Virus record (IMG/VR): IMGVR_UViG_3300025467_000007
Coordinates: 62,001 to 126,000 of that record
Length of the DNA: 64,000 bases
Source: a virus
Strand: one strand, 5' to 3'
In this document: piece after piece, positions 1 through 64,000 of the stretch
Layout: every line of letters begins with the position of its first letter
How positions within the stretch are numbered: position 1 is the first letter of the stretch
Notes under the pieces: generated by a model
The model's input: only the letters and a program-made list of their open reading frames with translations
What the model was told of the DNA's origin: nothing
The model's database searches: none
Position numbers and translations under genes: made by a program

Positions 1-1079
1 CCTGGGTCGGAGTTCGTAAAACCGGACCGAGTAGTCTGTGTGGCACTCACGATAGGTACATTATACTCAACTGCCAAACCCCTTAGTTCCTCAGCAATCG
101 TCTTGACATAGGTATAACTGTTTACGTTAGCCCCATATCGAAGTCGTTGTGAACTACAAATATTTAGATAGTCAATGTAGATAATGTCAGGTTGAAACTC
201 TTGTTTAAGTTTTAACTCTTCAAGTAATGCCCTAAAATGACCAGCATGGGCACCGGCAGTTGGGTATTCCTTGATGATCAACTTACCTTGAGACTTCTTC
301 CTGACCTTATCTAAACGACTATCAAAGATGGGCTTATCGACCACCTTCAACTCATCCATAGAGAGGTTAAGTAAGTTTGCATCGACACGTTCTGCGATAC
401 GTTCCTCTGCCATCTCCATGGTAATATACAACACGTTCTTATTATCAAGTAGGTTTGCTGCCGCACAATGACACATGAATAATGACTTACCCACGCCTGT
501 ACCTGCTAACACTACGTTCAACGTCTTCTTACTTAGACCACCCTTAGTGATCTTATTAAGCATATCCAAGTCAAACTTAATCTTTTCTTCTACATGATGA
601 TAAAACTCATACCTTTGATCAGAATCAGCAAGATAGGAATGCCCAACATGACTATCGAAACTAACGCCAAGAGCATCTGAAAGGAGGCTAGGGATAGCAT
701 CCTCTGACCTATTTTTGTCTTTGCCATCGATGATACCGATCGCGTCGAGGATTGCATTATAGACTGCTTTCTTTTGGCAAAAGTTTTCTGTTTCATTTAA
801 TAACCACTCCTCATTAGTGTCTTGTTGTTTCAGTTCAGAGATCAATTGCTGTTGATCTTTTAAATCGCTGTCAGAGATGTCCTTACGGTTGTTTACTTCT
901 ATCGCAAGGATCTCTGGTGTTATTGGTTTGTTATACGTTTCAAAGAACTTAGATATCTCTTCGAATACGATTGCTTCTTTACGTTCAGAAAAGTACCTAC
1001 GTTTTAAGAATGGTATGACCTTACGGCTATACTCTTCATTGAATATAAGGTTACTTAGTATGGTTGTTTCAATCCTCAT
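1..1079 (-). CDS. 41: Replicative DNA helicase, T4 gp41-like (C-terminus outside window)
   Basis: This is the 5' part (about 359 codons) of a DnaB-family replicative helicase; the 3' end lies beyond base 1. The P-loop AGTGVGKSL sits at about residues 192-200, preceded by NKITKGGL and followed by LYITMEMAEE, the layout of T4 gp41 (475 aa). The N-terminal 130 residues resemble the gp41 N-domain. By homology it forms the hexamer that unwinds DNA at the fork and supports the primase. The ATG at 1079 overlaps the end of the gp40-like gene by 11 bases. The uvsX-40-41 order matches T4. Confidence 0.95.
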   Translation of the reverse strand, partial: MRIETTILSNLIFNEEYSRKVIPFLKRRYFSERKEAIVFEEISKFFETYNKPITPEILAIEVNNRKDISDSDLKDQQQLISELKQQDTNEEWLLNETENFCQKKAVYNAILDAIGIIDGKDKNRSEDAIPSLLSDALGVSFDSHVGHSYLADSDQRYEFYHHVEEKIKFDLDMLNKITKGGLSKKTLNVVLAGTGVGKSLFMCHCAAANLLDNKNVLYITMEMAEERIAERVDANLLNLSMDELKVVDKPIFDSRLDKVRKKSQGKLIIKEYPTAGAHAGHFRALLEELKLKQEFQPDIIYIDYLNICSSQRLRYGANVNSYTYVKTIAEELRGLAVEYNVPIVSATQTTRSGFTNSDP

Positions 1080-1374
1080 CGACACCGCCTGTATAAATTA
1101 AATCATTCTTCTTTACACCATCATCAAGCATCTGCATCAATAGATCTCCCACAAACCGTTCAAACTGGTTTATTTCAGCTTGTGTTTGGAACTCTACTGG
1201 ATTCTCTATTATATCATAGTGGTACTTTAAAGTACAGTTATCTTGCTCAGGGTTTTCCTTAAGCTCAACTTTACCCATTAGGAACTTGATACCTTGATAT
1301 TGGCCCTCAGTGATCTCGATCCCATACTTGTCTACTGAGTATGGGAACTCTTCATATTGGATCTTATGCAACAA
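1069..1374 (-). CDS. gp40-like protein (putative head vertex assembly chaperone)
   Basis: A 101-codon gene between uvsX and gene 41, the position T4 uses for gene 40, the head vertex assembly chaperone of similar size. No catalytic motif is visible; the protein is acidic, with a YEEFPYSVDKYGIEIT segment near the N-terminus. There is no ATG near the 5' end: translation probably starts at one of two adjacent TTG codons (1374 or 1371), about 8 bases after a GAGG inside the last codons of uvsX. The gp40 assignment rests mainly on synteny and length. Confidence 0.6.
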   Translation of the reverse strand: MLHKIQYEEFPYSVDKYGIEITEGQYQGIKFLMGKVELKENPEQDNCTLKYHYDIIENPVEFQTQAEINQFERFVGDLLMQMLDDGVKKNDLIYTGGVDED

Positions 1375-2446
1375 GGTCTTCGTCCTCTATTGCTGCTAGA
1401 GATTCATCGATGTCTATATCCTCATCTCGAATGATAGCACCATGAGCGACTTGATACTTGTCTTTGACTGCATCTTGGAAAGTTTTATCAGTCAAGATGG
1501 GCAACCAAAACTCTTTAGAGTCTGTATCCTTGATTCGATACTTATCACCGATCTCACCAGTATCTTTGTTTAAGCGAGCAAACCAACCAACAGATGGCTT
1601 AACCACATGACCAGTTTCGAGAGCAATATCAAGAAGGCCAGACCACTTGCTAATACCGCCATCAAAACTAACAGTAACAGGTATCTTACTTTTTTCTCTG
1701 ACATATCTAGATTTCTCCACATTAATAATAAAGTTCCAACCAGTTAACTCTGTACCATCCTTATCTTGTTGACGACCAAGGATGTAGATGTTATCTGCTG
1801 AATAGTATGAGCCTGTACCACCACCAACTACTGGTTTAGAGTACATCTCCATAGTCATGTAAGTATGGTTAACAACAACCATCGGGATATCTTTAAGTGT
1901 AAGGTGCGGTGTAACCATACGGAATAATGACTTGATTTGTTTTGCTCTTGACATATCTGCAACAGATTTACCGTCAAGCGTATCTTCAACTTCCTTCTTA
2001 GAAGCAAGGTTACCGATTGAGTCGATGATAATCATGATCTTGTCATCACGCTCGATGCCTTGGATCTGCTTCATGATATCAAACTTAAGCTGCTCTACGT
2101 CTGTAACTGGAGTATGTAGCACCCTTGTTTGGTCGATACCAAACGATTCAAAGTACGATTGAGGTGTACCAAACTCTGAATCATAGAATAATAATACTGA
2201 ATCTTTGTATTTGTCCATGTAAGACTTAGCCATCAGCAATGAGAAAGCTGTCTTAAAGTGTTTGGATGGACCTGCCCACATCGTTAGACCGGGTGTTAAA
2301 CCACCGTCAAGTCTACCACTCAATGCAATGTTGATTGCTGGAATGGATGTAGGTATCATGTCCTTCTTTGTAAAGAACTTAGACTTGGATAATACTTCCG
2401 AGTCCTTGATCGTTGAGTTACTTCTGATCTTATCTAATAATCCCAT
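1364..2446 (-). CDS. uvsX: UvsX RecA-like recombinase
   Basis: A 360-residue RecA/UvsX strand-exchange protein. Visible motifs are the P-loop GPSKHFKT at about 59-66 (the UvsX form of Walker A), Walker B IMIIIDSIGNLASK near 137-150, and MVVVNHTYMT downstream. The C-terminus is acidic, as in T4 UvsX (391 aa). It should work with UvsY (36.0 kb), UvsW (35 kb) and gp46/47 (30-33 kb), all in this window. The last codons overlap the gp40-like gene. Confidence 0.96.
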   Translation of the reverse strand: MGLLDKIRSNSTIKDSEVLSKSKFFTKKDMIPTSIPAINIALSGRLDGGLTPGLTMWAGPSKHFKTAFSLLMAKSYMDKYKDSVLLFYDSEFGTPQSYFESFGIDQTRVLHTPVTDVEQLKFDIMKQIQGIERDDKIMIIIDSIGNLASKKEVEDTLDGKSVADMSRAKQIKSLFRMVTPHLTLKDIPMVVVNHTYMTMEMYSKPVVGGGTGSYYSADNIYILGRQQDKDGTELTGWNFIINVEKSRYVREKSKIPVTVSFDGGISKWSGLLDIALETGHVVKPSVGWFARLNKDTGEIGDKYRIKDTDSKEFWLPILTDKTFQDAVKDKYQVAHGAIIRDEDIDIDESLAAIEDEDLVA

Positions 2447-2455
2447 GATTTTTCC

Positions 2456-2644
2456 TTATTTTGTTTTTCTATCAATTTGATTCTGGATCTTACGTTTCTC
2501 TTTCTTTGCTGCAGTCTTTTCTAACAACGCTGTTAGTCTTGCTAGGTTATAACCTCTGATACGAGGTTTACCGTTCTTATATGTATCAGGATTATTGTGT
2601 CTTTTTCCTGGATGAACTTTACCGCCTTTGCCTGGTTGCGCCAT
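2456..2644 (-). CDS. Small basic protein of unknown function
   Basis: A 62-residue, strongly Lys/Arg-rich protein (N-terminus MAQPGKGGKVHPGKRHNNP, C-terminus ending DRKTK). A GAGGAG ribosome-binding site lies inside the last codons of the dCMP deaminase gene, 5-6 bases before the ATG at 2644, so the two are translationally coupled. The charge suggests nucleic-acid binding, but no family was recognised. Confidence 0.75.
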   Translation of the reverse strand: MAQPGKGGKVHPGKRHNNPDTYKNGKPRIRGYNLARLTALLEKTAAKKEKRKIQNQIDRKTK

Positions 2645-2646
2645 GA

Positions 2647-3102
2647 TTACTCCTCATTGATTACAAATACTGCAACACCAGCTTCAGCAAACATTGCTAT
2701 GGACTTTTTCCATGAATCGTTCCAATGTGGCCTAGCTTCGATGCACTGTTTTGATACTACTACTTTCTTAATCCCTACTTGGATGATACCCTTTGCACAC
2801 TCTGAGCATGCTGGTAAACCATGAATGAATATGGTTGAACCGTCTAATGATACGCCTGAGTATGTAGCATTATATATTGCATTCATCTCAGCATGTACAA
2901 TTAATGATAGCTTTAGTTCTCTATCACTTAATCTTTTATTTGAATCAGCTATACCTCTTGGAAAACCATTATAGCCTTGAGATAAGATCTGACCCTTTGA
3001 TCCAACTACCACTGCACCAACTTGTGTGTTAGGGTCTTTTGACCATGTAGCTACTTCTTTTGCAAGCTTGAGGTATCGCTTATACCATTTATTGATCGCC
3101 AT
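2647..3102 (-). CDS. cd: Deoxycytidylate (dCMP) deaminase
   Basis: A zinc-dependent deaminase of the dCMP/ComEB family that converts dCMP to dUMP. The HAE catalytic motif (VHAEMNAIYN) and the PCxxC zinc site (LPACSECAKG) are both present. The chosen start is the ATG at 3102, giving MAINKWYKRY and 151 aa; an upstream start at 3132 would add 10 residues and overlap the neighbour more deeply. The gene overlaps the 3' end of the dCMP hydroxymethylase gene, so two enzymes competing for dCMP are co-transcribed. Confidence 0.93.
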   Translation of the reverse strand: MAINKWYKRYLKLAKEVATWSKDPNTQVGAVVVGSKGQILSQGYNGFPRGIADSNKRLSDRELKLSLIVHAEMNAIYNATYSGVSLDGSTIFIHGLPACSECAKGIIQVGIKKVVVSKQCIEARPHWNDSWKKSIAMFAEAGVAVFVINEE

Positions 3103-3772
3103 CGATGAACTTAAAATGCCTTTCATAAACATGAAGAGATGCTACGTTCCAATAGATATCACCAATTTCAAGTGTTTCTAACCATTCGTTTCTTAAGTCT
3201 ATTACTAGCTGTTCCAATACATGTTTTTGCCATGCATAATCGTTCTTATAACCAAACACGGCATCATTTGATCTCATATAGACCAATGCGTTTACTTTAT
3301 TGTTCCTGATAAGATACTGCACTGCATTAGTACACATAAAGTCTGACATACCACCTTTGTTATAATCATCATGCATAGTAGGACGATTATAGATCATTGT
3401 AGCTCTACGAGATAGTGGGTTCTTTATGAGTTCATTAAGTACGTTCTCATATTGATCTCCATTCTGTTGCGAATAGATGCACCACCCATAGTTTGAGTTG
3501 ATATATCCATTAGGGTTTGCAACCATTTTCCAGATTTCTGGTGGTCCACCTGGGATGTCATTAACGTTAAGTGACATTGACTTATACCATTCTAATTCTC
3601 TTTCTACATAGTCATGATTGACTGTACCAAAGATTGATGGTTCATTAGCAAAGAATGCTGCGTTTATGATCTCAACTGTCTTGACACCAGTCTTATCAGT
3701 AACGAAGTCGCCCATCTTTAACTTCTCTTTAAAGATGTTTCTGATATTACTTACACCATAGACTGTACTCAT
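3089..3772 (-). CDS. 42: dCMP hydroxymethylase-type thymidylate synthase homologue (T4 gp42-like)
   Basis: A 227-residue thymidylate-synthase-fold enzyme. Aligned by eye to bacterial ThyA, the nucleophile is Cys147 (SDFMCTNA), and exactly 22 positions span from it to the RS of YMRSND, as in ThyA. The invariant substrate-selecting Asn (Asn177 of E. coli ThyA) is replaced by Asp178 in GYKND. T4 dCMP hydroxymethylase has Cys148 and Asp179 in the same places, so the predicted product is hydroxymethyl-dCMP rather than dTMP. It lies in one operon with dCMP deaminase and a MazG-type pyrophosphatase. The exact product is inferred from the signature residue. Confidence 0.85.
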   Translation of the reverse strand: MSTVYGVSNIRNIFKEKLKMGDFVTDKTGVKTVEIINAAFFANEPSIFGTVNHDYVERELEWYKSMSLNVNDIPGGPPEIWKMVANPNGYINSNYGWCIYSQQNGDQYENVLNELIKNPLSRRATMIYNRPTMHDDYNKGGMSDFMCTNAVQYLIRNNKVNALVYMRSNDAVFGYKNDYAWQKHVLEQLVIDLRNEWLETLEIGDIYWNVASLHVYERHFKFIDGDQ

Positions 3773-4110
3773 TTTGTCACCTTCTTATTAAAGATGTCTC
3801 GATCTTTGGTTTGACCAGGAACTTGATGTCTAAGGTATGCTACCACAAAGGATGCATAGTTGATCATGTCAAGAGCAGAGTCTTCAACTGATTCATAGTT
3901 AGGTTTACCACCGGCTTCTTGTGCTTCTAATACAGATACCATTCGAAGGTATTTTGCTTTGATGATGTCAAGCAATGTCCATACACCATGCTCATAGTAG
4001 TCGGCTTGTTGCACACGACTTGAGGCATTGTTATAGTCATTGCCTTTCTTTTCTTGGATATCAGCAGCTTCTAATAAGATGTTTGCTGACGGTCTTGAAT
4101 ACTGTTTCAT
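3769..4110 (-). CDS. DUF1599-like protein (nucleotide-modification-associated domain)
   Basis: A 113-residue, mainly helical protein. The segment EDSALDMINYASFVVAYLRH resembles the end of the DUF1599 family, which was named for its association with phage nucleotide modification genes; biochemical function is unknown. It directly precedes the dCMP hydroxymethylase gene, overlapping by 4 bases. The ATG at 4110 follows a GGGAG-like site in the leader of the promoter at 4136-4164. The family assignment is by eye. Confidence 0.6.
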   Translation of the reverse strand: MKQYSRPSANILLEAADIQEKKGNDYNNASSRVQQADYYEHGVWTLLDIIKAKYLRMVSVLEAQEAGGKPNYESVEDSALDMINYASFVVAYLRHQVPGQTKDRDIFNKKVTK

Positions 4111-4135
4111 AATATAACTCCCATGTTATAGATAC

Positions 4136-4164
4136 ATAATACCACAATTAATATATAAAGTAAA
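4136..4164 (-). promoter_or_regulatory. Early-type promoter (TTTACT class)
   Basis: On the minus strand TTTACT (4164-4159) and TATTAT (4141-4136) are separated by exactly 17 bases. The upstream flank AATAATTTTACTTTATA is shared with promoters at 33.4 and 56.98 kb. It would drive the 4110 gene and the nucleotide operon behind it. Confidence 0.7.
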
Positions 4165-4165
4165 A

Positions 4166-4573
4166 TTATTTTTTAACCCAACCTCTACCATTCCAATCAT
4201 AGATCCCATTCAATTCATAGTCATCTGATTCTTTGTCATTGATCCATATATAGACACGAGTAGGATGCGTCCTCCATGACTCTTGTATACGTTCTGCACA
4301 CCTATCTAATATGTATGGTACATTGCCTATATGTTGTGTAACTTTAACCTCAATAGGCGTATCATCGGGTTCAAATAGATCTTTATATGGTCTAGTATCA
4401 TCGATGTATCCTATCGATAGTAGGTATACCTCTGCTGCTTGACCGTATAAGCATGCTTCAAGGATCTGTTGGTAGTTTCTACCAGTCTTGTCTTTAACAA
4501 CTATCTTACTAGCCTCTGCCTCAGCTCGAGCTAATAATAATTGCTGGTCTAGTTTTGATCTATTAAATTTCAA
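4166..4573 (-). CDS. Putative PD-(D/E)XK nuclease-fold protein
   Basis: A 135-residue protein not recognised by family. The pattern GQAAEVYLLSIGY, then an acidic stretch, then PIEVKVTQHIG resembles the E...D...(D/E)xK core of PD-(D/E)XK nucleases, with EVK at about residues 76-78. The C-terminus ends IYDWNGRGWVKK. It starts in an ATGA overlap with the MazG-like gene and is followed by a promoter, so it is the last gene of its transcript segment. A nuclease role is an inference from a weak motif. Confidence 0.45.
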   Translation of the reverse strand: MKFNRSKLDQQLLLARAEAEASKIVVKDKTGRNYQQILEACLYGQAAEVYLLSIGYIDDTRPYKDLFEPDDTPIEVKVTQHIGNVPYILDRCAERIQESWRTHPTRVYIWINDKESDDYELNGIYDWNGRGWVKK

Positions 4574-4971
4574 TCGTAGATCTTTTCAAATAATCCGATG
4601 TTACCAACATGAGTAGGTGCAACCCAGCCTTCAGGCTTAATAAGATCCGGTAAACCTAGTGGGTTTGGTCTTGATGCTTTAATACCGACCTCCTTAGTAA
4701 TATTTGCTGTATACACTTTATCCCATGCCATATTAGCATGTACATCAAATAAATCCAATGTGCCTATAGCAAACACAGATAAGTCGATCAATGCATCCAC
4801 CGCATCATCACCGTTCTTTGCTGCTTTAAGTTCATCAAGTTCTTCTTGTAAACACTTGATGCGGAACTCAAGGAACTCTGCTAACTTATTAGCATCCATC
4901 TTTTGCACTACTTCTTTTACACCAAACTTATGGTGCATCTCACTCATATCTTTTGCCCAGTTGTAACTCAT
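4570..4971 (-). CDS. MazG-like nucleotide pyrophosphohydrolase
   Basis: A 133-residue all-alpha NTP pyrophosphatase. The EELDELKAAKNGDDAVDALID segment gives the ExxE and D...D metal-binding signature of the MazG/dimeric dUTPase superfamily, followed by NMAWDKVYTANITK. T4 gp56, the dCTPase that removes dCTP in hmC phages, belongs to this superfamily. Given the dCMP hydroxymethylase in the same operon, a dCTP/dUTP pyrophosphatase role is plausible but not proven. The stop overlaps the next start (ATGA). Confidence 0.8.
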   Translation of the reverse strand: MSYNWAKDMSEMHHKFGVKEVVQKMDANKLAEFLEFRIKCLQEELDELKAAKNGDDAVDALIDLSVFAIGTLDLFDVHANMAWDKVYTANITKEVGIKASRPNPLGLPDLIKPEGWVAPTHVGNIGLFEKIYD

Positions 4972-5310
4972 TTACTTGCCTTTCTTTTCTTTAAGTGAAT
5001 TAATAATTTGCACGGCTTCCACTGACAATTCTTGTCTACTTCTTTTTTGCATATTTCGCACTTCATATTTTACCTTTACTCTACAAAAATTCTTATGTTG
5101 AAACATGTGAAACGTACTACAATCTTTATCTACTATCTTACTTATTGCATGGTCAGTCAATGTCTTACCTGTAGACACTGATGATAATCCATCACCCACT
5201 GTCTTTACTTCAGATGCTACCTTAATAGCTTCAATTGTACCAGGATTTAAAGCTATACATCCATTGATACTAACCAAAGAAAGACTCAAGAGAAGCTTTC
5301 TCTTCAGCAT
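4972..5310 (-). CDS. Putative exported lipoprotein
   Basis: A 112-residue protein with a lipoprotein-like N-terminus: MLKRK, a hydrophobic stretch, then SINGC with the candidate lipidated Cys at residue 18. The mature part contains TGKTLTDHAISKIVDKDC and further Cys residues. The first 41 bases overlap the 3' end of the DNA polymerase gene in another frame, unusually deep for a T4-like core gene. Function unknown; it could be a surface factor such as a superinfection-exclusion protein. Confidence 0.7.
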   Translation of the reverse strand: MLKRKLLLSLSLVSINGCIALNPGTIEAIKVASEVKTVGDGLSSVSTGKTLTDHAISKIVDKDCSTFHMFQHKNFCRVKVKYEVRNMQKRSRQELSVEAVQIINSLKEKKGK

Positions 5311-7753
5311 GCCATCCTAACGGATCAATAACAATGTTTAGTGCATCGAGGAATACCTTCTCGAACTGTAGATCATAATCTATATAGTCATCAAGACCAA
5401 ACTCAGATGGTAATACACTATTAAACGAGATGACGTTCTCATTGATAGGGTTTGGTGTACGTAGGTACACAAACTTGATCTTGTTTCCATTAGTGATAGG
5501 CTCATACTTACGTGTTAAGCCTTTCATCTTGAGGTAGTGGTTAAACAGTAGTGCACCCCGAACTTGGATAGGTGTACCTTTCTTGTATATCGGTGTGCCG
5601 CTGTATTCTTTTAAGGAAGATACCGATCTAGGAAAAGACACATCAGGGATAGAGAGTTTCTGGAAATCCTTCTTGAATTCTTTGACGAACGTCTGAAGTG
5701 CACTTTGGTCCTTATGCAAGATGACCTCAAGTGCATCCTTGAGTTTCTTGCGTACGACAGCAGGTGTCGACGATTTGACCATTTCAAGGCCCATAACTTT
5801 AATCTTAGGTTTCGCATATTGTACTCCTTCGGAATTATGTACGTTTAACACATATCGTTTCTTGGCAACCCATATTGCCTTATCAGCCAACACTTCGCGT
5901 TTCATCGACATCTTTTGTGCATAGGCATTCATGTACTCTGCGAGTTCTTGATACCCACCATCAATGAATGGTTGGATAACCTGTTCACATGTCTTATCCA
6001 TAAACTTAATCTTATCTTCAGGTGTTTTACCTGCACACACCTTCTCAACTAGATCTTCGAGTGATAGATAGATCGAATCGGTGTCGATAGCGATCACATA
6101 GTCTTTGTCATCAGTCTTGAGTGTCTTGTTCATAAACTGATTAAGCTTGTTAGCCATCCATCGAATACTTAGTTGACCTGACAGTGTGATGCCTTCTGCG
6201 ATACGTAGATCATAGTATCTAAAGTACTTATTACCGATCGCACCGTAAGCTGAGTTCAATGCGATCTTCATGGCCATCTGTAGGTTCTTGAGACGTGAGA
6301 TGTCTTTGACCAACTGTGGATCTTTGTTATGTTCGTACTCTTGTTCAGCTTTTAACATCTGCTTCTTAAACTTAGAACGGTTGTTGTACATCTCTTCCAT
6401 CAGTGCTGGTAAGAAACCTTTCTTATCTTTTGTGTAGCACCAACCATTACCTGATGTTGATAGACCGACTGGTACATTCATCGGCGTTTTAGCTAATAGT
6501 TTATCCACGTTTATATCGATACGAGTATCAGTTAATGTTTCAGGTGACATGTTATACTGCATGATAAGGTGTGGATACAGTGAGTTCAAGTCGAATGATG
6601 CAACCCATTTATGAGGACCAACGAGTGGATCCTTAACATAAGCACCTTCAAATACCTCTGACTTGCCATTATCCTCTTTGAGAGGGATCGTGATGTTACG
6701 TTCATACAGGTAATTGAATATGATGCAGTCCCACATCCGTACAGGAGAGAATACATCCTCATAGTTGATCTTAGAGCTATAAGCTAGAGTATAGACAAGT
6801 TCAATGAGCTTCATCTTATCTTCGAGTTCATCTACGAGTTCAGTATCGTGGATGTTATAATCTACGAATGTTTTCCAATGATCAGTGTAGAAGTCTTTGA
6901 AGTTATCCTCAGGATTCTCAAGCTTCTTCTTGCCGAGTTCTACGCTTGCGATATAGTCAAGCTTATATGATTCTTGGTTTGTATAGGTAAACTTCTTATA
7001 TAGGTCGAGGTAATCTAAGACTGATATACCTACAAAGTTATATGATTGGATCGATGTACCACCACCCACATAAGCTTTCTTATCGTTAACTATACCCCAT
7101 GGAGACATACGTTTGACATATTCATCACCTAGTACAAGACGGATCCGGTTGACAAGGTATGGTATATCGAATGCATTGATGTTCCAACCAGTGACCACAT
7201 CAGGATAGTTGTTAGACCAAAATACGACGAACATCTTGAGTAAGTCTGATTCATCTTTACAGTGCATATACTTTACATCCTTACGATCAGTCATGTATGG
7301 ACGAGAACCAAAAGTTACGATCTGTTTGTGATGGTTATCTTTAATAGTGATAAGCAATACTTCTTCGTTTGCTTCAGATACGTTTGGAAAACCATTCTCA
7401 GTTGCAGTCTCGATGTCGATTGAGAATAGCTTGATCATATCCTTATCCCAGTTTATGGTCTTAGGATAAGTCTCTGTGATGTATTGGTATTGGAATTGCG
7501 TTTGACCATGGAATGTAAAGCCTTCCACGTCTTTATAGCGTTCTACATATTCCATGCCTTCTTTGATGGATTCGAACTTAACAGGAGACACTGGTGTGCC
7601 TTCCAATGTATGCCAATCAGAATCACCATCTTTTTTAGGTACGAATAATGTGGGACGGTAAGGCACTTTACTCTTGAATGCTTGACCGTTATTGACATAA
7701 CGGAGCAATAGAGAATTACCGTACTTGACTACGTTTGTATAGAATCTACTCAT
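5270..7753 (-). CDS. 43: DNA polymerase, family B (gp43)
   Basis: An 827-residue replicative polymerase with proofreading exonuclease. Exo I is SIDIETATENG (Asp113, Glu115), Exo II VVTGWNINAFDIPY, Exo III YNIHDTELV. Polymerase motif A is FDLNSLYPHLIMQYN, motif B KIALNSAYGAIGNKYF, motif C IAIDTDSIY, and a KKRY element follows. T4 gp43 is 898 aa, so this is slightly shorter but intact. The ATG at 7753 lies only 6 bases after the -10 box of the promoter at 7760-7788, so the mRNA may be leaderless. The sliding clamp and loader are at 22-25 kb. Confidence 0.98.
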   Translation of the reverse strand: MSRFYTNVVKYGNSLLLRYVNNGQAFKSKVPYRPTLFVPKKDGDSDWHTLEGTPVSPVKFESIKEGMEYVERYKDVEGFTFHGQTQFQYQYITETYPKTINWDKDMIKLFSIDIETATENGFPNVSEANEEVLLITIKDNHHKQIVTFGSRPYMTDRKDVKYMHCKDESDLLKMFVVFWSNNYPDVVTGWNINAFDIPYLVNRIRLVLGDEYVKRMSPWGIVNDKKAYVGGGTSIQSYNFVGISVLDYLDLYKKFTYTNQESYKLDYIASVELGKKKLENPEDNFKDFYTDHWKTFVDYNIHDTELVDELEDKMKLIELVYTLAYSSKINYEDVFSPVRMWDCIIFNYLYERNITIPLKEDNGKSEVFEGAYVKDPLVGPHKWVASFDLNSLYPHLIMQYNMSPETLTDTRIDINVDKLLAKTPMNVPVGLSTSGNGWCYTKDKKGFLPALMEEMYNNRSKFKKQMLKAEQEYEHNKDPQLVKDISRLKNLQMAMKIALNSAYGAIGNKYFRYYDLRIAEGITLSGQLSIRWMANKLNQFMNKTLKTDDKDYVIAIDTDSIYLSLEDLVEKVCAGKTPEDKIKFMDKTCEQVIQPFIDGGYQELAEYMNAYAQKMSMKREVLADKAIWVAKKRYVLNVHNSEGVQYAKPKIKVMGLEMVKSSTPAVVRKKLKDALEVILHKDQSALQTFVKEFKKDFQKLSIPDVSFPRSVSSLKEYSGTPIYKKGTPIQVRGALLFNHYLKMKGLTRKYEPITNGNKIKFVYLRTPNPINENVISFNSVLPSEFGLDDYIDYDLQFEKVFLDALNIVIDPLGWHAEEKASLESFFG

Positions 7754-7759
7754 GATATA

Positions 7760-7788
7760 ATTATACCACCAAAGTTATTTAATGTACA
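7760..7788 (-). promoter_or_regulatory. Early-type promoter of DNA polymerase gene (TGTACA class)
   Basis: TGTACA (7788-7783, in GTGTACATTAAAT), a 17-base spacer, and TATAAT (7765-7760). Only 6 bases separate the -10 box from the ATG of gene 43, placing the expected transcription start at or next to the start codon. Confidence 0.8.
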
Positions 7789-7789
7789 C

Positions 7790-8077
7790 TTATTCCTTGA
7801 CGGGATAGAAGTTTGTGGCAGGGAATGTAGATGAATCTCCACCAATCCATTGGATCTTGATGTTACCCTTGATGGTTTGGTCATTAATCCAGCATCCTTT
7901 AAGATAATGCTTGTCAATCCTTTGTGCTGCAGCTCTCTTACCACCATATTGTTTAGGACACTCATTATTTGATAAGACGATTCGTACATTCTCATTGTAT
8001 TGATAGACCAAATATTCATCAGGCGCCTCAGCTGCATATACAACCAAAGGCAATAGTAAAAGCGTCAGATATTTCAT
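7790..8077 (-). CDS. Small exported protein of unknown function
   Basis: A 95-residue protein with a clear signal peptide (MKYLTLLLLPLVVYAAEA, cleavage probably after AEA or AYA-like sites) and a mature domain with two Cys residues (NNECPKQYGG, KGCWIND), ending in GDSSTFPATNFYPVKE. Small secreted proteins of this shape are common in phages of Gram-negatives; no function is known. An AAGGAG site 5 bases before the ATG supports the start. A promoter for gene 43 follows directly. Confidence 0.8.
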   Translation of the reverse strand: MKYLTLLLLPLVVYAAEAPDEYLVYQYNENVRIVLSNNECPKQYGGKRAAAQRIDKHYLKGCWINDQTIKGNIKIQWIGGDSSTFPATNFYPVKE

Positions 8078-8112
8078 GATCGCTCCTTATTGAAGTAGGT
8101 TTTATATTTATG

Positions 8113-8310
8113 CTACCAATGCCTCAATATACCTGCTATGATGAATATACATGTGATAAGATTAATGACTGCTATGATAGTCCTAAATAACGCCACACTA
8201 TCTGCTTCATCATCACACTCAGATGCTTTCTCACCTAATGCTTTTGCCCATAACCTCCAAAGTGTTTTATGTTTTGGTGGTTGGTCTAAAAAATCATGTT
8301 CTAAAATCAT
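8113..8310 (-). CDS. Small membrane protein
   Basis: A 65-residue protein with one C-terminal transmembrane segment (TIIAVINLITCIFIIAGIL, about residues 44-62) and a cytoplasmic acidic/His N-terminal part. It starts in an ATGA overlap with the DNA ligase gene, so the two are co-translated. Function unknown; the single-span topology does not by itself identify a holin. Confidence 0.7.
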   Translation of the reverse strand: MILEHDFLDQPPKHKTLWRLWAKALGEKASECDDEADSVALFRTIIAVINLITCIFIIAGILRHW

Positions 8311-9584
8311 TTTATACCCCCAGACGAATCTGCTTTATCTTTGTCCTCACGGATCTCCACAAAGATTGGGAGGAATAAACTCTCATCTTCGTGTTTACTC
8401 CTAATACGAGCGTTGTACTTGATAGCCACCACCTTACCGAGGACATCTTGCTTTTTAATCTTCTTGCGATCTTCATCGTTAAATCCACTCCCTACTTTAA
8501 CTTTAATAATGCCATCCTCTGATTCACAGACGAGGGCTCCTAACATACCTTCATACTTTCCTGTGCCGTCTTCAACATCGACGATCTTTAAATCACATTC
8601 TAATTCACCTTTGAACTTAATCAAAGACTTAGATCTTTTATTTTCCCAAAATGCTTTTGGATCCTTGAGGATAATACCTTCCTCACCGATATCGTAGTAC
8701 TCTTTAAACTTAGCTTGTGCTTCCTCAATGTTATTGACTATGAAGTTAGGCACTATTGATATCTTTTCAGATGGTGGATATAACTCATCCATCCTATATT
8801 CATATTCTACAGGACATTCACCATCTATGAAGTATGCATAAGGAATATAATCCCACACCGTGGCTCTAACCATAGCTGCTTCAGCTGCTGATATCGTACC
8901 CTTTAACGCTTTGTTAAGGATACCATTTCCTGTTTGTCTGTTTAATGGAAAGCCACTATCGTCGTATACGAGTAACTCACCATCAAATACACAATCACGT
9001 CCATTTGACTTATCTATAAACTCTTGTTCAAGGTTACCTAACAAGTCGATCGTCTTACCGTTGCGAGACTTGAATTCACATTGACCATCGCGAACGACGG
9101 CATTAAACCTCATGCCGTCGAGTTTTAACTGTACGTATGCTGGCCATTTCATCTTATCAACCAGCTTCTGTTCATATTGGGATGCTAACATACATGGATA
9201 GTCAACGACTAATCCAAGCCAAACATCATTGGCTGTAGCAGTAGATACACCGCATCGCAGGTCCTTAGCTATGATACGTTCAAGTACCATGGCATTTTTC
9301 GGAGAGAGTGAAGTAAGGACCTGTGTGAGGTGTTCTATTGCAGCATGACCAGTTACGGCCCTACTGCTTAACTCAAACAGTTGATCCATTGCTTGCATAA
9401 GGCATCCACTCCCAGTCGCCTCATACTTTGGAATCTTTCTAATGTAGAACTGTGTAAACGGATCTAATGCTAATCGAACCACTTCGCGTAGGACTTGATT
9501 GTCCTTATGCTCTTCAAGCTTTGCGATCTTATAGTTACGCGAAGCGTTAGCAGCAAGATCCTCTAATATATCAAATACTTCCAT
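8307..9584 (-). CDS. 30: ATP-dependent DNA ligase (gp30-like)
   Basis: A 425-residue ligase. Motif I is KLDGMR with the adenylated Lys at about residue 154 (T4 ligase Lys159); motif IIIa includes FDGELLVYDD, motif IV EEGIILKDP and motif V LIKFKG, followed by an OB-fold domain ending in ARIRSKHEDESLF. The start used is the ATG at 9584, in a TAATG overlap with the preceding gene; a GTG three codons upstream is also open. It seals Okazaki fragments and repair nicks. Confidence 0.96.
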   Translation of the reverse strand: MEVFDILEDLAANASRNYKIAKLEEHKDNQVLREVVRLALDPFTQFYIRKIPKYEATGSGCLMQAMDQLFELSSRAVTGHAAIEHLTQVLTSLSPKNAMVLERIIAKDLRCGVSTATANDVWLGLVVDYPCMLASQYEQKLVDKMKWPAYVQLKLDGMRFNAVVRDGQCEFKSRNGKTIDLLGNLEQEFIDKSNGRDCVFDGELLVYDDSGFPLNRQTGNGILNKALKGTISAAEAAMVRATVWDYIPYAYFIDGECPVEYEYRMDELYPPSEKISIVPNFIVNNIEEAQAKFKEYYDIGEEGIILKDPKAFWENKRSKSLIKFKGELECDLKIVDVEDGTGKYEGMLGALVCESEDGIIKVKVGSGFNDEDRKKIKKQDVLGKVVAIKYNARIRSKHEDESLFLPIFVEIREDKDKADSSGGIK

Positions 9585-9805
9585 TAAATCCACTCTTCAG
9601 GTGTAAGTTGTAAATTTTGACCAATACGTTTCATAAGTGCATCGGCTATCTCTACTTGAACGTCATAGTCACTGATGCCTTCATCGTTGAATATTTCAGT
9701 GAGTCTTTCGTTTATCATATCTATGACATCATCAGTGAAAAAGCCTGAGTGATCGTCTACGAATTCTGTGATTACTTTTGCGTTGTTTACTTGTGTGACT
9801 GACAT
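9584..9805 (-). CDS. Hypothetical protein
   Basis: A 73-residue acidic, helical protein beginning MSVTQVNNAKVITEF. The ATG at 9805 is preceded by AGGAGATAAC, an ideal ribosome-binding site, so the longer reading from a TTG at 9832 is unlikely. It overlaps the ligase start (TAATG). No family recognised. Confidence 0.75.
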   Translation of the reverse strand: MSVTQVNNAKVITEFVDDHSGFFTDDVIDMINERLTEIFNDEGISDYDVQVEIADALMKRIGQNLQLTPEEWI

Positions 9806-9806
9806 G

Positions 9807-10088
9807 TTATCTCCTATAGATGTAGACATCAAGTTTAGTTGCGTTCTTGATACCGCCCACGATGTTACCAGCCCAATCGTATGAAACTGGATTGAATGAA
9901 CCGCGATGGTAATAACCAGATGGTGTAGGCATCTTAACTAGTGGTTTACGACCACGAAGCACAACGCGTTTCTTATTAGTACGATTTTCGTTTGTGATTG
10001 CTACAGCTTGCTTGATGATGTTTAGCTTTTCCATATCAGCAACTGAATTGACATCGACTGTCATTACATAGCTTTTAGATGTTCTCAT
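9807..10088 (-). CDS. Hypothetical basic protein
   Basis: A 93-residue protein beginning MRTSKSYVMTVDVN, rich in Lys/Arg in the middle (NRTNKKRVVLRGRKPLVK) and ending LDVYIYRR. The ATG at 10088 sits 8 bases after GGAGG, favouring it over an upstream in-frame start. It overlaps the next upstream gene by 4 bases. Function unknown. Confidence 0.75.
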   Translation of the reverse strand: MRTSKSYVMTVDVNSVADMEKLNIIKQAVAITNENRTNKKRVVLRGRKPLVKMPTPSGYYHRGSFNPVSYDWAGNIVGGIKNATKLDVYIYRR

Positions 10089-10315
10089 CTTAACACCTCC
10101 GCACAACCAGCAGGGATCCTACGATTAAGACGACGGATTTGTTCCATCGTTTCTCTTAGGACTTTTTTGAGGTTTGAAGGTTCTTGAACTGAAGCGATGG
10201 CCTTTTCGATATCCATTGCAAAGATTACAAGTTCTGTTCTACGGTTGAACTTAGCAGCATGTTCTGCTGGGACTAAGTACTTTTCACCAAATTGACTTAC
10301 TATTACTTTTTGCAT
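10085..10315 (-). CDS. Hypothetical protein
   Basis: A 76-residue protein (MQKVIVSQFGEKYLVPAEH at the N-terminus) with a central amphipathic helix and a basic RRLNRRIP segment. It is the first gene of a leftward operon driven by the promoter at 10344-10372, with AGGAGAG in the leader. No family recognised. Confidence 0.75.
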   Translation of the reverse strand: MQKVIVSQFGEKYLVPAEHAAKFNRRTELVIFAMDIEKAIASVQEPSNLKKVLRETMEQIRRLNRRIPAGCAEVLR

Positions 10316-10343
10316 TAATCTCTCTCCTTATTAATATAGAACC

Positions 10344-10372
10344 ATTATACCAAACTGATGAATTAATGTACA
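10344..10372 (-). promoter_or_regulatory. Early-type promoter (TGTACA class)
   Basis: CTATGTACATTAATT (TGTACA at 10372-10367), 17-base spacer, TATAAT (10349-10344), followed by a roughly 25-base leader with AGGAGAG before the ATG at 10315. Confidence 0.85.
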
Positions 10373-10403
10373 TAGGCCAGCTAAAATTAAATTGTCTATA
10401 TGG

Positions 10404-10414
10404 ATCAATAACTT
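10404..10414 (+). repeat. Copy of the ATCAATAACTT intergenic element
   Basis: ATCAATAACTT upstream of the promoter at 10344-10372. On the minus strand it extends as AAGTTATTGATCCATATAGA, matching copies at 13992, 29583 and 30001. Confidence 0.6.
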
Positions 10415-10458
10415 GCATAATATATAAGTCTTTGATTACATTGGGCTTTTATTTGGGT

Positions 10459-10482
10459 GTGCCCGGGAGCGCCCAGGACAGC
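10459..10482 (+). repeat. GC-rich 24-base element, copy 1
   Basis: A GC-rich island (begins GTGCCCGG, ends CAGGACAGC) in AT-rich intergenic DNA. 22 of 24 bases match, in inverted orientation, the element at 29967-29990. The rest of the 10316-10507 gap holds one promoter and no credible gene. Confidence 0.65.
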
Positions 10483-10507
10483 GATTACTATAGGTTATAT
10501 CGTACTA

Positions 10508-10714
10508 TTAAGCGCAGTCTGAAAGTGATTCCAGCCAGCGTTTGCTACATACTGCGTCTTTGGGACCACATGGATAGTCATTCACTGTTTCAGTCTTGAC
10601 TTGTTTTGCCTCAAATACTGTGGTGATCTTTTCATCGACGACGATCACTTCGTCTTTTTGTTTGAATTCCATTGCTTTTCCTTGTGGGAGTTTATTGAGT
10701 TGGATTTTGTCCAT
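10508..10714 (-). CDS. Hypothetical small protein
   Basis: A 68-residue acidic/basic mixed protein (MDKIQLNKLPQGKAMEFKQK at the N-terminus, C-terminal WLESLSDCA with Cys residues). No clear ribosome-binding site precedes the ATG at 10714; it overlaps the end of the next upstream gene by 23 bases, suggesting translational coupling. Unknown function. Confidence 0.55.
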   Translation of the reverse strand: MDKIQLNKLPQGKAMEFKQKDEVIVVDEKITTVFEAKQVKTETVNDYPCGPKDAVCSKRWLESLSDCA

Positions 10715-10844
10715 TATTATTTATCTTTTTTACGTGTTTAAAAATCTTAAGCTGCCAAGCAAATCTGCGTGGCTCTACATCAGGGTGTGCTAGTCGTTCT
10801 CCATAGAATTCATAGAGTTGACTCCATAATTCTTCTAATCCCAT
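10692..10844 (-). CDS. Hypothetical small protein
   Basis: A 50-residue protein starting MGLEELWSQLYEFYGERL. The ATG at 10844 overlaps the stop region of the 210-residue upstream gene. A longer in-frame reading to 10898 would run antiparallel in frame across that gene and is less likely. Function unknown. Confidence 0.55.
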   Translation of the reverse strand: MGLEELWSQLYEFYGERLAHPDVEPRRFAWQLKIFKHVKKINNNGQNPTQ

Positions 10845-11467
10845 AATGCGGTATAGTATTTTCCAAAAAGGTTTAATCCATTTTGAATACGAGCCCAATG
10901 TTTATCATGAGCCTTCTTATCGAACTTCAATGTGTGCTTAGGACCCTTTTTTATTTCAACGTTACCGTTAGGTAATTTAACCCATTTTTGATCTACTTTA
11001 CCTGTCCAGAATGGTGCAGCCCAATCTTCTTTACTTAACTCTGTAAATGACCATATCATCTGATCCATCACATAGTCCCAGCGTTTAAAATAATTCTTGT
11101 CCGTCTCACCATTCTTTGATTGTACTTTACGTTTATCTCTTAAGTTTGTAGGAACATCTTTGTTATCAACATGTGGTGCACCATGCTTGTCCTTCTTAAG
11201 TTGCTTAAGCATAGGCAAGATAATAGGTGTAAGAGTGCTATCCATCGACCATGTATCCCATTTGTCTATTTTAATATACTGAATATCTCGTTCAAAGATA
11301 CGTCTAATATCAAATAAGACTGAGCAGAACCAACCAAGTTTTGTGTACTTGATTATGTTTTCAACTAATGGTTCGTCATAGTCAATCTCACGCCAAAAGA
11401 TTACCTTCTCAACAATTTCATATGGAGAGATCCAACTATCTTTTGGTTTATTCATATAAATTTTCAT
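10835..11467 (-). CDS. Conserved hypothetical protein, 210 aa
   Basis: A soluble protein rich in Trp and Lys, with the segments WISPYEIVEKVIFWREIDYD near the N-terminus and KRWDYVMDQMIWSF in the middle. The ATG at 11467 follows GGAGCATGCT. It lies in a run of small genes with 4-base overlaps (11464-11467). I do not recognise the family and no catalytic motif is evident. Confidence 0.8.
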   Translation of the reverse strand: MKIYMNKPKDSWISPYEIVEKVIFWREIDYDEPLVENIIKYTKLGWFCSVLFDIRRIFERDIQYIKIDKWDTWSMDSTLTPIILPMLKQLKKDKHGAPHVDNKDVPTNLRDKRKVQSKNGETDKNYFKRWDYVMDQMIWSFTELSKEDWAAPFWTGKVDQKWVKLPNGNVEIKKGPKHTLKFDKKAHDKHWARIQNGLNLFGKYYTALWD

Positions 11468-11700
11468 AGCATGCTCCTTACCTTTTTAAATACTTCTCGT
11501 CTATCACTAAATTTAACTTTGCCCTGTATTTCAACAGGACTAAAAAATGCAGTCCAGCCATGATCAGCATGAAATGTTCCTGTAACTTTTTTACCATTAA
11601 TTGTATCAAAATAAATCCAAGGGTAATTGGCCGCAAAGGTTACATCTATACCTAATTTATTAAGTCTCGACTTAAATGTTTTTATTCGATATTCATTCAT
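11464..11700 (-). CDS. Hypothetical protein, 78 aa
   Basis: A small basic protein (MNEYRIKTFKSRLNKLGIDV) with a predicted beta-rich centre (WIYFDTINGKKVTGTFHAD). Overlaps both neighbours by 4 bases; the ATGA overlap with the DUF7220-like gene upstream supports the start at 11700. Function unknown. Confidence 0.75.
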   Translation of the reverse strand: MNEYRIKTFKSRLNKLGIDVTFAANYPWIYFDTINGKKVTGTFHADHGWTAFFSPVEIQGKVKFSDRREVFKKVRSML

Positions 11701-11891
11701 TTGCTTCTCCTAAAATAATGTCTCCACAGCGCAGACCTAATGATGCTGACCGCTGTGAATATCAACGTGATGCCCATACTGTCCCAAATAGTTGGGTGTA
11801 ATCCGAACCATGGGAATATGATTATCTGTATGAGCAGTGACAAAAGGAAACCACTACCAACATCTATGAAGCTTTCAATGAAGTGGTTCAT
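11697..11891 (-). CDS. DUF7220-like two-span membrane protein
   Basis: A 64-residue protein with two hydrophobic segments (SGFLLSLLIQIIIFPWFGL and MGITLIFTAVSIIRSAL) and a basic tail WRHYFRRSK. This is the layout of the small phage membrane family DUF7220, with the conserved pattern of FIESxxxVxxGxxxxxxxQxxxFPxFG. Function of the family is unknown. Confidence 0.75.
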   Translation of the reverse strand: MNHFIESFIDVGSGFLLSLLIQIIIFPWFGLHPTIWDSMGITLIFTAVSIIRSALWRHYFRRSK

Positions 11892-12064
11892 TTCATCTCA
11901 CGTCTACATTCGATGATAACATTATATATGCCTTTGGATCCGTAATCATGCTCGATCTCATCAGCTCTTACATTACAAGCATGTAGATCGTAACATGGCT
12001 CTCTACCTATCTCTTTCGGTGTTCCATGAACCAGCATACTTATGACTAAGATGTAGGAATACAT
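11888..12064 (-). CDS. Putative exported small protein
   Basis: 58 residues from the ATG at 12064 (MYSYILVISMLVHGTPKEIG), with a short hydrophobic N-terminus that could be a signal sequence and three Cys residues (REPCYDLHAC and a later IIEC). The ATG shares its A with the stop of the preceding 54-codon gene (TAATG), which favours this start over an upstream one at 12106. Confidence 0.6.
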   Translation of the reverse strand: MYSYILVISMLVHGTPKEIGREPCYDLHACNVRADEIEHDYGSKGIYNVIIECRREMK

Positions 12065-12228
12065 TAATGCACCGTTGGAATTAATAATTCCGCAGTTAAA
12101 TTCCAATCCTCGACCTTAGCTCCTCGCGGTACATCAATACCTTCAATGATTGCCTTCTTAACAAACTCCATAAGAAGAGCGTTATAAACTTCGTCAGGTA
12201 TCTCTTTAATATCTAATTTAATCTTCAC
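12064..12228 (-). CDS. Small GTG-start gene, 54 aa
   Basis: Reading the gap between the metallophosphoesterase and the 12064 gene shows an open frame with a GTG start at 12228, preceded at 4 bases by GGAGG. It encodes MKIKLDIKEIPDEVYNALLM..., continues through VPRGAKVEDWNLTAEL and ends PTVH. The stop overlaps the next ATG as TAATG. The strong ribosome-binding site and tight fit at both ends support it. Function unknown; it resembles a small helical protein. Confidence 0.75.
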   Translation of the reverse strand: MKIKLDIKEIPDEVYNALLMEFVKKAIIEGIDVPRGAKVEDWNLTAELLIPTVH

Positions 12229-12999
12229 TTATACCTCCACATATTTTAATTTAAAAGAACCGTGCTGATTTTCTCGTGGATATCCACGAGGGTTACACAC
12301 AACACGGGTTATTCCAATTGTATAATCAAACTCATCATGTGTATGACCATGTACCCATAGTTTAATATTATCGCTAAGCTCCATCATGTAATCAAGCTTA
12401 TTATGAAATGCGCCATTCATAAGAGTTTCATGCTTATACTTAGGATGACAACTATTTTCAGATGGACTATGATGCGTTATCACTACACAATCTTTAGAGT
12501 TGCTCAATGCGTGTTTAATATACTCGAGACTCTTTTTGTTTTCTTTTGTGGATTGCTCAGGTGTATACTTATAATAGTTTACACCATCAAAGTACTTGAC
12601 AATCCTAAAATCAGGCATTGAAAATAAAGCAGCGTTCATCGTCATAGGATCTTCATTATTCATGTCTGTCCATAGAGTAGAGCCAATAAATGTCTTGTCT
12701 TCTAACTCAAACGTTTCATTATCTAATACATGGATGTTCTCCCATGTTGATAATGTTTCCTTTAGATCGTTTACTGTATCATTAAACATATAGTTATAAT
12801 GCTCATGGTTACCCACCACATACAGCACATGTTTAAACTGCTCAGAGCAATTCTTAAAAAAATCTAAGTATTGATATTTTTGAAGATGCTTAACTACGCA
12901 TATATCACCTGCAAGGATAAGCACATCAGCGTTCTCAGTATTATTTAATGTAATAGCTTCAAACTCCAAGTGTAGATCTGATGCGATTGCTAGTTTCAT
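12229..12999 (-). CDS. Calcineurin-like metallophosphoesterase
   Basis: A 256-residue member of the metallophosphoesterase fold. All signature blocks are present: SDLHLE (D8, H10), LILAGDI, VVGNHEHY, VITHHSP and WVHGHTHDEFDY. Substrate is unknown; phage relatives act on nucleotides or RNA ends. It is distinct from gp47 (31.7 kb), which has the Mre11 architecture. Start ATG at 12999 encodes MKLAIASDLHLEF. Confidence 0.9.
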   Translation of the reverse strand: MKLAIASDLHLEFEAITLNNTENADVLILAGDICVVKHLQKYQYLDFFKNCSEQFKHVLYVVGNHEHYNYMFNDTVNDLKETLSTWENIHVLDNETFELEDKTFIGSTLWTDMNNEDPMTMNAALFSMPDFRIVKYFDGVNYYKYTPEQSTKENKKSLEYIKHALSNSKDCVVITHHSPSENSCHPKYKHETLMNGAFHNKLDYMMELSDNIKLWVHGHTHDEFDYTIGITRVVCNPRGYPRENQHGSFKLKYVEV

Positions 13000-13018
13000 T
13001 CTTTGCTCTTTTTACCTA

Positions 13019-13240
13019 TTATAAAATTCCAATGTTATGTAGTAGTAAGAATAGTAGCACAAAGAAACCTATAATCCACCAATTAATCTTTTCGCTTGGA
13101 CTTTTGATACCTTTGAACTGAGATTGATATTCACCCCATCCGATTTCCTTAGTGCTGTGCGGGAAATGATACTGTCTTGGATCACGGTTGTAATCCCAGT
13201 ACCCACCCCAATTATCTGTGCGTCTATCTTTTTCAGGCAT
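13019..13240 (-). CDS. Small tail-anchored membrane protein
   Basis: A 73-residue protein with a Tyr/Trp/His-rich soluble N-terminus (GGYWDYNRDPRQYHFP) and one C-terminal transmembrane helix (WWIIGFFVLLFLLLHNIGIL). It overlaps the preceding gene by one base. Function unknown. Confidence 0.7.
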   Translation of the reverse strand: MPEKDRRTDNWGGYWDYNRDPRQYHFPHSTKEIGWGEYQSQFKGIKSPSEKINWWIIGFFVLLFLLLHNIGIL

Positions 13241-13599
13241 TACCCTCTCCTCATCTTTGAAATATCGACTGCGTCTTCTGCTTTAAAAATTGGCACTGCG
13301 TTTGATTTGTGCAACTGACCGATACCTAACATAGCATCACCAGTATACTGCATCACGGCTTTTTTACCAGTCCCACCTGCTCCAGTGTCCAGACTAGGGA
13401 TATGGCTAGTGCTACGACTAGGATCCACGATAACACGAGGATGATCCAAGCTAATAATACGGGATGGTTTTTGTACCACTTTTTTAGTAGGTTTAACATC
13501 GTACTTCTCCAATAGTTTTTGCCATGAAGCCCTTTGTGCACGTTGCTTGGCGTTTGGCTTACGAGGTTTACGTTTAGGTATGTGTGTATGAATAATCAT
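13240..13599 (-). CDS. Conserved phage protein of unknown function
   Basis: A 119-residue basic protein. The N-terminal KRKPRKPNAKQRAQRASWQK and the C-terminal YTGDAMLGIGQLHKSNAVP followed by AEDAVDISKMRR are a pattern I recognise from many phage hypothetical proteins, where the C-terminal block is the most conserved part. No function is established to my knowledge. Start ATG at 13599. Confidence 0.75.
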   Translation of the reverse strand: MIIHTHIPKRKPRKPNAKQRAQRASWQKLLEKYDVKPTKKVVQKPSRIISLDHPRVIVDPSRSTSHIPSLDTGAGGTGKKAVMQYTGDAMLGIGQLHKSNAVPIFKAEDAVDISKMRRG

Positions 13600-13913
13600 T
13601 AAGCAGATTCCAATTCGTTTTGTTTTTCACGGTAATACTCGAGAAGATCATAAACACGAGTTGACTCGCTTGAATAGATAACCCAGTTACCATACTCTTG
13701 ACGAGAAAAGTCGTTGACATACTCGAATCCACCATAATACTTAACACTACGATCGTCAACTTTGTTGATGATGATATAATCAAAGCCATCAGTGTAAGCG
13801 TAGCCAAAAGATCTACGGTCCATACCAAAAGCTTCGGGTTCTACTTTAGTATAGTCTGATCCATTGAGCATTATCTCAAAGTCTTGATCAAATTTATTTA
13901 ATAAGTTATACAT
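13599..13913 (-). CDS. Hypothetical acidic protein, 104 aa
   Basis: Begins MYNLLNKFDQDFEIML and contains many Tyr/Phe/Asp residues (RRSFGYAYTDGFDYIIINK). The start is the ATG at 13913, since transcription from the promoter at 13946-13974 begins only just upstream of the alternative at 13934. Leader contains GAAGAGA. No family recognised. Confidence 0.7.
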   Translation of the reverse strand: MYNLLNKFDQDFEIMLNGSDYTKVEPEAFGMDRRSFGYAYTDGFDYIIINKVDDRSVKYYGGFEYVNDFSRQEYGNWVIYSSESTRVYDLLEYYREKQNELESA

Positions 13914-13945
13914 AATTAATCTCTTCGTTATCAATTTATATAACT

Positions 13946-13974
13946 ATTATACCAAATTAGCTAATTAATGTACA
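13946..13974 (-). promoter_or_regulatory. Early-type promoter (TGTACA class)
   Basis: TTATGTACATTAATT (TGTACA at 13974-13969), 17-base spacer ending TTTGG, TATAAT (13951-13946). Drives the 13913 gene and those after it. It sits immediately after the hypermodification cluster. Confidence 0.85.
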
Positions 13975-13991
13975 TAATTAAATATGTATAT

Positions 13992-14007
13992 AAATCAATA
14001 ACTTATG
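13992..14007 (+). repeat. Copy of the AAATCAATAACTTATG intergenic element
   Basis: AAATCAATAACTTATG overlapping the stop codon of the SGNH-like gene. On the minus strand it reads CATAAGTTATTGATTTATAT, as at 29583 and 30001. The same sequence lies in opposite orientation at 27400. Confidence 0.65.
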
Positions 14008-15058
14008 AAAAGAATGATTCTAGGCCTCCGGGGGCGGACTTGGGTGTGTTCCAATACGAACCAGTCCAATATGGGTATGATGCCCGTGATAGATGGACTG
14101 ACTTTGGCTTCTCCATGTATTCGAAGTCAAGCTCACCCTTAGAGTTAATCATGTTGTCTACCCATAAGTATACCGGGAACTTGTCTTGAGACATGATCTC
14201 TTCTTTGAATATCTGACGAAGGTTGTCACGTTCCTTCTGTGTTCCGGTAAATGGTACACCTTTATAGTAACCAGTCTTTGGTAATACTCGTGACTCGTTC
14301 TCAATAGGTAATAGTTCCCACATAGTCACCTCCGCATCATACATATCTGAGATACGTTGACACTCTTGGATATACTTTGCTGCGAGTTCTTTAGTTGACT
14401 GAACCGGATCCGGAAACCTCATGAGATGGTGGCGGATATCGATGTTACCAAAGTAAACTTCTATTTCGTTATATTTTCCTTCTGGTATGAATGTGTCAAA
14501 GCCTTGCTTGATTGCACCATGTAGTGTCTTAAATGGTGTAGACACGTTCATCCATTCTGGTCGATACATACAAATAGCATGAGAATCCCCAATAGCAATC
14601 TTTGGATATCTCTTAGCAAGGTTAGGATCATAAGTGATAGCACGATCTTGTAGATCTTTGAGGTTGCCCCAATTTACATCATGCCATAAACGATTTATCT
14701 TCTTACCATCTTTGATTGCTTTCTCTACACGCGGATACAACATACCATAGTAATCAGGCATATCGATCACTAATGACCATACTGCACCTCTAAAGTTTGA
14801 TAGCGCGATGATGTACTCGATGTTCGAATAGTTCTCCAACCCACCGAATAAGTTGAGTGATCCACCCCAGTCGTTACCATGATAGAGAGCAACCGTATCA
14901 TATGCATTGTAATCATGTATCTGGTTACCTGTCATGTGTACAGTTACATCCATACCTGCAGTCATTAGTTGATCTGCATAGATGATACCTTGCGCAGCTT
15001 TGTGTGAATGGATCTTGTTAGAAACCGGCGAGAGTGGCTGTGTTAGTAGTAACTTCAT
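14003..15058 (-). CDS. SGNH-like protein of the putative DNA hypermodification cluster
   Basis: 351 residues from the ATG at 15058 (MKLLLTQPLSPVSNKIHSHK), preceded by GGAAAAAAG. The N-terminal 130 residues look alpha/beta, with a possible nucleotide-sugar fold. A central IAIGDSHAICMY and a later YFGNIDIRHH look like the GDS block and the G..D..H block of SGNH hydrolases or acyltransferases. A candidate C-terminal catalytic His was not assigned. It overlaps the PLP enzyme gene by 41 bases and is the last gene of the 14-18.6 kb cluster. A role in decorating modified bases is inferred from context only. Confidence 0.55.
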   Translation of the reverse strand: MKLLLTQPLSPVSNKIHSHKAAQGIIYADQLMTAGMDVTVHMTGNQIHDYNAYDTVALYHGNDWGGSLNLFGGLENYSNIEYIIALSNFRGAVWSLVIDMPDYYGMLYPRVEKAIKDGKKINRLWHDVNWGNLKDLQDRAITYDPNLAKRYPKIAIGDSHAICMYRPEWMNVSTPFKTLHGAIKQGFDTFIPEGKYNEIEVYFGNIDIRHHLMRFPDPVQSTKELAAKYIQECQRISDMYDAEVTMWELLPIENESRVLPKTGYYKGVPFTGTQKERDNLRQIFKEEIMSQDKFPVYLWVDNMINSKGELDFEYMEKPKSVHLSRASYPYWTGSYWNTPKSAPGGLESFFS

Positions 15059-15917
15059 CTTTTTTCCATTTTCTATATGAATTTGTTGTGTCAATAATAC
15101 TATGATCTTTTAATATTGGGTCTGTGCCAACGTTCCACATCAATATATCTCTACCCGTATTTTTAGGTATGTACTTCCAAACCTTTGCATCGTATGTACG
15201 TACTGTTGGGAATGGTGGTAAGTTCTCGTATTTTTCTGGTGTTGCAAACTCTGCAGGTTCTGATATAAACTCTGCGCGACCTAACTCACCTTCTTGTAAG
15301 TTACGGGCTACTGCAACTGAATGGAACTTGGCATTTGGCCATGCTATCTGTAATGCTCGTGATAGTACACCAGTACTTATAGCTACATAAACTTCTTCAG
15401 GTTCTTTGATCTTACTTGCAGCGTATACGATACCTGCTGTTGCTAGTTCATGCTTCAAACCAAGTGGGATGAATGCATAACCGTTTTCTTCCGCGTATTT
15501 TTTAGCAGCGAGGTTTAGGTTAGGCATCGCTGCTATCCGTTCAAAGTGTACCTCTGCTCCACGTTCAATACAACATGCCTGATGATGTGATATCTGCTTG
15601 GATGATGGCATGAATAGTACAATCTTTTTACCATGTATCTTTGCTACATCACATAGAGACACACCAGCAAGCCCGACTCTTGGCTGTACATAAACTAATG
15701 TATCGTTTGGGATCTTGGCTGCAAGCAGATCACCAGCTCTTGTCTTTGTACCAACGATGAGATCATCTCGAACAACTCGTACACCTTCATGCATCACTGT
15801 AACAGGATCCGGATTGTACGGTGTCCATCCTTCACATAGAGATAGGTAATACTCTTTGGCTTGTGGCCATGTCATCATACCTACTTCTTTGTTTATACCC
15901 TCAACGAACGTTCTCAT
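15018..15917 (-). CDS. PLP-dependent enzyme, fold type II (ACC deaminase/tryptophan synthase beta-like)
   Basis: A 299-residue protein. GTKTRAGD places a candidate PLP-binding Lys at residue 58, matching the GNKTRK block of ACC-deaminase-type enzymes. IHGKKIVLFMPSSKQ, GLKHELATAGIVYAASK and AISTGVLSRALQIAWP fit the remaining fold-type-II landmarks, including the phosphate-binding loop. Substrate unknown. PLP enzymes take part in known thymidine hypermodification pathways, where they act on amino-acid-derived side chains. GAGGAAAGT before the ATG at 15917 lies inside a homing-endonuclease scar (15914-16024). Confidence 0.75.
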   Translation of the reverse strand: MRTFVEGINKEVGMMTWPQAKEYYLSLCEGWTPYNPDPVTVMHEGVRVVRDDLIVGTKTRAGDLLAAKIPNDTLVYVQPRVGLAGVSLCDVAKIHGKKIVLFMPSSKQISHHQACCIERGAEVHFERIAAMPNLNLAAKKYAEENGYAFIPLGLKHELATAGIVYAASKIKEPEEVYVAISTGVLSRALQIAWPNAKFHSVAVARNLQEGELGRAEFISEPAEFATPEKYENLPPFPTVRTYDAKVWKYIPKNTGRDILMWNVGTDPILKDHSIIDTTNSYRKWKKDEVTTNTATLAGF

Positions 15918-16024
15918 ACTTTCCTCAATTTACAATTATCAAAATGCCATCTTTTCATAGCAGGTAAACTACCATTTAAACCACAATGGGGGCATACTAT
16001 GGTTTGTTGAGCTCCTGTAGGCAT
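15914..16024 (-). pseudogene. Homing-endonuclease C-terminal zinc-finger remnant
   Basis: A 36-codon open frame between the transferase-like gene and the PLP gene. It encodes TIVCPHCGLNGSLPAMKRWH followed by FDNCKLRKV and stops in an ATGA overlap with the PLP start. The CPHC...RWHFxNCK pattern matches the C-terminus of the intact GIY-YIG endonuclease at 63 kb. No nuclease domain remains. The remnant carries the PLP gene's ribosome-binding site. It might alternatively be a free-standing 36-residue zinc-finger peptide. Confidence 0.75.
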
Positions 16025-16028
16025 CCAT

Positions 16029-17045
16029 TCATGCTGGGAAGACTTTTTTTCCGTCTGGTCGTTTGGCCAAATCAAAACTATTAGGAAATATCCAATTATA
16101 TGGTATACGCTTGGTAGGAGATTTTACTCCATGATTGATAGCAATGTGTTTCCAAAATAGACATGACTTGTCTTCTATGTTCAACCATTTTTGCTCTCTC
16201 ATAGGATTGCGAGGATCATTTACTAATATATTCATTTGCTCAAGCCACATGTGTGCATGCTTGTTCTTAGGTACGAACTGACCATCTGGATCTATCTCAT
16301 ATTGTACCTTACCATTGAGGTTTACACCAAAGATCTGATGCATGCCATCAAAGTGTCCTGTACCACCAAACAATACTGACTCAGGATCTACGATATCAGG
16401 ATATGCCATAGCCATGTATCGTGCAGTGTTCTTGCATGGATACAGTGGACTTCTAAAGTTTTGTTTCTCTTTGAAATACTTCTCAAGTAGTTTAGCATAC
16501 TCCATCATGGTGAATGGTCGTCCTAACCTATTACGATGTTTATCTAAAAACTCCCACATCTCCTCAGCTGCCTTCTTAGGACCATCGATCAGCCAATCTT
16601 TAACTAACGTGTTCTTAGGATAGTAGATTTGGAATAGATCATTACGTGCATGTCGGTGTTCTTTAAAGTGTTCTCTTAGATTCTCTGGACCTTGATACAT
16701 CAACCGTGTTAGTGTACCCCAATGTTCGTTACTAAATGAGAACGTTAGTGTATACCACAATCTTAACTTAGGATCTGTGACCTTCTTCATGATATCACAG
16801 AACGGATGTTCATGCCAATGGAGTCTATGCGAAAAGATCTGGTAATCTTCTGCTAACAACTGATCTCGACGTAGATCAAACTCTTGGCAAAACTCAAAAA
16901 ACTTATCAAGACGTTTTTCAAGTGGCCAATCTTTCATCCATGATTCAGTAGGTTTGCCATCTTTTAATACTACAGGACTTGTACCCTTATAGGTAATATT
17001 CTTATACTCGATACCAGATATGAATTGAGCTAGAGTGTTTTGCAT
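16029..17045 (-). CDS. Putative amino acid:DNA transferase-like protein A
   Basis: A 338-residue, mostly helical protein. RPFTMMEYAKLLEKYF, CKNTARYMAMAYPD and VLFGGTGHFDGMHQIFGVN resemble the family predicted in phage base-hypermodification operons as glutamyl/putrescinyl-thymine transferases, now called amino acid:DNA transferases. Charged conserved positions (HEHPFCD, RHARNDLF) could be catalytic. It is adjacent to, and overlaps, a second gene with a related pattern (17030-18196). Recognition is by eye, with no structural or database check. Confidence 0.6.
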   Translation of the reverse strand: MQNTLAQFISGIEYKNITYKGTSPVVLKDGKPTESWMKDWPLEKRLDKFFEFCQEFDLRRDQLLAEDYQIFSHRLHWHEHPFCDIMKKVTDPKLRLWYTLTFSFSNEHWGTLTRLMYQGPENLREHFKEHRHARNDLFQIYYPKNTLVKDWLIDGPKKAAEEMWEFLDKHRNRLGRPFTMMEYAKLLEKYFKEKQNFRSPLYPCKNTARYMAMAYPDIVDPESVLFGGTGHFDGMHQIFGVNLNGKVQYEIDPDGQFVPKNKHAHMWLEQMNILVNDPRNPMREQKWLNIEDKSCLFWKHIAINHGVKSPTKRIPYNWIFPNSFDLAKRPDGKKVFPA

Positions 17046-18196
17046 AGTTCCTTATATTGATCCACTGTCATATTATGTATCTTCAAGACATAATCGTCTG
17101 AAGGATGAGATGTTAATCTATTGAATGAATCTATTAGTTTAAGATCAAGCATTGCTTTCTGTCTACCGAATGGATGATCTAAGATCTTACATGATGAGAA
17201 TATAACATCACGATCTATATGGTTATAGTCTGATCCAGGTCGTACATAGTTTTCTACCCAACGGATGAAGTCACAGCACACGTCTTCTGCATTATATGGG
17301 TATGCACCAGTCTCTACATAGATCCGTTCCATAACTTGATCGAGGAACTCTTCTTGCTTCATCTTAGTTAATGGTTTTGCAAGATATGAGATACACTCTA
17401 CTGCATTTGTACCGTAGTAGAACGGTGATGTCTTATCAACGTACTGTGGGTACCAATCAGCCACGTCTGCAACTACTGCAGCATACTGGAAGTGGTACTG
17501 TCTTAAGTTATTCTTAACGTTCCAATCTAACATGAACGAACCGATCTCTCTTAGTGATCTCTGTCCACCAGATTCTAAAAACTCTGCTAGTTCTCTTGCT
17601 AATCGTGGTGCATACTCTGATAGGTAATAATCTCCACCACGTTTATATCTTGATCCTGCAGGTGGTTTAGGAAATGCTGGGAATTGGTATCCAACAGAAG
17701 TGTAGAAGGAGTATGGATAGTTGTTCACCATCTCGACCATGTCCTCAATAGTCTTACAGTTATGTAGCGAGAACAATAAGGTATTGTGGTATCCACTAGG
17801 TTTCGTACTGTAATTAATTGCAGAACCACATACACGATGGAGGATGAATATGTACAGCCATTCGGGCAGTTTAAAGTCGGAATGTTTTCCTGTCCAGTTA
17901 TGTGCTACAGTATCTCGTTGATGTGTGATCTTACCTGCTTCCATCTTTTTCCAATATGGATGCTGATCCGTCCAACCATAAAAGCAATCATTAACGATCT
18001 GAGAGAAACCTGCATACTTACGTTCGACCACATCATACAATTCTACATGATGCAGTAGATCATCATTCATGTTTGACTCTACATGTGATATCATGCCATA
18101 AGGTGGTGTAAGAGATACATTACACTTCTCTTGCTGATCCTTTGCAAGGTTAAAGTATCTTATGTACTCATCATAGTATTGTGTTGTTTCAATCAA
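17030..18196 (-). CDS. Putative amino acid:DNA transferase-like protein B
   Basis: A 388-residue protein. The block PEWLYIFILHRVCGSAINY, then GYHNTLLF, then SFYTSVGYQFPAFPKPP resembles the helical core of phage proteins predicted to transfer amino acids or polyamines onto hydroxymethyl-pyrimidines in DNA. It overlaps protein A by 16 bases and the UDG-like gene by 4, so all three are probably co-translated. Target base and donor are unknown. Two such proteins side by side could form a heteromeric or sequential system. Confidence 0.6.
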   Translation of the reverse strand: MIETTQYYDEYIRYFNLAKDQQEKCNVSLTPPYGMISHVESNMNDDLLHHVELYDVVERKYAGFSQIVNDCFYGWTDQHPYWKKMEAGKITHQRDTVAHNWTGKHSDFKLPEWLYIFILHRVCGSAINYSTKPSGYHNTLLFSLHNCKTIEDMVEMVNNYPYSFYTSVGYQFPAFPKPPAGSRYKRGGDYYLSEYAPRLARELAEFLESGGQRSLREIGSFMLDWNVKNNLRQYHFQYAAVVADVADWYPQYVDKTSPFYYGTNAVECISYLAKPLTKMKQEEFLDQVMERIYVETGAYPYNAEDVCCDFIRWVENYVRPGSDYNHIDRDVIFSSCKILDHPFGRQKAMLDLKLIDSFNRLTSHPSDDYVLKIHNMTVDQYKELCKTL

Positions 18197-18606
18197 TATA
18201 AACCAACCTCAGTTAAAAATGTTTGTAGTCTAAGCAGCATACCAACTTCATAGGCTTTACTATTTAGGTTCCTATTTCGTGGAGACGGATGATCAATCTT
18301 ATAATGTGGTATGTCATACTTATCACATACTTTTGATACAAATCCACCAAGTGCAATCACTACTTTACCTTGTGTCTCTGTTAGTAATGCATCCACGTCT
18401 ACATCAGACATCTTATAAGAGTTTATCTTATTAGGTATCACATTATGAAACGACCATTCATATAGACCTACTGTGTCCATCCAATCCTTCAGACGTGCAA
18501 ATGTCCCATTCTTAAACGGTGTAGTTTTAGATGAGGGACATTGGCCTAAGACTATAACTTCGTCAGAAGGCCTATGATATGGAAGAAAATCCGTCACTGA
18601 TTTCAT
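18193..18606 (-). CDS. Uracil-DNA-glycosylase-superfamily protein
   Basis: 137 residues from the ATG at 18606 (MKSVTDFLPYHRPSDEV). VLGQCPSS (about 20-26) matches the first active-site loop, and HPSPRNRN (about 106-113) the HPSP loop of the UDG superfamily. The protein is shorter than cellular UDGs. In this operon it could recognise or process modified bases rather than uracil; that is inferred. The ATG is only 6 bases after the -10 box of its promoter, so its mRNA would be essentially leaderless. Confidence 0.8.
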   Translation of the reverse strand: MKSVTDFLPYHRPSDEVIVLGQCPSSKTTPFKNGTFARLKDWMDTVGLYEWSFHNVIPNKINSYKMSDVDVDALLTETQGKVVIALGGFVSKVCDKYDIPHYKIDHPSPRNRNLNSKAYEVGMLLRLQTFLTEVGLY

Positions 18607-18612
18607 AATATA

Positions 18613-18641
18613 ATTATACCCCAAAGGGTATTAAAAGTACA
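18613..18641 (-). promoter_or_regulatory. Early-type promoter of the hypermodification cluster
   Basis: TGTACT (18641-18636), 17-base spacer ending TTTGGGG, TATAAT (18618-18613). The stretch from the -10 box to the ATG (TATAATTATAT, one base, ATG) is almost identical to that at gene 43, again leaving only 6 bases. Confidence 0.75.
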
Positions 18642-18642
18642 A

Positions 18643-18948
18643 TTAAGCTTTAAATTGGGCGTCGTTTGCACCAGCTAATACGATACCAGAACCGTAGATC
18701 CTGTTATATTCGTTTAGTAGTTCTTTCTTAACGTCAGTAATTGCTGCGATAGATGTATGATACACTGCAATAGTGCCATCATGGTAAGGCATAAAAGGAG
18801 AGAATCCGACGGATACTGTACCTTCTTTTGTTTGGTGATATACTAATGTGACACCATTTTCAATGACCATTGCACCTTCTCCTGAAGATATAAGGCCACA
18901 AATGATCTCTTCACCACTAGTAAATTTAATTAGTTTAATATCTGCCAT
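18643..18948 (-). CDS. Sm/Hfq-like small beta protein (paralogue of 33801 gene)
   Basis: 101 residues from the ATG at 18948 (MADIKLIKFTSGEEIICGLI). A short N-terminal beta domain and the C-terminal block VGFSPFMPYHDGTIAVYHTS plus ELLNEYNRIYG match the protein at 33801-34232 position by position. Similar pairs occur in T4-like marine phages and are described as Sm-like. An RNA-binding role is plausible, not shown. AAAGGA lies 8 bases before the chosen ATG. Confidence 0.65.
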   Translation of the reverse strand: MADIKLIKFTSGEEIICGLISSGEGAMVIENGVTLVYHQTKEGTVSVGFSPFMPYHDGTIAVYHTSIAAITDVKKELLNEYNRIYGSGIVLAGANDAQFKA

Positions 18949-19159
18949 CTTGCTCATCCTTTAAAATTATAAATTCAATAAAATTTGCTGCTTCTTCTAA
19001 ATTGCTAAAGTGTTTTACAAAGAACTTATCCACATCCATCATGTGATTACCTACAACCATGACAGACATATGCTTAAGAACGGAAACCTTTAGTTGATAG
19101 TTGCCTCTCCGCAAGAACGGATAAGAAACTAAATCTTTTGTCAATTCACTCTTCATCAT
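18935..19159 (-). CDS. Hypothetical protein, 74 aa
   Basis: A small protein beginning MMKSELTKDLVSYPFLRRGN with a Val/Met-rich centre (LKHMSVMVVGNHMMDVDKFF). It overlaps the Sm-like gene. A CATAAATA sequence just upstream (19168-19161) is one base off the late promoter consensus. Function unknown. Confidence 0.6.
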   Translation of the reverse strand: MMKSELTKDLVSYPFLRRGNYQLKVSVLKHMSVMVVGNHMMDVDKFFVKHFSNLEEAANFIEFIILKDEQDGRY

Positions 19160-19171
19160 ATATTTATGAGA

Positions 19172-19189
19172 GGGGAGATTGCTCTCCCC
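19172..19189 (-). terminator. Hairpin terminator after hsp20
   Basis: A 7-bp GC-rich stem (GGGGAGA / TCTCCCC) with a 4-base loop, just after the Hsp20 stop codon. The following U-tract is poor, so termination may be partial. Confidence 0.6.
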
Positions 19190-19195
19190 ATCCCT

Positions 19196-19747
19196 TTAAC
19201 TATCCATATCGTACTGTTGACCAGAGGCGTAATTAGCATCTTTAGCGTAGTCAGTTGGGTTATCTCTTTCATTTAAGAGTTCTCTAACACGGTCGATACC
19301 AGTAGACGGCGTTAAGTTGTCCGTGATCTCGATTTGACGAGGTTTCTTAGATTCAGGGATAACATTCTCAAGAGCGATACGTAAGATGCCATCTTTAAAT
19401 TCAGCACCACGCACTTCGACCGTATCAGCCAACTTGATTGACTTAGTGAACGAACGCGTTCCGATACCTTTGTGGAGGTATTGTACATTGCCATCATCAG
19501 GATTCTTTTGTCCTTTGATGATCAATAAGCCTTCTTCTAAAGTGATAGTTACCTCTTGCTTATTGAAACCAGCGATAGCCAATTCAACGATATATTCGTA
19601 ATCGTCTAGCTTAATAATGTTGTGAGGTGGGAATGCTTGGTTGTTGTTTAGTGGTGCTGCGAGCATCTCATCAATCTCTCTTAGCATACTTTCAAAACCA
19701 ATAGTTTGTGGCCAGATAGGGCCGAATGATACATTTGTAGTTCGCAT
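19196..19747 (-). CDS. hsp20: Hsp20 small heat-shock protein
   Basis: A 183-residue alpha-crystallin-domain chaperone. YEYIVELAIAGFNKQEVTIT opens the domain, LEEGLLIIKGQK is the beta5-beta6 part, and the GILRIALENVIPES stretch near the end supplies the conserved GxLxI/V-type strand and the I-x-I-like tail region. T4-like phages of marine bacteria often carry Hsp20, proposed to assist virion or stress protein folding. AAGGAGAAAAAT precedes the ATG at 19747. A terminator-like hairpin lies upstream (19782-19802). Confidence 0.95.
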   Translation of the reverse strand: MRTTNVSFGPIWPQTIGFESMLREIDEMLAAPLNNNQAFPPHNIIKLDDYEYIVELAIAGFNKQEVTITLEEGLLIIKGQKNPDDGNVQYLHKGIGTRSFTKSIKLADTVEVRGAEFKDGILRIALENVIPESKKPRQIEITDNLTPSTGIDRVRELLNERDNPTDYAKDANYASGQQYDMDS

Positions 19748-19781
19748 ATTTTTCTCCTTAGTTAAGCGAGTTTAACAAAAT

Positions 19782-19802
19782 CCTGCCCCCGAAGGCTGCA
19801 GG
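19782..19802 (-). terminator. Hairpin terminator upstream of hsp20
   Basis: CCTGC / GCAGG stem with internal CC/GG pairs closing a UUCG loop, followed on the minus strand by ATTTTG. It separates hsp20 from upstream transcripts, including any from the late-type box at 19827-19834. Confidence 0.65.
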
Positions 19803-19815
19803 TTTAGGCAGTTTC

Positions 19816-19941
19816 CTACCTAAATTTATTTATAATACGAAGGAATACTTTTTTAAGTTTTTGTTTACGAGTTAATGGTGCAGGAGGACTACCGATACAG
19901 CATACTCTGTCCCATTCTCGTTGAGTATAATTAGGCTGCAT
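19816..19941 (-). CDS. Possible small gene, 41 aa
   Basis: An open frame whose ATG at 19941 overlaps the last codons of the omega-like gene. It encodes MQPNYTQREWDRVCCIGSPP and then a basic tail ending IINKFR. No clear ribosome-binding site is visible, but the frame runs through most of an otherwise empty gap. It may be translationally coupled to the omega-like gene or be spurious. Confidence 0.4.
   Translation of the reverse strand: MQPNYTQREWDRVCCIGSPPAPLTRKQKLKKVFLRIINKFR
19827..19834 (-). promoter_or_regulatory. Late-promoter-like TATAAATA
   Basis: A perfect T4 late box on the minus strand upstream of hsp20. The hairpin at 19782-19802 lies between them, so read-through would be needed to express hsp20 from here. 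Confidence 0.4.
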
Positions 19942-20167
19942 CATCTATGATGTCTTGTAGTGCTTGGTTGATTGGCTTATAGCCATAGTAGTGGAGCTTC
20001 TCTGACTTGCGGTCTAGAAAGTCTCGACGTTTTTCAATATCTCTTGCTCTATAGGCAGCTTCAAGGATCATCGTATAACGGTTACCTTCACGAGTCTTTT
20101 CATGTGCTGCAAGTACTGCTGCTACGTCTACTCTTGGTAAATCAGCCTTCTTTTTGACTTGTTGCAT
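19931..20167 (-). CDS. RNA polymerase omega-subunit-like protein
   Basis: 78 residues from the ATG at 20167 (MQQVKKKADLPRVDVAAVLA), 8 bases after GGAGG. The core GNRYTMILEAAYRARDIE matches the bacterial RpoZ signature GNRFDLVLVAARRARQM, and YYGYKPINQALQDI matches ENDKTTVIALREI after it. Cellular omega stabilises RNA polymerase assembly and contributes to one ppGpp site. A phage copy could replace or compete with the host subunit; that is inference. It is in a run with bS21, Hsp20 and PqqA. Confidence 0.7.
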   Translation of the reverse strand: MQQVKKKADLPRVDVAAVLAAHEKTREGNRYTMILEAAYRARDIEKRRDFLDRKSEKLHYYGYKPINQALQDIIDDAA

Positions 20168-20342
20168 TCCACTGTCCTCCATAATAACGTTCAAGTTGAC
20201 CTACATTATTTAATCTTTGATCACCGTCTTGTGGTGTGTCAAGCTTAACTGACCAGTCAATCGCATCAAAGTTCTTATCAAATTCTTTGGTGGCAGTCTT
20301 AGATAAGATGCTGTCACCGGTGATATCATTCTTTGCTGCCAT
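20142..20342 (-). CDS. Hypothetical protein, 66 aa
   Basis: An Asp/Lys-rich soluble protein (MAAKNDITGDSILSKTATKE at the N-terminus). Its ATG at 20342 overlaps the stop of the preceding 21-codon gene (TAATG), and its end overlaps the omega-like start. The tight packing supports expression. Function unknown. Confidence 0.65.
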   Translation of the reverse strand: MAAKNDITGDSILSKTATKEFDKNFDAIDWSVKLDTPQDGDQRLNNVGQLERYYGGQWNATSQKEG

Positions 20343-20407
20343 TATTTTGGCAACTTATCTTTTTTTGGACGACCTTTGCTTTCTTTTTTCTTATCACGGT
20401 TTCCCAT
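20342..20407 (-). CDS. AT-hook-like micropeptide, 21 aa
   Basis: An ideal AAGGAG site 6 bases before an ATG, then 21 codons and a TAA that overlaps the next ATG. The peptide is mostly Lys/Arg/Glu with a KGRPKKDK core, the AT-hook (GRP) type of minor-groove DNA-binding motif. It ends DKLPK. Too short for routine gene calling. Possible DNA-binding or RNA-polymerase-associated micropeptide. Confidence 0.7.
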   Translation of the reverse strand: MGNRDKKKESKGRPKKDKLPK

Positions 20408-20417
20408 AATTTTCTCC

Positions 20418-20678
20418 TTAATATAATTTTTTAGGTGGTTGACTTGATGCTACTTTTTTCAACCAACGTTTCTTCGCCTGACTCTTTGCTTTCTTACGAG
20501 CTACACATGGCTTTTCATACTCCATACGTTCTCTTATTTCAATCAGAAGCCCTGAGTCTTCTACTTTGTTTCTAAACTTACGAAAAGCTTTTTCAAATTG
20601 GCCTTCTTGTACGTCTACAAATAACCCTTGTTTAGAGTCACTTTGTTTTGGCCTAGGTTTACGATTAAATTCAGCCAT
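20418..20678 (-). CDS. rpsU: Ribosomal protein bS21
   Basis: 86 residues from the ATG at 20678 (MAEFNRKPRPKQ...). From VDVQEGQFEKAFRKFRNKVE onward it aligns with bacterial bS21: AFRKFRNK, SGLLIEIRERMEYEKP, and the basic helix ARKKAKSQAKKRWLKK. A short phage-specific N-terminal extension precedes this. bS21 sits by the anti-Shine-Dalgarno region of the 30S subunit, and phage copies are thought to bias initiation to phage mRNAs. The start overlaps the preceding stop (TAATG). Confidence 0.92.
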   Translation of the reverse strand: MAEFNRKPRPKQSDSKQGLFVDVQEGQFEKAFRKFRNKVEDSGLLIEIRERMEYEKPCVARKKAKSQAKKRWLKKVASSQPPKKLY

Positions 20679-20986
20679 TAGTAACAAGTTCTCGTTCTAG
20701 TCACGTTACCATATTGATCTACTGACTCAACCCATGCTGTACAGTTTTGATATACAGTTGGAGCTTGTTGATAGATCACTGTAGGTGCTGGTTGTACATA
20801 ACGTGGTTGCGCTAGTTCGTAACCGATAACTCCACCAATTAAAGCTGGAGCAACCCAATTTACACCACCTCCATGATAATACCCACCATGGTAACCACCA
20901 TAATAGCCGCCATATCCGCCATGATAACCTGCGAATGCTGAGGTTGATGCTGTCGCTAATGCTAATACTGCTATAAGTTTTTTCAT
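20678..20986 (-). CDS. Secreted Gly/Tyr-rich protein
   Basis: 102 residues from the ATG at 20986, after AGGAGAAGTACA. The signal peptide is MKKLIAVLALATASTSAFA (cleavage after AFA). The mature N-terminus is a GYHGGYGGYYGGYHGG-type low-complexity repeat, followed by a glycine-zipper-like ALIGGVIGYELAQP and a Tyr/Pro/Val stretch with two Cys near the end. Similar proteins occur in bacterial envelopes. An upstream in-frame start at 21019 lies at the predicted transcription start and is rejected. Confidence 0.8.
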   Translation of the reverse strand: MKKLIAVLALATASTSAFAGYHGGYGGYYGGYHGGYYHGGGVNWVAPALIGGVIGYELAQPRYVQPAPTVIYQQAPTVYQNCTAWVESVDQYGNVTRTRTCY

Positions 20987-21009
20987 TGTACTTCTCCTAT
21001 TCTGAGACC

Positions 21010-21038
21010 ATTGTACCATATTTATTAATTATTGTACA
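21010..21038 (-). promoter_or_regulatory. Early-type promoter (TGTACA class)
   Basis: TATGTACAATAATT (TGTACA at 21038-21033), 17-base spacer, TACAAT (21015-21010). The -35 region overlaps the last codons of the NUMOD3 gene. Drives the secreted protein, bS21, micropeptide and omega-like genes. Confidence 0.8.
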
Positions 21039-21420
21039 TAGGCCCAATTGTAACAATTTGTAACCACTTTTTAGATCTATTCTTATGCCATGCCTTAATA
21101 GATTCAGACATTTTTCTTTTTTGTTCATCTGACATTACAAATGACTTTTTACCTTTAGTTGCTAAACTCATTTTGCGCTTAGTTTCTTCAGATCTAGGAA
21201 CTCCTGCTAAACCGCCTTTAGTTCCTTTTTTGCTTCTACTTATCTTTTTCTTAGATTCTTCAGTATGTTTTTTACCATACCAGTGGCTTTCTTCTTTTGG
21301 AAGACCTTTATTCCATGAATCTTCTATTATAATTTCAGAGTTAGCTTCTAGTTCTTCTTTAGTTATAATCATAGTTTTAAGGGAATTAAACTCTTCTGGA
21401 ACCGGGGATAAATATGACAT
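21025..21420 (-). CDS. NUMOD3-repeat protein, truncated homing endonuclease
   Basis: 131 residues from the ATG at 21420 (MSYLSPVPEEF), 8 bases after AAAGGAG. Three NUMOD3-type DNA-binding repeats are visible: KKHTEESKKKISRSKKG, PRSEETKRKMSLATKG and SDEQKRKMSESIKAWHKNR. No GIY-YIG or HNH nuclease core is present, so it is probably a degenerate homing endonuclease or a DNA-binding derivative. The leader (21421-21483) can fold into a GTCCTT/AAGGAC stem. An ATG at 21483 would start at or before the late transcription start and is rejected. Confidence 0.8.
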   Translation of the reverse strand: MSYLSPVPEEFNSLKTMIITKEELEANSEIIIEDSWNKGLPKEESHWYGKKHTEESKKKISRSKKGTKGGLAGVPRSEETKRKMSLATKGKKSFVMSDEQKRKMSESIKAWHKNRSKKWLQIVTIGPMYNN

Positions 21421-21487
21421 GCTGGCACTCCTTTTAGTGTTAGAGTCCTTGGAGATTGCCGTCTCGCGAAGGACATTTTTCATATTA

Positions 21488-21495
21488 TATTTATA
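21488..21495 (-). promoter_or_regulatory. T4-type late promoter TATAAATA
   Basis: Perfect TATAAATA overlapping the U-tract of the terminator at 21498-21520. It would express the NUMOD3 gene late, from a structured leader. Confidence 0.75.
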
Positions 21496-21497
21496 AA

Positions 21498-21520
21498 AAA
21501 GGGACCTCTAGGATCCCTTT
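21498..21520. terminator. Bidirectional hairpin terminator after pqqA
   Basis: AAAGGGA/TCCCTTT stem with an inner CC-TCTA-GG hairpin and one bulged A. On the minus strand it is followed by a run of T that merges into the late promoter. Confidence 0.85.
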
Positions 21521-21541
21521 TATTCTTTAAGAATGATCGAA

Positions 21542-21613
21542 TTAACGATTCATTACATAAAGGGTAACTTCAAAGCCAAAGCGCATTTCAGTTGCTTGAG
21601 GTTTCGTCCACAT
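21542..21613 (-). CDS. pqqA: PqqA, pyrroloquinoline quinone precursor peptide
   Basis: A 23-codon gene: ATG at 21613, 7 bases after AAGGAG, stop TAA at 21544-21542. The peptide begins MWTKPQATEM and ends EVTLYVMNR. Length and pattern match bacterial PqqA (for example the Klebsiella form, also 23 aa, with EVTLY near the C-terminus): Glu15 and Tyr19, the two residues cross-linked by the radical-SAM enzyme PqqE to make PQQ, are in register. No other pqq gene is in the window, so host PqqB-E would be needed. A terminator follows at 21498-21520 and a structured leader precedes it. It suggests phage support of host PQQ-dependent alcohol oxidation. Confidence 0.93.
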   Translation of the reverse strand: MWTKPQATEMRFGFEVTLYVMNR

Positions 21614-21627
21614 AGTATTTCTCCTTT

Positions 21628-21796
21628 GTTTATAAAAATTTATAAACTCAGATCGTTAGAGAGAACGGCTTTTAACTCAGACATTCAAGGTCTAACTTGA
21701 GGCTCATATTCCTGTAGAGTTTCCCCTACATTACTATCTATACAATACTCTTAAAAAGAGACTAGTTAAAAGTATTAATACTTAGTAATCCTGTGC
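21628..21796 (-). promoter_or_regulatory. pqqA leader region with several hairpins
   Basis: The 170 bases before pqqA hold no gene but have marked structure: a perfect 9-bp inverted repeat with AA centre (21628-21647, containing late-box-like TATAAATT), a TCAAG/CTTGA hairpin (21685-21700), a GUAGGG-GAAA-CUCUAC tetraloop hairpin (21714-21729), and a self-complementary AAGTATTAATACTT (about 21768-21781). A regulatory leader or riboswitch-like element is possible; no known class was recognised. Confidence 0.5.
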
Positions 21797-22240
21797 TTAA
21801 TATTCTGTATCAGATTTAGGCATCCTTTTGATGCCACCAATGTTATATTTTGGTACGAGTTCCCACTCACCCTTCTCTTTAAAGGACACTACCTTTATCT
21901 GAGATAAGCTAGCTTTTGGTTCTGCCTTAGACTTATCAAGGATCTTCAGCAGACCCCAGTCTTGAAGGAGTTCAGCAATGATATTGCGTCTCTCAATGTC
22001 AGACATGGAGATATCCGATTCCTTGCCATCTAGGGCAAATAATTCTTTGAAATGTACAATGAAGTACTTTCCTTGTTTATGTAGTATGTGGCATGATTGG
22101 AATAGCTTTTTGTCTTTTCGACTTGCTATACCTATGCGAGTTAGAGTCTCTCTGACTTTGAGGAAGTTATCCGGTTCGATCAAGTCAACTTCTAACATTG
22201 CATCTGGTGTCCAATCATAATATATCATGATACTTGTCAT
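21797..22240 (-). CDS. regA: RegA translational repressor
   Basis: A 147-residue protein. From MLEVDLIEPDNFLKVRETLT it follows T4 RegA (122 aa) closely: IGIASRKDKKLFQSCHILHK, YFIVHFKELFALDG, LLQDWGLL and the conserved end GEWELVPKYNIGG. RegA represses translation of early phage mRNAs, including polymerase accessory proteins. The start at 22240 adds 14 residues relative to T4; the Met at 22198 corresponds to the T4 start. A late box lies upstream at 22271-22278. Confidence 0.95.
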   Translation of the reverse strand: MTSIMIYYDWTPDAMLEVDLIEPDNFLKVRETLTRIGIASRKDKKLFQSCHILHKQGKYFIVHFKELFALDGKESDISMSDIERRNIIAELLQDWGLLKILDKSKAEPKASLSQIKVVSFKEKGEWELVPKYNIGGIKRMPKSDTEY

Positions 22241-22270
22241 TATAAATCTTTCTTTATTGATTACATTATA

Positions 22271-22278
22271 TATTTATA
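22271..22278 (-). promoter_or_regulatory. T4-type late promoter TATAAATA
   Basis: Perfect TATAAATA in the 22241-22284 gap, about 30 bases before the RegA start. Confidence 0.65.
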
Positions 22279-22284
22279 AGACTA

Positions 22285-22665
22285 TTAGTTTCTACCACCC
22301 TTATCATAGGCTTGCCTGATCTCCTCCATCTGCATTGTGGATAGGATACTGAGGACTTCATGTGCTCTCTTCTCAGAGTAGTTATAGTGCTTCATGATAA
22401 GCTTGACCTGATCTGTGGTTGCATCCCTCTTATGCCACTTGGAGAACCTCTTCTTTTTAGGGATAGAGTTCTTGAGGAATTCAAACTGCCACTGTGTAGG
22501 GATCTGGGCGTGCATGTTCATCTCGTTGGCATACATCACTGTATCCGGGAAGAACGATAACCCACGGTTGATCATGAAGGGAGCATAGTCCTTGGATGCC
22601 TGTGGATCCTGGAATAAGTCCTTCTTGTTCTCGTTTATGGCATTAAGGAAATCAAATGGTGTCAT
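22285..22665 (-). CDS. 62: Clamp loader small subunit (gp62)
   Basis: A 126-residue helical protein (MTPFDFLNAINENKKDLFQD) located between regA and gene 44 as in T4. FMINRGLSFFPDTVMYANEM and KRFSKWHKRD are features of short gp62 versions in marine T4-like phages (T4 gp62 is 187 aa). It works with gp44 to load the gp45 clamp. The start overlaps the preceding stop by 14 bases. Confidence 0.88.
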   Translation of the reverse strand: MTPFDFLNAINENKKDLFQDPQASKDYAPFMINRGLSFFPDTVMYANEMNMHAQIPTQWQFEFLKNSIPKKKRFSKWHKRDATTDQVKLIMKHYNYSEKRAHEVLSILSTMQMEEIRQAYDKGGRN

Positions 22666-22846
22666 TTACCCATTCCTCTGCTGCAGCTTCTGCGATATCT
22701 TCATCTAACTGAGAATCTCTACTGATTAACTTACCGTCTTGGTATAGTTCTGCTATAAACCATCTACCCCACTTATTAACCTTTGCTGTCTTGCCATTAT
22801 CTTGGCCAAAGTATTCACTTAAAAATACTGTCTCAATATTACTCAT
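22652..22846 (-). CDS. Hypothetical protein, 64 aa
   Basis: An acidic small protein (MSNIETVFLSEYFGQDNGKT) with DEDIAEAAAEEWVND near the C-terminus. Overlaps gp62 and the upstream gene (ATGA). Small proteins with this 'xWGRWFIAELYQDGK' type centre recur in phages; function unknown. Confidence 0.7.
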   Translation of the reverse strand: MSNIETVFLSEYFGQDNGKTAKVNKWGRWFIAELYQDGKLISRDSQLDEDIAEAAAEEWVNDTI

Positions 22847-23148
22847 TTTAAACCTACCTCTTCAAGATTTTGTTTGTTTGCCATGAAATTTGTATCGGGA
22901 AACCGTTTTTGTAGTAATGCGGTTATCTCGCCTCTTGTATTACCTTGTGCTAAGAACTGTTGGGTGTCTCTATTATATGCTAGTATGGCATGTTCCATCT
23001 TAACAAAGTTTATATTAACTATCTTTTTTTGAGGTAATGGAGCATCAGCAATATTACCTAAGATCTTTTGCACTTTATAATATATAAGGATCTTAAGTGC
23101 TATCCAACCTAAAAAGAATCCTGAGACAAACGTAAGAAAATAGTTCAT
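22843..23148 (-). CDS. Small membrane-anchored protein
   Basis: 101 residues with an N-terminal transmembrane segment (MNYFLTFVSGFFLGWIALKI) and a soluble C-terminal domain (MEHAILAYNRDTQQFLAQG, then TRGEITALLQKRFPDTNF). Overlaps its neighbours by 4 bases within the clamp-loader operon. Function unknown. Confidence 0.7.
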   Translation of the reverse strand: MNYFLTFVSGFFLGWIALKILIYYKVQKILGNIADAPLPQKKIVNINFVKMEHAILAYNRDTQQFLAQGNTRGEITALLQKRFPDTNFMANKQNLEEVGLK

Positions 23149-23354
23149 GCCTTCCCTTCGAATGGTGGAGTCCCACCGTTTTTAATATACTCGTCATAGC
23201 TACGCATCTTAACATTATGGATAGCTATCGCTGTTTCACGGATATTCTCCATCTTGTCTCCAGCTGGGTTTGACTGTACAAAACCTCGTTCGATTAGGTA
23301 TGATGCTTTGTCCCAATCGTCTGAGTCGTATTCTCTTTTTACTTCATCTTGCAT
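23145..23354 (-). CDS. Hypothetical protein, 69 aa
   Basis: A charged protein (MQDEVKREYDSDDWDKASYL) with SNPAGDKMENIRETAIAI in the middle and a GGTPPFEGKA C-terminus. It overlaps the 3' end of gene 44 by 16 bases. No family recognised. Confidence 0.65.
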   Translation of the reverse strand: MQDEVKREYDSDDWDKASYLIERGFVQSNPAGDKMENIRETAIAIHNVKMRSYDEYIKNGGTPPFEGKA

Positions 23355-24271
23355 GATGACATAACCTCCGTAAGTGCAGCCATGAGGTTTAGTTCATGAT
23401 CTGCAACGAACGCAGCCTTATACTGATAGTCAGCAAGTATCAATACTAATTGTGGGATACTAGCTGGCTCCATGTTTACTGAAGCTGTGTCGTATAGTTG
23501 TCTAAAGATATTTATAGTCTCTGAGTCTCCGTTCTTAGCTACCCACTTCCTAACTTCTGTGAAGTTCTTTTCCTTCATGTTGTTGATGAGTTGCTTGAAT
23601 GAGTCTTCAGTCATGTTTACAAGGATGCCAGCATCGATCTTACCTGACACTGAATATCTCTGTAATTCGTTTAGTACACGTCTCCAATCAGGAAAGTGTT
23701 TAGTGACCAACTCTGCTACCACCTTCTGGTCTGCTTCAACGTTCTCTTGCTTTAAGATGTTCATGGTACGTTTGAAGAAGGACGCTGCGATCTCTTGCTT
23801 CTCTGTATTCTCGATCTTAAAGTCAATGACTGAACATCTACTATGTAACGGCTCGATGATACGGTTCTTATAGTTACATGTAAAGATGAAACGACAGTTG
23901 TTAGAGAACTCTTCGATGAATGCTCTAAGCGCTGGTTGTGTAGAATTTGGGTTTAGATAGTCTGCTTCGTCTAGTATGATGACCTTCTTAGCGTCAGTCA
24001 ACGATACTGTTGAGGCAAAGGATTTGATCTTGGTTCGAAGGACATCGATACCAGATTCTTCGGATCCGTTTATGAGAAGATACTCGGCTCCGATCTCGTT
24101 ACATAATGCTTTGGCAACGGTGGTCTTACCCACACCTGCCGTACCACAAAATAAGAAGTTAGGCAGTTCACCGGTTTGGACGAACTGCTTGAATGTTTCT
24201 TTTAAGTTCTTTGGTAAAATACAATCTTCGATCGTCTGAGGTCTGTAGCGTTCAACCCATAAATATTCCAT
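23339..24271 (-). CDS. 44: Clamp loader large subunit (gp44)
   Basis: A 310-residue AAA+ ATPase. Walker A GTAGVGKTT at about 43-51, Walker B VIILDEADYL, the sensor/arginine-finger SRC motif HSRCSVIDF, and the N-terminal WVERYRPQTIEDCILP typical of the RFC/gp44 family (T4 gp44 is 319 aa). It forms the loader with gp62 and opens the gp45 ring. Confidence 0.97.
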   Translation of the reverse strand: MEYLWVERYRPQTIEDCILPKNLKETFKQFVQTGELPNFLFCGTAGVGKTTVAKALCNEIGAEYLLINGSEESGIDVLRTKIKSFASTVSLTDAKKVIILDEADYLNPNSTQPALRAFIEEFSNNCRFIFTCNYKNRIIEPLHSRCSVIDFKIENTEKQEIAASFFKRTMNILKQENVEADQKVVAELVTKHFPDWRRVLNELQRYSVSGKIDAGILVNMTEDSFKQLINNMKEKNFTEVRKWVAKNGDSETINIFRQLYDTASVNMEPASIPQLVLILADYQYKAAFVADHELNLMAALTEVMSSCKMK

Positions 24272-24295
24272 AATATCTCCATAATATAAATTAGC

Positions 24296-24955
24296 TTACG
24301 CTTCAAATGTTGAATCAGCTTCAACTGCTACATAATACACTAGATCACCTGCGCCTTTAAAGCGTGAGATCTTTTTAGATGAGATAGAAACATCATAGTC
24401 ACCTGGTACCATCTTAAGGTTCTCGATCTTGAGGTTCACCTTAAACACCGATGTTGTCGTACCTAAGGTATATGTATATGCATTTGATGTTGCATTCTTC
24501 TTATCACCCACGACCACTTGGATGGTTGATCCATCACCCAACAGTGCAACATCTGTAGACTTGAGGATTGGTGCGGTCTTGAGGATCATAGCTAATACGT
24601 TTGCTTCAAGCTTGAAGTTGATCTCTGCATCGGGGAATACGATCTCTTTCTTAGGTACAACGATAGAGTTAGGTGCTGCAGCAAAGTACTTGATACTGCT
24701 GTTACCTTGTTTCACTGTCACTGTCTTTTCAGAGAACTCAAGATCTGGATCCTCAAATAATGATAGCACAGCAAGGAACTCGTTCACATCATAGATACCG
24801 AACTCATTAGGGAATGTTTCAGTAACTGTACATGATGACATGATGGTGTTACTTACTGCAATTGTAGATAGTACATTGCCTGGTTTAAATAACAAGTTGT
24901 TATTGATTGAGGCATAGTTTTTAATCAGTGCCAATGTTTCTTTACTTAGTTTCAT
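24296..24955 (-). CDS. 45: Sliding clamp (gp45)
   Basis: 219 residues from the ATG at 24955 (MKLSKETLALIKNYASINNN), 6 bases after AAGGAAA; a longer in-frame reading to 24973 is disfavoured. The NNNLLFKPGN and DVNEFLAVLSLFEDPDLEF segments match T4 gp45 (228 aa), the trimeric processivity ring. In T4 the clamp is also a co-activator of late transcription with gp55 and gp33. Confidence 0.95.
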   Translation of the reverse strand: MKLSKETLALIKNYASINNNLLFKPGNVLSTIAVSNTIMSSCTVTETFPNEFGIYDVNEFLAVLSLFEDPDLEFSEKTVTVKQGNSSIKYFAAAPNSIVVPKKEIVFPDAEINFKLEANVLAMILKTAPILKSTDVALLGDGSTIQVVVGDKKNATSNAYTYTLGTTTSVFKVNLKIENLKMVPGDYDVSISSKKISRFKGAGDLVYYVAVEADSTFEA

Positions 24956-25280
24956 TATATTTTCCTTCATCAAGATCTAACATAAACATTAAACAACAAA
25001 TCGCATGAGCTATATGATTGACTCCTGTTTCAGGATCATACATCTCACCTTCTTTATATGCCCACAGGTGTCTCTGTGCTGCATCAAAATACCTACGATT
25101 GCCATCTGGTACTCTACGCCAATTATCAGGCTCATACTTCTCTGCGCCAAATGTCAATACTTTAACAGTCTCGCGTAAAGCGAGAGGTGGAATAAGTCCA
25201 TATTGCAACTTACCACCATCGAATTTGCGTCCACCTTTGTGGTCTTTACTCTGCGAAATCTTTAATTCGTCTTTAGTCAT
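24942..25280 (-). CDS. DUF5664 putative dATP/dGTP diphosphohydrolase-type protein
   Basis: A 112-residue protein. GGRKFDGGKLQYGLIPPLAL, VLTFGAEKYEPDNWRRVPDG, RRYFDAAQRHLWAYKEGE and NHIAHAICCLMFMLDLDEG reproduce the DUF5664 family, common in phages and linked in databases to dATP/dGTP pyrophosphohydrolases of the MazG group. A role in shaping the dNTP pool fits the clamp/polymerase neighbourhood. Its stop region overlaps the gp45 start. Confidence 0.82.
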   Translation of the reverse strand: MTKDELKISQSKDHKGGRKFDGGKLQYGLIPPLALRETVKVLTFGAEKYEPDNWRRVPDGNRRYFDAAQRHLWAYKEGEMYDPETGVNHIAHAICCLMFMLDLDEGKYNETK

Positions 25281-25323
25281 CGTGTCTCCTCTGTTTAGAA
25301 CTCTCAGTTAAGAACTCTAAAGA

Positions 25324-25344
25324 GAGGAGGCATTGCGCCTCCTC
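25324..25344. terminator. Strong hairpin between 25280 and 25371 genes
   Basis: A perfect 8-bp stem GAGGAGGC/GCCTCCTC with a 5-base loop. The downstream U-tract (minus strand TCTCTTTAG) is weak. Next to it are two direct AGAACTCT repeats (about 25293-25318). May be a terminator or mRNA-processing hairpin. Confidence 0.55.
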
Positions 25345-25370
25345 GAACTGACTTACTAGAGAATTGACTC

Positions 25371-25622
25371 TTAGAATGCTGAACCACCTAATACAGCATA
25401 AGCTGCAGCAATCATTTTACGGCTTGGTGTACCTAATCTGTAACGAGTAGTTGATTCACCATTCCAAAGTGTAGAATTGTTTGCATAAACTGCATAACCC
25501 TTCATACGTAATTGACGAACTGCTTCATGCGGGTTAGCAAGACCAAATCGTGCAGTGATTTGTTTAGCAGTTACTGTTTTACCTGATTTAAGGTAATTGA
25601 TTAATGATGTTGTTGCTGACAT
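25371..25622 (-). CDS. Winged-helix-like DNA-binding protein
   Basis: 83 residues from the ATG at 25622 (MSATTSLINYLKSGKTVTAK), 8 bases after AAGGAG. VTAKQITARFGLANPHEAVR followed by a QLRMKGYAVY wing segment has the shape of a helix-turn-helix. A longer frame to 25745 exists, but a promoter-like -10 box lies inside it (25698-25703), so the short form is preferred. Possible transcription regulator; target unknown. Confidence 0.7.
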   Translation of the reverse strand: MSATTSLINYLKSGKTVTAKQITARFGLANPHEAVRQLRMKGYAVYANNSTLWNGESTTRYRLGTPSRKMIAAAYAVLGGSAF

Positions 25623-25697
25623 ACTATTACTCCTTGAAATTGCGACGTTACGGGAAATGCTGATAAGATTGTCGCTTGTCTTACCGAATACTGTACC

Positions 25698-25726
25698 ATT
25701 ATACACTGGTTTTGAATTAAAGTTAA
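25698..25726 (-). promoter_or_regulatory. Probable early promoter of the winged-helix gene
   Basis: TTAACT (25726-25721), 17-base spacer, TATAAT (25703-25698) in GTGTATAATGG context. The -10 is perfect; the -35 is a weaker variant. Confidence 0.5.
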
Positions 25727-25751
25727 ATAATTTTTTTAAGTTCATAATATA

Positions 25752-26087
25752 TTATGGCTTTAGGCCATACTCCTTGATCACGTTATTTAATAATGGTGAG
25801 AACTTAGATAAGTCAATCACCGCTTCTACATTTCCACTGAGGTAATCCTCCATCTCCGATTCAGTGGGGACCGGAAATCCATAAACACTTTTCAACTTCT
25901 TATTCTCTGCTACTATAAGCCAATTAGGATAGCCTAACTTGGGACATCCATCTTCTCTGGCATCGACCATAATCTTATGATAGTCTTTTATCTGAGTAAG
26001 ATCTATAGTCTCATCAGAGTGATTGAAGCGATTCATCACCTCAATCACGTACATCTTTTGTGTTGGCTTTAGTTCTTTAAATTGCAT
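25752..26087 (-). CDS. Conserved hypothetical protein, 111 aa
   Basis: MQFKELKPTQKMYVIEVMNR at the N-terminus, then a SDETIDLTQIKDYHKIM stretch and GCPKLGYPNWLIVAENKKL. It overlaps the CobS-like gene by 11 bases, so it is probably made together with it. No family recognised. Confidence 0.7.
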   Translation of the reverse strand: MQFKELKPTQKMYVIEVMNRFNHSDETIDLTQIKDYHKIMVDAREDGCPKLGYPNWLIVAENKKLKSVYGFPVPTESEMEDYLSGNVEAVIDLSKFSPLLNNVIKEYGLKP

Positions 26088-27303
26088 CGTTTGTAACCGT
26101 AGTTGTTACTGTTTGGCTAGCTGTAGCTGCATTATAAGCATCTGATATAGTTGCATAAGCTGCAGCATCACTACTATTCACTGGATCATGTAACACTTCT
26201 GGTGCTGGGTTTGATATCTTATCAAATACATCCATGAATGCAGCTTTAGTTTGTGGATCGAAACGGTTACAACATAACTCGATCGCTTTCTCTTTCTTTT
26301 TGAAGATTGAGAATGCTCGTACGATATGAGTCATACGACGGGTTGTGATGGTCTCGTCTACACCACCGTCTTCGAATGTGCGACGGATAGCATCAGCCCA
26401 TTTAATCAATGTGTCTGCAAAGTCTTGGTCCTCACAGTTATAATGCTTCATAAGGTTCTTAACGATCTTCATCTCGACTGATGCATTAGGATACTCTTGT
26501 TCGAATGTCACTGCGAAACGCTCGAGGAATGCTTCGTTAAGTACGTTTGTGCCGATGTATCGGCCATCGTCTGAACCTTTACCCTTTGTGTTAGCTGTAG
26601 CAATGATGTTAAAGCCAGCAGCTGGAACTATAACCTCGTTCTTAAGCTTGAAGTAGTAAGGCTTGCCTTCGAGGATAGGCTGTAAACACAATAGTGTGTT
26701 AGCTGAACCAGCATCCACTTCGTCAAGCAATAATGTATAACCGTTACGTAGAGCAATCAATACTGGGCCTTCCACGATCTCCACGTTACCATTAATAAGT
26801 GTCTTAGCACCAATAAGTTGCTCTTCGTCAGACATCATGTTAAGGTTAACACGAATAAGTGGCTTACCAAATTTAGCGCAGATCTGCTCGATCATGGTTG
26901 ACTTACCGTTACCCGTAGGGCCGGAAATATAAGATGGATAGAAAAGTCCAGCTTTGATGATCATCTCGAGATCTGAATAGTTGCCAAATGGTACATAGTT
27001 TGGGTCCTTGGCTGGGATTAATGTCTCAGGTCTATCGAAGTTTACGATGGCTTGGCTTTCAATTTTTACTGGGGTTTGAACCACTGAAAGCACTGGCTTT
27101 GGAATTACTGAAGGCACCTTCACGTTATAAACACCACGTGACACCTGACCAGCAATCATGAACCAAGGCATAGTATCATAACCTAATGAATTTACCACTG
27201 TCATAAGATCGGTCTTACTGATCTCAGGGGTTTTAACTAGACCTGGATAGGTCTCGAATAGTTTAGCTTGAACTTCAAGCTTTTGTTCACTTTTATATCT
27301 CAT
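26077..27303 (-). CDS. CobS/MoxR-like AAA+ ATPase
   Basis: A 408-residue AAA+ protein. Walker A SGPTGNGKST at about 127-136, Walker B LLLDEVDAGS at about 191-200, sensor 1 NIIATANTKG and an arginine-finger region ERFAVTFEQEYP. It matches the CobS-type ATPase widespread in T4-like marine phages. It is followed upstream by a VWA/metalloprotease partner (27424), the usual chelatase or MoxR-VWA arrangement. Cobaltochelatase function is not demonstrated; protein remodelling is an alternative. Drive is from the promoter at 27337-27365. Confidence 0.85.
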   Translation of the reverse strand: MRYKSEQKLEVQAKLFETYPGLVKTPEISKTDLMTVVNSLGYDTMPWFMIAGQVSRGVYNVKVPSVIPKPVLSVVQTPVKIESQAIVNFDRPETLIPAKDPNYVPFGNYSDLEMIIKAGLFYPSYISGPTGNGKSTMIEQICAKFGKPLIRVNLNMMSDEEQLIGAKTLINGNVEIVEGPVLIALRNGYTLLLDEVDAGSANTLLCLQPILEGKPYYFKLKNEVIVPAAGFNIIATANTKGKGSDDGRYIGTNVLNEAFLERFAVTFEQEYPNASVEMKIVKNLMKHYNCEDQDFADTLIKWADAIRRTFEDGGVDETITTRRMTHIVRAFSIFKKKEKAIELCCNRFDPQTKAAFMDVFDKISNPAPEVLHDPVNSSDAAAYATISDAYNAATASQTVTTTVTNDAI

Positions 27304-27336
27304 AATGTAGTCTCTCCGTTATCAATTAACAAAACC

Positions 27337-27365
27337 ATTATATACTGAATATGAATTAATGTACA
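27337..27365 (-). promoter_or_regulatory. Early-type promoter (TGTACA class)
   Basis: CTATGTACATTAATT (TGTACA at 27365-27360), 17-base spacer, TATAAT (27342-27337). The leader has CGGAGAG before the CobS-like start. Confidence 0.85.
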
Positions 27366-27399
27366 TAGGCCCTAAATATATGATTCCAATAGTCTTTTT

Positions 27400-27415
27400 C
27401 ATAAGTTATTGATTT
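27400..27415 (-). repeat. Copy of the AAATCAATAACTTATG intergenic element
   Basis: On the minus strand AAATCAATAACTTATG followed by AAAAAGA, nearly identical to the plus-strand copy at 13992-14007 and so inverted relative to it. It lies just after the stop of the CobT-like gene. Confidence 0.6.
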
Positions 27416-27423
27416 CATTAGCT

Positions 27424-29520
27424 TTATGCCACCAGCCCTATAAACTGATTAAGCAATATGCGACTGGTCTTCTTATTTGAGAGCATCTTGGTGAGCTCCC
27501 GGGCGATCCTGGATGCGCTTTCCTTTTTACCTATAGAAAGCTCTTTGTCATCCTCAATCTTAGCTCTGGATTCAGCCACTATGAAGAGCTCGTCCCGACC
27601 TGTATCCTTCATTGATGCAAAGCCATTCTTACGAAGATCTCTCTTCATGTCTTCGATACCCATAGCTGAGATGTGTGAGCCATGACCATAATGAGCTACG
27701 AATGCATTGTGTAGATATCTGAACGTTGGTCGTGTGATGTAAAATCCTACAGTAGTGATAGCATGTCTATCCTTAATCATCTGTAAGAGTGACTTAGTTT
27801 GCTCTGCGTTCTCTGACATTGGATAGTTCTTACGAGTTACTGTATCAGATAAGAACGGCTTGACAGTAACATAGTCTTTGCCATTATAGTTTCGTTTCAT
27901 CCTGATCTGATCAAATCCAGTTCTTAAGTACTCGCCTTCACCGTCAGTCAATGTGATGAGCGTCATCTTTTCTGTACCGTTCTTACTCTTAAATTCTGGG
28001 ATGTAGTTGTATAACCATGCTAACGCAGAATTCAATGGAGTACCAGATGTTTTAAAGTTGTGAAGGTTATAGAATAACCTTGATAAAGTGATGGTGATCA
28101 TCTTATTAAATTCTGATTGAGTCATCTTAGATGAGAATAACTCCATCATAGTAAGACCAAACGTGTCAACTTCAGATTCACCTGCTGTCATCATACGGGT
28201 ACCATCAGCGTTTCTGTACTTAGTATCAGACCAACCGTTTGTGAATGCAAATACTTGGAATGGGATCTGAGCACCTCTACAAAACATTGCTAATGATACG
28301 ACTTGCTCGATCGTTGATCTTAACACATGATCCATTGAAGCTGACCAATCCAATAAGAATATCATACCATGACTTTTACCGTTAGGGATAGACATCACTT
28401 GTTTGAATATGTCATCGTTTAGTTTATAAGCATAAAGCTTTTTACCATCCAATGAACCAGTCTTTGCGACCTTAGCACGTTTATAGTTTTGTGCTGACTT
28501 ACGCATCTCGAATTCTTTTACTAAGTAGCTAACTACGTTCTTAGATGATGCTTTAAACTTCTCAGCGCGTTCTACGTCATCATCATTAATTACTGAAGCA
28601 CCGCTAGCATTCCATTCTGCTTCATATTCTGCATGCTCTGCAAATACTTCTTTATAGGTAACCATTGGATTGACCTTAAATTGTTTAGGGATAGTGATGT
28701 ACTTGTATTCGATTGAAGTATCAGCTAATTCTTGAAGCTTCTTATCTAAGTTCTTTTCAGTTTGTGACTCTAACTGATCTTCGAGTGAGTCTTCAAGGTC
28801 TTGAAGCGGATCCGTTTTGGTTGATGGTGATGATTGCTCGTCTTCGATCTGATCAGTCTCTTCCTCATCTGCATCAAAGTCTTGCATCTGTGAATTACCT
28901 TGCTCTTCAGACTCTTCTTCTTCAAATTCTTCGTGATCGTCTGACAATGCTTTCATCTGTTCGATCTTGTCTTCCATAGCTTTCTTAGAATAGTCATAGA
29001 TCTCTTTAGCTAACGCGATCACATCTTTACATGTCTCAGTCTCTTCAGCACGTCTTACGAATGCTTTCTCTTCAGCATTAAAAGTAACACCGCATGAATA
29101 ACCAGCTTTGAAATATAGGTTGATCTTATCGATGAGTAACATATCTTTGAAACCGTTAGCTACACCAAAGAAGTCTCGATTATTAAGTTCTTTATAACCT
29201 AAGTTGAATGACTTACGAAGACCAGGATATCTGCGCTTCATAAGCTTCTCGATACGTACATCCTCAAGCACGTTCATATAGCCTGAGAAGTGAGGGGTAT
29301 CTTTATAAGGGTTTTTAGTTGAATACTCTTCAAGAGTAGTGTAAAGCGCGTGACCTACTTCATGACCAACTAACATATCAATAAGATCGTTAGTCATGTC
29401 CTTCCATTGTGGAAGTCTTAGGACACGATTTTTGATGTCAAACGATGCTGTAGATACAGGTGCCTGTATAACAGTAAGGTTTTCGTTTGCTAATAATTTT
29501 GCTACTAAGTCAGTTTTTGT
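27424..29520 (-). CDS. CobT-like VWA and metalloprotease-motif protein
   Basis: 698 residues from the ATG at 29520 (MTKTDLVAKL), 6 bases after GGAGAG. An HEVGH zinc-protease motif lies near residue 55. A long acidic low-complexity stretch (about 200-260) and a C-terminal VWA domain with the MIDAS motif DWSAS (in FLLDWSASMDH) follow, as in CobT-like partners of CobS. Phage copies are often annotated as peptidases. It probably works with the AAA+ ATPase encoded downstream; the substrate is unknown. Confidence 0.85.
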   Translation of the reverse strand, partial: TKTDLVAKLLANENLTVIQAPVSTASFDIKNRVLRLPQWKDMTNDLIDMLVGHEVGHALYTTLEEYSTKNPYKDTPHFSGYMNVLEDVRIEKLMKRRYPGLRKSFNLGYKELNNRDFFGVANGFKDMLLIDKINLYFKAGYSCGVTFNAEEKAFVRRAEETETCKDVIALAKEIYDYSKKAMEDKIEQMKALSDDHEEFEEEESEEQGNSQMQDFDADEEETDQIEDEQSSPSTKTDPLQDLEDSLEDQLESQTEKNLDKKLQELADTSIEYKYITIPKQFKVNPMVTYKEVFAEHAEYEAEWNASGASVINDDDVERAEKFKASSKNVVSYLVKEFEMRKSAQNYKRAKVAKTGSLDGKKLYAYKLNDDIFKQVMSIPNGKSHGMIFLLDWSASMDHVLRSTIEQVVSLAMFCRGAQIPFQVFAFTNGWSDTKYRNADGTRMMTAGESEVDTFGLTMMELFSSKMTQSEFNKMITITLSRLFYNLHNFKTSGTPLNSALAWLYNYIPEFKSKNGTEKMTLITLTDGEGEYLRTGFDQIRMKRNYNGKDYVTVKPFLSDTVTRKNYPMSENAEQTKSLLQMIKDRHAITTVGFYITRPTFRYLHNAFVAHYGHGSHISAMGIEDMKRDLRKNGFASMKDTGRDELFIVAESRAKIEDDKELSIGKKESASRIARELTKMLSNKKTSRILLNQFIGLVA

Positions 29521-29546
29521 CATCAATCTCTCCAATTAATATAACC

Positions 29547-29575
29547 ATTATACTATAAGGGCTATTTAATGTACA
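29547..29575 (-). promoter_or_regulatory. Early-type promoter (TGTACA class)
   Basis: CTATGTACATTAAAT (TGTACA at 29575-29570), 17-base spacer, TATAAT (29552-29547). The GGGCTA/TAGCCC arms around the -35 make a short inverted repeat. Drives the CobT-like gene. Confidence 0.85.
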
Positions 29576-29582
29576 TAGCCCT

Positions 29583-29626
29583 TAAGTTATTGATTTATAT
29601 AGATAATTATGTAAGTTATTGATTTT
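29583..29626 (+). repeat. Two tandem copies of the AAGTTATTGATT element
   Basis: TAAGTTATTGATTTATATAG (from 29583) and TAAGTTATTGATTTTA (from 29612) in direct orientation, upstream of the CobT-like promoter and touching the 3' end of the 51-codon gene. Confidence 0.65.
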
Positions 29627-29780
29627 ATTGAGGATTTAATTCATGAAGAGTAATTTGTTTTTGCTCAATTTGGGGGTTATTTTGTAAGAATTTTTTTAAG
29701 TTTTGCTCAGTAGTGAATAATTCGATAAATGTATGATTTGAATAGATGTCACGGGCATGTAAAATAAAAATGTTTGTCAT
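29625..29780 (-). CDS. Small gene, 51 aa
   Basis: The 29536-30011 gap contains an ATG at 29780 preceded by AAGGAGATCTAAAT, 51 codons and a TAA. The peptide begins MTNIFILHARDIYSNHTFIE and ends TLHELNPQ. It has its own early-type promoter (29808-29836) and a second one further upstream. No family recognised. Promoter, ribosome-binding site and length make it credible. Confidence 0.8.
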   Translation of the reverse strand: MTNIFILHARDIYSNHTFIELFTTEQNLKKFLQNNPQIEQKQITLHELNPQ

Positions 29781-29807
29781 ATTTAGATCTCCTTAATTAA
29801 TAGAACC

Positions 29808-29836
29808 ATTATACCTAAAATGCTATTTAATGTACA
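29808..29836 (-). promoter_or_regulatory. Early-type promoter (TGTACA class) of the 51-codon gene
   Basis: GTGTACATTAAAT (TGTACA at 29836-29831), 17-base spacer, TATAAT (29813-29808), then a leader with AAGGAG. Confidence 0.85.
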
Positions 29837-29887
29837 CATTTATTTTTAACACGCAGGACCAGGGATCCGGGATACCAGCATACACCC

Positions 29888-29916
29888 ATTATCTCACAAA
29901 TATGATTTAATGTACA
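29888..29916 (-). promoter_or_regulatory. Tandem upstream early-type promoter
   Basis: CTATGTACATTAAAT (TGTACA at 29916-29911), 17-base spacer, GATAAT (29893-29888). It is 80 bases upstream of the next promoter, with GC-rich DNA (29854-29880) between them and no gene. Confidence 0.7.
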
Positions 29917-29966
29917 TAGGCCCTCCCTCCATGTAAGGTACATTAACCTATCTAGTCAAAAAATGG

Positions 29967-29990
29967 GCTGTCCTGGGAGCTGCCGGGCAC
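29967..29990 (-). repeat. GC-rich 24-base element, copy 2
   Basis: On the minus strand it begins GTGCCCGGCAGC and ends CAGGACAGC, 22 of 24 bases identical to the plus-strand element at 10459-10482. It is flanked by an AAGTTATTGATT copy (30001-30014), 10 bases away. Confidence 0.65.
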
Positions 29991-30000
29991 TTGTCTATAT

Positions 30001-30014
30001 AAATCAATAACTTA
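30001..30014 (+). repeat. Copy of the AAATCAATAACTTA element
   Basis: AAATCAATAACTTA overlapping the stop region of gene 46, in the same orientation as the copies at 10404 and 13992. Confidence 0.6.
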
Positions 30015-31730
30015 GGAGTTTGTGACTACGGAACTGAAATCGTTGGTCTTTTCAAAGCGGATGTTATTCTTAAACTTATCAAGAAGCACATCACCTTTAT
30101 GGGATATAACGAACACATTGGTGTTTTCACCCAACGTATCCATCACAGATAGGAAGTAATCAGTACCAGCCACATCAAGACTAGAATCAAATATCTCATC
30201 TAGTAATAGTAAGTTGGTGTTCACTGAGTTTTTCATCTTAGCGATCTGACGCCAAGTGAATAAGATTGCGAGATCTATACGCATCTTTTCTCCTTCAGAG
30301 AACGAAGCATAAGTGAACTCGTCTCTAAACCTAGATTTAATCGATTCATTGAACGATTCATCTAGTTCAAACTTAACAAAGAAGTCCATTGCGGACAGAT
30401 ACATGTTAATTAGTTTGTTCATTGCTGGTAGGTATTCACGTATGATAGTGGTCTTGATACCAGTATCCTTAAGCAGTACGCTGGAGATCTCTTGTAGTTG
30501 TTTCTCTTTCATGAGGTCTATCTTTACTTCATTCTTTGCTAATGCATCGTTAGCGAGTAACTTGATCTTATCTTTCTCAGAATCAATATCACCTTGTACA
30601 GATAACTCGTTGATCTCTTTCTCGAGTTGTTGGTTTGCTTTGATAAGCATGTTCATACCATTGATCTCTGTAGAGATAGAGATGTTTTTATCTTGTATTT
30701 GATTTAAGACGTCTTGTTTCTCTTGTAGGTCTACACTCAACTTAGTATAAGCTGAGTTCAGCGTATCCATGTTGGATGTGATCTGTTGTTTACTTTCAGT
30801 TATCTTACTAATGATCTTATCTTTATGTTCGTGCTGTATACCTTGCTCACACGATGGACACGTCTCATTACTTGTAAAGAACTCGATATGCTCATCAACT
30901 TGTGTAAGCTTTTGTGATAGCTTATTCATGTTTGATTTACACATATCAATATTTTTATCTACATCAGCTTTATCATGTAGTTTAGCATTCAACTGTTCGA
31001 TGTCTTTGTTCATGAGATCTACTAGCTGAGTCTTATCATTTATCTCGTTGATGTTGGCATCGATCTTATTTCGTAGTATCTGTACGTTTTGATCTTTAGA
31101 GTTTTGTAATGAATCAATCAAGCTCTTCTGTGCTTTAGCTTGTTCGGTGATGATACGGATCTCAGTCTCTACGGCAGATAGCTCTTCTTTATTCTCTGCT
31201 ATCTTTTCTTTGAGGATAGTATTCATCGTTGAGAATACCTTGATGTCAAGGATATCTTCGATGACTTCACGTCTTTGCCATACAGGTAACTGCATGAACG
31301 GTACAAAGGAAGCAGATCCTAATATCACTACCTGGGTGAAGGTTTTATAATTAAGTTTTAGGATCTGCTGTTCGAGGACTTTTTGATAATCTTTTACGGC
31401 TGCATCTTGGTTGATGATCGTTCCGTTCTGATATATCTCAAAGATATTAGGTTTGATACCGCGTACTACTCTATATTGGATAGGACCAATGTCAAACTCA
31501 ATCTCAACTACGCAGTTCTTTTGATTGATAGAGTTAACAAGTTGGTTCTTATTGATATCACGAAATGGTTTATTGAACAGTGAGAAGGTAAGTGCATCAA
31601 GGATAGTGGACTTACCTTCACCGTTTTTCCCAACGATTAAGGTTGTTGAGTGACCGTTTAGTTCTACTTTGTTTGGGGAATTACCTGTTGAAAGAAAGTT
31701 TTTCCAATTCACTGACTTAAATATTATCAA
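30012..31730 (-). CDS. 46: Recombination endonuclease subunit gp46 (Rad50/SbcC-like)
   Basis: A 572-residue SMC-like ATPase. Walker A GKNGEGKST at about 34-42, a central coiled coil interrupted by a CPSC zinc hook (NETCPSCEQG), signature SFSEGEKMRIDLA and Walker B LLLDEIFD. With gp47 it forms the Mre11-Rad50-type nuclease that resects DNA ends for UvsX recombination. T4 gp46 is 560 aa. It overlaps gp47 by 4 bases. Confidence 0.97.
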   Translation of the reverse strand: MIIFKSVNWKNFLSTGNSPNKVELNGHSTTLIVGKNGEGKSTILDALTFSLFNKPFRDINKNQLVNSINQKNCVVEIEFDIGPIQYRVVRGIKPNIFEIYQNGTIINQDAAVKDYQKVLEQQILKLNYKTFTQVVILGSASFVPFMQLPVWQRREVIEDILDIKVFSTMNTILKEKIAENKEELSAVETEIRIITEQAKAQKSLIDSLQNSKDQNVQILRNKIDANINEINDKTQLVDLMNKDIEQLNAKLHDKADVDKNIDMCKSNMNKLSQKLTQVDEHIEFFTSNETCPSCEQGIQHEHKDKIISKITESKQQITSNMDTLNSAYTKLSVDLQEKQDVLNQIQDKNISISTEINGMNMLIKANQQLEKEINELSVQGDIDSEKDKIKLLANDALAKNEVKIDLMKEKQLQEISSVLLKDTGIKTTIIREYLPAMNKLINMYLSAMDFFVKFELDESFNESIKSRFRDEFTYASFSEGEKMRIDLAILFTWRQIAKMKNSVNTNLLLLDEIFDSSLDVAGTDYFLSVMDTLGENTNVFVISHKGDVLLDKFKNNIRFEKTNDFSSVVTNS

Positions 31731-32785
31731 ACAACCTCCTGATTGATTGCTTCAATGTATAAGGATTTTACAAAGGTTTTAATAGCTTCCTTATCTCCCT
31801 CCGTTTGGATGGAATCAATGTAATTACCAAGAATACTAACAGTATCTTCCAAATTAATTTCAGCGTCGATGGTGCCTTCATTGAACTCAGAAAGGTCTTC
31901 GATGATTTTGACTTCATATGGTTGTTGTTCGTATAGTGTGTTAACAAACCTATCAAACTTATAGAGATCGGTTTTATTTATAACCACTAACTTAATGTAT
32001 TTGTCCTTTATATCTATGGTTGTAAGATCGATTGGCTCTACATCCTTATCATTATACTCGATCTTTTCATGTATAGTGAAAGGGTTTTGATGAAACTCTA
32101 ACTGTCTTGTCTCTGTGTCGAATACTGAGAATCCTTTTGGATCACTAGCATCTTGCCATGTCATCTCGTATGGAGTGCCAACATACTCGATGTTTTCTTG
32201 CTTTGATCTTGTATGGTAGTGACCAGATAATACACGTTCATACTTTGCAAACATCTCATGAGATAGACCTTCTTCTGAGTGCATACCTCGGTACATCGGG
32301 AATCCTGCTATCTCAAAATGACCCAAGCAGAGATCAGATTTACTGCTATCAATAAACTCAAATACATCATTCTCATTCTCCTTACAAATCCATGGTATAA
32401 GATCGATAGAAGCATTATCTTCGTGCATACGTGTAGGTTTATCGATCACTGTAATATTATCATACTCACCAAGTATCAATGATTGTGCATTGACAGCTAG
32501 TGATTCTTTCCAAAATATATCGTGGTTACCTAATAGAGTTATTAGTTGGATGCCTCTTGTCTTTAGTTCATCAAAGAAGTATCGTTTACATTCAGCGAGT
32601 GTATTGAAGTTAACAAACTTACGACGGTCGAATAGATCACCTAATTGATAGATGACTTTGATTTGATTTTGCTCCATGTATGGGAATAGGAAGTCTCTAT
32701 AGAACTTCTCCATGTATGTATGGAACTTTAATGAATCACCTCTAACACCGAAGTGTGTATCGCCTAATACAACAAATTTACTCAC
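31727..32785 (-). CDS. 47: Recombination endonuclease subunit gp47 (Mre11/SbcD-like)
   Basis: 352 residues. Phosphoesterase motifs LGDTHFG, LGDLFDRR, LLGNHDIF, CLGHFEI and LSGHYHTRS are all present. Start is uncertain: a GTG at 32785 sits 8 bases after GAGG and gives MSKFVVLGDTHFG, close to where T4 gp47 begins; an ATG at 32794 adds three residues. It overlaps the end of gp55. Confidence 0.95.
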   Translation of the reverse strand: MSKFVVLGDTHFGVRGDSLKFHTYMEKFYRDFLFPYMEQNQIKVIYQLGDLFDRRKFVNFNTLAECKRYFFDELKTRGIQLITLLGNHDIFWKESLAVNAQSLILGEYDNITVIDKPTRMHEDNASIDLIPWICKENENDVFEFIDSSKSDLCLGHFEIAGFPMYRGMHSEEGLSHEMFAKYERVLSGHYHTRSKQENIEYVGTPYEMTWQDASDPKGFSVFDTETRQLEFHQNPFTIHEKIEYNDKDVEPIDLTTIDIKDKYIKLVVINKTDLYKFDRFVNTLYEQQPYEVKIIEDLSEFNEGTIDAEINLEDTVSILGNYIDSIQTEGDKEAIKTFVKSLYIEAINQEVV

Positions 32786-33341
32786 CAAATTCATCCTCAA
32801 TAAAAGTGTCTAATGTAATAGTGTCGTCTTTTTTCTTTTTCTTCTTTTTCTTCATACGCTCTTCAAACCCTTCATCGAACGTACCATGTTGTTGCATAAA
32901 CCCGATGTAGGAGTTTTGAAAATCTTCATCGTTATCTGAACCTTGTGTTTCAAAGGATTCTACTGTTACGTCTCTAATTAGTTTACCACGGATATATGAT
33001 TGTTTCTTTTCTTTTTCTATACGTCTAAGGAATGCATAGTAGATTATCTGTGTAAAGTAACTGAAAGGATTAGATGATTTTTCAGGATCAAAGTTATCAA
33101 AGTACATGATACAGTTCTCGATGCCGTCTAGGATCATGTCATCTTTATAGGAATAGTTGATGAAGTTTGGTCTATTAGCAAGCTTGGTAGCTATCTTAAG
33201 TATACACTCACCAAGGTAGTTTGATATCTGGGGTTTTGGATCTCCACATGCCTCTGCTTCAGCAACCTGCTTCTTATACTTCTTAACTGCTTCAAGGAAG
33301 TCTGGATTGTTTACGTAGTGGACTGGTTTTTTCTCAGCCAT
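32778..33341 (-). CDS. 55: Late-transcription sigma factor gp55
   Basis: 187 residues from the ATG at 33341 (MAEKKPVHYVNNPDFLEA). The core YKDDMILDGIENCIMYFDNF and NPFSYFTQIIYYAFLRRIEK match the sigma region 2-like part of T4 gp55, which lets RNA polymerase recognise TATAAATA promoters. A poly-Lys tract (about 165-172) and the acidic end TFIEDEFGE may contact the clamp. Late boxes occur in front of the structural genes of this window. Confidence 0.93.
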   Translation of the reverse strand: MAEKKPVHYVNNPDFLEAVKKYKKQVAEAEACGDPKPQISNYLGECILKIATKLANRPNFINYSYKDDMILDGIENCIMYFDNFDPEKSSNPFSYFTQIIYYAFLRRIEKEKKQSYIRGKLIRDVTVESFETQGSDNDEDFQNSYIGFMQQHGTFDEGFEERMKKKKKKKKDDTITLDTFIEDEFGE

Positions 33342-33373
33342 GATGTGTTTCACCTTTATTAATAATTAAGACC

Positions 33374-33402
33374 ATTGTACTACATAGTTAGTATAAAGTA
33401 AA
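33374..33402 (-). promoter_or_regulatory. Early-type promoter (TTTACT class) of gene 55
   Basis: TTTACT (33402-33397), 17-base spacer, TACAAT (33379-33374). Upstream flank AATAATTTTACTTTATA equals that at 4.16 kb. Confidence 0.75.
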
Positions 33403-33408
33403 ATTATT

Positions 33409-33738
33409 TTATGCAGAGAATGATGAACCACACCCGCATTTAGATGTTGCGTTTGGATTTTTTATTGTGAATTGGGATGCGGCTAAAGTTGTTTCATATG
33501 CTATTTCAGATCCAGCTAAATACTGCATGCTCATAGCATCTACTAGTAACTTAACTTCATGCTGTTCTATGACAAAGTCGTCTTCATTTTGATTATCGTC
33601 AAATGTGAATCCATATTGAAATCCAGAACATCCTCCTCCTGATACGAATATACGTAGCATAAGGTTTGGAACATCCTCTTCTTTTAATAGGGCTTTGATC
33701 TTATCCGCTGCTGTTTGATCTATTGTTATTTGATCCAT
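33409..33738 (-). CDS. A-type Fe-S cluster carrier (IscA/ErpA-like)
   Basis: A 109-residue HesB/IscA protein. The three cluster-ligating Cys are at residue 37 (GGGCSGFQY) and at 101 and 103 ([11 protein letters not shown]), the exact family pattern. It matures Fe-S proteins. Phage copies are found in T4-like marine phages and may support host Fe-S enzymes during infection. It lies between gp55 and the Sm-like/UvsW genes. Confidence 0.93.
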
Positions 33739-33747
33739 AAAAATAAT

Positions 33748-33776
33748 TGTACATTAAATTGGCAAAGCTGTATTAT
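33748..33776 (+). promoter_or_regulatory. Candidate rightward (antisense) promoter
   Basis: On the plus strand TTGTACATTAAAT (TGTACA at 33748-33753), 17-base spacer, TATTAT (33771-33776). It points into the minus-strand Sm-like gene and UvsW, so any transcript would be antisense. Confidence 0.45.
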
Positions 33777-33800
33777 AACTGTATGGGGTTTTTCAAGTGG

Positions 33801-34232
33801 TTAATGAATAGTTTTAGATGATTCTACTTGAATAGAGGGAAACTCTTCAAATTCTTCCATCCTATCTTTAAACATCGCCTGTAGTTTATCAGCTAGTTCT
33901 TGCATCTCGTTCGGGTTGTATGGTTCCGGAACTTGGGCGTTCATCGCGATGAAGTCATCGATCGCACGGTTATACTCGGCTTCATATTTTGGATCAAGGT
34001 TCTTAATGAATATTATCTGGTTCTTTTGAAATGTATACTCATCATCTCCGGCAAAGTAAGTATACGGAGACAATACAACGGATTCTGCAGGTCCATGGGA
34101 CGTCATCCGTGGGACATGCTTTACTATCATAGGAAATAATACGCTTATCTCATAATCATCTTCTTTTATGAGATGAGTTACGAGTTCTTCGCCTGTAACC
34201 AACTTCATTACGATGTAACGATCGCCGATCAT
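33801..34232 (-). CDS. Sm/Hfq-like protein (paralogue of 18643 gene)
   Basis: A 143-residue protein. The N-terminal VMKLVTGEELVTHLIKEDDY and the middle VVLSPYTYFAGDDEYTFQKN plus DPKYEAEYNRAIDDF parallel the protein at 18643-18948. A helical C-terminal extension (MQELADKLQAMFKDRMEEFE) is extra. Start ATG at 34232 overlaps the UvsW stop (ATGA). RNA binding is suggested only by the Sm-like description of such phage proteins. Confidence 0.65.
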   Translation of the reverse strand: MIGDRYIVMKLVTGEELVTHLIKEDDYEISVLFPMIVKHVPRMTSHGPAESVVLSPYTYFAGDDEYTFQKNQIIFIKNLDPKYEAEYNRAIDDFIAMNAQVPEPYNPNEMQELADKLQAMFKDRMEEFEEFPSIQVESSKTIH

Positions 34233-35722
34233 ATGTTTACCTCGTGGACTTTGTATTCGAACCGTTCATCTGAATAGATCTTGATTCGCTCTTCAAAGTG
34301 GTTAAATGTATGGTTCTTTCTTGTCTTATATTGTAAATCATCAGCTACATCATATAGTTTAAGGTGTGTCTTACCGTCTTTAAGCCTTAACCCACGACCG
34401 ATAGATTGGAGGTTTCGGATCTTAGACTTAGTAGGAGAAGCAAAGATAATGTTCTCTATACTAGGTATATTTATACCCGTGGAGAATGTGGCGTATGAGG
34501 CAACTATGATTGTATTATCATCAAGTTCGGTATTCTTACGGATGTCTTCACGATCTAATGTATCCACTCCGCCATGCACGAAGTATACCGTCTTGTCAGG
34601 GGCTTTAGTCTTTATCATATCATATAAGACAGCTCCATGTTTCTCTACGTATTGGAATAGGACAAGAGTGTTACCCTTACAGTTGATAGCAAGGTTCCTA
34701 ATAAACTTATTGCGGGCCTCATTTGATATGAGGAAGTCCATCTCTTCTTGGTACATATGTTCTTTACATGCTTTCCTTACCTCTTCCTTATACTTAAGTA
34801 AGATGCAGTTGATGTCTATGTTTACTACCTTACCAGAATCCATCAGTTCTTTTGTTGTCGTTACTCTATGAACTGGTCCAAATAAACCTTCGAGCGTGAG
34901 TTGGTTTAACTTTTTATTATCAATCGTACCCGTGGTACCTATACGATACTTAACATGCTTCATCTTTTCCATTATGGATATCAAGGATGTGGCTTTGAAT
35001 TGGTGCGCCTCGTCTCCAACTATGACGTCAAACTGCTCGAACCATTGTTTTGGTTGGGTGTAGATGGACTGCCAAGTGGTGATAAGGACGTTAGATGTTA
35101 TGTCGCGCGTAAAACCTGAATATAGTTTTTGGCAGTTAGACTTAACTGACCATCCATTATGCGATGAGTAGTCTTCAAAATCCGAATACATCTGCTCGAC
35201 TAATGATGTGGTAGGCACAACGATGATGATCTTACGATCCTCTTCAAGGTGCCATCTCATCAGACAATAGATCATGAATGATTTACCAGATGCAGTAGGT
35301 GATAGTAACACTGTACGGTTAAGGTTTAATGCTGTGCGTACTGCTTCTATTTGATAATCTCGTGGTGTTATTGGTTGACCACGACCGTACAAGTCAAGGT
35401 CATAGATGAACTTAGATATTTGGTCTAACGTGTAGTTATGTAGATCAAGTGGTTTTGGATAATCATCTGTTGGGTTGAACGTTAGCTCGTAGTTATTACG
35501 TTGTGCAAACTCTAAGACATATTGATATAGACCAGCGTATAATGTCTTCTTGATTAATGAGTACAGTCGAACCTTACCATCCCATAACCTAGCTTTAAAC
35601 TTAGGTGTAAACCTTGCACCAGGAACTTCGTAAGTAAAGAACGCTTCGAGTTCTTGCTCACAACCTAGATCGCCGTAAACACGGATGTTTACTTCATTAA
35701 TCTTTTCAATAGTTAATTTCAT
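34229..35722 (-). CDS. uvsW: UvsW recombination helicase
   Basis: 497 residues from the ATG at 35722 (MKLTIEKINEVNIRVYGD), overlapping the UvsY stop. Superfamily 2 motifs are LSPTASGKSF (I), GDEAHQF (II, DEAH), GTTGT (III), ASYATFSTGINIP (V) and QSIGRGLRLKDG (VI). In T4 UvsW unwinds branched DNA and R-loops and shifts replication from origin-dependent to recombination-dependent mode. T4 UvsW is 503 aa. Confidence 0.96.
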   Translation of the reverse strand: MKLTIEKINEVNIRVYGDLGCEQELEAFFTYEVPGARFTPKFKARLWDGKVRLYSLIKKTLYAGLYQYVLEFAQRNNYELTFNPTDDYPKPLDLHNYTLDQISKFIYDLDLYGRGQPITPRDYQIEAVRTALNLNRTVLLSPTASGKSFMIYCLMRWHLEEDRKIIIVVPTTSLVEQMYSDFEDYSSHNGWSVKSNCQKLYSGFTRDITSNVLITTWQSIYTQPKQWFEQFDVIVGDEAHQFKATSLISIMEKMKHVKYRIGTTGTIDNKKLNQLTLEGLFGPVHRVTTTKELMDSGKVVNIDINCILLKYKEEVRKACKEHMYQEEMDFLISNEARNKFIRNLAINCKGNTLVLFQYVEKHGAVLYDMIKTKAPDKTVYFVHGGVDTLDREDIRKNTELDDNTIIVASYATFSTGINIPSIENIIFASPTKSKIRNLQSIGRGLRLKDGKTHLKLYDVADDLQYKTRKNHTFNHFEERIKIYSDERFEYKVHEVNI

Positions 35723-36159
35723 TACATTCCAGCTAGGAACTTCTTCCATTCGATACCGTTTTTAAGTTGCCAATCTCTTGCTTTGATTTGCCCTAAGATA
35801 CCTTCGAGTAGGTAACCCATAGTCTCGAGGTATTCGATCTTTGTATTTAGTGTAATTAAATCTTGATCGCCTTGAAGGAACTCGTCCATCTCGTTCTTAA
35901 GTGGCTTGATTAGTTGATATGGTTGCCAACCTAAAGCTGCTAACTCTTCACGTGATAGTTCACCACGATAGTAGCGAAACTTATTCTTACGTAGCAGGTT
36001 GTATTCGGCTCTAGACTTAGTAAGGCGTAGCTTTACCTGAACCATTAGTTTGATGTACTTAGCATGGACCTTTGCTGTCTCAGTCGATGCTTCACCCAAA
36101 TGGTTGTCATCGATAAGACTGTCCTGCTCCCACATCGTTTGAATCTCTTCAATATTCAT
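35722..36159 (-). CDS. uvsY: UvsY recombination mediator
   Basis: A 145-residue helical protein (MNIEEIQTMWEQDSLIDDNH), similar in length to T4 UvsY (137 aa), with the conserved pattern AKYIKLMVQVKLRL, a central RKNKFRYYRGEL and a C-terminal IKARDWQLKNGIEWKKF. It loads UvsX onto gp32-coated single strands. Located directly upstream of uvsW and driven by the promoter at 36185-36213. Confidence 0.9.
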   Translation of the reverse strand: MNIEEIQTMWEQDSLIDDNHLGEASTETAKVHAKYIKLMVQVKLRLTKSRAEYNLLRKNKFRYYRGELSREELAALGWQPYQLIKPLKNEMDEFLQGDQDLITLNTKIEYLETMGYLLEGILGQIKARDWQLKNGIEWKKFLAGM

Positions 36160-36184
36160 AATTAAATCCGCTTATCAAAACTAC

Positions 36185-36213
36185 ATTATACCATAATAAT
36201 TAATTAATGTACA
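36185..36213 (-). promoter_or_regulatory. Early-type promoter (TGTACA class) of uvsY
   Basis: CTATGTACATTAATT (TGTACA at 36213-36208), 17-base spacer ending TATGG, TATAAT (36190-36185). Confidence 0.85.
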
Positions 36214-36216
36214 TAG

Positions 36217-36783
36217 TTAAATTATAGTAAAGAAAGTGTATCCAAAGGTTGCAGTCCCCGTCAGATATTGGATGTCGTCCACGTTTGATTGGAACTCAAG
36301 TGAGCCCAAGCTAATTGGGTGTAGATCTATAAAGTGAATAGATCTAACTGGAACATTATTACTGCCTAGGATCTGTAAGATACCATCAGAGTAGTTACCT
36401 ACTTGGGTGCCAAAGTTTGGAGTAAGGCTGTTTGATTGTGCTACACCAGAAGTACTATTTTGTGAACCATTAATCAAAGCTTGGTATTGTGCCCAATCTT
36501 GTGGGAAACCTAAACCTATTAACCAATTCCATATAGCGGAGTAGTTAGTCATCTTCTCATCTACCACAAAGTTGATGGTTAAATCGCCAAACCTAAGTAG
36601 TTCACCAGGAACTTTATTGATAGACAACGGTGTTGCCATGGCAACGTTTTCTAGTGTAACTTCAGGTAGCGTAGCTATCTGACAGAAGTATGTCACTTCT
36701 GGGATCTTAGTGATTGATAGTTGAAACCCGGTAGGTGATAATGGATTAATGCTACCTGGTACTGGACATAATGCGTTTGCCAT
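36217..36783 (-). CDS. Virion protein, tail-tube-like (gp19 paralogue)
   Basis: A 188-residue protein (MANALCPVPGSINPLSPTGF) with the two-sheet tail-tube pattern: FCQIATLPEVTLENV, GELLRFGDLTINFVVDEK and a C-terminal ISLGSLEFQSNVDDIQYLTG. It shares the fold signature with gp19 at 43584-44180. In other marine T4-like phages such a second tube-like protein lies next to gp23. A minor tube or baseplate role is inferred. Drive is from the late box at 36808. Confidence 0.75.
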   Translation of the reverse strand: MANALCPVPGSINPLSPTGFQLSITKIPEVTYFCQIATLPEVTLENVAMATPLSINKVPGELLRFGDLTINFVVDEKMTNYSAIWNWLIGLGFPQDWAQYQALINGSQNSTSGVAQSNSLTPNFGTQVGNYSDGILQILGSNNVPVRSIHFIDLHPISLGSLEFQSNVDDIQYLTGTATFGYTFFTII

Positions 36784-36807
36784 AATAATTTCCTTAACGT
36801 TATATAC

Positions 36808-36815
36808 TATTTATA
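36808..36815 (-). promoter_or_regulatory. T4-type late promoter TATAAATA
   Basis: Perfect TATAAATA between the gp23 terminator and the tail-tube-like gene. Confidence 0.75.
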
Positions 36816-36825
36816 TGCAATAAAA

Positions 36826-36843
36826 AGGGCTCTTTCGAGCCCT
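36826..36843 (-). terminator. Rho-independent terminator after gp23
   Basis: AGGGCTC/GAGCCCT stem with a 4-base loop, followed on the minus strand by TTTTATT. One of the clearest terminators in the window. Confidence 0.9.
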
Positions 36844-36874
36844 CTTTATCAATGTAGTGTCCTTGCGGATCTTA

Positions 36875-38206
36875 TTACATGAGATTTGTGACGGCAACTT
36901 TCCTGTAGTAGTAGTTCTTGTTAGCAACGATAACGTTGTTATCAGAATTACCATCATCTAAGTTAACAAATGGGTTAGCTACGATACCGTAACGTGTCTT
37001 GAAACCAATTTTTGGTTGGAAGCTATTAGGATCAACAGCTCTAACTAATTGGAGAGGAACGTATGGGCAATAGAATAAACCAGCATCAAATGCTGATGTA
37101 CCTTTGTAACCAACTACAAAGAATTGTGAACCATTTGCTGATGGGTTGTTACCGCCAGAATATGGATCAATGTATACTTTGTATTTGCCATTTAAAACAC
37201 CAGCGAATGTTGTTGAAGCTTCATCAACGTTCAATGATGTTGAAAGAGCTGGAGCGTAATCTAATACACCTGCCATAGCTAGAGCTGAAGCTGTATCTGA
37301 TGAGCAGATTAAGAAATTACCACGACCTCTACGAGTTTGTTGAGCAATCGCATTAGCTTCACGTTCGATTTGAAACAAGAGGCCTTTGAATTTTTCAACA
37401 GACCAACGACCGTTTGAGTCAACATCAAGGTCAAATGTACCAGCAGTAGCTGTACCGTATTGAGCACCAACTTTAGCACCGTAGTAAACTGTACGGATAA
37501 CTTCACGGTTGATTTCAGCAAGGATTTCAGTTGAAAGGATGTTGCTTAATTCACCTTCAGCATCTAAACCATGAACTGATTTCAAGTCTTGTGCTAACTC
37601 GATTGAGTACTCAGCTTTAAGAGCACGAGTCTTAGCAGTTACGCTAGTTTTTTCAATTGAGAAAGCCATTTGAGCGAAGTCAGCAGCAGGTGAACCTGTA
37701 CCTAATGCTTCAGCATCAGCTGTAGTAATACCACGGCCAGTGTTTGTGAAGTCATCAGTGAATGGGTTACCACCAGCATTTGGTGAAGTACCATCACCAC
37801 CGAAACCTGTATCAGCTTCGTTGAATAATGCTTCAGTGCCGTTTTGTTGTGTGTAACGTGATTTCATCGCGAAGATGAGACCAGTAGGTTGTGTCATTGG
37901 TTGAACGCCTGCGATATCGTAAGCGATCATTTGTGGCATAGCACGACGTACTAAAGCGATAAGTACTGGGTCGAAACCAGATACTGTACCAGTAGAAGCA
38001 CCAGCACCACCTAAACCAATACCAGAACCACCAGAGTTGCTAGGAGCAGCTTCGAAAAGAGCTTCAGCGCCTTTTTGCATTTCACGTTCTTGGTTTTCTA
38101 AAAGAATCGCAGTAACTTCCTTACGGTAGTTATCTTTGATTTCTGGGAGTGAGCTATGCTCTAAAATCGGCTCCCATTTTTTTACTAAGTCTTGACGAAT
38201 TGTCAT
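36875..38206 (-). CDS. 23: Major capsid protein gp23
   Basis: A 443-residue HK97-fold capsid precursor (MTIRQDLVKKWEPILEH). The propeptide likely ends at LFE|AAP near residue 52/53, which fits the gp21 cleavage rule (hydrophobic-x-Glu). Typical gp23 segments include ALVRRAMPQMIAYDIAGVQP, MAFSIEKTSVTAKTRALKAE and the C-terminal RYGIVANPFVNL. Gene order 20-21-22-23 is kept. Confidence 0.97.
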   Translation of the reverse strand: MTIRQDLVKKWEPILEHSSLPEIKDNYRKEVTAILLENQEREMQKGAEALFEAAPSNSGGSGIGLGGAGASTGTVSGFDPVLIALVRRAMPQMIAYDIAGVQPMTQPTGLIFAMKSRYTQQNGTEALFNEADTGFGGDGTSPNAGGNPFTDDFTNTGRGITTADAEALGTGSPAADFAQMAFSIEKTSVTAKTRALKAEYSIELAQDLKSVHGLDAEGELSNILSTEILAEINREVIRTVYYGAKVGAQYGTATAGTFDLDVDSNGRWSVEKFKGLLFQIEREANAIAQQTRRGRGNFLICSSDTASALAMAGVLDYAPALSTSLNVDEASTTFAGVLNGKYKVYIDPYSGGNNPSANGSQFFVVGYKGTSAFDAGLFYCPYVPLQLVRAVDPNSFQPKIGFKTRYGIVANPFVNLDDGNSDNNVIVANKNYYYRKVAVTNLM

Positions 38207-38216
38207 TTTGTTTTCC

Positions 38217-39263
38217 TTATTTAATGTTATTGAGTACGGACATATATCTCTTAATTGAAGGATTAACAGCTTTTTCTTCTGTTAATGGTTCAACTGGAGT
38301 ATCTGTCACAACTGACTCAACTAATGTTGATGTTGCCTTGTTTGTGAAATAATTTTCACGAATTACCTGAACTTTCTTAGAGAATGATTCAGCATCTTCA
38401 AAAGCTAATTCTTCAGCTAAGCCAACGAATTTTTCTTTATCAGTTTCTGTTAAACCATCTAAAGCATCAGCAACGATTTCGTTTTTAGCGGATTCGTTAA
38501 GGGCTTTAGCCATCTCAACGTTAGCTGCAACTTGTTCGTCTAGCTTAGCTTGTAATTCAGCGATAGTTTCTTCTTGTGCACCTAACACATCGAATTTTTC
38601 CTCTGGAACATCGATATAGTGCTCTTCGAATAAACCTTTCATACCGCTTACAAAGCTTTCTAAGATTTCAGACTTCATACCACTTTCAAGGGCGATTTCA
38701 TTTTGTTTAACCCACTGCTCAACTACGTAGTTGAGGTATCCATCAACTTTTTCAACAAGACCCTCTTGATTCTTTGCTGCTTCCTCTTGGAGGCGAGCTT
38801 CGAATTCTTCTTCAATAGTAGTCATGGCTTCGTTAATACGAGTCATAACTGCTGCTTCGAAGATAGTAGTTGCTTTGTCTTTAAACTCTTCAGTAAGTTC
38901 TTCACCGTTGAATAAAGCATCCATATCTTCTTTAAAATTAACTGCATGGCCAGGTGCGTGAGCTGGGATAGAATCCTTAGCTGTACGGATAACTGCTTGA
39001 TCACCTGCTTCAGCCTTAGCTGTAACAACGTTAGGTTTCTTAGAAGTAGCTTCTGCAGCTGGATCTTCGTCTTCTACATTGTTTTTAGCGTTAGCTTCGT
39101 TAGGTGTTTCACCACCATTTGGCACTGAACCATGTGGACGAATAACTGCTTGGTCACCCGCTGCAGCATGTTTCGTCACAACATTGTCCTCATTTAACTC
39201 TTCTGCATTATCTGTAGCTCTTGATTCAGCTAAGATTTGTGCAATTTTTTGTTCGATTGACAT
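38217..39263 (-). CDS. 22: Prohead scaffold protein gp22
   Basis: A 348-residue, very acidic, helix-rich scaffold (MSIEQKIAQILAESRATDNA). Two imperfect repeats, GDQAVIRPHGSVP and GDQAVIRTAKDSIP, lie near residues 37 and 85. The C-terminal half has predicted coiled coil (ETIAELQAKLDEQVAANVEM). It is degraded by gp21 during head maturation. The 50 bases before it contain a late box (39305-39312). Confidence 0.9.
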   Translation of the reverse strand: MSIEQKIAQILAESRATDNAEELNEDNVVTKHAAAGDQAVIRPHGSVPNGGETPNEANAKNNVEDEDPAAEATSKKPNVVTAKAEAGDQAVIRTAKDSIPAHAPGHAVNFKEDMDALFNGEELTEEFKDKATTIFEAAVMTRINEAMTTIEEEFEARLQEEAAKNQEGLVEKVDGYLNYVVEQWVKQNEIALESGMKSEILESFVSGMKGLFEEHYIDVPEEKFDVLGAQEETIAELQAKLDEQVAANVEMAKALNESAKNEIVADALDGLTETDKEKFVGLAEELAFEDAESFSKKVQVIRENYFTNKATSTLVESVVTDTPVEPLTEEKAVNPSIKRYMSVLNNIK

Positions 39264-39304
39264 CTTAATCTCCTAAATTTGTGTATCTTTTTAAGATATA
39301 CTAT

Positions 39305-39312
39305 TATTTATA
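39305..39312 (-). promoter_or_regulatory. T4-type late promoter TATAAATA
   Basis: Perfect TATAAATA between the gp21 stop and the gp22 start. Confidence 0.75.
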
Positions 39313-39313
39313 G

Positions 39314-39964
39314 TTATTTAATTTTCGCAAGGAATGATTGGAATGCTCTAATCTTTGCCTCTTGTAAATTTTTGCTTGAAGCTTTTCTAATAAATGCTTG
39401 TGCTTCTCGCAAGTCTTTCTCCACAAATTTTCCATCGACCATAACCCATTCTTTAGACTCCATGACACCCTCTACGAAAGCATTAGGGGCGGACGGGTCA
39501 GCAACTATATCAGCTGCTGTCGCTAAAGTAAAATCTTTACCTACATAAGAAACATCACCTTTACGATCTAGTGATCCCATACCTCTGGAACTAACGCCAA
39601 GTCTAGCTCCTTCATCGATAAGTGACTTCACTATCTTACCATATGGTGTATCCATGATCTTAGCTTTACCAATGAAGTTATCACCTTCTCGATGAAGCTT
39701 TTTAATCATATGAGACACCCTGTCAAGGTTGATCGTAGGGGAATCAGGATGACCTAACTCACCAAAGGCACGATTCTTATTGACATACTCATCGTTATAT
39801 CGTTTTACCTCACCATCAAGTATCTCTACTGGATAGATACGGCCGTTACGATTCTTTAAGTTCGATTGAAGGAATACACCTTCAATGAAGTATTCTTTAC
39901 CTTTACCTAGTTTCTCTTCAACTAAGTACTTAACCTCTTCGGTATGTTCTTTAATTAGCTTAAT
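39314..39964 (-). CDS. 21: Prohead protease gp21 with probable AUU start
   Basis: 216 residues. The frame is open upstream of the first ATG (39718) through a conserved N-terminal domain: GKGKEYFIEGVFLQSNLKNR, NRAFGELGHPDSPT (catalytic His region) and GVSSRGMGSL (catalytic Ser region), all expected for gp21 (T4 gp21 is 212 aa). No ATG, GTG or TTG occurs at the 5' end. An ATT at 39964 lies 7 bases after AGGAG, and an in-frame TAA sits just before that site. The product would begin with MKLIKEHTEEVKYLVEE. It overlaps a homing-endonuclease scar. Confidence 0.85.
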   Translation of the reverse strand: MKLIKEHTEEVKYLVEEKLGKGKEYFIEGVFLQSNLKNRNGRIYPVEILDGEVKRYNDEYVNKNRAFGELGHPDSPTINLDRVSHMIKKLHREGDNFIGKAKIMDTPYGKIVKSLIDEGARLGVSSRGMGSLDRKGDVSYVGKDFTLATAADIVADPSAPNAFVEGVMESKEWVMVDGKFVEKDLREAQAFIRKASSKNLQEAKIRAFQSFLAKIK

Positions 39965-40035
39965 TTTAATTCTCCTTTATGCTTGCAGTTATTAAAATGC
40001 CAACGATGCATAGCAACTATGTTGTTACCACTCTT
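39955..40035 (-). pseudogene. Homing-endonuclease zinc-finger tail remnant
   Basis: Out of frame with its neighbours, this stretch encodes KSGNNIVAMHRWHFNNCK then HKGELKLS and a stop. RWHFNNCK matches the C-terminus of the GIY-YIG endonuclease at 63 kb, though the CPHC half is missing. It overlaps the first codons of gp21 and provides its AAAGGAG site. Confidence 0.65.
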
Positions 40036-40513
40036 AAGCTCCAGGACTTCCAGAAATGTTTTGAGCACCGACTTTAGTTTCATCATCGTACTCACCATAT
40101 TTTTCGTACTCAACTTTAGAGTAGAAGCCTTCTTGTTTATGAAGCACTAAGTAACCAGTGACTGGAACACCAGATGCACCTTCTTTGATGATAACGATAT
40201 CCTTGTTATTGTTTCGATTTTCAGTAATACCGTTGCCTGTTAAATCTAAAAATGGAGCATTTTCTGGAGCACATGCAAGGATGTTCTCGCCATTTCTAGT
40301 AATCCTAATAGCAGATCCAAGTTCTCCAGTAAAAATCATCTTAGCTATATTAACTACAGGACCAGTTGCACCAGTAGCACCAGTTGCACCTAATACTTGG
40401 TCTGCAGAAGCTAAGCTTGTAAGAGCAAGTACTCCAGTAGCACCATCGACAGTATCTACTTTAACAACTACTTCTTTGTTTGTGTTCTTGATTATGTAGG
40501 TATATACAGCCAT
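40034..40513 (-). CDS. Virion-associated protein with short collagen-like tract
   Basis: A 159-residue protein (MAVYTYIIKNTNKEVVVKVD). A short GATGATGATG collagen-like tract (about residues 43-52) separates an N-terminal beta domain from a C-terminal beta-rich part. Placement in the head operon between gp21 and gp20 suggests a head decoration or core protein. No family recognised. Confidence 0.65.
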   Translation of the reverse strand: MAVYTYIIKNTNKEVVVKVDTVDGATGVLALTSLASADQVLGATGATGATGPVVNIAKMIFTGELGSAIRITRNGENILACAPENAPFLDLTGNGITENRNNNKDIVIIKEGASGVPVTGYLVLHKQEGFYSKVEYEKYGEYDDETKVGAQNISGSPGA

Positions 40514-40515
40514 TC

Positions 40516-41055
40516 TTATTCTCCGATTTGTTTAAGCACATCGATAAAGTTTTCTTTGCTTTCTCTCATGTGCTCAATGATTTCTTGTTCATCATGAAAC
40601 AACTCAGCCAACTTATCTTGAGTAGTCTCATTGATAGCAATAATTGTGCCATCTTCCAATTTGTAGTCGATCTTACCTTCTACGATCTTATCAAACTTAT
40701 TAAGATTCCTAATATCTCTTACGACAGGGTCTACAGTAAATTGTTTAGAGGAAGCAAAATCTACGTATGACTCTATTAAAGTATCTGTTACTTTTACATC
40801 GTAATATTCTTTAATAATGTTTGCTATCTTGTTATCTGATATGTCTTCGTATAGTTCTGTCTTAATTTGCTCTTCTATGTTTCTTGTCGTATGTTTTGTC
40901 TTAATGTATTGTCTTGCTTCCTCTAAATCTGTAAAAGAAGTCTTCTCACCATCGATAAGGATCTTACCGTTGGATGCCTGCTCAATAAGGTGTCCGTATG
41001 AGTGGACTCTAGCTGTAGTGCCAGTTAAGGCCTTAAGAAAGCTTCCGTATTGCAT
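40516..41055 (-). CDS. Head-module hypothetical protein, 179 aa
   Basis: A helical, charged protein (MQYGSFLKALTGTTARVHSY) with TDLEEARQYIKTKHT and a C-terminal TQDKLAELFHDEQEIIEHMR. It lies between the portal-side genes and gp21. No catalytic motif or family is recognised. Start overlaps the previous stop. Confidence 0.7.
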   Translation of the reverse strand: MQYGSFLKALTGTTARVHSYGHLIEQASNGKILIDGEKTSFTDLEEARQYIKTKHTTRNIEEQIKTELYEDISDNKIANIIKEYYDVKVTDTLIESYVDFASSKQFTVDPVVRDIRNLNKFDKIVEGKIDYKLEDGTIIAINETTQDKLAELFHDEQEIIEHMRESKENFIDVLKQIGE

Positions 41056-41519
41056 TATTTTGTTCTATCTGAACGTAAAAAGTTGCTGCACGTAACCATA
41101 TAGTCTTCAGCTAACGTGATCTTTGTTTCTACCCATTCGGGCAATAGATCATCAGGCTTGATCATAGCAAGCAACTCAGTGGTGTTATGTAGTACACTCT
41201 TTAACTGGTTGATTGACATACGAGCATCCTTCTTAGCATCGAATGACTTTTCTGTCTCTTCTTTATGATACTGAGCTGGACCACCAGGATTAACTTCCTG
41301 ATCTCCAAACACACCTTCCTTCTTCATCTTTTTCTTCTTGCTTTCATAGGCAATGTTTAAAGACGTAGATGGCATCGCATCTCCCTTAGAGCCGCTTGGT
41401 TCTGCTTGTAAGTCGTTCATAGAGCATGTAGGGTTATATGCTGACTCTTTACTGCAAGCACATTTCCTAGCAGCTTCTAGTAAGCTAGGATCGAACTGTG
41501 ATGCGTCTAGTTTACTCAT
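41055..41519 (-). CDS. Head-module conserved protein, 154 aa
   Basis: Contains Cys pairs near the N-terminus (RKCACSKESAYNPTCS) and a C-terminal block, SINQLKSVLHNTTELLAMI followed by LPEWVETKITLAEDYM, that is recurrent in large and T4-like phages. Probably a virion or core protein; function unknown. It overlaps the prohead core gene by 8 bases. Confidence 0.7.
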   Translation of the reverse strand: MSKLDASQFDPSLLEAARKCACSKESAYNPTCSMNDLQAEPSGSKGDAMPSTSLNIAYESKKKKMKKEGVFGDQEVNPGGPAQYHKEETEKSFDAKKDARMSINQLKSVLHNTTELLAMIKPDDLLPEWVETKITLAEDYMVTCSNFLRSDRTK

Positions 41520-41970
41520 GACCCATCTTCTTGCCAGCCGCGGCAGCTTTTTGGAACTTTTCTTTACCGTATTTTTTACGGCCGATTGCTGCTGCTAAAG
41601 CACCAGGATTCTTAACACCAGCTTTATGAGCTAGTTCACCTTTAAGCTTTGCAAAGCCTTCGTATTTTTCTTCTAGTTCAAGAGTATTCTCTTCATCAAG
41701 ACCTTCGAAGTCTTCGTCTGTTAAAGACTCGATGATAGATGCTAATTCATCTGTATCGATCTCTTCTGCAAAGAGTTCTACTTCCTCTTCAACAACTTCT
41801 GCTTCTTGTTCTGATTGTTCTGTTGCAAACATACCCTTAGCAACGTTAACTCTCATATCTTCTAGTCTTGTAGAGATACGTGTAGCCATTTCTGCTTGAA
41901 ACGCTGCATCGATAGCTTGTGAATCACCAGAATCGATAGCTTGAATTAAGTCTTGTACGCCTTGTGACAT
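41512..41970 (-). CDS. 68: Prohead core protein, gp68-like
   Basis: A 152-residue protein. The N-terminal IQAIDSGDSQAIDAAFQAEM plus RISTRLEDMRVNVAKGMF is the gp67/gp68 prohead-core pattern. A very acidic middle follows, and the C-terminus has LAHKAGVKNPGALAAAIGRK, a motif shared by many phage head proteins. Adjacent to the portal gene as in T4. Confidence 0.8.
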   Translation of the reverse strand: MSQGVQDLIQAIDSGDSQAIDAAFQAEMATRISTRLEDMRVNVAKGMFATEQSEQEAEVVEEEVELFAEEIDTDELASIIESLTDEDFEGLDEENTLELEEKYEGFAKLKGELAHKAGVKNPGALAAAIGRKKYGKEKFQKAAAAGKKMGHE

Positions 41971-43550
41971 TATACTTCTCCTTTAGTTTTATTTGGTGGT
42001 GGTAGTGATGGTGCGGTTGGACCTGCGCCCATTCCACTATCAACTGGAACACCGTTTTGCATAGCCATCATGGCCTGAATCTCTTCTTGTTCTGCGTTAA
42101 TCTGTTTCTCTATCTCTTCAATCTCTTCTTCAGACTGCTTGAGTACATGACGTTTTACAAACTCCATGCTGTAGAACGTACCAATATATGGCTGTATCTG
42201 GCTTAACGTACTGATCCTATTAGACAACACCTCGGCTTCTTTTAACTCTGCAAAGTGGTTGTCTTCTTGGAAGTCAAACCGTATATCTTGTACGATCAAT
42301 GGCCATTCATCTGGTCTAATGATCTGTTTTGCAATCAATTGTACCCTAAGAGCTTCAGCAAACAACACAGAGAACTTACGTCTAACGCGTTCAATGAACT
42401 TATTGAACTTGATCTCATCTCTTGTTACTTCTGTAGTTCTACCAAGACTAAAACCTTCTTGTGATTGTAACCTTCCAATAGGTACATTCAAGCATTGATA
42501 TAGTTTATTTTGGAAATATTGTATGTCTTCGATCTGACCGAGGTTTTGACCGCCGGAAAGGGTAGTGATTTCAGTACCTTTTCCACCTTCTCTTCGAGGC
42601 ATCCAAAAGTCTTCCATCATAGAGAGGTGTTTACGGTCGTCTCGTATCTCGCCAGTGGCTGCATCGTAGACAACTTTATTTCTATACTTGTTCATGATAT
42701 CATTGACGTACTGCTCAGCTTTAAGCTTTGGCAAGTTACCTACGTCAATGTAAAATATACGTCTTTCAGGTGCTCGCGATACCCTGTAAATAACTAGAGC
42801 ATCTTCGATCATCTTTAATTGGTTTACAGGTTTGATCGCTTTATGTAGGTAACCTAACATTGAGTTAGAGTTAGCATCGATCAGTCCTGAAGGACAGTAG
42901 ATTACCGAATCAATCGATAACTTAACGCCTTGACTTGTATTCTCGTTGATACCCTTATCGTTATAGATATAGAACTCTTCTATGCCTACTACGACGTCGA
43001 TACCCTTATCGTTCTTACCTTTCTTGATATTCTTGATACGTCTGATCTTGCGTGGATCAATGAAACGTAGTTCTTGAATACCGTTCTTAAGGTTCTCTTC
43101 ATCTAATAGTATGTGATAGTAAAGTCTACCATCCACATACCAAGACCTAAATATATCGTGACCTTTTGTACCAAACTTATAAAGCTTAAGTATCTCATCA
43201 AACTCTGCCTGTATCATCTTCTTTACAGAACTAGATAAGTTTACATCATCTAGTACTACCTCTACAGGAGCTTCGTCTGAATTAGCTACGATAGCTTCAT
43301 TAACAATGTCTTCCACGGCATTATCACAGTCGCCGTATTGGGAGATCTCCCTATAACGACGGATTAAGTCGTTCTCATTTTTGATAACACCTTCAAGGTC
43401 TACAGTCATGCCGTAGTAGGCAGCTGCAGCTCCTAGTGTAGATATTACCGTGGAACCATCATCAGGAGCCGGGGTAACAACCTCAGCTCCAGGTCTTATC
43501 TTTCTCTTGTCTTTCTCAGCACGATTTATTTCAAATCCAAATATTTGCAT
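41970..43550 (-). CDS. 20: Portal vertex protein gp20
   Basis: A 526-residue portal protein (MQIFGFEINRAEKDKRKIRP). IRRYREISQYGDCDNAVEDI, VNEAIVANSDEAP, YRVSRAPERRIFYIDVGNLP and GRTTEVTRDEIKFNKFIERV are hallmark gp20 segments. T4 gp20 is 524 aa. It forms the dodecameric DNA gateway and the head-assembly initiator. Next come the gp68-like gene and gp21. Confidence 0.97.
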   Translation of the reverse strand: MQIFGFEINRAEKDKRKIRPGAEVVTPAPDDGSTVISTLGAAAAYYGMTVDLEGVIKNENDLIRRYREISQYGDCDNAVEDIVNEAIVANSDEAPVEVVLDDVNLSSSVKKMIQAEFDEILKLYKFGTKGHDIFRSWYVDGRLYYHILLDEENLKNGIQELRFIDPRKIRRIKNIKKGKNDKGIDVVVGIEEFYIYNDKGINENTSQGVKLSIDSVIYCPSGLIDANSNSMLGYLHKAIKPVNQLKMIEDALVIYRVSRAPERRIFYIDVGNLPKLKAEQYVNDIMNKYRNKVVYDAATGEIRDDRKHLSMMEDFWMPRREGGKGTEITTLSGGQNLGQIEDIQYFQNKLYQCLNVPIGRLQSQEGFSLGRTTEVTRDEIKFNKFIERVRRKFSVLFAEALRVQLIAKQIIRPDEWPLIVQDIRFDFQEDNHFAELKEAEVLSNRISTLSQIQPYIGTFYSMEFVKRHVLKQSEEEIEEIEKQINAEQEEIQAMMAMQNGVPVDSGMGAGPTAPSLPPPNKTKGEV

Positions 43551-43583
43551 TATATAACCTTTATAATATTAATTTCCCGCCAA

Positions 43584-44180
43584 TTAGATTGGTAATGGGA
43601 ATGTACCTACTGGTGTAGTTACAGAAGCATTAACGCCGAAAGCGCTGGTACCGACTGTAGTATTAGAAGTCCAGTAGTTGTAGTTAAACTCAACGTCGAA
43701 CATTTCAATTTGATTGTTGGCATCATAGTCAAGTGTAATTTGGCCCACTGATGTAGGATACGCATCATGGAACTTATATGACTTGATTGTTGCGCCGTTA
43801 CGATCTAATTGATTAACTATTAAGTCAACTTGATAAGCTCGTGGGTTTGTAAGGCCGTTTGTTTGTGCGTTGTTCATGATACCATCTGACCATTTTTCCA
43901 TAGCATCCCTGATCAAGAACGTTGTATCGTTATAGATCGTTACTGTCCATGGAGCAAATGCTCTTTCACCTGCAAAGTTAACTTGACGGCCTCTGTATAA
44001 GATCTGCATGTTCTCTACTGTAGAAGCTGGTAATGTAGTAGCTTTACATAAGAACTGTGAACTTAAACCTACAGCCGCACCAGTTTGTACGAATGCTGGG
44101 AATGTTAATTGAACATTAAACTGGTTGGGACGAGCTCCGCCACCAATCAGTTGTGCTTTAAAATCGCTAATGTTTGCCAT
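43584..44180 (-). CDS. 19: Tail tube protein gp19
   Basis: A 198-residue protein (MANISDFKAQLIGGGARPNQ). QFLCKATTLPASTVENMQIL, RQVNFAGERAFAPWTVTIYN and SVGQITLDYDANNQIEMFDV align with T4 gp19 (163 aa), the inner tail tube. C-terminus slightly longer than T4. A late box lies upstream at 44207-44214. Confidence 0.93.
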   Translation of the reverse strand: MANISDFKAQLIGGGARPNQFNVQLTFPAFVQTGAAVGLSSQFLCKATTLPASTVENMQILYRGRQVNFAGERAFAPWTVTIYNDTTFLIRDAMEKWSDGIMNNAQTNGLTNPRAYQVDLIVNQLDRNGATIKSYKFHDAYPTSVGQITLDYDANNQIEMFDVEFNYNYWTSNTTVGTSAFGVNASVTTPVGTFPLPI

Positions 44181-44206
44181 ATTTTATCCTTTATTTTTCC
44201 TATTAT

Positions 44207-44214
44207 TATTTATA
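44207..44214 (-). promoter_or_regulatory. T4-type late promoter TATAAATA
   Basis: Perfect TATAAATA between the gp18 stop and the gp19 start. Confidence 0.75.
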
Positions 44215-44216
44215 TG

Positions 44217-45926
44217 TTATGCACCGATTTCAGAGAAACTTACTGAAGATCTTGCTGCAATAAAGTTCAATGTAATGAAGTTGATTGAACGGTTAGGTTT
44301 AATATAGATATCGGCAACAAATTGGTTAGCGTCGATAACTTGACCTGTATTATTTGTATCGTCACAAACAACTGCAAAGTCAGTAACACCACGTCTACCT
44401 TGAACGTCTCTTAAGTAAGGAGTGATCAAGTTAACGAACTGAGCTCTTGTAAAGCTGTCATTAAACTCAAATAATTGGTACTTAGCTGCAACTGCAATAG
44501 CTTTTTCAAGTACGATGAATAACCTACGTACGTTGATACGATCAAATGCGCTTGGTTTAGCAAGCAATGTCTTATCACCGTAGAGGATTGTACCTTGACC
44601 AGGGAATGTTACTACTGGGTTTACACCAGCTGCATATAACATGTCTCTGTCTGTTTGCATTGGGTTAACTGCAAGCTTAACAACGTTCTTAATTTGACCT
44701 CTGTTGAAGCCACCTGGTGACCACCATGGATCATTTGTATGATCTGTACGGGCGCATAGACCAGCAACGTCACCGTTTAATGGAACCCATCTGTATACGT
44801 CGTTGTATCTATCGTATTGGTATTTGTAACCAGAATCTAACACTGCATAAGAAGTGCTTGATAATGAGTTTCTAAACGTTACGATGTTATCGATAGCATT
44901 AGCAGCTCCTGGAGTAATGATGTCATTACTTGGATCTAATGGAGAGATGAACACAACGCAGTCAAGTCTTGTCTCTGCTACGTTACTGATAACGTATTGA
45001 GCGACAGTTGAAGAAACTTTACCTGTTGGGATCAACGCGATGTCGTATTGATCTGCATTAGCAAATATATCAAAGCCATCTTGTAATTCACCGTCTGTAG
45101 CAGCAAAGTCATCTACACCGCCTAAGAGCGTCTTAGTAACGACAGCTGAAAGGTCTTTAAAGCCATTGTTAAGAGCTACAGAGCCCCAAGCCACGCCGCT
45201 TGTACCAACTCCATTGACTGAAGTAGATACTGATGTTGTATGATCCATCCACCAGATGTATTGTGATTGGCTGTTGATTACGTTCTTATAGTAGTTGTTT
45301 GTACCATTTGTTTGTACTGCGTCTGATGCTTTAGATACGTATGAGTATTTTTCTAAGATAGCACCGATAGTACCAGTCCATAGACCATGTGCATCTACTA
45401 CAACGATATGGAGTTCGTCATTTGAACCACCAACTGATGCTGCGTATGTAGATGTAGAAGGAGCCAATGGGAACTCTGACTCATATTCCCAACCTGAGAA
45501 GGTTGTTGCATCAGCCATTGAAACTGTGATTGAGTTACCTAATGCACCTGGGTACTTAGCAGCCCATTCACCTACAGAAGCTTCGCCAGCAGCAAAGTTT
45601 TCTAGGTAATGATCTTGGTTTTTAATCTTAATAGCTGTTCCAGAAGCTACTGCATTTTTAGCATTAGTAGTGTCTACTCGAACGGTTAATAGGTTATTTG
45701 TGTAAGCAAGGAAATTTGCTGCAGTGAAAAATGATTGCGCTGTCGCATCTGTTGGTCCACCAAAACGTTGGACTAAAATTGTTTCAGATGAGATTGTAAC
45801 AGGATCTAATACGGGACCCCAAGCAAACACACCAGCGAAAGCACCTGTAGATGTTGAAACTGCAGGAACGATCTCTGAAAAATCTTTTTCTACTACCGCA
45901 ACTCCTGGAGATAATTGGAACGGCAT
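44217..45926 (-). CDS. 18: Tail sheath protein gp18
   Basis: A 569-residue contractile sheath subunit. The N-terminal LSPGVAVVEKDFSEIVPAVS and VFAWGPVLDPVTISSE are the conserved sheath opening, and NVRRLFIVLEKAIAVAAKYQ with DVQGRRGVTDFAVVCD near the C-terminus the conserved sheath core. T4 gp18 is 659 aa, so surface domains are reduced. Late box at 45987-45994. Confidence 0.96.
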   Translation of the reverse strand: MPFQLSPGVAVVEKDFSEIVPAVSTSTGAFAGVFAWGPVLDPVTISSETILVQRFGGPTDATAQSFFTAANFLAYTNNLLTVRVDTTNAKNAVASGTAIKIKNQDHYLENFAAGEASVGEWAAKYPGALGNSITVSMADATTFSGWEYESEFPLAPSTSTYAASVGGSNDELHIVVVDAHGLWTGTIGAILEKYSYVSKASDAVQTNGTNNYYKNVINSQSQYIWWMDHTTSVSTSVNGVGTSGVAWGSVALNNGFKDLSAVVTKTLLGGVDDFAATDGELQDGFDIFANADQYDIALIPTGKVSSTVAQYVISNVAETRLDCVVFISPLDPSNDIITPGAANAIDNIVTFRNSLSSTSYAVLDSGYKYQYDRYNDVYRWVPLNGDVAGLCARTDHTNDPWWSPGGFNRGQIKNVVKLAVNPMQTDRDMLYAAGVNPVVTFPGQGTILYGDKTLLAKPSAFDRINVRRLFIVLEKAIAVAAKYQLFEFNDSFTRAQFVNLITPYLRDVQGRRGVTDFAVVCDDTNNTGQVIDANQFVADIYIKPNRSINFITLNFIAARSSVSFSEIGA

Positions 45927-45986
45927 TTTTTTGTTTCTCCTTAAATTATGATTTTTATGATATAGTTAGAGTCACCTCTACACATA

Positions 45987-45994
45987 TATTTATA
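45987..45994 (-). promoter_or_regulatory. T4-type late promoter TATAAATA
   Basis: Perfect TATAAATA between the terminase stop and the tail sheath start. Confidence 0.75.
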
Positions 45995-45998
45995 AGTC

Positions 45999-47588
45999 TT
46001 AAAAATTCAATAGGACCTGTTCGTCCTGACCGCCCCTACCATCATCCATGAATCCGAATGGGGTCAGCTCATCCTCTATCTGTTTGATACGATTCTCATA
46101 CATTATCTCTCTCAAGTTAACGTTGTTGAGCTCTTTAAAGTATGGGTTGGTGGTCAGCCAACTAAATAGTACTAAAGTCATGACCAAATCATCATGATAC
46201 CCTTCATCCGCCTCGTAAGAGCCTTTGTTGTTCTCGATGAAGGTCGAGATCTCAGCTATGGTGTCCATGTCCTGTATAAGCAGCTTGTTCTCTTCCACCA
46301 AAGACTTGAAATTCATACAACCAATACGTTTTACTTTCTTATCAGTGTTGACACCTAGTTGAGTCTTACCTCCACCAAAGCCACCTGACACTACTTGACC
46401 GTCTACGCCTCTATTGACAAACAATAGGTTATCATACTCCATCTCACCGTATAGGATCTGCGCTACTTGTTCTGAGGAGTTAACCTCAAGCAATACGTAT
46501 GCTTTATTATACTCTGTCGCTACTTTGTATATGACTGAAGGGAATAGCATAGGGCTAATCTGGTTGTCCCTATACTTTGCCACTTGCTTGTATGGTGCTG
46601 CTGTCACGTCTATGATTGAGAATGATGAGAAGTCACCTCCCACACCCTTTGCAGTATCAGCCACTAAGCAATAGCTATGATCCTTGATAGGCTTTTCATA
46701 TACATCAAGGCCATCCTTACTATGTATAATGAAGCCAGCAGATAGCCTCCCGATCACATCGGCACGCACCAGAGTGAGTGCAGAACCAAGGAAGTTACAC
46801 ATAACCTCTTGGTTATATTTTAGTTCACCAAGCTGTCTCCTTTGCTCCTCTGCCCACTTCTCATCCCTACCTGGGATTCGTGTGTACGGGATATATAATG
46901 GAACAAAGTCATTGCGCTTATTTTCTGCATCGTTCCAAAACTTCCAGAAGTGGTTGTAACCTAATGGAGTAGAGCTTAGTAATATCTTTGTCGTTTCACC
47001 TGCAGATATCGTTGGGTAGACTGAAGTAAAGAAGTCATCAGCTACGTTGTTAGGTATGATCGCGGCTTCGTCCACATACAGCATGTTGACAGATTTACCT
47101 CGGATACCAGAAGATGTTGTAGCTGCAGTGAACACCTTTGAATTGTTCTCAAGTTCTATATCTCCCTTGTTCCATGTAGTAACACCCTGTTGTAACCACA
47201 TAGGTAAGTTCTCATACATCAGCTGATACCTGTATAAGACCTCACGGGCGGCGGTGGCTTTGTTTGCCAAGATCGCGACTTGCTTCGATTCCTGAAATAG
47301 TGTATACCATAAAATATATGCTGCACTAGTTGTCGTCTTACCTTGTTGACGACCTTCCATAAGGATAACTTTTCTATTCTCATGTATAACCTTCACCTTT
47401 TCCTTTTGGCAATCATATAGTTTAAAATCAATAAGACCATGATCAAGTGATATGATCTTACAATAAGTTTCAATAAAGTAGATCGGGTCGGCAGCACACT
47501 TCATGTACTCCTTGACTTGATCCTCAGTAAAAGGGATGTTGACACCAGCAGCCTTTAACTGACTATTGGCGTTGTAGTTCTTTGACAT
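45999..47588 (-). CDS. 17: Large terminase subunit gp17
   Basis: A 529-residue packaging motor. ATPase Walker A MEGRQQGKTT at about 78-87, Walker B MLYVDEAAII, and the nuclease Asp motif LVADTAKGVGGDFSSF. A DEGYHDDLVMTLVLF segment holds further nuclease acidic residues. T4 gp17 is 610 aa. No small terminase gp16 was recognised next to it. Start overlaps the gp15 stop (TAATG). Confidence 0.97.
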   Translation of the reverse strand: MSKNYNANSQLKAAGVNIPFTEDQVKEYMKCAADPIYFIETYCKIISLDHGLIDFKLYDCQKEKVKVIHENRKVILMEGRQQGKTTTSAAYILWYTLFQESKQVAILANKATAAREVLYRYQLMYENLPMWLQQGVTTWNKGDIELENNSKVFTAATTSSGIRGKSVNMLYVDEAAIIPNNVADDFFTSVYPTISAGETTKILLSSTPLGYNHFWKFWNDAENKRNDFVPLYIPYTRIPGRDEKWAEEQRRQLGELKYNQEVMCNFLGSALTLVRADVIGRLSAGFIIHSKDGLDVYEKPIKDHSYCLVADTAKGVGGDFSSFSIIDVTAAPYKQVAKYRDNQISPMLFPSVIYKVATEYNKAYVLLEVNSSEQVAQILYGEMEYDNLLFVNRGVDGQVVSGGFGGGKTQLGVNTDKKVKRIGCMNFKSLVEENKLLIQDMDTIAEISTFIENNKGSYEADEGYHDDLVMTLVLFSWLTTNPYFKELNNVNLREIMYENRIKQIEDELTPFGFMDDGRGGQDEQVLLNF

Positions 47589-48330
47589 TAGAATTGAGCT
47601 TCCCAGTTCTCAGTCACTGGAGCAGTTGGAGAGTCAGCTGTTGCAGTATACTTATTGATAGGATCTGCACCTTCTTGTTGTGATACGTTCGCCTTAACAG
47701 TGGTGATGAGGCTTTGATCTTGTACTGGGCCATACATGCTAGTCTTGATAGTAAACGATAGTGTATGGACTACGAAGCGTCTCTCAGTAAATTGACCATC
47801 ATAGTTATCTTCGACAGTTACGCTGTTTAATATGATCGGTATACGTTGTGTGATCTCTACACTCGGTAAAGCATTGATTGCTAAAGAGTATTCTGGATTA
47901 AACGTAGGTAAGATTTGCTCGATGATCTGCATCGCGTCTTCCTGCGTCTTTGTCAACACATACAGGTTGATGTTTATATTGTATGGCGTTGGAGATAATA
48001 CAGACTTACGGATAGGGTTTGATGCAGTACTCTCGTCTGTACAATTAATCATCTGCATCTTATTGGTCTTACGTGAAGAGTCGTATGTATAACCAGTTAT
48101 CTCAAATGATAGTCTTGGTAAAGATATGTAGGTATTATTTGTTAAGTTTGGGTCTTGCTCGATACGAAGCAGCCACTTCTCCTTAGGAGCATAGGCAAGC
48201 GGGACGGCAAGGGTTTGTACCACGTTACCGTTGTTGTCTTCTCGAGCTATCTTGATATCAGAGAATAAACGACCAAACGCAACGATCGTCTTTCGTATGG
48301 TACCATGATAGTATGTTAACCCATTAAGCA

Positions 48331-48331
<1 letters not shown>
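47588..48331 (-). CDS. 15: Tail sheath stabiliser gp15-like
   Basis: A 247-residue protein. The opening LNGLTYYHGTIRKTIVAFGR plus LFSDIKIAR, the middle NPIRKSVLSPTPYNININLY and IIEQILPTFNPEYS align with T4 gp15 (272 aa), the terminator ring at the head-proximal end of the tail. Overlaps both neighbours by one or a few bases. Confidence 0.88.
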
Positions 48332-49661
<1,330 letters not shown>

Positions 49662-49662
49662 A

Positions 49663-50682
49663 CTATCCTAAAAAGAATTCCAACGGAGCAGCCTTATTCA
49701 GCATCTCATCTTCGAGGTCTTTGATCTCCGCTATAGCTTCTGAATATAGAGAAGCCCCATCAAGGATCACACCGCCTGGTAGTTGGATATTACCAAACTT
49801 CTTGATGTTTGTAGCCCATTGGCGTTTGAATAGTGCTGTAACGTAGTGACGGAACCAAGGTTCATTCCATACTTTACTGAAAGTTGCTGGGTCAAGAGCT
49901 CTGTAGCACTCAACAACGATGAAGTCACCGATAGTCAACGCAGAGTCCCAGTTAACATCAAGGCTTAACCTACCCATCATACGGTTAAACCTATATAGTG
50001 GATAGCCGTTTAGTTCTAGGTTAAGTAGAGAGATGTGTGACATAACAGTCTTATAGTAGATCAATGACGTTGAAGTCAAGTCATATAAGTCGTTAAGTCT
50101 TAGTTGATATTGTAAGTCAAATAAGTTCTTTGAGCTGGATGCTGCATTAAACGGGATGACTCTTGTGATACCATAGATGTAGTCTGGTAGCGGGAAGTAA
50201 TGTAGGTCATATGTACCTAATACTGCTCCGTCTGCAGATATAACCGCTGTCGCTCCATTAGATCCGGTGATGGTCTCACCTACTATGAATGCTGGTAGAA
50301 GCTCTGAAGTAAATTGATTTTGAGATGTAGTACCATCATTTTGGCCTGCTATCGTCATGTTTTGACATACGATCTGTGTATCTACAGGATTACGACCATA
50401 CTGCATGCATACCTTAGCTGTTGCACCAGATGTGCTTCCAGTGATCTTTGTACCTATGGGGAAATCAGTTTGTGTAGGAGTAGTGATGTTGATGATTGAG
50501 CCAGTGATCTGTGCTTTAAGATACATACGTTCTGCACCATCAAAGTGGTATTGGTTCCAATAGTCAAGAGCTTCATCGATACGCTCATTTAGTTGGACAT
50601 CGTCCACGTTGATTTCAACTACTGGTTCGCCTAGAGCTCTAAGGCAATATTGAGTTAATTCTTCTCTGCTAGTAACGGCCAT
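49663..50682 (-). CDS. 13: Neck protein gp13
   Basis: A 339-residue protein. SREELTQYCLRALGEPVVEI plus NERIDEALDYWNQYHFDGAE opens gp13, and QYQLRLNDLYDLTSTSLIYY and NGYPLYRFNRMMGRL follow. An insert of about 80 residues near residues 55-135 (TTPTQTDFPIGTKITGSTSG) lengthens it relative to T4 gp13 (309 aa). A late box lies just upstream. Confidence 0.92.
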   Translation of the reverse strand: MAVTSREELTQYCLRALGEPVVEINVDDVQLNERIDEALDYWNQYHFDGAERMYLKAQITGSIINITTPTQTDFPIGTKITGSTSGATAKVCMQYGRNPVDTQIVCQNMTIAGQNDGTTSQNQFTSELLPAFIVGETITGSNGATAVISADGAVLGTYDLHYFPLPDYIYGITRVIPFNAASSSKNLFDLQYQLRLNDLYDLTSTSLIYYKTVMSHISLLNLELNGYPLYRFNRMMGRLSLDVNWDSALTIGDFIVVECYRALDPATFSKVWNEPWFRHYVTALFKRQWATNIKKFGNIQLPGGVILDGASLYSEAIAEIKDLEDEMLNKAAPLEFFLG

Positions 50683-50706
50683 TATACACTTCCTAGTTTA
50701 TTGTAT

Positions 50707-50731
50707 TATTTATAACTATAAGGTATTTATA
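50707..50731 (-). promoter_or_regulatory. Two tandem late boxes upstream of gp13
   Basis: TATAAATA occurs at 50714-50707 and again at 50731-50724, the latter inside the last codons of the APS-kinase-like gene. Confidence 0.7.
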
Positions 50732-51120
50732 ATGGAGTGTATAGAGTAATCATGATCCTGGATACGAAGGTTATATTTAGTAGGTGGTTCAAATATCTTA
50801 TCAGTGTCTTCATACTTTGATATGACTACTGTATCCATCCAGATAATAAAGTCAGCATCAAATATGTCTCTACTTTCTTGTAATGGAGCTATAAAATCTA
50901 CGATAGTATAGTCATCATCAACATTAGCTAAGTCGGCTAGTCTTTTGGCTTGTCTAATTCGTCCTTCATATGAGAAGTCCCAGTCTTGATATAGAGACCT
51001 TATCTTATCAGCATTTAACCATGTGACAGACTTTCCTTCTTGTTTAAGACTAGCCTCAAGTCTACCTGCAAGAGTAGTCTTACCAGATCCAGGAAGACCC
51101 ATGATTAATATTTTAAACAT
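50716..51120 (-). CDS. APS-kinase-like P-loop kinase
   Basis: A 134-residue protein. P-loop GLPGSGKTTLAGRLE near residues 8-22, then LNADKIRSLYQDWDFSYEGR, as in adenylylsulfate (APS) kinases, and FIAPLQESRDIF. It is shorter than cellular CysC (about 200 aa), ending shortly after the substrate region. It overlaps a sulfotransferase gene by 8 bases, so PAPS supply for that enzyme is plausible. Confidence 0.75.
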   Translation of the reverse strand: MFKILIMGLPGSGKTTLAGRLEASLKQEGKSVTWLNADKIRSLYQDWDFSYEGRIRQAKRLADLANVDDDYTIVDFIAPLQESRDIFDADFIIWMDTVVISKYEDTDKIFEPPTKYNLRIQDHDYSIHSIINTL

Positions 51121-51901
51121 ATTGTTTTTCTATCTCAACGAACCTATTGTATAGCTCTTCACCAAGAACTTCCTTTGCAGGCTTTGATATCTTTTCTAGT
51201 TTAGGTCTAATAGTATGTAAACCTTCAAATCCCCAAGCTAATAAGTCATCATCGTTGGTGTCATTCTGGATATTATTAAAGTCGTACTCATGTTTTGGTA
51301 ACTCTAAGAATTGTTCTATACGAGCGATCTCATGTTTAGGATCGTTAACTATATCATCGTACTTAACAACTATGATCTGATCTGGAACATCTTTCTTGAT
51401 CTGTTGAGCACCTTCCATACAATCTTTAACCATATTAAACCACATCTCTGCCATCCGATTATCATCAGTTGCTGGATAACCTTTTAATATAAGGTTCTTA
51501 TCAAAGTCTGATTTAGTTTGGTTTTTAATGATAGTTAACCAGCTTGCCATGATACTAGGAAGATCACGTTCCACTACAATAACCTTGATCTTTTCCCCGA
51601 ATAAAGCATTGACTGTAGGCATGTTTTTAGCCCATCCACGACCTTTATCTATGATGATTGGTTCTGACCTATGCTGCCAAAATGCCGGTAATATCGCCTT
51701 AGTTAAGTTTCTTGCTTGTTCTTCAAAGTAGTTAGCTTTAACTGTTGGATCCTCTCTCCACGCTTCTTGCATCTTTACTGCTACGTTAAGCATAGGAGAA
51801 GTAGGAGTTACGTATATCGCTGGGTTTTGGTTAAGTATTGAAGATAAGACTGTTGAGCCAGATCTTGGCAATCCCGATAGAAAGTGTAATTTTTGTTTCA
51901 T
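51113..51901 (-). CDS. PAPS-dependent sulfotransferase
   Basis: A 262-residue protein. The 5'-phosphosulfate loop FLSGLPRSGSTVLSSILNQN (about 7-26) and the 3'-phosphate region VIVVERDLPSIMASWL are classic sulfotransferase motifs. Substrate unknown; a sugar or protein of the virion or host surface is possible. Paired with the APS-kinase-like gene. TATAAATA lies upstream at 51952-51945. Confidence 0.85.
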   Translation of the reverse strand: MKQKLHFLSGLPRSGSTVLSSILNQNPAIYVTPTSPMLNVAVKMQEAWREDPTVKANYFEEQARNLTKAILPAFWQHRSEPIIIDKGRGWAKNMPTVNALFGEKIKVIVVERDLPSIMASWLTIIKNQTKSDFDKNLILKGYPATDDNRMAEMWFNMVKDCMEGAQQIKKDVPDQIIVVKYDDIVNDPKHEIARIEQFLELPKHEYDFNNIQNDTNDDDLLAWGFEGLHTIRPKLEKISKPAKEVLGEELYNRFVEIEKQYV

Positions 51902-52728
51902 AATATAGACTTGATAGATGAGTGGATTAACTCTCTTTGTTCTGTATTTATAGATGCATTCCTGTATATGTCTATGAGCTGCGTGCTTATCTTCTTATAC
52001 CAATCATCATCACGTTTATGATGGTCGACAAATAAACATGCAGCTGGTATATATTTGTCGATCTGATTACTATTTTTATAATGATAGAGAAGATACCAAA
52101 GGTTCCATGTATTAGTCGGGTTATCTCGATACTCGTCTTCCATCATCTTAACGTATAGTTCAGGTCTTTCTTTCTTTTGAAAGTCTTGATCATGTACTAA
52201 GAATATCTCATCAGCATATAGTTCATTCTCATTACGATCTTTATGTATCCAACTTAGGTGTTCATAGATGGGTTGGTTCCATGTGTAATCAGCTCTAAGG
52301 TGGATCTTGTTAGTAGCTATAAAGTTTGGTGGTCCGACACGAACAGTCTTAGAGTAGATGTCTAGTCTATCACACGCTATGTTTGTTATAGTAGGTACAG
52401 CAGCTATGATGATATCCATCTGTTCACGTGTATTGATAGAGAAGTACTCATCAAGGTCTGGAGATAAACACCAAGTAACCTCTTCAGGCACCATAGCAAG
52501 GTTATGTCTACGAGCAACATCAAACCTCCATGGAGTAAACGTCTTTTGTTCGATGATTAAGTTTGGATCTTTCTTAGCATACTCTTGTAGTAGTTCCCAT
52601 GAACCATCAGTAGAACCAGTATCTAACAGGACTCTATAATCATAAGGCTGAGTATAGTACATCCATTTTTCAATGAACTTCTTTTCGTTCTTAAGTATAG
52701 TATATGCGGCTGTCTTAAACTTTTTCAT
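51898..52728 (-). CDS. Glycosyltransferase family 2-like
   Basis: 276 residues from the ATG at 52728 (MKKFKTAAYTILKNEKKFI). RVLLDTGSTDGSWELLQEYA is the nucleotide-binding start of a GT-A fold, and CLSPDLDEYFSINTREQMDI carries the DxD-type metal site. Sequences like WNQPIYEHLSW follow. Likely transfers a sugar to a virion or host glycan. The stop overlaps the sulfotransferase start (ATGA). Confidence 0.78.
   Translation of the reverse strand: MKKFKTAAYTILKNEKKFIEKWMYYTQPYDYRVLLDTGSTDGSWELLQEYAKKDPNLIIEQKTFTPWRFDVARRHNLAMVPEEVTWCLSPDLDEYFSINTREQMDIIIAAVPTITNIACDRLDIYSKTVRVGPPNFIATNKIHLRADYTWNQPIYEHLSWIHKDRNENELYADEIFLVHDQDFQKKERPELYVKMMEDEYRDNPTNTWNLWYLLYHYKNSNQIDKYIPAACLFVDHHKRDDDWYKKISTQLIDIYRNASINTEQRELIHSSIKSIL
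51945..51952 (-). promoter_or_regulatory. Candidate late promoter TATAAATA
   Basis: Perfect late box inside the 3' end of the glycosyltransferase gene, 44 bases before the sulfotransferase start. Confidence 0.45.
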
Positions 52729-53092
52729 TACCAAATTTTTCTCTTGCATGATCAATTAATGAAGGATGATGACCCTTACGACAATCAAACTGTCGACATG
52801 ATATTGGTCTATAACTATATATAGAACATTTCCCATCTATAAACATACCACAACCGCCCTCTTTCTTACGATACAGTGTGACTATAGGCCCGACTTGTGA
52901 GTTGTCAGCTCTATGCTGGTCAGTGGGGTTAATGAAGCTTAAAGGGTATAATCCAGAAGCTATCTCTTCAGGTGTTAAGTATGGTGTTAACTTCTCACAA
53001 CACAGTGAGCATGTACCACATGGCACATCTTCTATAGGCTCATCAGAACCTACTGAAGTTAAGTTGATGTTTATGATCTTATAACTATGCAT
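52715..53092 (-). CDS. YkgJ-type cysteine cluster protein
   Basis: A 125-residue protein. CGTCSLCCEKLTPYLTPEEI, GGCGMFIDGKCSIYSYRP and CRQFDCRKGHHP give the Cys pattern of YkgJ-family Zn/Fe-binding proteins. Function of the family is unclear; in phages it often lies beside 2OG oxygenases, as here. It overlaps the downstream glycosyltransferase gene by 14 bases. Confidence 0.78.
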   Translation of the reverse strand: MHSYKIININLTSVGSDEPIEDVPCGTCSLCCEKLTPYLTPEEIASGLYPLSFINPTDQHRADNSQVGPIVTLYRKKEGGCGMFIDGKCSIYSYRPISCRQFDCRKGHHPSLIDHAREKFGNEKV

Positions 53093-53705
53093 CTTGTTTT
53101 ATAAAGAATACTTGTGTTAATCGGCCATCTTGTAAGGTGTCTCCAAAATAATCATTCGACTTATGATACGTATTACCTGGATAAAGTACTAACCTATTGA
53201 AAACGTTTCCTATAACATCTATAGGTTCAAATAGATCTTGATATAGCTGCGTATTTTCTACCCTATTAATGGTCTTAAGCGTGTTATAACCTTCACCAGT
53301 TGACATATATGACTGCCATCTTTGTTCGTCTTTACACCTATAAAGTGATGTTCCTGAAGATACAGGCGCATCTGGATTAAGATACAGTATAGCGGCAAGA
53401 TCCGTATCGTTGTCTTGATGAACCCAACTATCACCATCATCTTTTGTAGTTAGTTGAAAATACGATCGAATCGATACGTTAGTTAAGCCAAAGTGTTTAT
53501 TAGCAAGACTAGCTATGTTTGTTAATACAGTGTTAGCATATATCTGGTCCAGATCCATCACGTGTTTCGTTCTTTTTCCTGGCCAATCAGTGTGTTTACC
53601 ATACATCTCTGTAAATTCTTTAGAATCATAAAATTGTTGGTTGATCGCCCATGTCCTAACTTGATTAGGAAACATTATGAAGTTATCAATGATCATCACA
53701 CTCAT
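53085..53705 (-). CDS. 2-oxoglutarate/Fe(II) oxygenase-like protein (DUF6445-like)
   Basis: A 206-residue double-stranded beta-helix protein. VHQDND gives the HxD iron ligands (His96, Asp98), and NTYHKSNDYF supplies a distal His near residue 181 with an Arg about 14 residues later (GRLTQVFF). This is the DUF6445-type layout. Substrate unknown; hydroxylation of a small molecule or peptide is inferred. Overlaps its neighbours. Confidence 0.7.
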   Translation of the reverse strand: MSVMIIDNFIMFPNQVRTWAINQQFYDSKEFTEMYGKHTDWPGKRTKHVMDLDQIYANTVLTNIASLANKHFGLTNVSIRSYFQLTTKDDGDSWVHQDNDTDLAAILYLNPDAPVSSGTSLYRCKDEQRWQSYMSTGEGYNTLKTINRVENTQLYQDLFEPIDVIGNVFNRLVLYPGNTYHKSNDYFGDTLQDGRLTQVFFIKQDA

Positions 53706-54394
53706 CTTAGTTCCTTTATTAATAAGTCTGCTACTTTAATATGCTCTTCCTTTGTCCAATATTCTTTATCAGTATCTTTTCCAGCGATACCTCTAGAAGC
53801 GTTTAGTAAGTTTGTACCTCTTAGTATATAGTTTGGTACATCTGTAAAAACATCATCATCACACTGATCACACCATACATCAAATGCTAACCATCTACAT
53901 TCAGATTTATCTAGTATATTTTGGCAAGAAGTAAACATGACCTTAAACATCTCTTTATACCATGCTTCTGAATTAAACGGTCCATATGCACCCCACATAA
54001 ATTGTTTTGCATATGGACATGTGGTTGAGTCCATAAGATGGTATGACATGCGCTTAGTCTTTATACCATCATCTTCATTCATGTCAGTTATCCTATAATG
54101 GATATCAGGATGACTTGGTATACTATCATAATCATCAGCTAACCCAAATTCAAACCTTGTAGGAGCTGTCCATCCTATCAACACGATATCGTCTTTTGTT
54201 AGGTTTAAAGACTGTAGTTTTCTAGCTATACGCCAGTTACTAGATGCTGGCAAAGAGAAGTCTGTAAGCGGTTGACCTAACTTATCAGCAAGCACTGATG
54301 GCCATATCAATCGTTTTTGTTCCTCATCGTTTATACTTGCATCTATATAGAAGTTCCAGCCCCATGTATAGCTATCACCAAAAGTATATATCAT
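53702..54394 (-). CDS. SGNH/GDSL-type hydrolase
   Basis: A 230-residue protein. Block I is YTFGDSYTWGWNF (Ser near residue 8), block II-like PASSNWRI, and block V-like KEEHIKVADLL supplies the His. The Trp-rich middle (WTAPTRFEFG) is typical of phage relatives. Probably an esterase or acyl hydrolase acting on a glycan, perhaps a virion- or receptor-modifying enzyme. Confidence 0.72.
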   Translation of the reverse strand: MIYTFGDSYTWGWNFYIDASINDEEQKRLIWPSVLADKLGQPLTDFSLPASSNWRIARKLQSLNLTKDDIVLIGWTAPTRFEFGLADDYDSIPSHPDIHYRITDMNEDDGIKTKRMSYHLMDSTTCPYAKQFMWGAYGPFNSEAWYKEMFKVMFTSCQNILDKSECRWLAFDVWCDQCDDDVFTDVPNYILRGTNLLNASRGIAGKDTDKEYWTKEEHIKVADLLIKELR

Positions 54395-55689
54395 AGCATG
54401 TCTTTTAATTCTTTTAGAGGAGCGTTCCAGTTATCATACTCACGCTGTCTAAGTACGGTTAAGTTATCACCATACCATTTTGTGTGGTAGCCTAATTTTG
54501 CCCACGTATAATAAGTTAGTATAGGTATGATGACTATAGATTCTTTACCTATAGCTCCAGCCGCATGGATCAAAGATGTGCAACTCGATACGATGATATC
54601 CATCTGATTGATATAATCTAATGTATCGTCCCATGTCTTGATCTTGTCTTTCAATGGTATGACTCGTGGATGAGTAAAGTCCTCGTCTATATGAAAGGAG
54701 TATATCTCATAGTCTTCAGGTATAGAGTCGATCAGCTGTTCGAATGGTATGGTTCTATGTAAGTCTTGATCATACTTAGGATTTCCCATACACTTGATAC
54801 CAATTCGTTTCTTGCGGTTATTTGGAAGTAGAGGTGCTTTGTTTAATGGAGTTAAGTATGGACCATACCATAGATCGTCTTCTTCTAGGTCTAAGTATGT
54901 GGGCGATGGCATAGAGTATGTCCATAGCCAATCATGCGGTATAGCATTGATGTTAGAAACAGTCTTGAAACCGTTCCTCTCAAATATAGCAGCGATATCT
55001 TTTCTATCAGTATACCATATAGGATTCATACCAACATCTTTAAAGTGTTTCATGAACCGTACTGATATGATCTCGTCACCTATACCGCCTTCTGCACAGA
55101 GGATTATAGTCTTTCCTGGCTGTGGAGTACCTTCCCATAGTTGACTCTTAGGAAATTTAAACTCGTGCCAGATATTCAACTTACGACCATCGAGTAACAC
55201 ATGACGAAGGCCTTCTTTAAACTTACCGTTCCTTAAGTCGTATGTTCCTAGGTTAAAGTTGACTCTAAAGTTAATATCTTGTGTATGTGGTTCTGTAAGT
55301 ATCTTGCGAAGGATCTTTTCTCCTTCATCCTTCTTATCAAGCAAAAAGAAACACATGGCTTTGTCCATCTGGTTTGGATGGTCGTTGGGTTGTTCTTTCT
55401 CGTTAATACCCACATACGTTAATGCTTCTATGGGTTTATTTAAGTTGAGGTATGCTCTGATGATGTTGACTCGTGCATCAAACTTAGCGTGTGGAGTTTG
55501 TACTAATGCATAGATCCTTTCAGCAAGCTCTAACGTATCATTGAACTCTCGAATATCTGCATAAAGCTTCCCGATCTGATCGATCTCTTCTATCCGTTGA
55601 GCATAAGGCTTTAGTAGATCGAGGACGATCTTAGCTTTGTCAAACTGTTTGAGATGTATAAAAAACTCAGCTGTTGCTAGGGGATTCAT
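54391..55689 (-). CDS. TPR protein with GT9-like glycosyltransferase domain
   Basis: A 432-residue protein. The N-terminal half consists of TPR-like helices (NPLATAEFFIHLKQFDKAKI and ADIREFNDTLELAERIYALV). The second half has KTIILCAEGGIGDEIISVRF and SCTSLIHAAGAIGKESIVII, the GT-B features of GT9/heptosyltransferase-like enzymes. Related TPR-GT proteins are common in marine phage glycan clusters. It overlaps the FkbM gene by 23 bases. Confidence 0.75.
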   Translation of the reverse strand: MNPLATAEFFIHLKQFDKAKIVLDLLKPYAQRIEEIDQIGKLYADIREFNDTLELAERIYALVQTPHAKFDARVNIIRAYLNLNKPIEALTYVGINEKEQPNDHPNQMDKAMCFFLLDKKDEGEKILRKILTEPHTQDINFRVNFNLGTYDLRNGKFKEGLRHVLLDGRKLNIWHEFKFPKSQLWEGTPQPGKTIILCAEGGIGDEIISVRFMKHFKDVGMNPIWYTDRKDIAAIFERNGFKTVSNINAIPHDWLWTYSMPSPTYLDLEEDDLWYGPYLTPLNKAPLLPNNRKKRIGIKCMGNPKYDQDLHRTIPFEQLIDSIPEDYEIYSFHIDEDFTHPRVIPLKDKIKTWDDTLDYINQMDIIVSSCTSLIHAAGAIGKESIVIIPILTYYTWAKLGYHTKWYGDNLTVLRQREYDNWNAPLKELKDML

Positions 55690-56377
55690 TAGGTATCACG
55701 AAGTAGTTCACGAATATGTCACGCTTAATCTCTTGATGCACACTATGTATCTTGTAGTTATTATCTATAAGCCATTGATCAAAGTCTTCATAGTTTTGTT
55801 TGGATACTTCTATGAACATCTTTGGTCTACACCTATCGATAGTTTCTTTTAGACCAGCAAGAGCTACCATCTCCATGCGCTCTACGTCCATCTTAATAAA
55901 ATTAACATCGATGTCTTTAAACAATGAATCACCTGTTACTACACGGACAGGTTCAAGAGCTAAATCATTCTCGCTGTCATATAGAGTAGGACTGATGGTC
56001 GCTGCACCTAAGTTGTCTTTACCATATATTAAATGTGGGTAACCAACGCACTCTCTATCTCCCAGTGCTAGTCCAATAAAATCTAAGTTGACGTTATGAC
56101 AATAGTTCAGAGCTACGTTAGCAAGCAACAACCTATAGGAGCGTGGGACTGGTTCAACGACATAAATGGTCTTAGCGTCTGTGAACTTACTGAAGTAAAC
56201 AGTATGATTACCGATGTTAGCACCAATGTCTATCAATACTGTATCAGCATCGATGTGCTGCTTCATGAACTCTAGTTCCTGTATCTCAAAGAACCTATTA
56301 TTGACTAGATGAGATTGTATGATATCTTTTGGATTATCTAGTATCCATCTCATGTCTTTTTTGATTTCATAACTCAT
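55667..56377 (-). CDS. FkbM-family methyltransferase
   Basis: A 236-residue SAM-dependent methyltransferase. LIDIGANIGNHTVYFSKF is the SAM-binding GxGxxG-type loop, IYVVEPVPRS the acidic loop, and NFIKMDVERMEMVALAG the FkbM D/E motif. Predicted to O-methylate a sugar. It is the middle of a three-gene methyl/glycosyl run. Confidence 0.88.
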   Translation of the reverse strand: MSYEIKKDMRWILDNPKDIIQSHLVNNRFFEIQELEFMKQHIDADTVLIDIGANIGNHTVYFSKFTDAKTIYVVEPVPRSYRLLLANVALNYCHNVNLDFIGLALGDRECVGYPHLIYGKDNLGAATISPTLYDSENDLALEPVRVVTGDSLFKDIDVNFIKMDVERMEMVALAGLKETIDRCRPKMFIEVSKQNYEDFDQWLIDNNYKIHSVHQEIKRDIFVNYFVIPNESPSNS

Positions 56378-56934
56378 CGTGTACTCACCTTTTCTTTATT
56401 AACGTACCACTTGATATGGTACTCAACGACTACATTATTAAACGTCCTTGCTGTATAGTCACACTGTTCTTCAGTCATCTCTTTAAATCTTGGTAACCAA
56501 TACTCGTCTAACACTGGTTGATAATCTAATACATACATGTCTACATTATATATGAACCCTATTGGTGTCTCAGTTCCACCCGCATCCATGTCTTTTTGGT
56601 TTCGTGTCTTAGAGAACATATCAAGGGTATGTGGATAGATAGGACGCCTGTGTGTGGGGTCTATGAGGAAAGTATCATGGTTGGGGTGTGGGACATGGAC
56701 ATCGATGATCGTGCCGTGCTTACATACTCGGTATAGCTCTTGTACGCAGTTGAAGAACCCTTGACCAAGGTGTTCTAGGATATGATGTGCTATGACTCCA
56801 TCAATAGAGTCATCATCAAATGGGAGTCTTTCATTCTCGATATCGACAACAAAGTCTGGATTAGATCCAGCATCGATGTCTATATTCAAGTAACCAGGAT
56901 ATCGTTTAGTACCAGAACCAAGATTTATCTTCAT
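56374..56934 (-). CDS. Class I SAM-dependent methyltransferase
   Basis: 186 residues from the ATG at 56934 (MKINLGSGTKRYPGYLNIDI). INLGSGTKRYPGYLNIDID and IAHHILEHLGQGFF are the SAM site and the post-motif II region of the small predicted methyltransferases found in glycan clusters. Followed by the FkbM gene with a 4-base overlap. Expressed from the promoter at 56954-56982. Confidence 0.85.
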   Translation of the reverse strand: MKINLGSGTKRYPGYLNIDIDAGSNPDFVVDIENERLPFDDDSIDGVIAHHILEHLGQGFFNCVQELYRVCKHGTIIDVHVPHPNHDTFLIDPTHRRPIYPHTLDMFSKTRNQKDMDAGGTETPIGFIYNVDMYVLDYQPVLDEYWLPRFKEMTEEQCDYTARTFNNVVVEYHIKWYVNKEKVSTR

Positions 56935-56953
56935 CATTCACCTTTTATTTCAT

Positions 56954-56982
56954 ATTATATACCATATTATATATAATGTAAA
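56954..56982 (-). promoter_or_regulatory. Early-type promoter (TTTACA class)
   Basis: TTTACA (56982-56977), 17-base spacer, TATAAT (56959-56954). The upstream AATAATTTTACATTATATATA resembles the 4.16 and 33.4 kb promoters. Confidence 0.8.
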
Positions 56983-56987
56983 ATTAT

Positions 56988-58172
56988 TTATGTGATGCTT
57001 GTTAACGCGGCCATATGACTATAAAATTTTCCAGATCCCACCGACTTCCAGTTAGTACCACCCGCGACAGTCTGGACTGGGCTGGATCTATGAGTTGTAG
57101 TATTATCACCTAGTGTACCATTACTGTTGTTACCCCAGGTCCATAATGTGCCATCTGTCTTGATGGCTGCTGAGTAATAAGCACCACATGCTACTAGTTT
57201 CCAGTTAGTACCACCAGCAACAGTCTGGATTGGACTGGATCTATGGACTAAAGTATTGTCACCTAGTGTACCATAGCCATAATAATTACCTCCCCAGAGC
57301 CATAATGTGCCATCTGTCTTGATGGCTGCTGTATGATAGGATCCACATGCTACTAGGTTCCAGTTAGTGCCACCTGCGACGGTCTGGATAGGACTAGATC
57401 TATGGACTTTAGTATTGTCACCTAGTTGACCAGCGTTATTATCACCCCAAAGCCATAAAGTACCATCAGTCTTAACAGCCGCTGTATAAGTTGATCCACA
57501 CGCAACCTGTTTCCAATTAGTGCCACCAGCTACGGTTTGGATAGGACTAGATACAAGGGTTGTAGTATTGTTACCTAGTTGACCATAGCTACCAAGCCCC
57601 CATGTCCATAGCGTACCGTCTGTCTTAATGGCTGTTGTAAAATTGCTTCCAGCTGCGACTTGTTTCCAGATAGCTCCACCGGCTACTGTTTGAACCGGAC
57701 TAGATTTACGAACACTCGTATTGTCACCCAGTTGACCAAAGGGGTTCTGTCCCCAAGTCCATAGTGTGCCATCAGTCTTGATGGCTGCTGTATATAAAGA
57801 TCCACAAGCCACTTGTTTCCAGTTAGTGCCACCAGAAACAGTCTGGACAGGACTGGATCTATGGGTTATGGTATTGTCACCTAGTCCACCATAGCTGTTT
57901 TGTCCCCAAAGCCATAGTGTACCGTCTGTCTTGATGGATGATGTATGATATTGTCCACCTGCTACTAGTTTCCAAATAGTACTACCAGCAATAGTTTGGA
58001 CTGGACTAGATCTAGGAGTTGTAGTATTGTCACCTAAAGTTCCAATGTTGAAGTTATATCCCCAAAGCCATAAACCCGCATCAGAGAACAAGTTGATGTT
58101 GACAAAGGCATCAGCGAAGTCTGCTGGATATCCGCCGTTATTAAACTTAAAGTTAGTTGGGTTCTTTGCCAT
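56988..58172 (-). CDS. RCC1-type seven-bladed propeller protein 1 (putative adhesin)
   Basis: A 394-residue protein with a short N-terminal part (KNPTNFKFNNGGYPADFADA) and seven tandem repeats of about 52 residues. Each repeat has the core LWxWGxNxxGxLGDNT...SSPxQTVAGG, WKxVACG and AAIKTDGT, the RCC1/BLIP-II signature. The variable positions are the loops after LGDN. A surface receptor-binding role is inferred from the location after the glycan genes and from the repeat type. It is one of three paralogues. Confidence 0.88.
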   Translation of the reverse strand: MAKNPTNFKFNNGGYPADFADAFVNINLFSDAGLWLWGYNFNIGTLGDNTTTPRSSPVQTIAGSTIWKLVAGGQYHTSSIKTDGTLWLWGQNSYGGLGDNTITHRSSPVQTVSGGTNWKQVACGSLYTAAIKTDGTLWTWGQNPFGQLGDNTSVRKSSPVQTVAGGAIWKQVAAGSNFTTAIKTDGTLWTWGLGSYGQLGNNTTTLVSSPIQTVAGGTNWKQVACGSTYTAAVKTDGTLWLWGDNNAGQLGDNTKVHRSSPIQTVAGGTNWNLVACGSYHTAAIKTDGTLWLWGGNYYGYGTLGDNTLVHRSSPIQTVAGGTNWKLVACGAYYSAAIKTDGTLWTWGNNSNGTLGDNTTTHRSSPVQTVAGGTNWKSVGSGKFYSHMAALTSIT

Positions 58173-58665
58173 CTTTTTCTCTTAACCTAAATGTTTGTAT
58201 TAGTCCTGAGTCAAACGAATGAAACAGCCATGGTCTAAACATCACGCCTTGTCCTGGTTTTAATAAGTAGTTTATCGTTAAGTCCCATGCAAATAAATCT
58301 CTGTAAGGTAACTCATGCCCTTCTAATGCGTTCTTTGGACCTTTCAAGCTCTCGTATACGTTGAAGGTACTGTTATCAAGAGCTACAGCAAACACCCATT
58401 CATTTAGTGTATCAAAGCCCTCAAAGTGTATGAATAAGCTAGGATACCTAAACCTACCCGAGTATTCCTCTAACACTTCTACCTCTGCACCTAGTATAGC
58501 ACTAAACTGTTCGTTGGCATCAGGCGCTATCAGGTAAAATTCTGGTATCTCCTTACCAAACTCTGACTCTTTGTACTGGAGATCTCGCACACAGTTATGC
58601 ATCTGTGTCGCTTGGTCCTGATTAAAGAACCCGTCTATAGTAACGATCTTGACCAGAGGATGCAT
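58153..58665 (-). CDS. Putative 2OG-Fe(II) oxygenase-like protein
   Basis: A 170-residue protein (MHPLVKIVTIDGFFNQDQAT). The pattern FIHFEGFDTLNEWVFAVALD and GVMFRPWLFHSFDSGLIQTF, ending with an Arg, looks like the beta-helix of prolyl-hydroxylase-like phage proteins. The first metal ligands are not certain. It lies between two propeller genes, overlapping the first by 20 bases, so it may modify the adhesin or act with it. Confidence 0.55.
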   Translation of the reverse strand: MHPLVKIVTIDGFFNQDQATQMHNCVRDLQYKESEFGKEIPEFYLIAPDANEQFSAILGAEVEVLEEYSGRFRYPSLFIHFEGFDTLNEWVFAVALDNSTFNVYESLKGPKNALEGHELPYRDLFAWDLTINYLLKPGQGVMFRPWLFHSFDSGLIQTFRLREKDGKEPN

Positions 58666-59873
58666 TACATGTCGTCCATCGAGTCATCACGGATGCATGC
58701 TGTATGATAGACTCCAGCTGTCACTAGTATCCAGTTAGTGCCACCTGAAACAGTCTGGATAGGACTGGATCTATGGACTATACTAGAACCATCACCTAGT
58801 TGACCTTGGCTGTTATGTCCCCAGGTCCATAGTGTACCATCTGTCTTGATGGCTGCTGTATGATAGAATCCACTCGCTACTTGTTTCCAGTTAGTACCAC
58901 TAGCAATAGTCTGGACAGGACTGGATTTAGCGGCTGCAGTATTATCACCTAGTTGACCATAGGTGTTATATCCCCAGAGCCATAGTGTACCGTCAGTCTT
59001 GATGGATATTGTATAATACCGTCCACATGCCACCTGTTTCCAATTAGTACCACCGGCAACAGTCTGGATAGGACTGGATTTAGCGGCTGCAGTATTATCA
59101 CCTAGTGCTCCATAGAAGTTATTTCCCCAGGTCCATAGTGTACCATCGGTCTTGATGCATGCTGTATGATAGGTTCCACCTGCCACCTGTTTCCAGTTAG
59201 TACCACCAGCAACAGTCTGGACAGGACTGGATTTAGGAACTGTAGTATTATCACCTAGTTGACCATAGGTGTTATATCCCCAGAGCCATAAGGTACCGTC
59301 TGTCTTGATGCATGCTGTATGATATTGTCCACCCGCCACTTGTTTCCAGTTAGTACCACCAGCAACAGTCTGGACAGGACTGGATTTAGCGGCTGCAGTA
59401 TTATCACCTAGTGCACCAACGCCGTTATGTCCCCAGGTCCATAGGGTACCGTCTGTCTTGATGCATGCTGTATGATAGTAACCGCCCGCCACTTGTTTCC
59501 AGTTAGTACCACCAGCAATAGTCTGGATAGGACTGGATCTATGGACTATACTAGAACCATCACCTAGTTGACCATAGGCGTTCTGTCCCCAGGTCCATAG
59601 TGTACCATCGGTCTTGATGCATGCTGTATGACCGTAGCCACCCGCCACCTGTTTCCAGTTAGTACCACCAGCAACAGTCTGGACAGGACTGGATTTAGCG
59701 GCCGCAGTATTATCACCTAGTGCACCAAGGGAGTTAAATCCCCAGAGCCACAACCCAGCAAACCTGAAAGTATCGACTAGTTCAGGATACCTGTCTATGA
59801 GGTATGACTTCTCGACCAATGTTGACCCGATGTCAATACCGGCACTATTCTTATAGTTGGTGGTTAATCCCAT
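58665..59873 (-). CDS. RCC1-type seven-bladed propeller protein 2 (putative adhesin)
   Basis: A 402-residue paralogue with seven repeats. An N-terminal part (GLTTNYKNSAGIDIGSTLVE) differs from the other two. Repeat units are nearly identical at the DNA level, with cassettes such as NTAAAKSSPVQT and GSSIVHRSSPIQT recurring inside the protein. It ends with a short CIRDDSMDDM tail. Overlaps the oxygenase-like gene start by one base. Confidence 0.88.
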   Translation of the reverse strand: MGLTTNYKNSAGIDIGSTLVEKSYLIDRYPELVDTFRFAGLWLWGFNSLGALGDNTAAAKSSPVQTVAGGTNWKQVAGGYGHTACIKTDGTLWTWGQNAYGQLGDGSSIVHRSSPIQTIAGGTNWKQVAGGYYHTACIKTDGTLWTWGHNGVGALGDNTAAAKSSPVQTVAGGTNWKQVAGGQYHTACIKTDGTLWLWGYNTYGQLGDNTTVPKSSPVQTVAGGTNWKQVAGGTYHTACIKTDGTLWTWGNNFYGALGDNTAAAKSSPIQTVAGGTNWKQVACGRYYTISIKTDGTLWLWGYNTYGQLGDNTAAAKSSPVQTIASGTNWKQVASGFYHTAAIKTDGTLWTWGHNSQGQLGDGSSIVHRSSPIQTVSGGTNWILVTAGVYHTACIRDDSMDDM

Positions 59874-59876
59874 GGT

Positions 59877-60500
59877 TTACTCGGTTATGTTGATACCAGC
59901 TAAGTCTTCTGAACTAGCACAAGCATCGATAGCTTGTAGCTTGGTGTATTCCCAGTCAAAAGATGATTGTACGTGTACTAACACTGTAGACAACACTGTC
60001 TGAACATCAGAAGGAGCCAATGTTACCCATGTCTCTCTGTCTTGTTTCCAGTTGATGTTATCGGTACTAGCTTGTGCGTTCATTAAGACAAGACGTGTAG
60101 CTCTGTCAGTACCGAAACTATAGTCAGTCCCGTTTAAGTTTACTGTAACACCGCTGTTTTCTTTGGTCCATCGTTCTGCTGCGACTCGGTCTTTTAGCAT
60201 AGCCTTGGCTGCGTCTAATGGTAGAGGTTGTACAATGTAACTCATGATAGCTACGGTGTCTGTGAATTCCCAGAATGGACCATGTAACATCTCTATCGTG
60301 GGGTTGAACTCGGGATTCTCTGTACCTTGGACTGGTAGGATCTTGATGTTATCTGATACTGTGATAGGGTCTAAGTTATCATTAGTAGCAGGCAAAGTAG
60401 TATCTACCTCACACTCCTCTAAGATAGTGTTCTCAAACTTAAATCGGCTCCAACGCATCGGGCCTAAGATTACTGTGTTATCGTGAACTATTACAAACAT
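59877..60500 (-). CDS. Tail-fibre-associated protein with DUF4376-like domain
   Basis: A 207-residue protein. DRVAAERWTKENSGVTVNLN, SFGTDRATRLVLMNA and the final LVHVQSSFDWEYTKLQAI match the DUF4376 pattern found in fibre or fibre-assembly proteins. It lies between the second and third propeller genes and may be their chaperone or a fibre part. Confidence 0.7.
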   Translation of the reverse strand: MFVIVHDNTVILGPMRWSRFKFENTILEECEVDTTLPATNDNLDPITVSDNIKILPVQGTENPEFNPTIEMLHGPFWEFTDTVAIMSYIVQPLPLDAAKAMLKDRVAAERWTKENSGVTVNLNGTDYSFGTDRATRLVLMNAQASTDNINWKQDRETWVTLAPSDVQTVLSTVLVHVQSSFDWEYTKLQAIDACASSEDLAGINITE

Positions 60501-60514
60501 TTTTATTTTCCTTT

Positions 60515-61717
60515 TTAACTTGATGGGTATAGTTTTCCTGCTTCGTAGAAGAATACGGCTGCTGTATACACTCCACCCGCCACCTGTTTCCAGTTAGTAC
60601 CGCCAGCAATAGTCTGGATAGGACTGGATTTACTGACTAGAGTGTTGTCGCCTAGGTAACCTTGGGCGTTATTTCCCCAGATCCATAGTGTACCATCGGT
60701 CTTGATAGCTGCTGTAGCACCAAGATTAGCCACCTGTTTCCAGTTAGTACCACCAGCAACAGTTTGCACAGGACTGGATTTATCGACTACAGTATTGTCA
60801 CCTAGTTGACCAACGATGTTATATCCCCAGATCCATAGTGTACCGTCCGTCTTGATAGCTGCTATATTATAGCCTCCACCTGCCAACTGTTTCCAGTTAG
60901 TACCACTAGCAACAGTCTGGACAGGACTGGATTTATTGACTATAGTGTTGTCACCTAATTGGCCATTGGAGTTCTGTCCCCAGGTCCATAGTGTACCATC
61001 TGTCTTGATAGCTGCTATATAAGAGATTCCACTTACCACCTGTTTCCAGTTAGTACCGCCAGCAATAGTCTGGATAGGACTAGATCTATGGGTTATACTA
61101 GTACCATCACCTAGTTGACCTTGTTGGTTCCATCCCCAGGTCCATAGTGTACCATCTGTCTTGATAGCTGCTGTATTAGTATATCCACAACCCACCTGTT
61201 TCCAGTTAGTACCACCAGCAACAGTCTGGACAGGGCTGGATTTTAGGCTTGCAGTATTGTCACCTAGTTGACCATATAAGTTATGTCCCCAGGTCCATAG
61301 TGTACCATCTGTCTTGATAGCTGCTGTATGATATTGTCCACCTGCCACCTGTTTCCAGTTAGTACCACCAGAAACAGTTTGGATAGGACTAGATCTATGG
61401 GTTATACTAGAACCATCACCTAGTGCACCATAGGTGTTACGTCCCCAGGTCCATAGCGTACCATCTGTCTTGATACATGCTATATGATAGTTTCCACCCG
61501 CCACTAGTTTCCAGTTAGTACCACCAGCAACAGTTTGCACAGGACTGGATTTATCGGCTGCATTAGTAAGTGCTGCAGTATTGTCACCTAGTTGACCATA
61601 GGTGTTACGTCCCCAGGTCCACAGTGTTCCAGTCGCAGCGTACTGGTCGATCATAGCATAGTCGGTGACGAATAGCTGTTCTAGGTCGCCTTGACGGCTT
61701 TGGAATTGTCCGGCCAT
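60515..61717 (-). CDS. RCC1-type seven-bladed propeller protein 3 (putative adhesin)
   Basis: A 400-residue paralogue (MAGQFQSRQGDLEQLFVTDY). Seven repeats of the same core, mostly LWTWGxNxxGQLGDN, with loop variants ASLKSSPVQT, SITHRSSPIQT and VDKSSPVQT. TAGGAGCATAGG precedes the ATG. The late box at 61841-61848 is about 120 bases upstream, so all three propellers are probably late genes. Confidence 0.88.
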   Translation of the reverse strand: MAGQFQSRQGDLEQLFVTDYAMIDQYAATGTLWTWGRNTYGQLGDNTAALTNAADKSSPVQTVAGGTNWKLVAGGNYHIACIKTDGTLWTWGRNTYGALGDGSSITHRSSPIQTVSGGTNWKQVAGGQYHTAAIKTDGTLWTWGHNLYGQLGDNTASLKSSPVQTVAGGTNWKQVGCGYTNTAAIKTDGTLWTWGWNQQGQLGDGTSITHRSSPIQTIAGGTNWKQVVSGISYIAAIKTDGTLWTWGQNSNGQLGDNTIVNKSSPVQTVASGTNWKQLAGGGYNIAAIKTDGTLWIWGYNIVGQLGDNTVVDKSSPVQTVAGGTNWKQVANLGATAAIKTDGTLWIWGNNAQGYLGDNTLVSKSSPIQTIAGGTNWKQVAGGVYTAAVFFYEAGKLYPSS

Positions 61718-61718
61718 C

Positions 61719-61757
61719 CTATGCTCCTACAACTTTAATGCTTATATTAAACTGCAT
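61719..61757 (-). CDS. Possible 12-codon leader peptide
   Basis: ATG at 61757 (after AGGATGATATAATAC) reads MQFNISIKVVGA and stops just before the propeller 3 start. The rest of 61718-61859 holds only the late box. Low confidence. Confidence 0.25.
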   Translation of the reverse strand: MQFNISIKVVGA

Positions 61758-61840
61758 GTATTATATCATCCTGTTGTTAACCAGAATATCAATAATAAAG
61801 GTACACCGCCACTTATATTAGGTTATATTTGTTATCCTAT

Positions 61841-61848
61841 TATTTATA
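61841..61848 (-). promoter_or_regulatory. T4-type late promoter TATAAATA
   Basis: Perfect TATAAATA just after the glycosyltransferase stop, upstream of the propeller cluster. Confidence 0.75.
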
Positions 61849-61859
61849 AGAAAAACTAC

Positions 61860-63017
61860 CTAGTACTTGCGACCAGGATACTTCTTAAGTGCATAGTCCA
61901 TGTCTGTACGACCAGGATTCTCTTCGTACCAGCCTTTACCAGTATGGATATTAAGCACGGCTTGGAAGTATTCCTCATACATCTTAGCCACATGATCTAA
62001 TGAGAAGTTATTGATAGCCCAATCTCTACAGTCTTGAGGTTTGATACGATCGATGTTCTTGAGAGCCCATACGAACTCTTCAAACGTACGGCATCTGTAA
62101 CCTGTAACACCATGGATATTGTTTTCTGTGAATGAACCCCAGTCAGTGGTGATGGTTGGTGTACCAGAGAATAAGTTCTCGATCTGTACTCCACCAAATG
62201 GCTCAACGTACATAGAAGCGACCATAGAGACTTTAGCTTTTGACATAAGCTCTCTGCGTTTCTCTACGTCTGCATAACCGATGAACTCTACATGAGATGG
62301 GATCTCTTTATAACCACATGCTTGTAGGTTATTCTGACCTGCAACCTTAAGTTTCATGCCAGCTTTCTCTGTAGCCTGGATAGCTATATGGATACCTTTA
62401 CCTTCATACACTCGACCTAAGAATAAGCAGTAGTCTTCCTTAGTTTCAGGTGCAAAAGTAAAGTCATCTGGGTTGAAATAATTTGGTATTACTGTGTCAT
62501 AGAAGTTGTTTTTACATGTACCGACAGCCTCAAGACCATAGTATGCATGCATGATAGCATATGATTCAAAGATCTTAAACCTTGCCCAGTGTCCACCAGC
62601 GTATCCGATACCGGGTTCTACGCAAATTAAGTCTGGATGTGCATCACACACTGGACGAGTACCTGATCCCCAGAATGGTAAAATAAAATCGTGTTTTTGT
62701 TTTCTAAGTCCTACTTCTCGAATCGCGTTTTTGTAAAATGTCTGATAAGCATGGTCGTTTGTGGCAAACTTGAAGAAGTTCTTACGCCAATCATAAGAAC
62801 CATATGCTATCTCTAGATCTTTATTAGTAGTAACTGTAACGTGTTCAGTGGCTTCAACAATTGAATCTTCATGACCATAATGAATCACTTCATGACCGCG
62901 TTCGGTCATCATCTTACAGAACTTTAGAACTTTCATTGTATATGCACAGGCCACATATTCTGGAGAAGTTACTGTATGAGGGAGGCCTAGTGCATGGAAT
63001 CTAAATTTATTACTCAT
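61860..63017 (-). CDS. GT4/GT1-type glycosyltransferase
   Basis: 385 residues from the ATG at 63017 (MSNKFRFHALGLPHTVTSPE). GT-B features include YCLFLGRVYEGKGIHIAIQA and the donor-site stretch MYVEPFGGVQIENLFSGTPT. Sugar donor and acceptor are unknown. Its ribosome-binding site (GGTGATAACA) lies within the last codons of a GIY-YIG endonuclease gene. Confidence 0.85.
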   Translation of the reverse strand: MSNKFRFHALGLPHTVTSPEYVACAYTMKVLKFCKMMTERGHEVIHYGHEDSIVEATEHVTVTTNKDLEIAYGSYDWRKNFFKFATNDHAYQTFYKNAIREVGLRKQKHDFILPFWGSGTRPVCDAHPDLICVEPGIGYAGGHWARFKIFESYAIMHAYYGLEAVGTCKNNFYDTVIPNYFNPDDFTFAPETKEDYCLFLGRVYEGKGIHIAIQATEKAGMKLKVAGQNNLQACGYKEIPSHVEFIGYADVEKRRELMSKAKVSMVASMYVEPFGGVQIENLFSGTPTITTDWGSFTENNIHGVTGYRCRTFEEFVWALKNIDRIKPQDCRDWAINNFSLDHVAKMYEEYFQAVLNIHTGKGWYEENPGRTDMDYALKKYPGRKY

Positions 63018-63690
63018 TGTTATCACCTTTTAATTTACAATTATTGAAATGCCATCTATACATGTTATTTGAACCGCCTAACATGTTACAGTGGGGACAT
63101 ACTATTTTTGTTTTAGGTTTTCTCATGGCAATTTTTGCTTCTTCTGTCACTATCTTGCCTTTATGAGAATCACTAATCTTTTTCTTGGTTTCTTCTGAAT
63201 GCATTATTACTTGTTTACTTCGTGCTGATTTTATTTTTGATTTAGTTTCTTCTGTTCTTTTTCTATCTTTTAATTTTGATTTAGTTTCTTCTTTACATGG
63301 TACACCTTTATTCCATGCAGCAAATCCTTTTCTTGCTTGACTCATTCTTTGTTTTTCTTCATCTGTTCTTGGAATACCTTTATTCCATGGTGTAATACCA
63401 GGTATAGCACCATCTAATCCATTCTCTATCTTAAGATTAGCCCATTTGTCAGAGTTAACTATGTCCATCTCTTCAGATATTAGTGTTGCAAACTCAACCA
63501 ATTTACTTTTATCTGTAAATGGTTCAGAAACCCAAATCGTCTTAACATGATATAAACCATGTTTATTGATATGTCTAACCCAGTGTTTACCAGATCCTTG
63601 ATACTTATATGGATCAGATTTAGTAGTCTTACCAAGATATCTCATCCCAGTAATACTATGTTCTTTTATATAAAGGTAAGTTGGTTTCAT
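63010..63690 (-). CDS. GIY-YIG homing endonuclease with NUMOD3 repeats and zinc finger
   Basis: A 226-residue protein. YLYIKEHSITGMRYLGKTTK and YKYQGSGKHWVRHINKHG form the GIY-YIG-type nuclease core. NUMOD3 repeats follow (GIPRTDEEKQRMSQARKGF and SEETKKKISDSHKGKIV), and a C-terminal finger CPHCNMLGGS...RWHFNNCK. This is the intact relative of the scars at 15.9 and 40.0 kb. It is inserted between a methyltransferase and a glycosyltransferase gene. Confidence 0.88.
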   Translation of the reverse strand: MKPTYLYIKEHSITGMRYLGKTTKSDPYKYQGSGKHWVRHINKHGLYHVKTIWVSEPFTDKSKLVEFATLISEEMDIVNSDKWANLKIENGLDGAIPGITPWNKGIPRTDEEKQRMSQARKGFAAWNKGVPCKEETKSKLKDRKRTEETKSKIKSARSKQVIMHSEETKKKISDSHKGKIVTEEAKIAMRKPKTKIVCPHCNMLGGSNNMYRWHFNNCKLKGDNNE

Positions 63691-64000
63691 CTATTCCTTA
63701 TAGTGTTCAAATAATTTTGTTATCAACGCTTTATGTGATAAAGCACCATTTAAACCTTTTAACTCTACAACTTTTTCTGGCTTGTCTGCAAAGAACTCGT
63801 CTACTGCTTTCTTTACACCAGGCCAATATTCATCACCATAATCATCTACTAATATGACACCACCAGGAACCACACGATCGTATATCAACTTAAGTGGATC
63901 CATTATACTTATATATAAATCCCCGTCAAGGTGTGCAAAGGAAATCTTTTCTGGTACTTGTTCTGGCTTGATATCACTGAACCAACCCTTACGTATATAT
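63691..64000 (-). CDS. TylF-like O-methyltransferase, partial (5' end outside window)
   Basis: The C-terminal part of a macrocin-O-methyltransferase-type protein. AHLDGDLYISIMDPLKLIYD followed by VVPGGVILVDDYG is the family metal/SAM region, and ALSHKALITKLF near the end. The frame is open to base 64000, so a Met at 63903 (MDPLKLIYD) is internal. It belongs with the glycan-modification genes. Confidence 0.75.
   Translation of the reverse strand, partial: YIRKGWFSDIKPEQVPEKISFAHLDGDLYISIMDPLKLIYDRVVPGGVILVDDYGDEYWPGVKKAVDEFFADKPEKVVELKGLNGALSHKALITKLFEHYKE

Follow-up and report, generated by a model that had tools for sequence, protein, structure and literature searches.

In phage DNA, hydroxymethylcytosine (hmC) is known to be decorated with sugars (glucose, gentiobiose, and arabinose) and with carbamoyl; amino-acid-derived hypermodification is known mainly for thymine. 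The thymidine systems of Pseudomonas phage M6, Salmonella phage ViI, and Delftia phage PhiW-14 are the natural point of comparison for the latter; in M6, a pyridoxal phosphate (PLP) enzyme decarboxylates the amino acid once it has been attached to DNA. The M6 product is 5-(2-aminoethyl)deoxyuridine, and a 5-hmdU DNA kinase (PF18748) acts in the thymidine route (PMC6449724). On the cytosine side, 5-carbamoyloxymethylcytosine is made by an hmC carbamoyltransferase (PMC8670742), and 5-carboxymethylcytosine-glycine amide is made by the phage proteins CmoX and CmoY (PMC12783734).

The locus considered here lies in a 64,000-nucleotide window (positions 62,001 to 126,000) of a T4-like viral record of 160,126 bases (IMG/VR record IMGVR_UViG_3300025467_000007). 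Five minus-strand ORFs, which we call A to E, occupy positions 14003–18624 of the window (Table 1), just where the original prediction had placed a five-gene cluster. The cassette shares with the M6, ViI, and PhiW-14 systems a PLP enzyme (gp52, resembling B), a UDG-like protein (gp48, resembling E), an amino acid:DNA transferase-type fold, and a pyrimidine hydroxymethylase. It departs from them in that the hydroxymethylase of the cassette phage is of the dCMP type rather than the dUMP type (which has Asn), in that a PF18748 kinase, a recognisable ADDT/HMUDK_hel protein, and a gp53-like radical SAM protein were not found in its genome, and in the presence of the additional protein A. With the glucosylation of hmC in T4 the phage has in common a dCMP hydroxymethylase and, in the N-terminal half of A, a likeness to the beta-glucosyltransferase, but in A an SGNH domain stands in place of the donor half of that enzyme, there is no alpha-glucosyltransferase, and a PLP protein and transferase-like proteins are added. 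The carbamoyltransferase places an acyl-type group on the hmC hydroxyl, as A may, but it is unrelated and has no PLP or transferase-like partners; CmoX and CmoY join an amino acid to a modified cytosine, as the cassette may, but through a carboxymethyl handle and an ATP-dependent amide ligase, whereas the cassette would use hmC and other proteins. Within the open-access literature searched, we found no prior account of the A–E protein set; an earlier description may exist elsewhere.

A conserved, operon-like cassette

The five ORFs form a real, conserved operon-like cassette, at a level far above chance. The D profile finds at least 583 matching stretches in viral contigs, each cassette protein used as a query against IMG/VR returned 50 to 80 loci, and the carriers comprise hundreds of freshwater T4-like viruses. 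The module genes are all co-directional in 162 of 162 non-redundant D loci, where the stop-to-stop gaps are mostly about −10 to −20 nt. Of the 55 D loci that have flanks of 4 kb or more on each side, 52 contain A, 50 contain B, 38 contain C, and 18 contain E, which is thus an accessory member. With ORFs assigned by profile, the recurring orders are E-D-C-B-A, D-C-B-A, D-B-A, D-C-A-B, and A-D-C-B; because the order is shuffled while the strand is kept, the arrangement points to functional linkage and not to the common descent of one stretch. A DNA-level search gave no match among sequenced phages, tblastn found none of C, D, or E in them, and no isolated phage with D/C/B is present among 50,697 phage records.

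Packing with overlapping ends, as originally proposed, holds for E/D (18193–18196), D/C (17030–17045), and B/A (15018–15058), which overlap by 4 to 41 nt, but fails between C and B, which are 111 nt apart. This spacer codes a zinc-ribbon-like C-terminal tail, as in the homing endonuclease at 63010–63690, and is apparently a homing-endonuclease scar. The start of A is most likely the ATG at 15058 rather than the TTG at 15094, and that of E most likely the ATG at 18606; a TTG upstream of the latter falls within a TATAAT-like stretch. The further proposal of a single promoter for the cluster finds no support in a comparison with shuffled sequence, as the region holds 28 sigma-70-like sites against an expectation of 24.4 ± 5.0. 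The T4 late-promoter octamer TATAAATA is absent within the cassette and just upstream of it, the closest minus-strand copy being at 19827.

Table 1. Coordinates of the cassette ORFs and related features in the window.
Feature	Positions	Strand	Description
A	14003–15058	−	351 aa; residues ~28–100 like the N-domain of BGT; residues 144–332 SGNH hydrolase fold
B	15018–15917	−	PLP-dependent fold-type II enzyme; M6 gp52 homologue
C–B spacer	15918–16028		C-terminal end of homing endonuclease (apparent scar)
C	16029–17045	−	338 aa; relative of D forming a new family; transferase-like, with DNA as its predicted target
D	17030–18196	−	388 aa; helical throughout, with a fold like that of HhH DNA glycosylases; predicted to be an amino acid:DNA transferase
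E	18193–18606	−	137 aa; UDG-superfamily-like, related to M6 gp48; accessory
dCMP hydroxymethylase	3089–3772	−	T4 gp42 type, Asp179
dCMP deaminase	2647–3132	−	
MazG-like nucleotide pyrophosphohydrolase	4570–4971	−	often close to the cassette; possibly a dCTPase

The substrate base

The surroundings of the cassette include genes for dCMP hydroxymethylase, for dCMP deaminase, and for replication, and relatives of the hydroxymethylase occur in the fetched flanks of 79 of 164 D loci, about half. As had been noted from the window, its hydroxymethylase has Asp at T4 position 179, the dCMP-type residue. The same residue is found in all aligned hydroxymethylases from D loci (75/75) and from loci in which A has a different partner, F (15/15; see below), whereas Asn occupies the position in all 21 M6-type sequences. 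This uniformity speaks for hmC, which is most likely the substrate base, and the idea of a hypermodified-cytosine pathway is well supported by the combined evidence; the chemistry that would follow is a prediction. Were hydroxymethyluracil the substrate instead, the situation known from M6 and ViI, the hydroxymethylase of the dCMP type would be incidental. Such a reading could draw on the homologues of B and E in the M6 thymidine cluster and on the encoded dCMP deaminase, but it runs against the uniform Asp179, the missing HMUDK kinase, and the resemblance of A to an hmC glucosyltransferase; we rejected it on the strength of Asp179 and consider it highly improbable.

The kinase of the thymidine route was sought in the window, where the original prediction saw none, and in the whole 160-kb record; no hydroxymethyl-pyrimidine kinase was recognised in either. 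PF18748 has no match in the genome itself, and was found in 0 of 9 D-type and 0 of 3 F-type records compared with 4 of 4 M6-type records (these records may be incomplete). With a threshold of E < 1e-3, a kinase profile built in this analysis matched nothing in either the D or the F loci, and the cassette neighbourhoods hold no conserved kinase candidate. The case for absence is strong but falls short of final. We note in addition that its extension beyond the window did not form part of the earlier account. An APS-kinase-like gene at 50716–51120 was considered as a base kinase and set aside: it adjoins a sulfotransferase, and its match to the 5-hmdU profile is hardly above those of other P-loop proteins. 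A C5-cytosine-methyltransferase-like gene near some relatives (c22), a possible CmoX-type enzyme, was likewise dropped, as it was not found in this genome.

Protein families of the cassette

Two members have counterparts in the M6 cluster. The assignment of B to the PLP fold-type II enzymes is borne out by full-length homology to M6 gp52 (hhalign 100%, E = 5.8e-56; E = 2.9e-37 to phrog_7093), and K58, the lysine for PLP, is conserved without exception (114/114) and aligned with the lysine of the SK motif of gp52. For E, the proposed membership of the UDG superfamily stands as a likeness (hhalign 88% to M6 gp48), its PF03167 match being sub-threshold (E = 0.0015; 19.1 bits against a 24.3-bit cut-off).

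Both neighbouring proteins that had been called transferase-like can be so described, D by fold comparison and C by its profile homology to D. The structure model of D (pLDDT 90) finds as its best BFVD match a protein bearing the automatically assigned name “amino acid:DNA transferase domain-containing” (E = 4e-47, 66% identity), followed by a second “amino acid:DNA transferase” protein (3e-3), the SP10 5-hmdU DNA kinase (9.5e-3), and the helical domain of the PhiW-14 kinase (0.046), with few further credible matches. In its predicted fold, D thus resembles the amino acid:DNA transferase and 5-hmdU-kinase helical-domain proteins. The fold similarity to the 5-hmdU-kinase proteins is modest (TM 0.37–0.46, E 0.01–2), and the PDB matches, which are HhH glycosylases for 8-oxoguanine, have a Z of about 8, a weak value for a helical protein. 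Among 96 profiles, C and D are mutual best matches (score 39, compared with 27 for the next; E = 1.8e-4 and 1.5e-3) over about 125 columns, up to a shared C-terminal E-D-x-x-C region that aligns by eye with the C-terminal motifs of HMUDK_hel and ADDT.

Profile methods do not join either protein to the known families. Neither the Pfam ADDT (PF18724) nor the HMUDK_hel (PF18723) model matched any of 52 D members at E ≤ 5; PF18724 was found in 0 of 17 records versus 3 of 3 M6-type records, and PF18723 nowhere in the genome itself. The C and D profiles gave nothing above background against M6 ADDT, HMUDK_hel, or F, and no credible match in PDB sequence searches. Since they fall short of the Pfam models, C and D are new, divergent families that resemble the amino acid:DNA transferase group, not members of it by profile. 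From its modelled fold we predict that D is an amino acid:DNA transferase, and from its profile that C is a DNA-acting transferase-like protein.

Protein A joins two unlike halves. In its structure model (pLDDT 92), residues 144–332 match the SGNH hydrolase fold (Z 13–14, rmsd about 3, about 166 residues), in agreement with the earlier SGNH-like call, and S159 of the GDSH motif and H322 are invariant in 132 of 132 sequences. The Asn of the canonical GxND motif (GNID in A, with Ile at that place) and the Asp of DxxH (K/Q/S in A) are not conserved; because both are missing, we use the label “SGNH fold” and do not speak of a classical hydrolase. The N-terminal half aligns at residues ~28–100 with the N-terminal domain of T4 beta-glucosyltransferase (BGT; hhalign 83%, E = 8.5e-6), such that NLFGG in A pairs with NFFGG in BGT and D99 with BGT D100, the catalytic base of that enzyme; the D99 position is Asp in only 110 of 132 sequences. 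The Pfam T4-Gluco-transf model matches 29 of 71 A members (best 8.6e-5), the A of the window lying under the curated cut-off, and A is the sole, below-cut-off match to PF09198 in its own genome. The UDP-glucose-binding C-terminal GT-B domain is absent from A, its place being taken by the SGNH half, and neither a T4 alpha-glucosyltransferase in the genome nor a credible match to the A profile in PDB sequence searches was found. A thus appears to couple a domain for ester chemistry to that half of an hmC glucosyltransferase which binds the acceptor. This hybrid nature was not part of the original prediction.

These assignments bear on whether DNA is the target at all. If the genes instead made a small molecule, or modified protein or RNA, the lack of Pfam matches for C and D would be accommodated, but one would have to set aside the position of the cassette near dCMP hydroxymethylase, deaminase, and replication genes, the DNA-glycosylase-like fold of D, the match of B to M6 gp52, and the BGT-like half of A, and we judge this improbable. 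That the cassette hypermodifies hmC in a T4-like phage is a reading in which we place considerable confidence.

Exchangeable partners of A and a possible route

In other loci, the partner of A is not D but an HMUDK_hel relative that we call F (Pfam E = 9e-4 for Aeromonas phage 44RR; hhalign 57–82%). D and F do not co-occur, and a myo-inositol-1-phosphate synthase (PF01658) accompanies F in 61 of 63 loci and D in 0 of 264. At L340 and L100, the D and F sets take up corresponding positions, bounded on one side by dCMP deaminase/E and on the other by a C5-methyltransferase-like gene, c11 (DUF3310-like), and gp45/gp44. A phylogeny built from 93 sequences of A requires 5–6 changes of partner label, of which well-supported branches force at least 3–4. 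Isolated phages extend the pattern: in 44RR, A and F form one 795-aa protein, with the HMUDK_hel-like F as its C-terminal half, that adjoins a sodium:solute symporter; in Aeromonas phage 31, A also lies within a 795-aa protein; and in Aeromonas phage 25, A adjoins a UDP-galactopyranose mutase and a GT-like protein, likely a glycosyltransferase. D was not found in 44RR, and neither D nor F in the genome of phage 25. All three phages have gene 42 and lack a glucosyltransferase (PMC2993671). We take A to be the constant enzyme on the hmC side, with exchangeable genes supplying the group. The fuller picture of a modular hypermodified-cytosine system, in which the ester chemistry of A would replace the kinase step while D/C/B supply an amino acid and F with inositol-phosphate synthase an inositol, is one that we put forward tentatively, as less likely than not.

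A route can be proposed on this basis. Given its homology to gp42 and its Asp179, the dCMP hydroxymethylase would provide hydroxymethyl-dCMP, which would enter DNA instead of dC. After replication, the BGT-like half of A would bind flipped-out hmC, and its SGNH half (Ser159/His322) would perform ester chemistry on that base. It would either acylate the 5-hydroxymethyl to create a leaving group, in place of the missing kinase, or cap or edit the finished group. D, together with C in most phages, would join the 5-methylene carbon to an amino acid, as its fold suggests, in the manner of the amino acid:DNA transferases of the thymidine systems. B would act through PLP on the amino acid so attached, most likely decarboxylating it to leave an amine. 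The expected product would be a 5-(aminoalkyl)- or 5-(aminoalkoxymethyl)-cytosine, which may shield the DNA from nucleases. As no gp53-type radical SAM protein was found in the genome, one concrete guess, made with low confidence, is a serine-type route by which an aminoethoxymethyl group would arise as it does in ViI. Taken as a whole, a cytosine-hypermodifying cassette working by these steps is our best explanation, and probably the correct one; that the group placed on hmC derives from an amino acid is similarly somewhat favoured. For a route that does without a kinase, the balance is nearly even, tipping slightly to the negative.

The two options for A pull in different directions. Esterase and acyltransferase activities are common among SGNH proteins, and A could be such an enzyme acting late, to cap or edit the attached group, while activation of the hydroxymethyl of hmC falls to a host enzyme or to a kinase that escaped recognition. 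The retention of A with partners as varied as D/C/B, F plus inositol-phosphate synthase, and the UDP-galactopyranose mutase and GT-like protein of phage 25 speaks for late action, as does the FkbM methyltransferase, another capping-type enzyme, present in 30 of 44 F loci; the phage 25 context in particular fits capping better than activation. However, the half beside the SGNH domain resembles the hmC-binding part of T4 BGT and the neighbourhoods hold no conserved kinase candidate, which together favour A acting on hmC itself. We regard late capping as a serious contender that nonetheless stays below an even chance, and activation of hmC by A as doubtful.

If the proposed reading is true, amino-acid chemistry would have moved to cytosine without the known kinase, widening the range of DNA chemistry, and the cassette would be a source of new hmC-labelling enzymes. 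The reading also touches a question posed in 2010 (PMC2993671), namely how phages 44RR, 31, and 25 modify hmC without a glucosyltransferase.

Further features of the window

A run of three genes and a gene for a repeat protein, both near virion-protein genes, are listed in the table below, together with the apparent remnant in the spacer between the transferase-like C and the PLP enzyme B. The three consecutive genes could possibly act in sulfation of a glycan, and the repeat protein is a possible tail or fibre beta-propeller.

Further features of the window and their settings
Feature	Position	Setting
APS-kinase-like protein, sulfotransferase and family 2 glycosyltransferase, consecutive	50716-52755	Close to neck-protein gene
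Protein of RCC1-like repeats (WTWGxNxxGQLGDN)	60515-61717	Close to structural genes
Apparent scar of a homing endonuclease C-terminus	15918-16028	Between C and B; matches end of endonuclease at 63010-63690

Annotations and B-like genes in other phages

In RefSeq, Pseudomonas phage M6 gp54 (L243:16632-17249) is labelled 'terminase small subunit', which is likely a misannotation: the protein has a match to PF18748, the 5-hmdU DNA kinase family, at E 3.2e-18. A B-like PLP domain is contained within an ORF annotated as a DNA methyltransferase in Erythrobacter phage ZS04 (L412:2326-4764), and in Microcystis phage Mae-JY30 (L413) two ParB-like genes are followed by a B-like gene.

Genes accompanying the BGT/SGNH hybrid protein A

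UDP-galactopyranose mutase is encoded close to A-D-C-B (D being the second transferase-like protein) at four of the loci compared (L034, L039, L043 and L045), and in Aeromonas phage 25 (L235:2776-6047) it adjoins A along with a GT-like protein, making galactofuranose a possible decoration there.

At 63 loci (L340, L285, L307 and L310 among them), A is accompanied by the HMUDK_hel-like protein F; in Aeromonas phage 44RR (L234:4408-8388), the two are fused in a single 795-aa protein. This fusion is adjoined by a sodium:solute symporter (SSF), and the group that 44RR attaches may be imported instead of made by the phage. Nearly all F loci (61 of 63) encode myo-inositol-1-phosphate synthase, FkbM methyltransferases are frequent, and a small conserved protein (c16) also belongs to the gene set found with A. 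The composition of this set suggests that hydroxymethylcytosine is decorated with inositol, and the F set and the D/C/B genes appear to be swapped for each other at the same genomic place.
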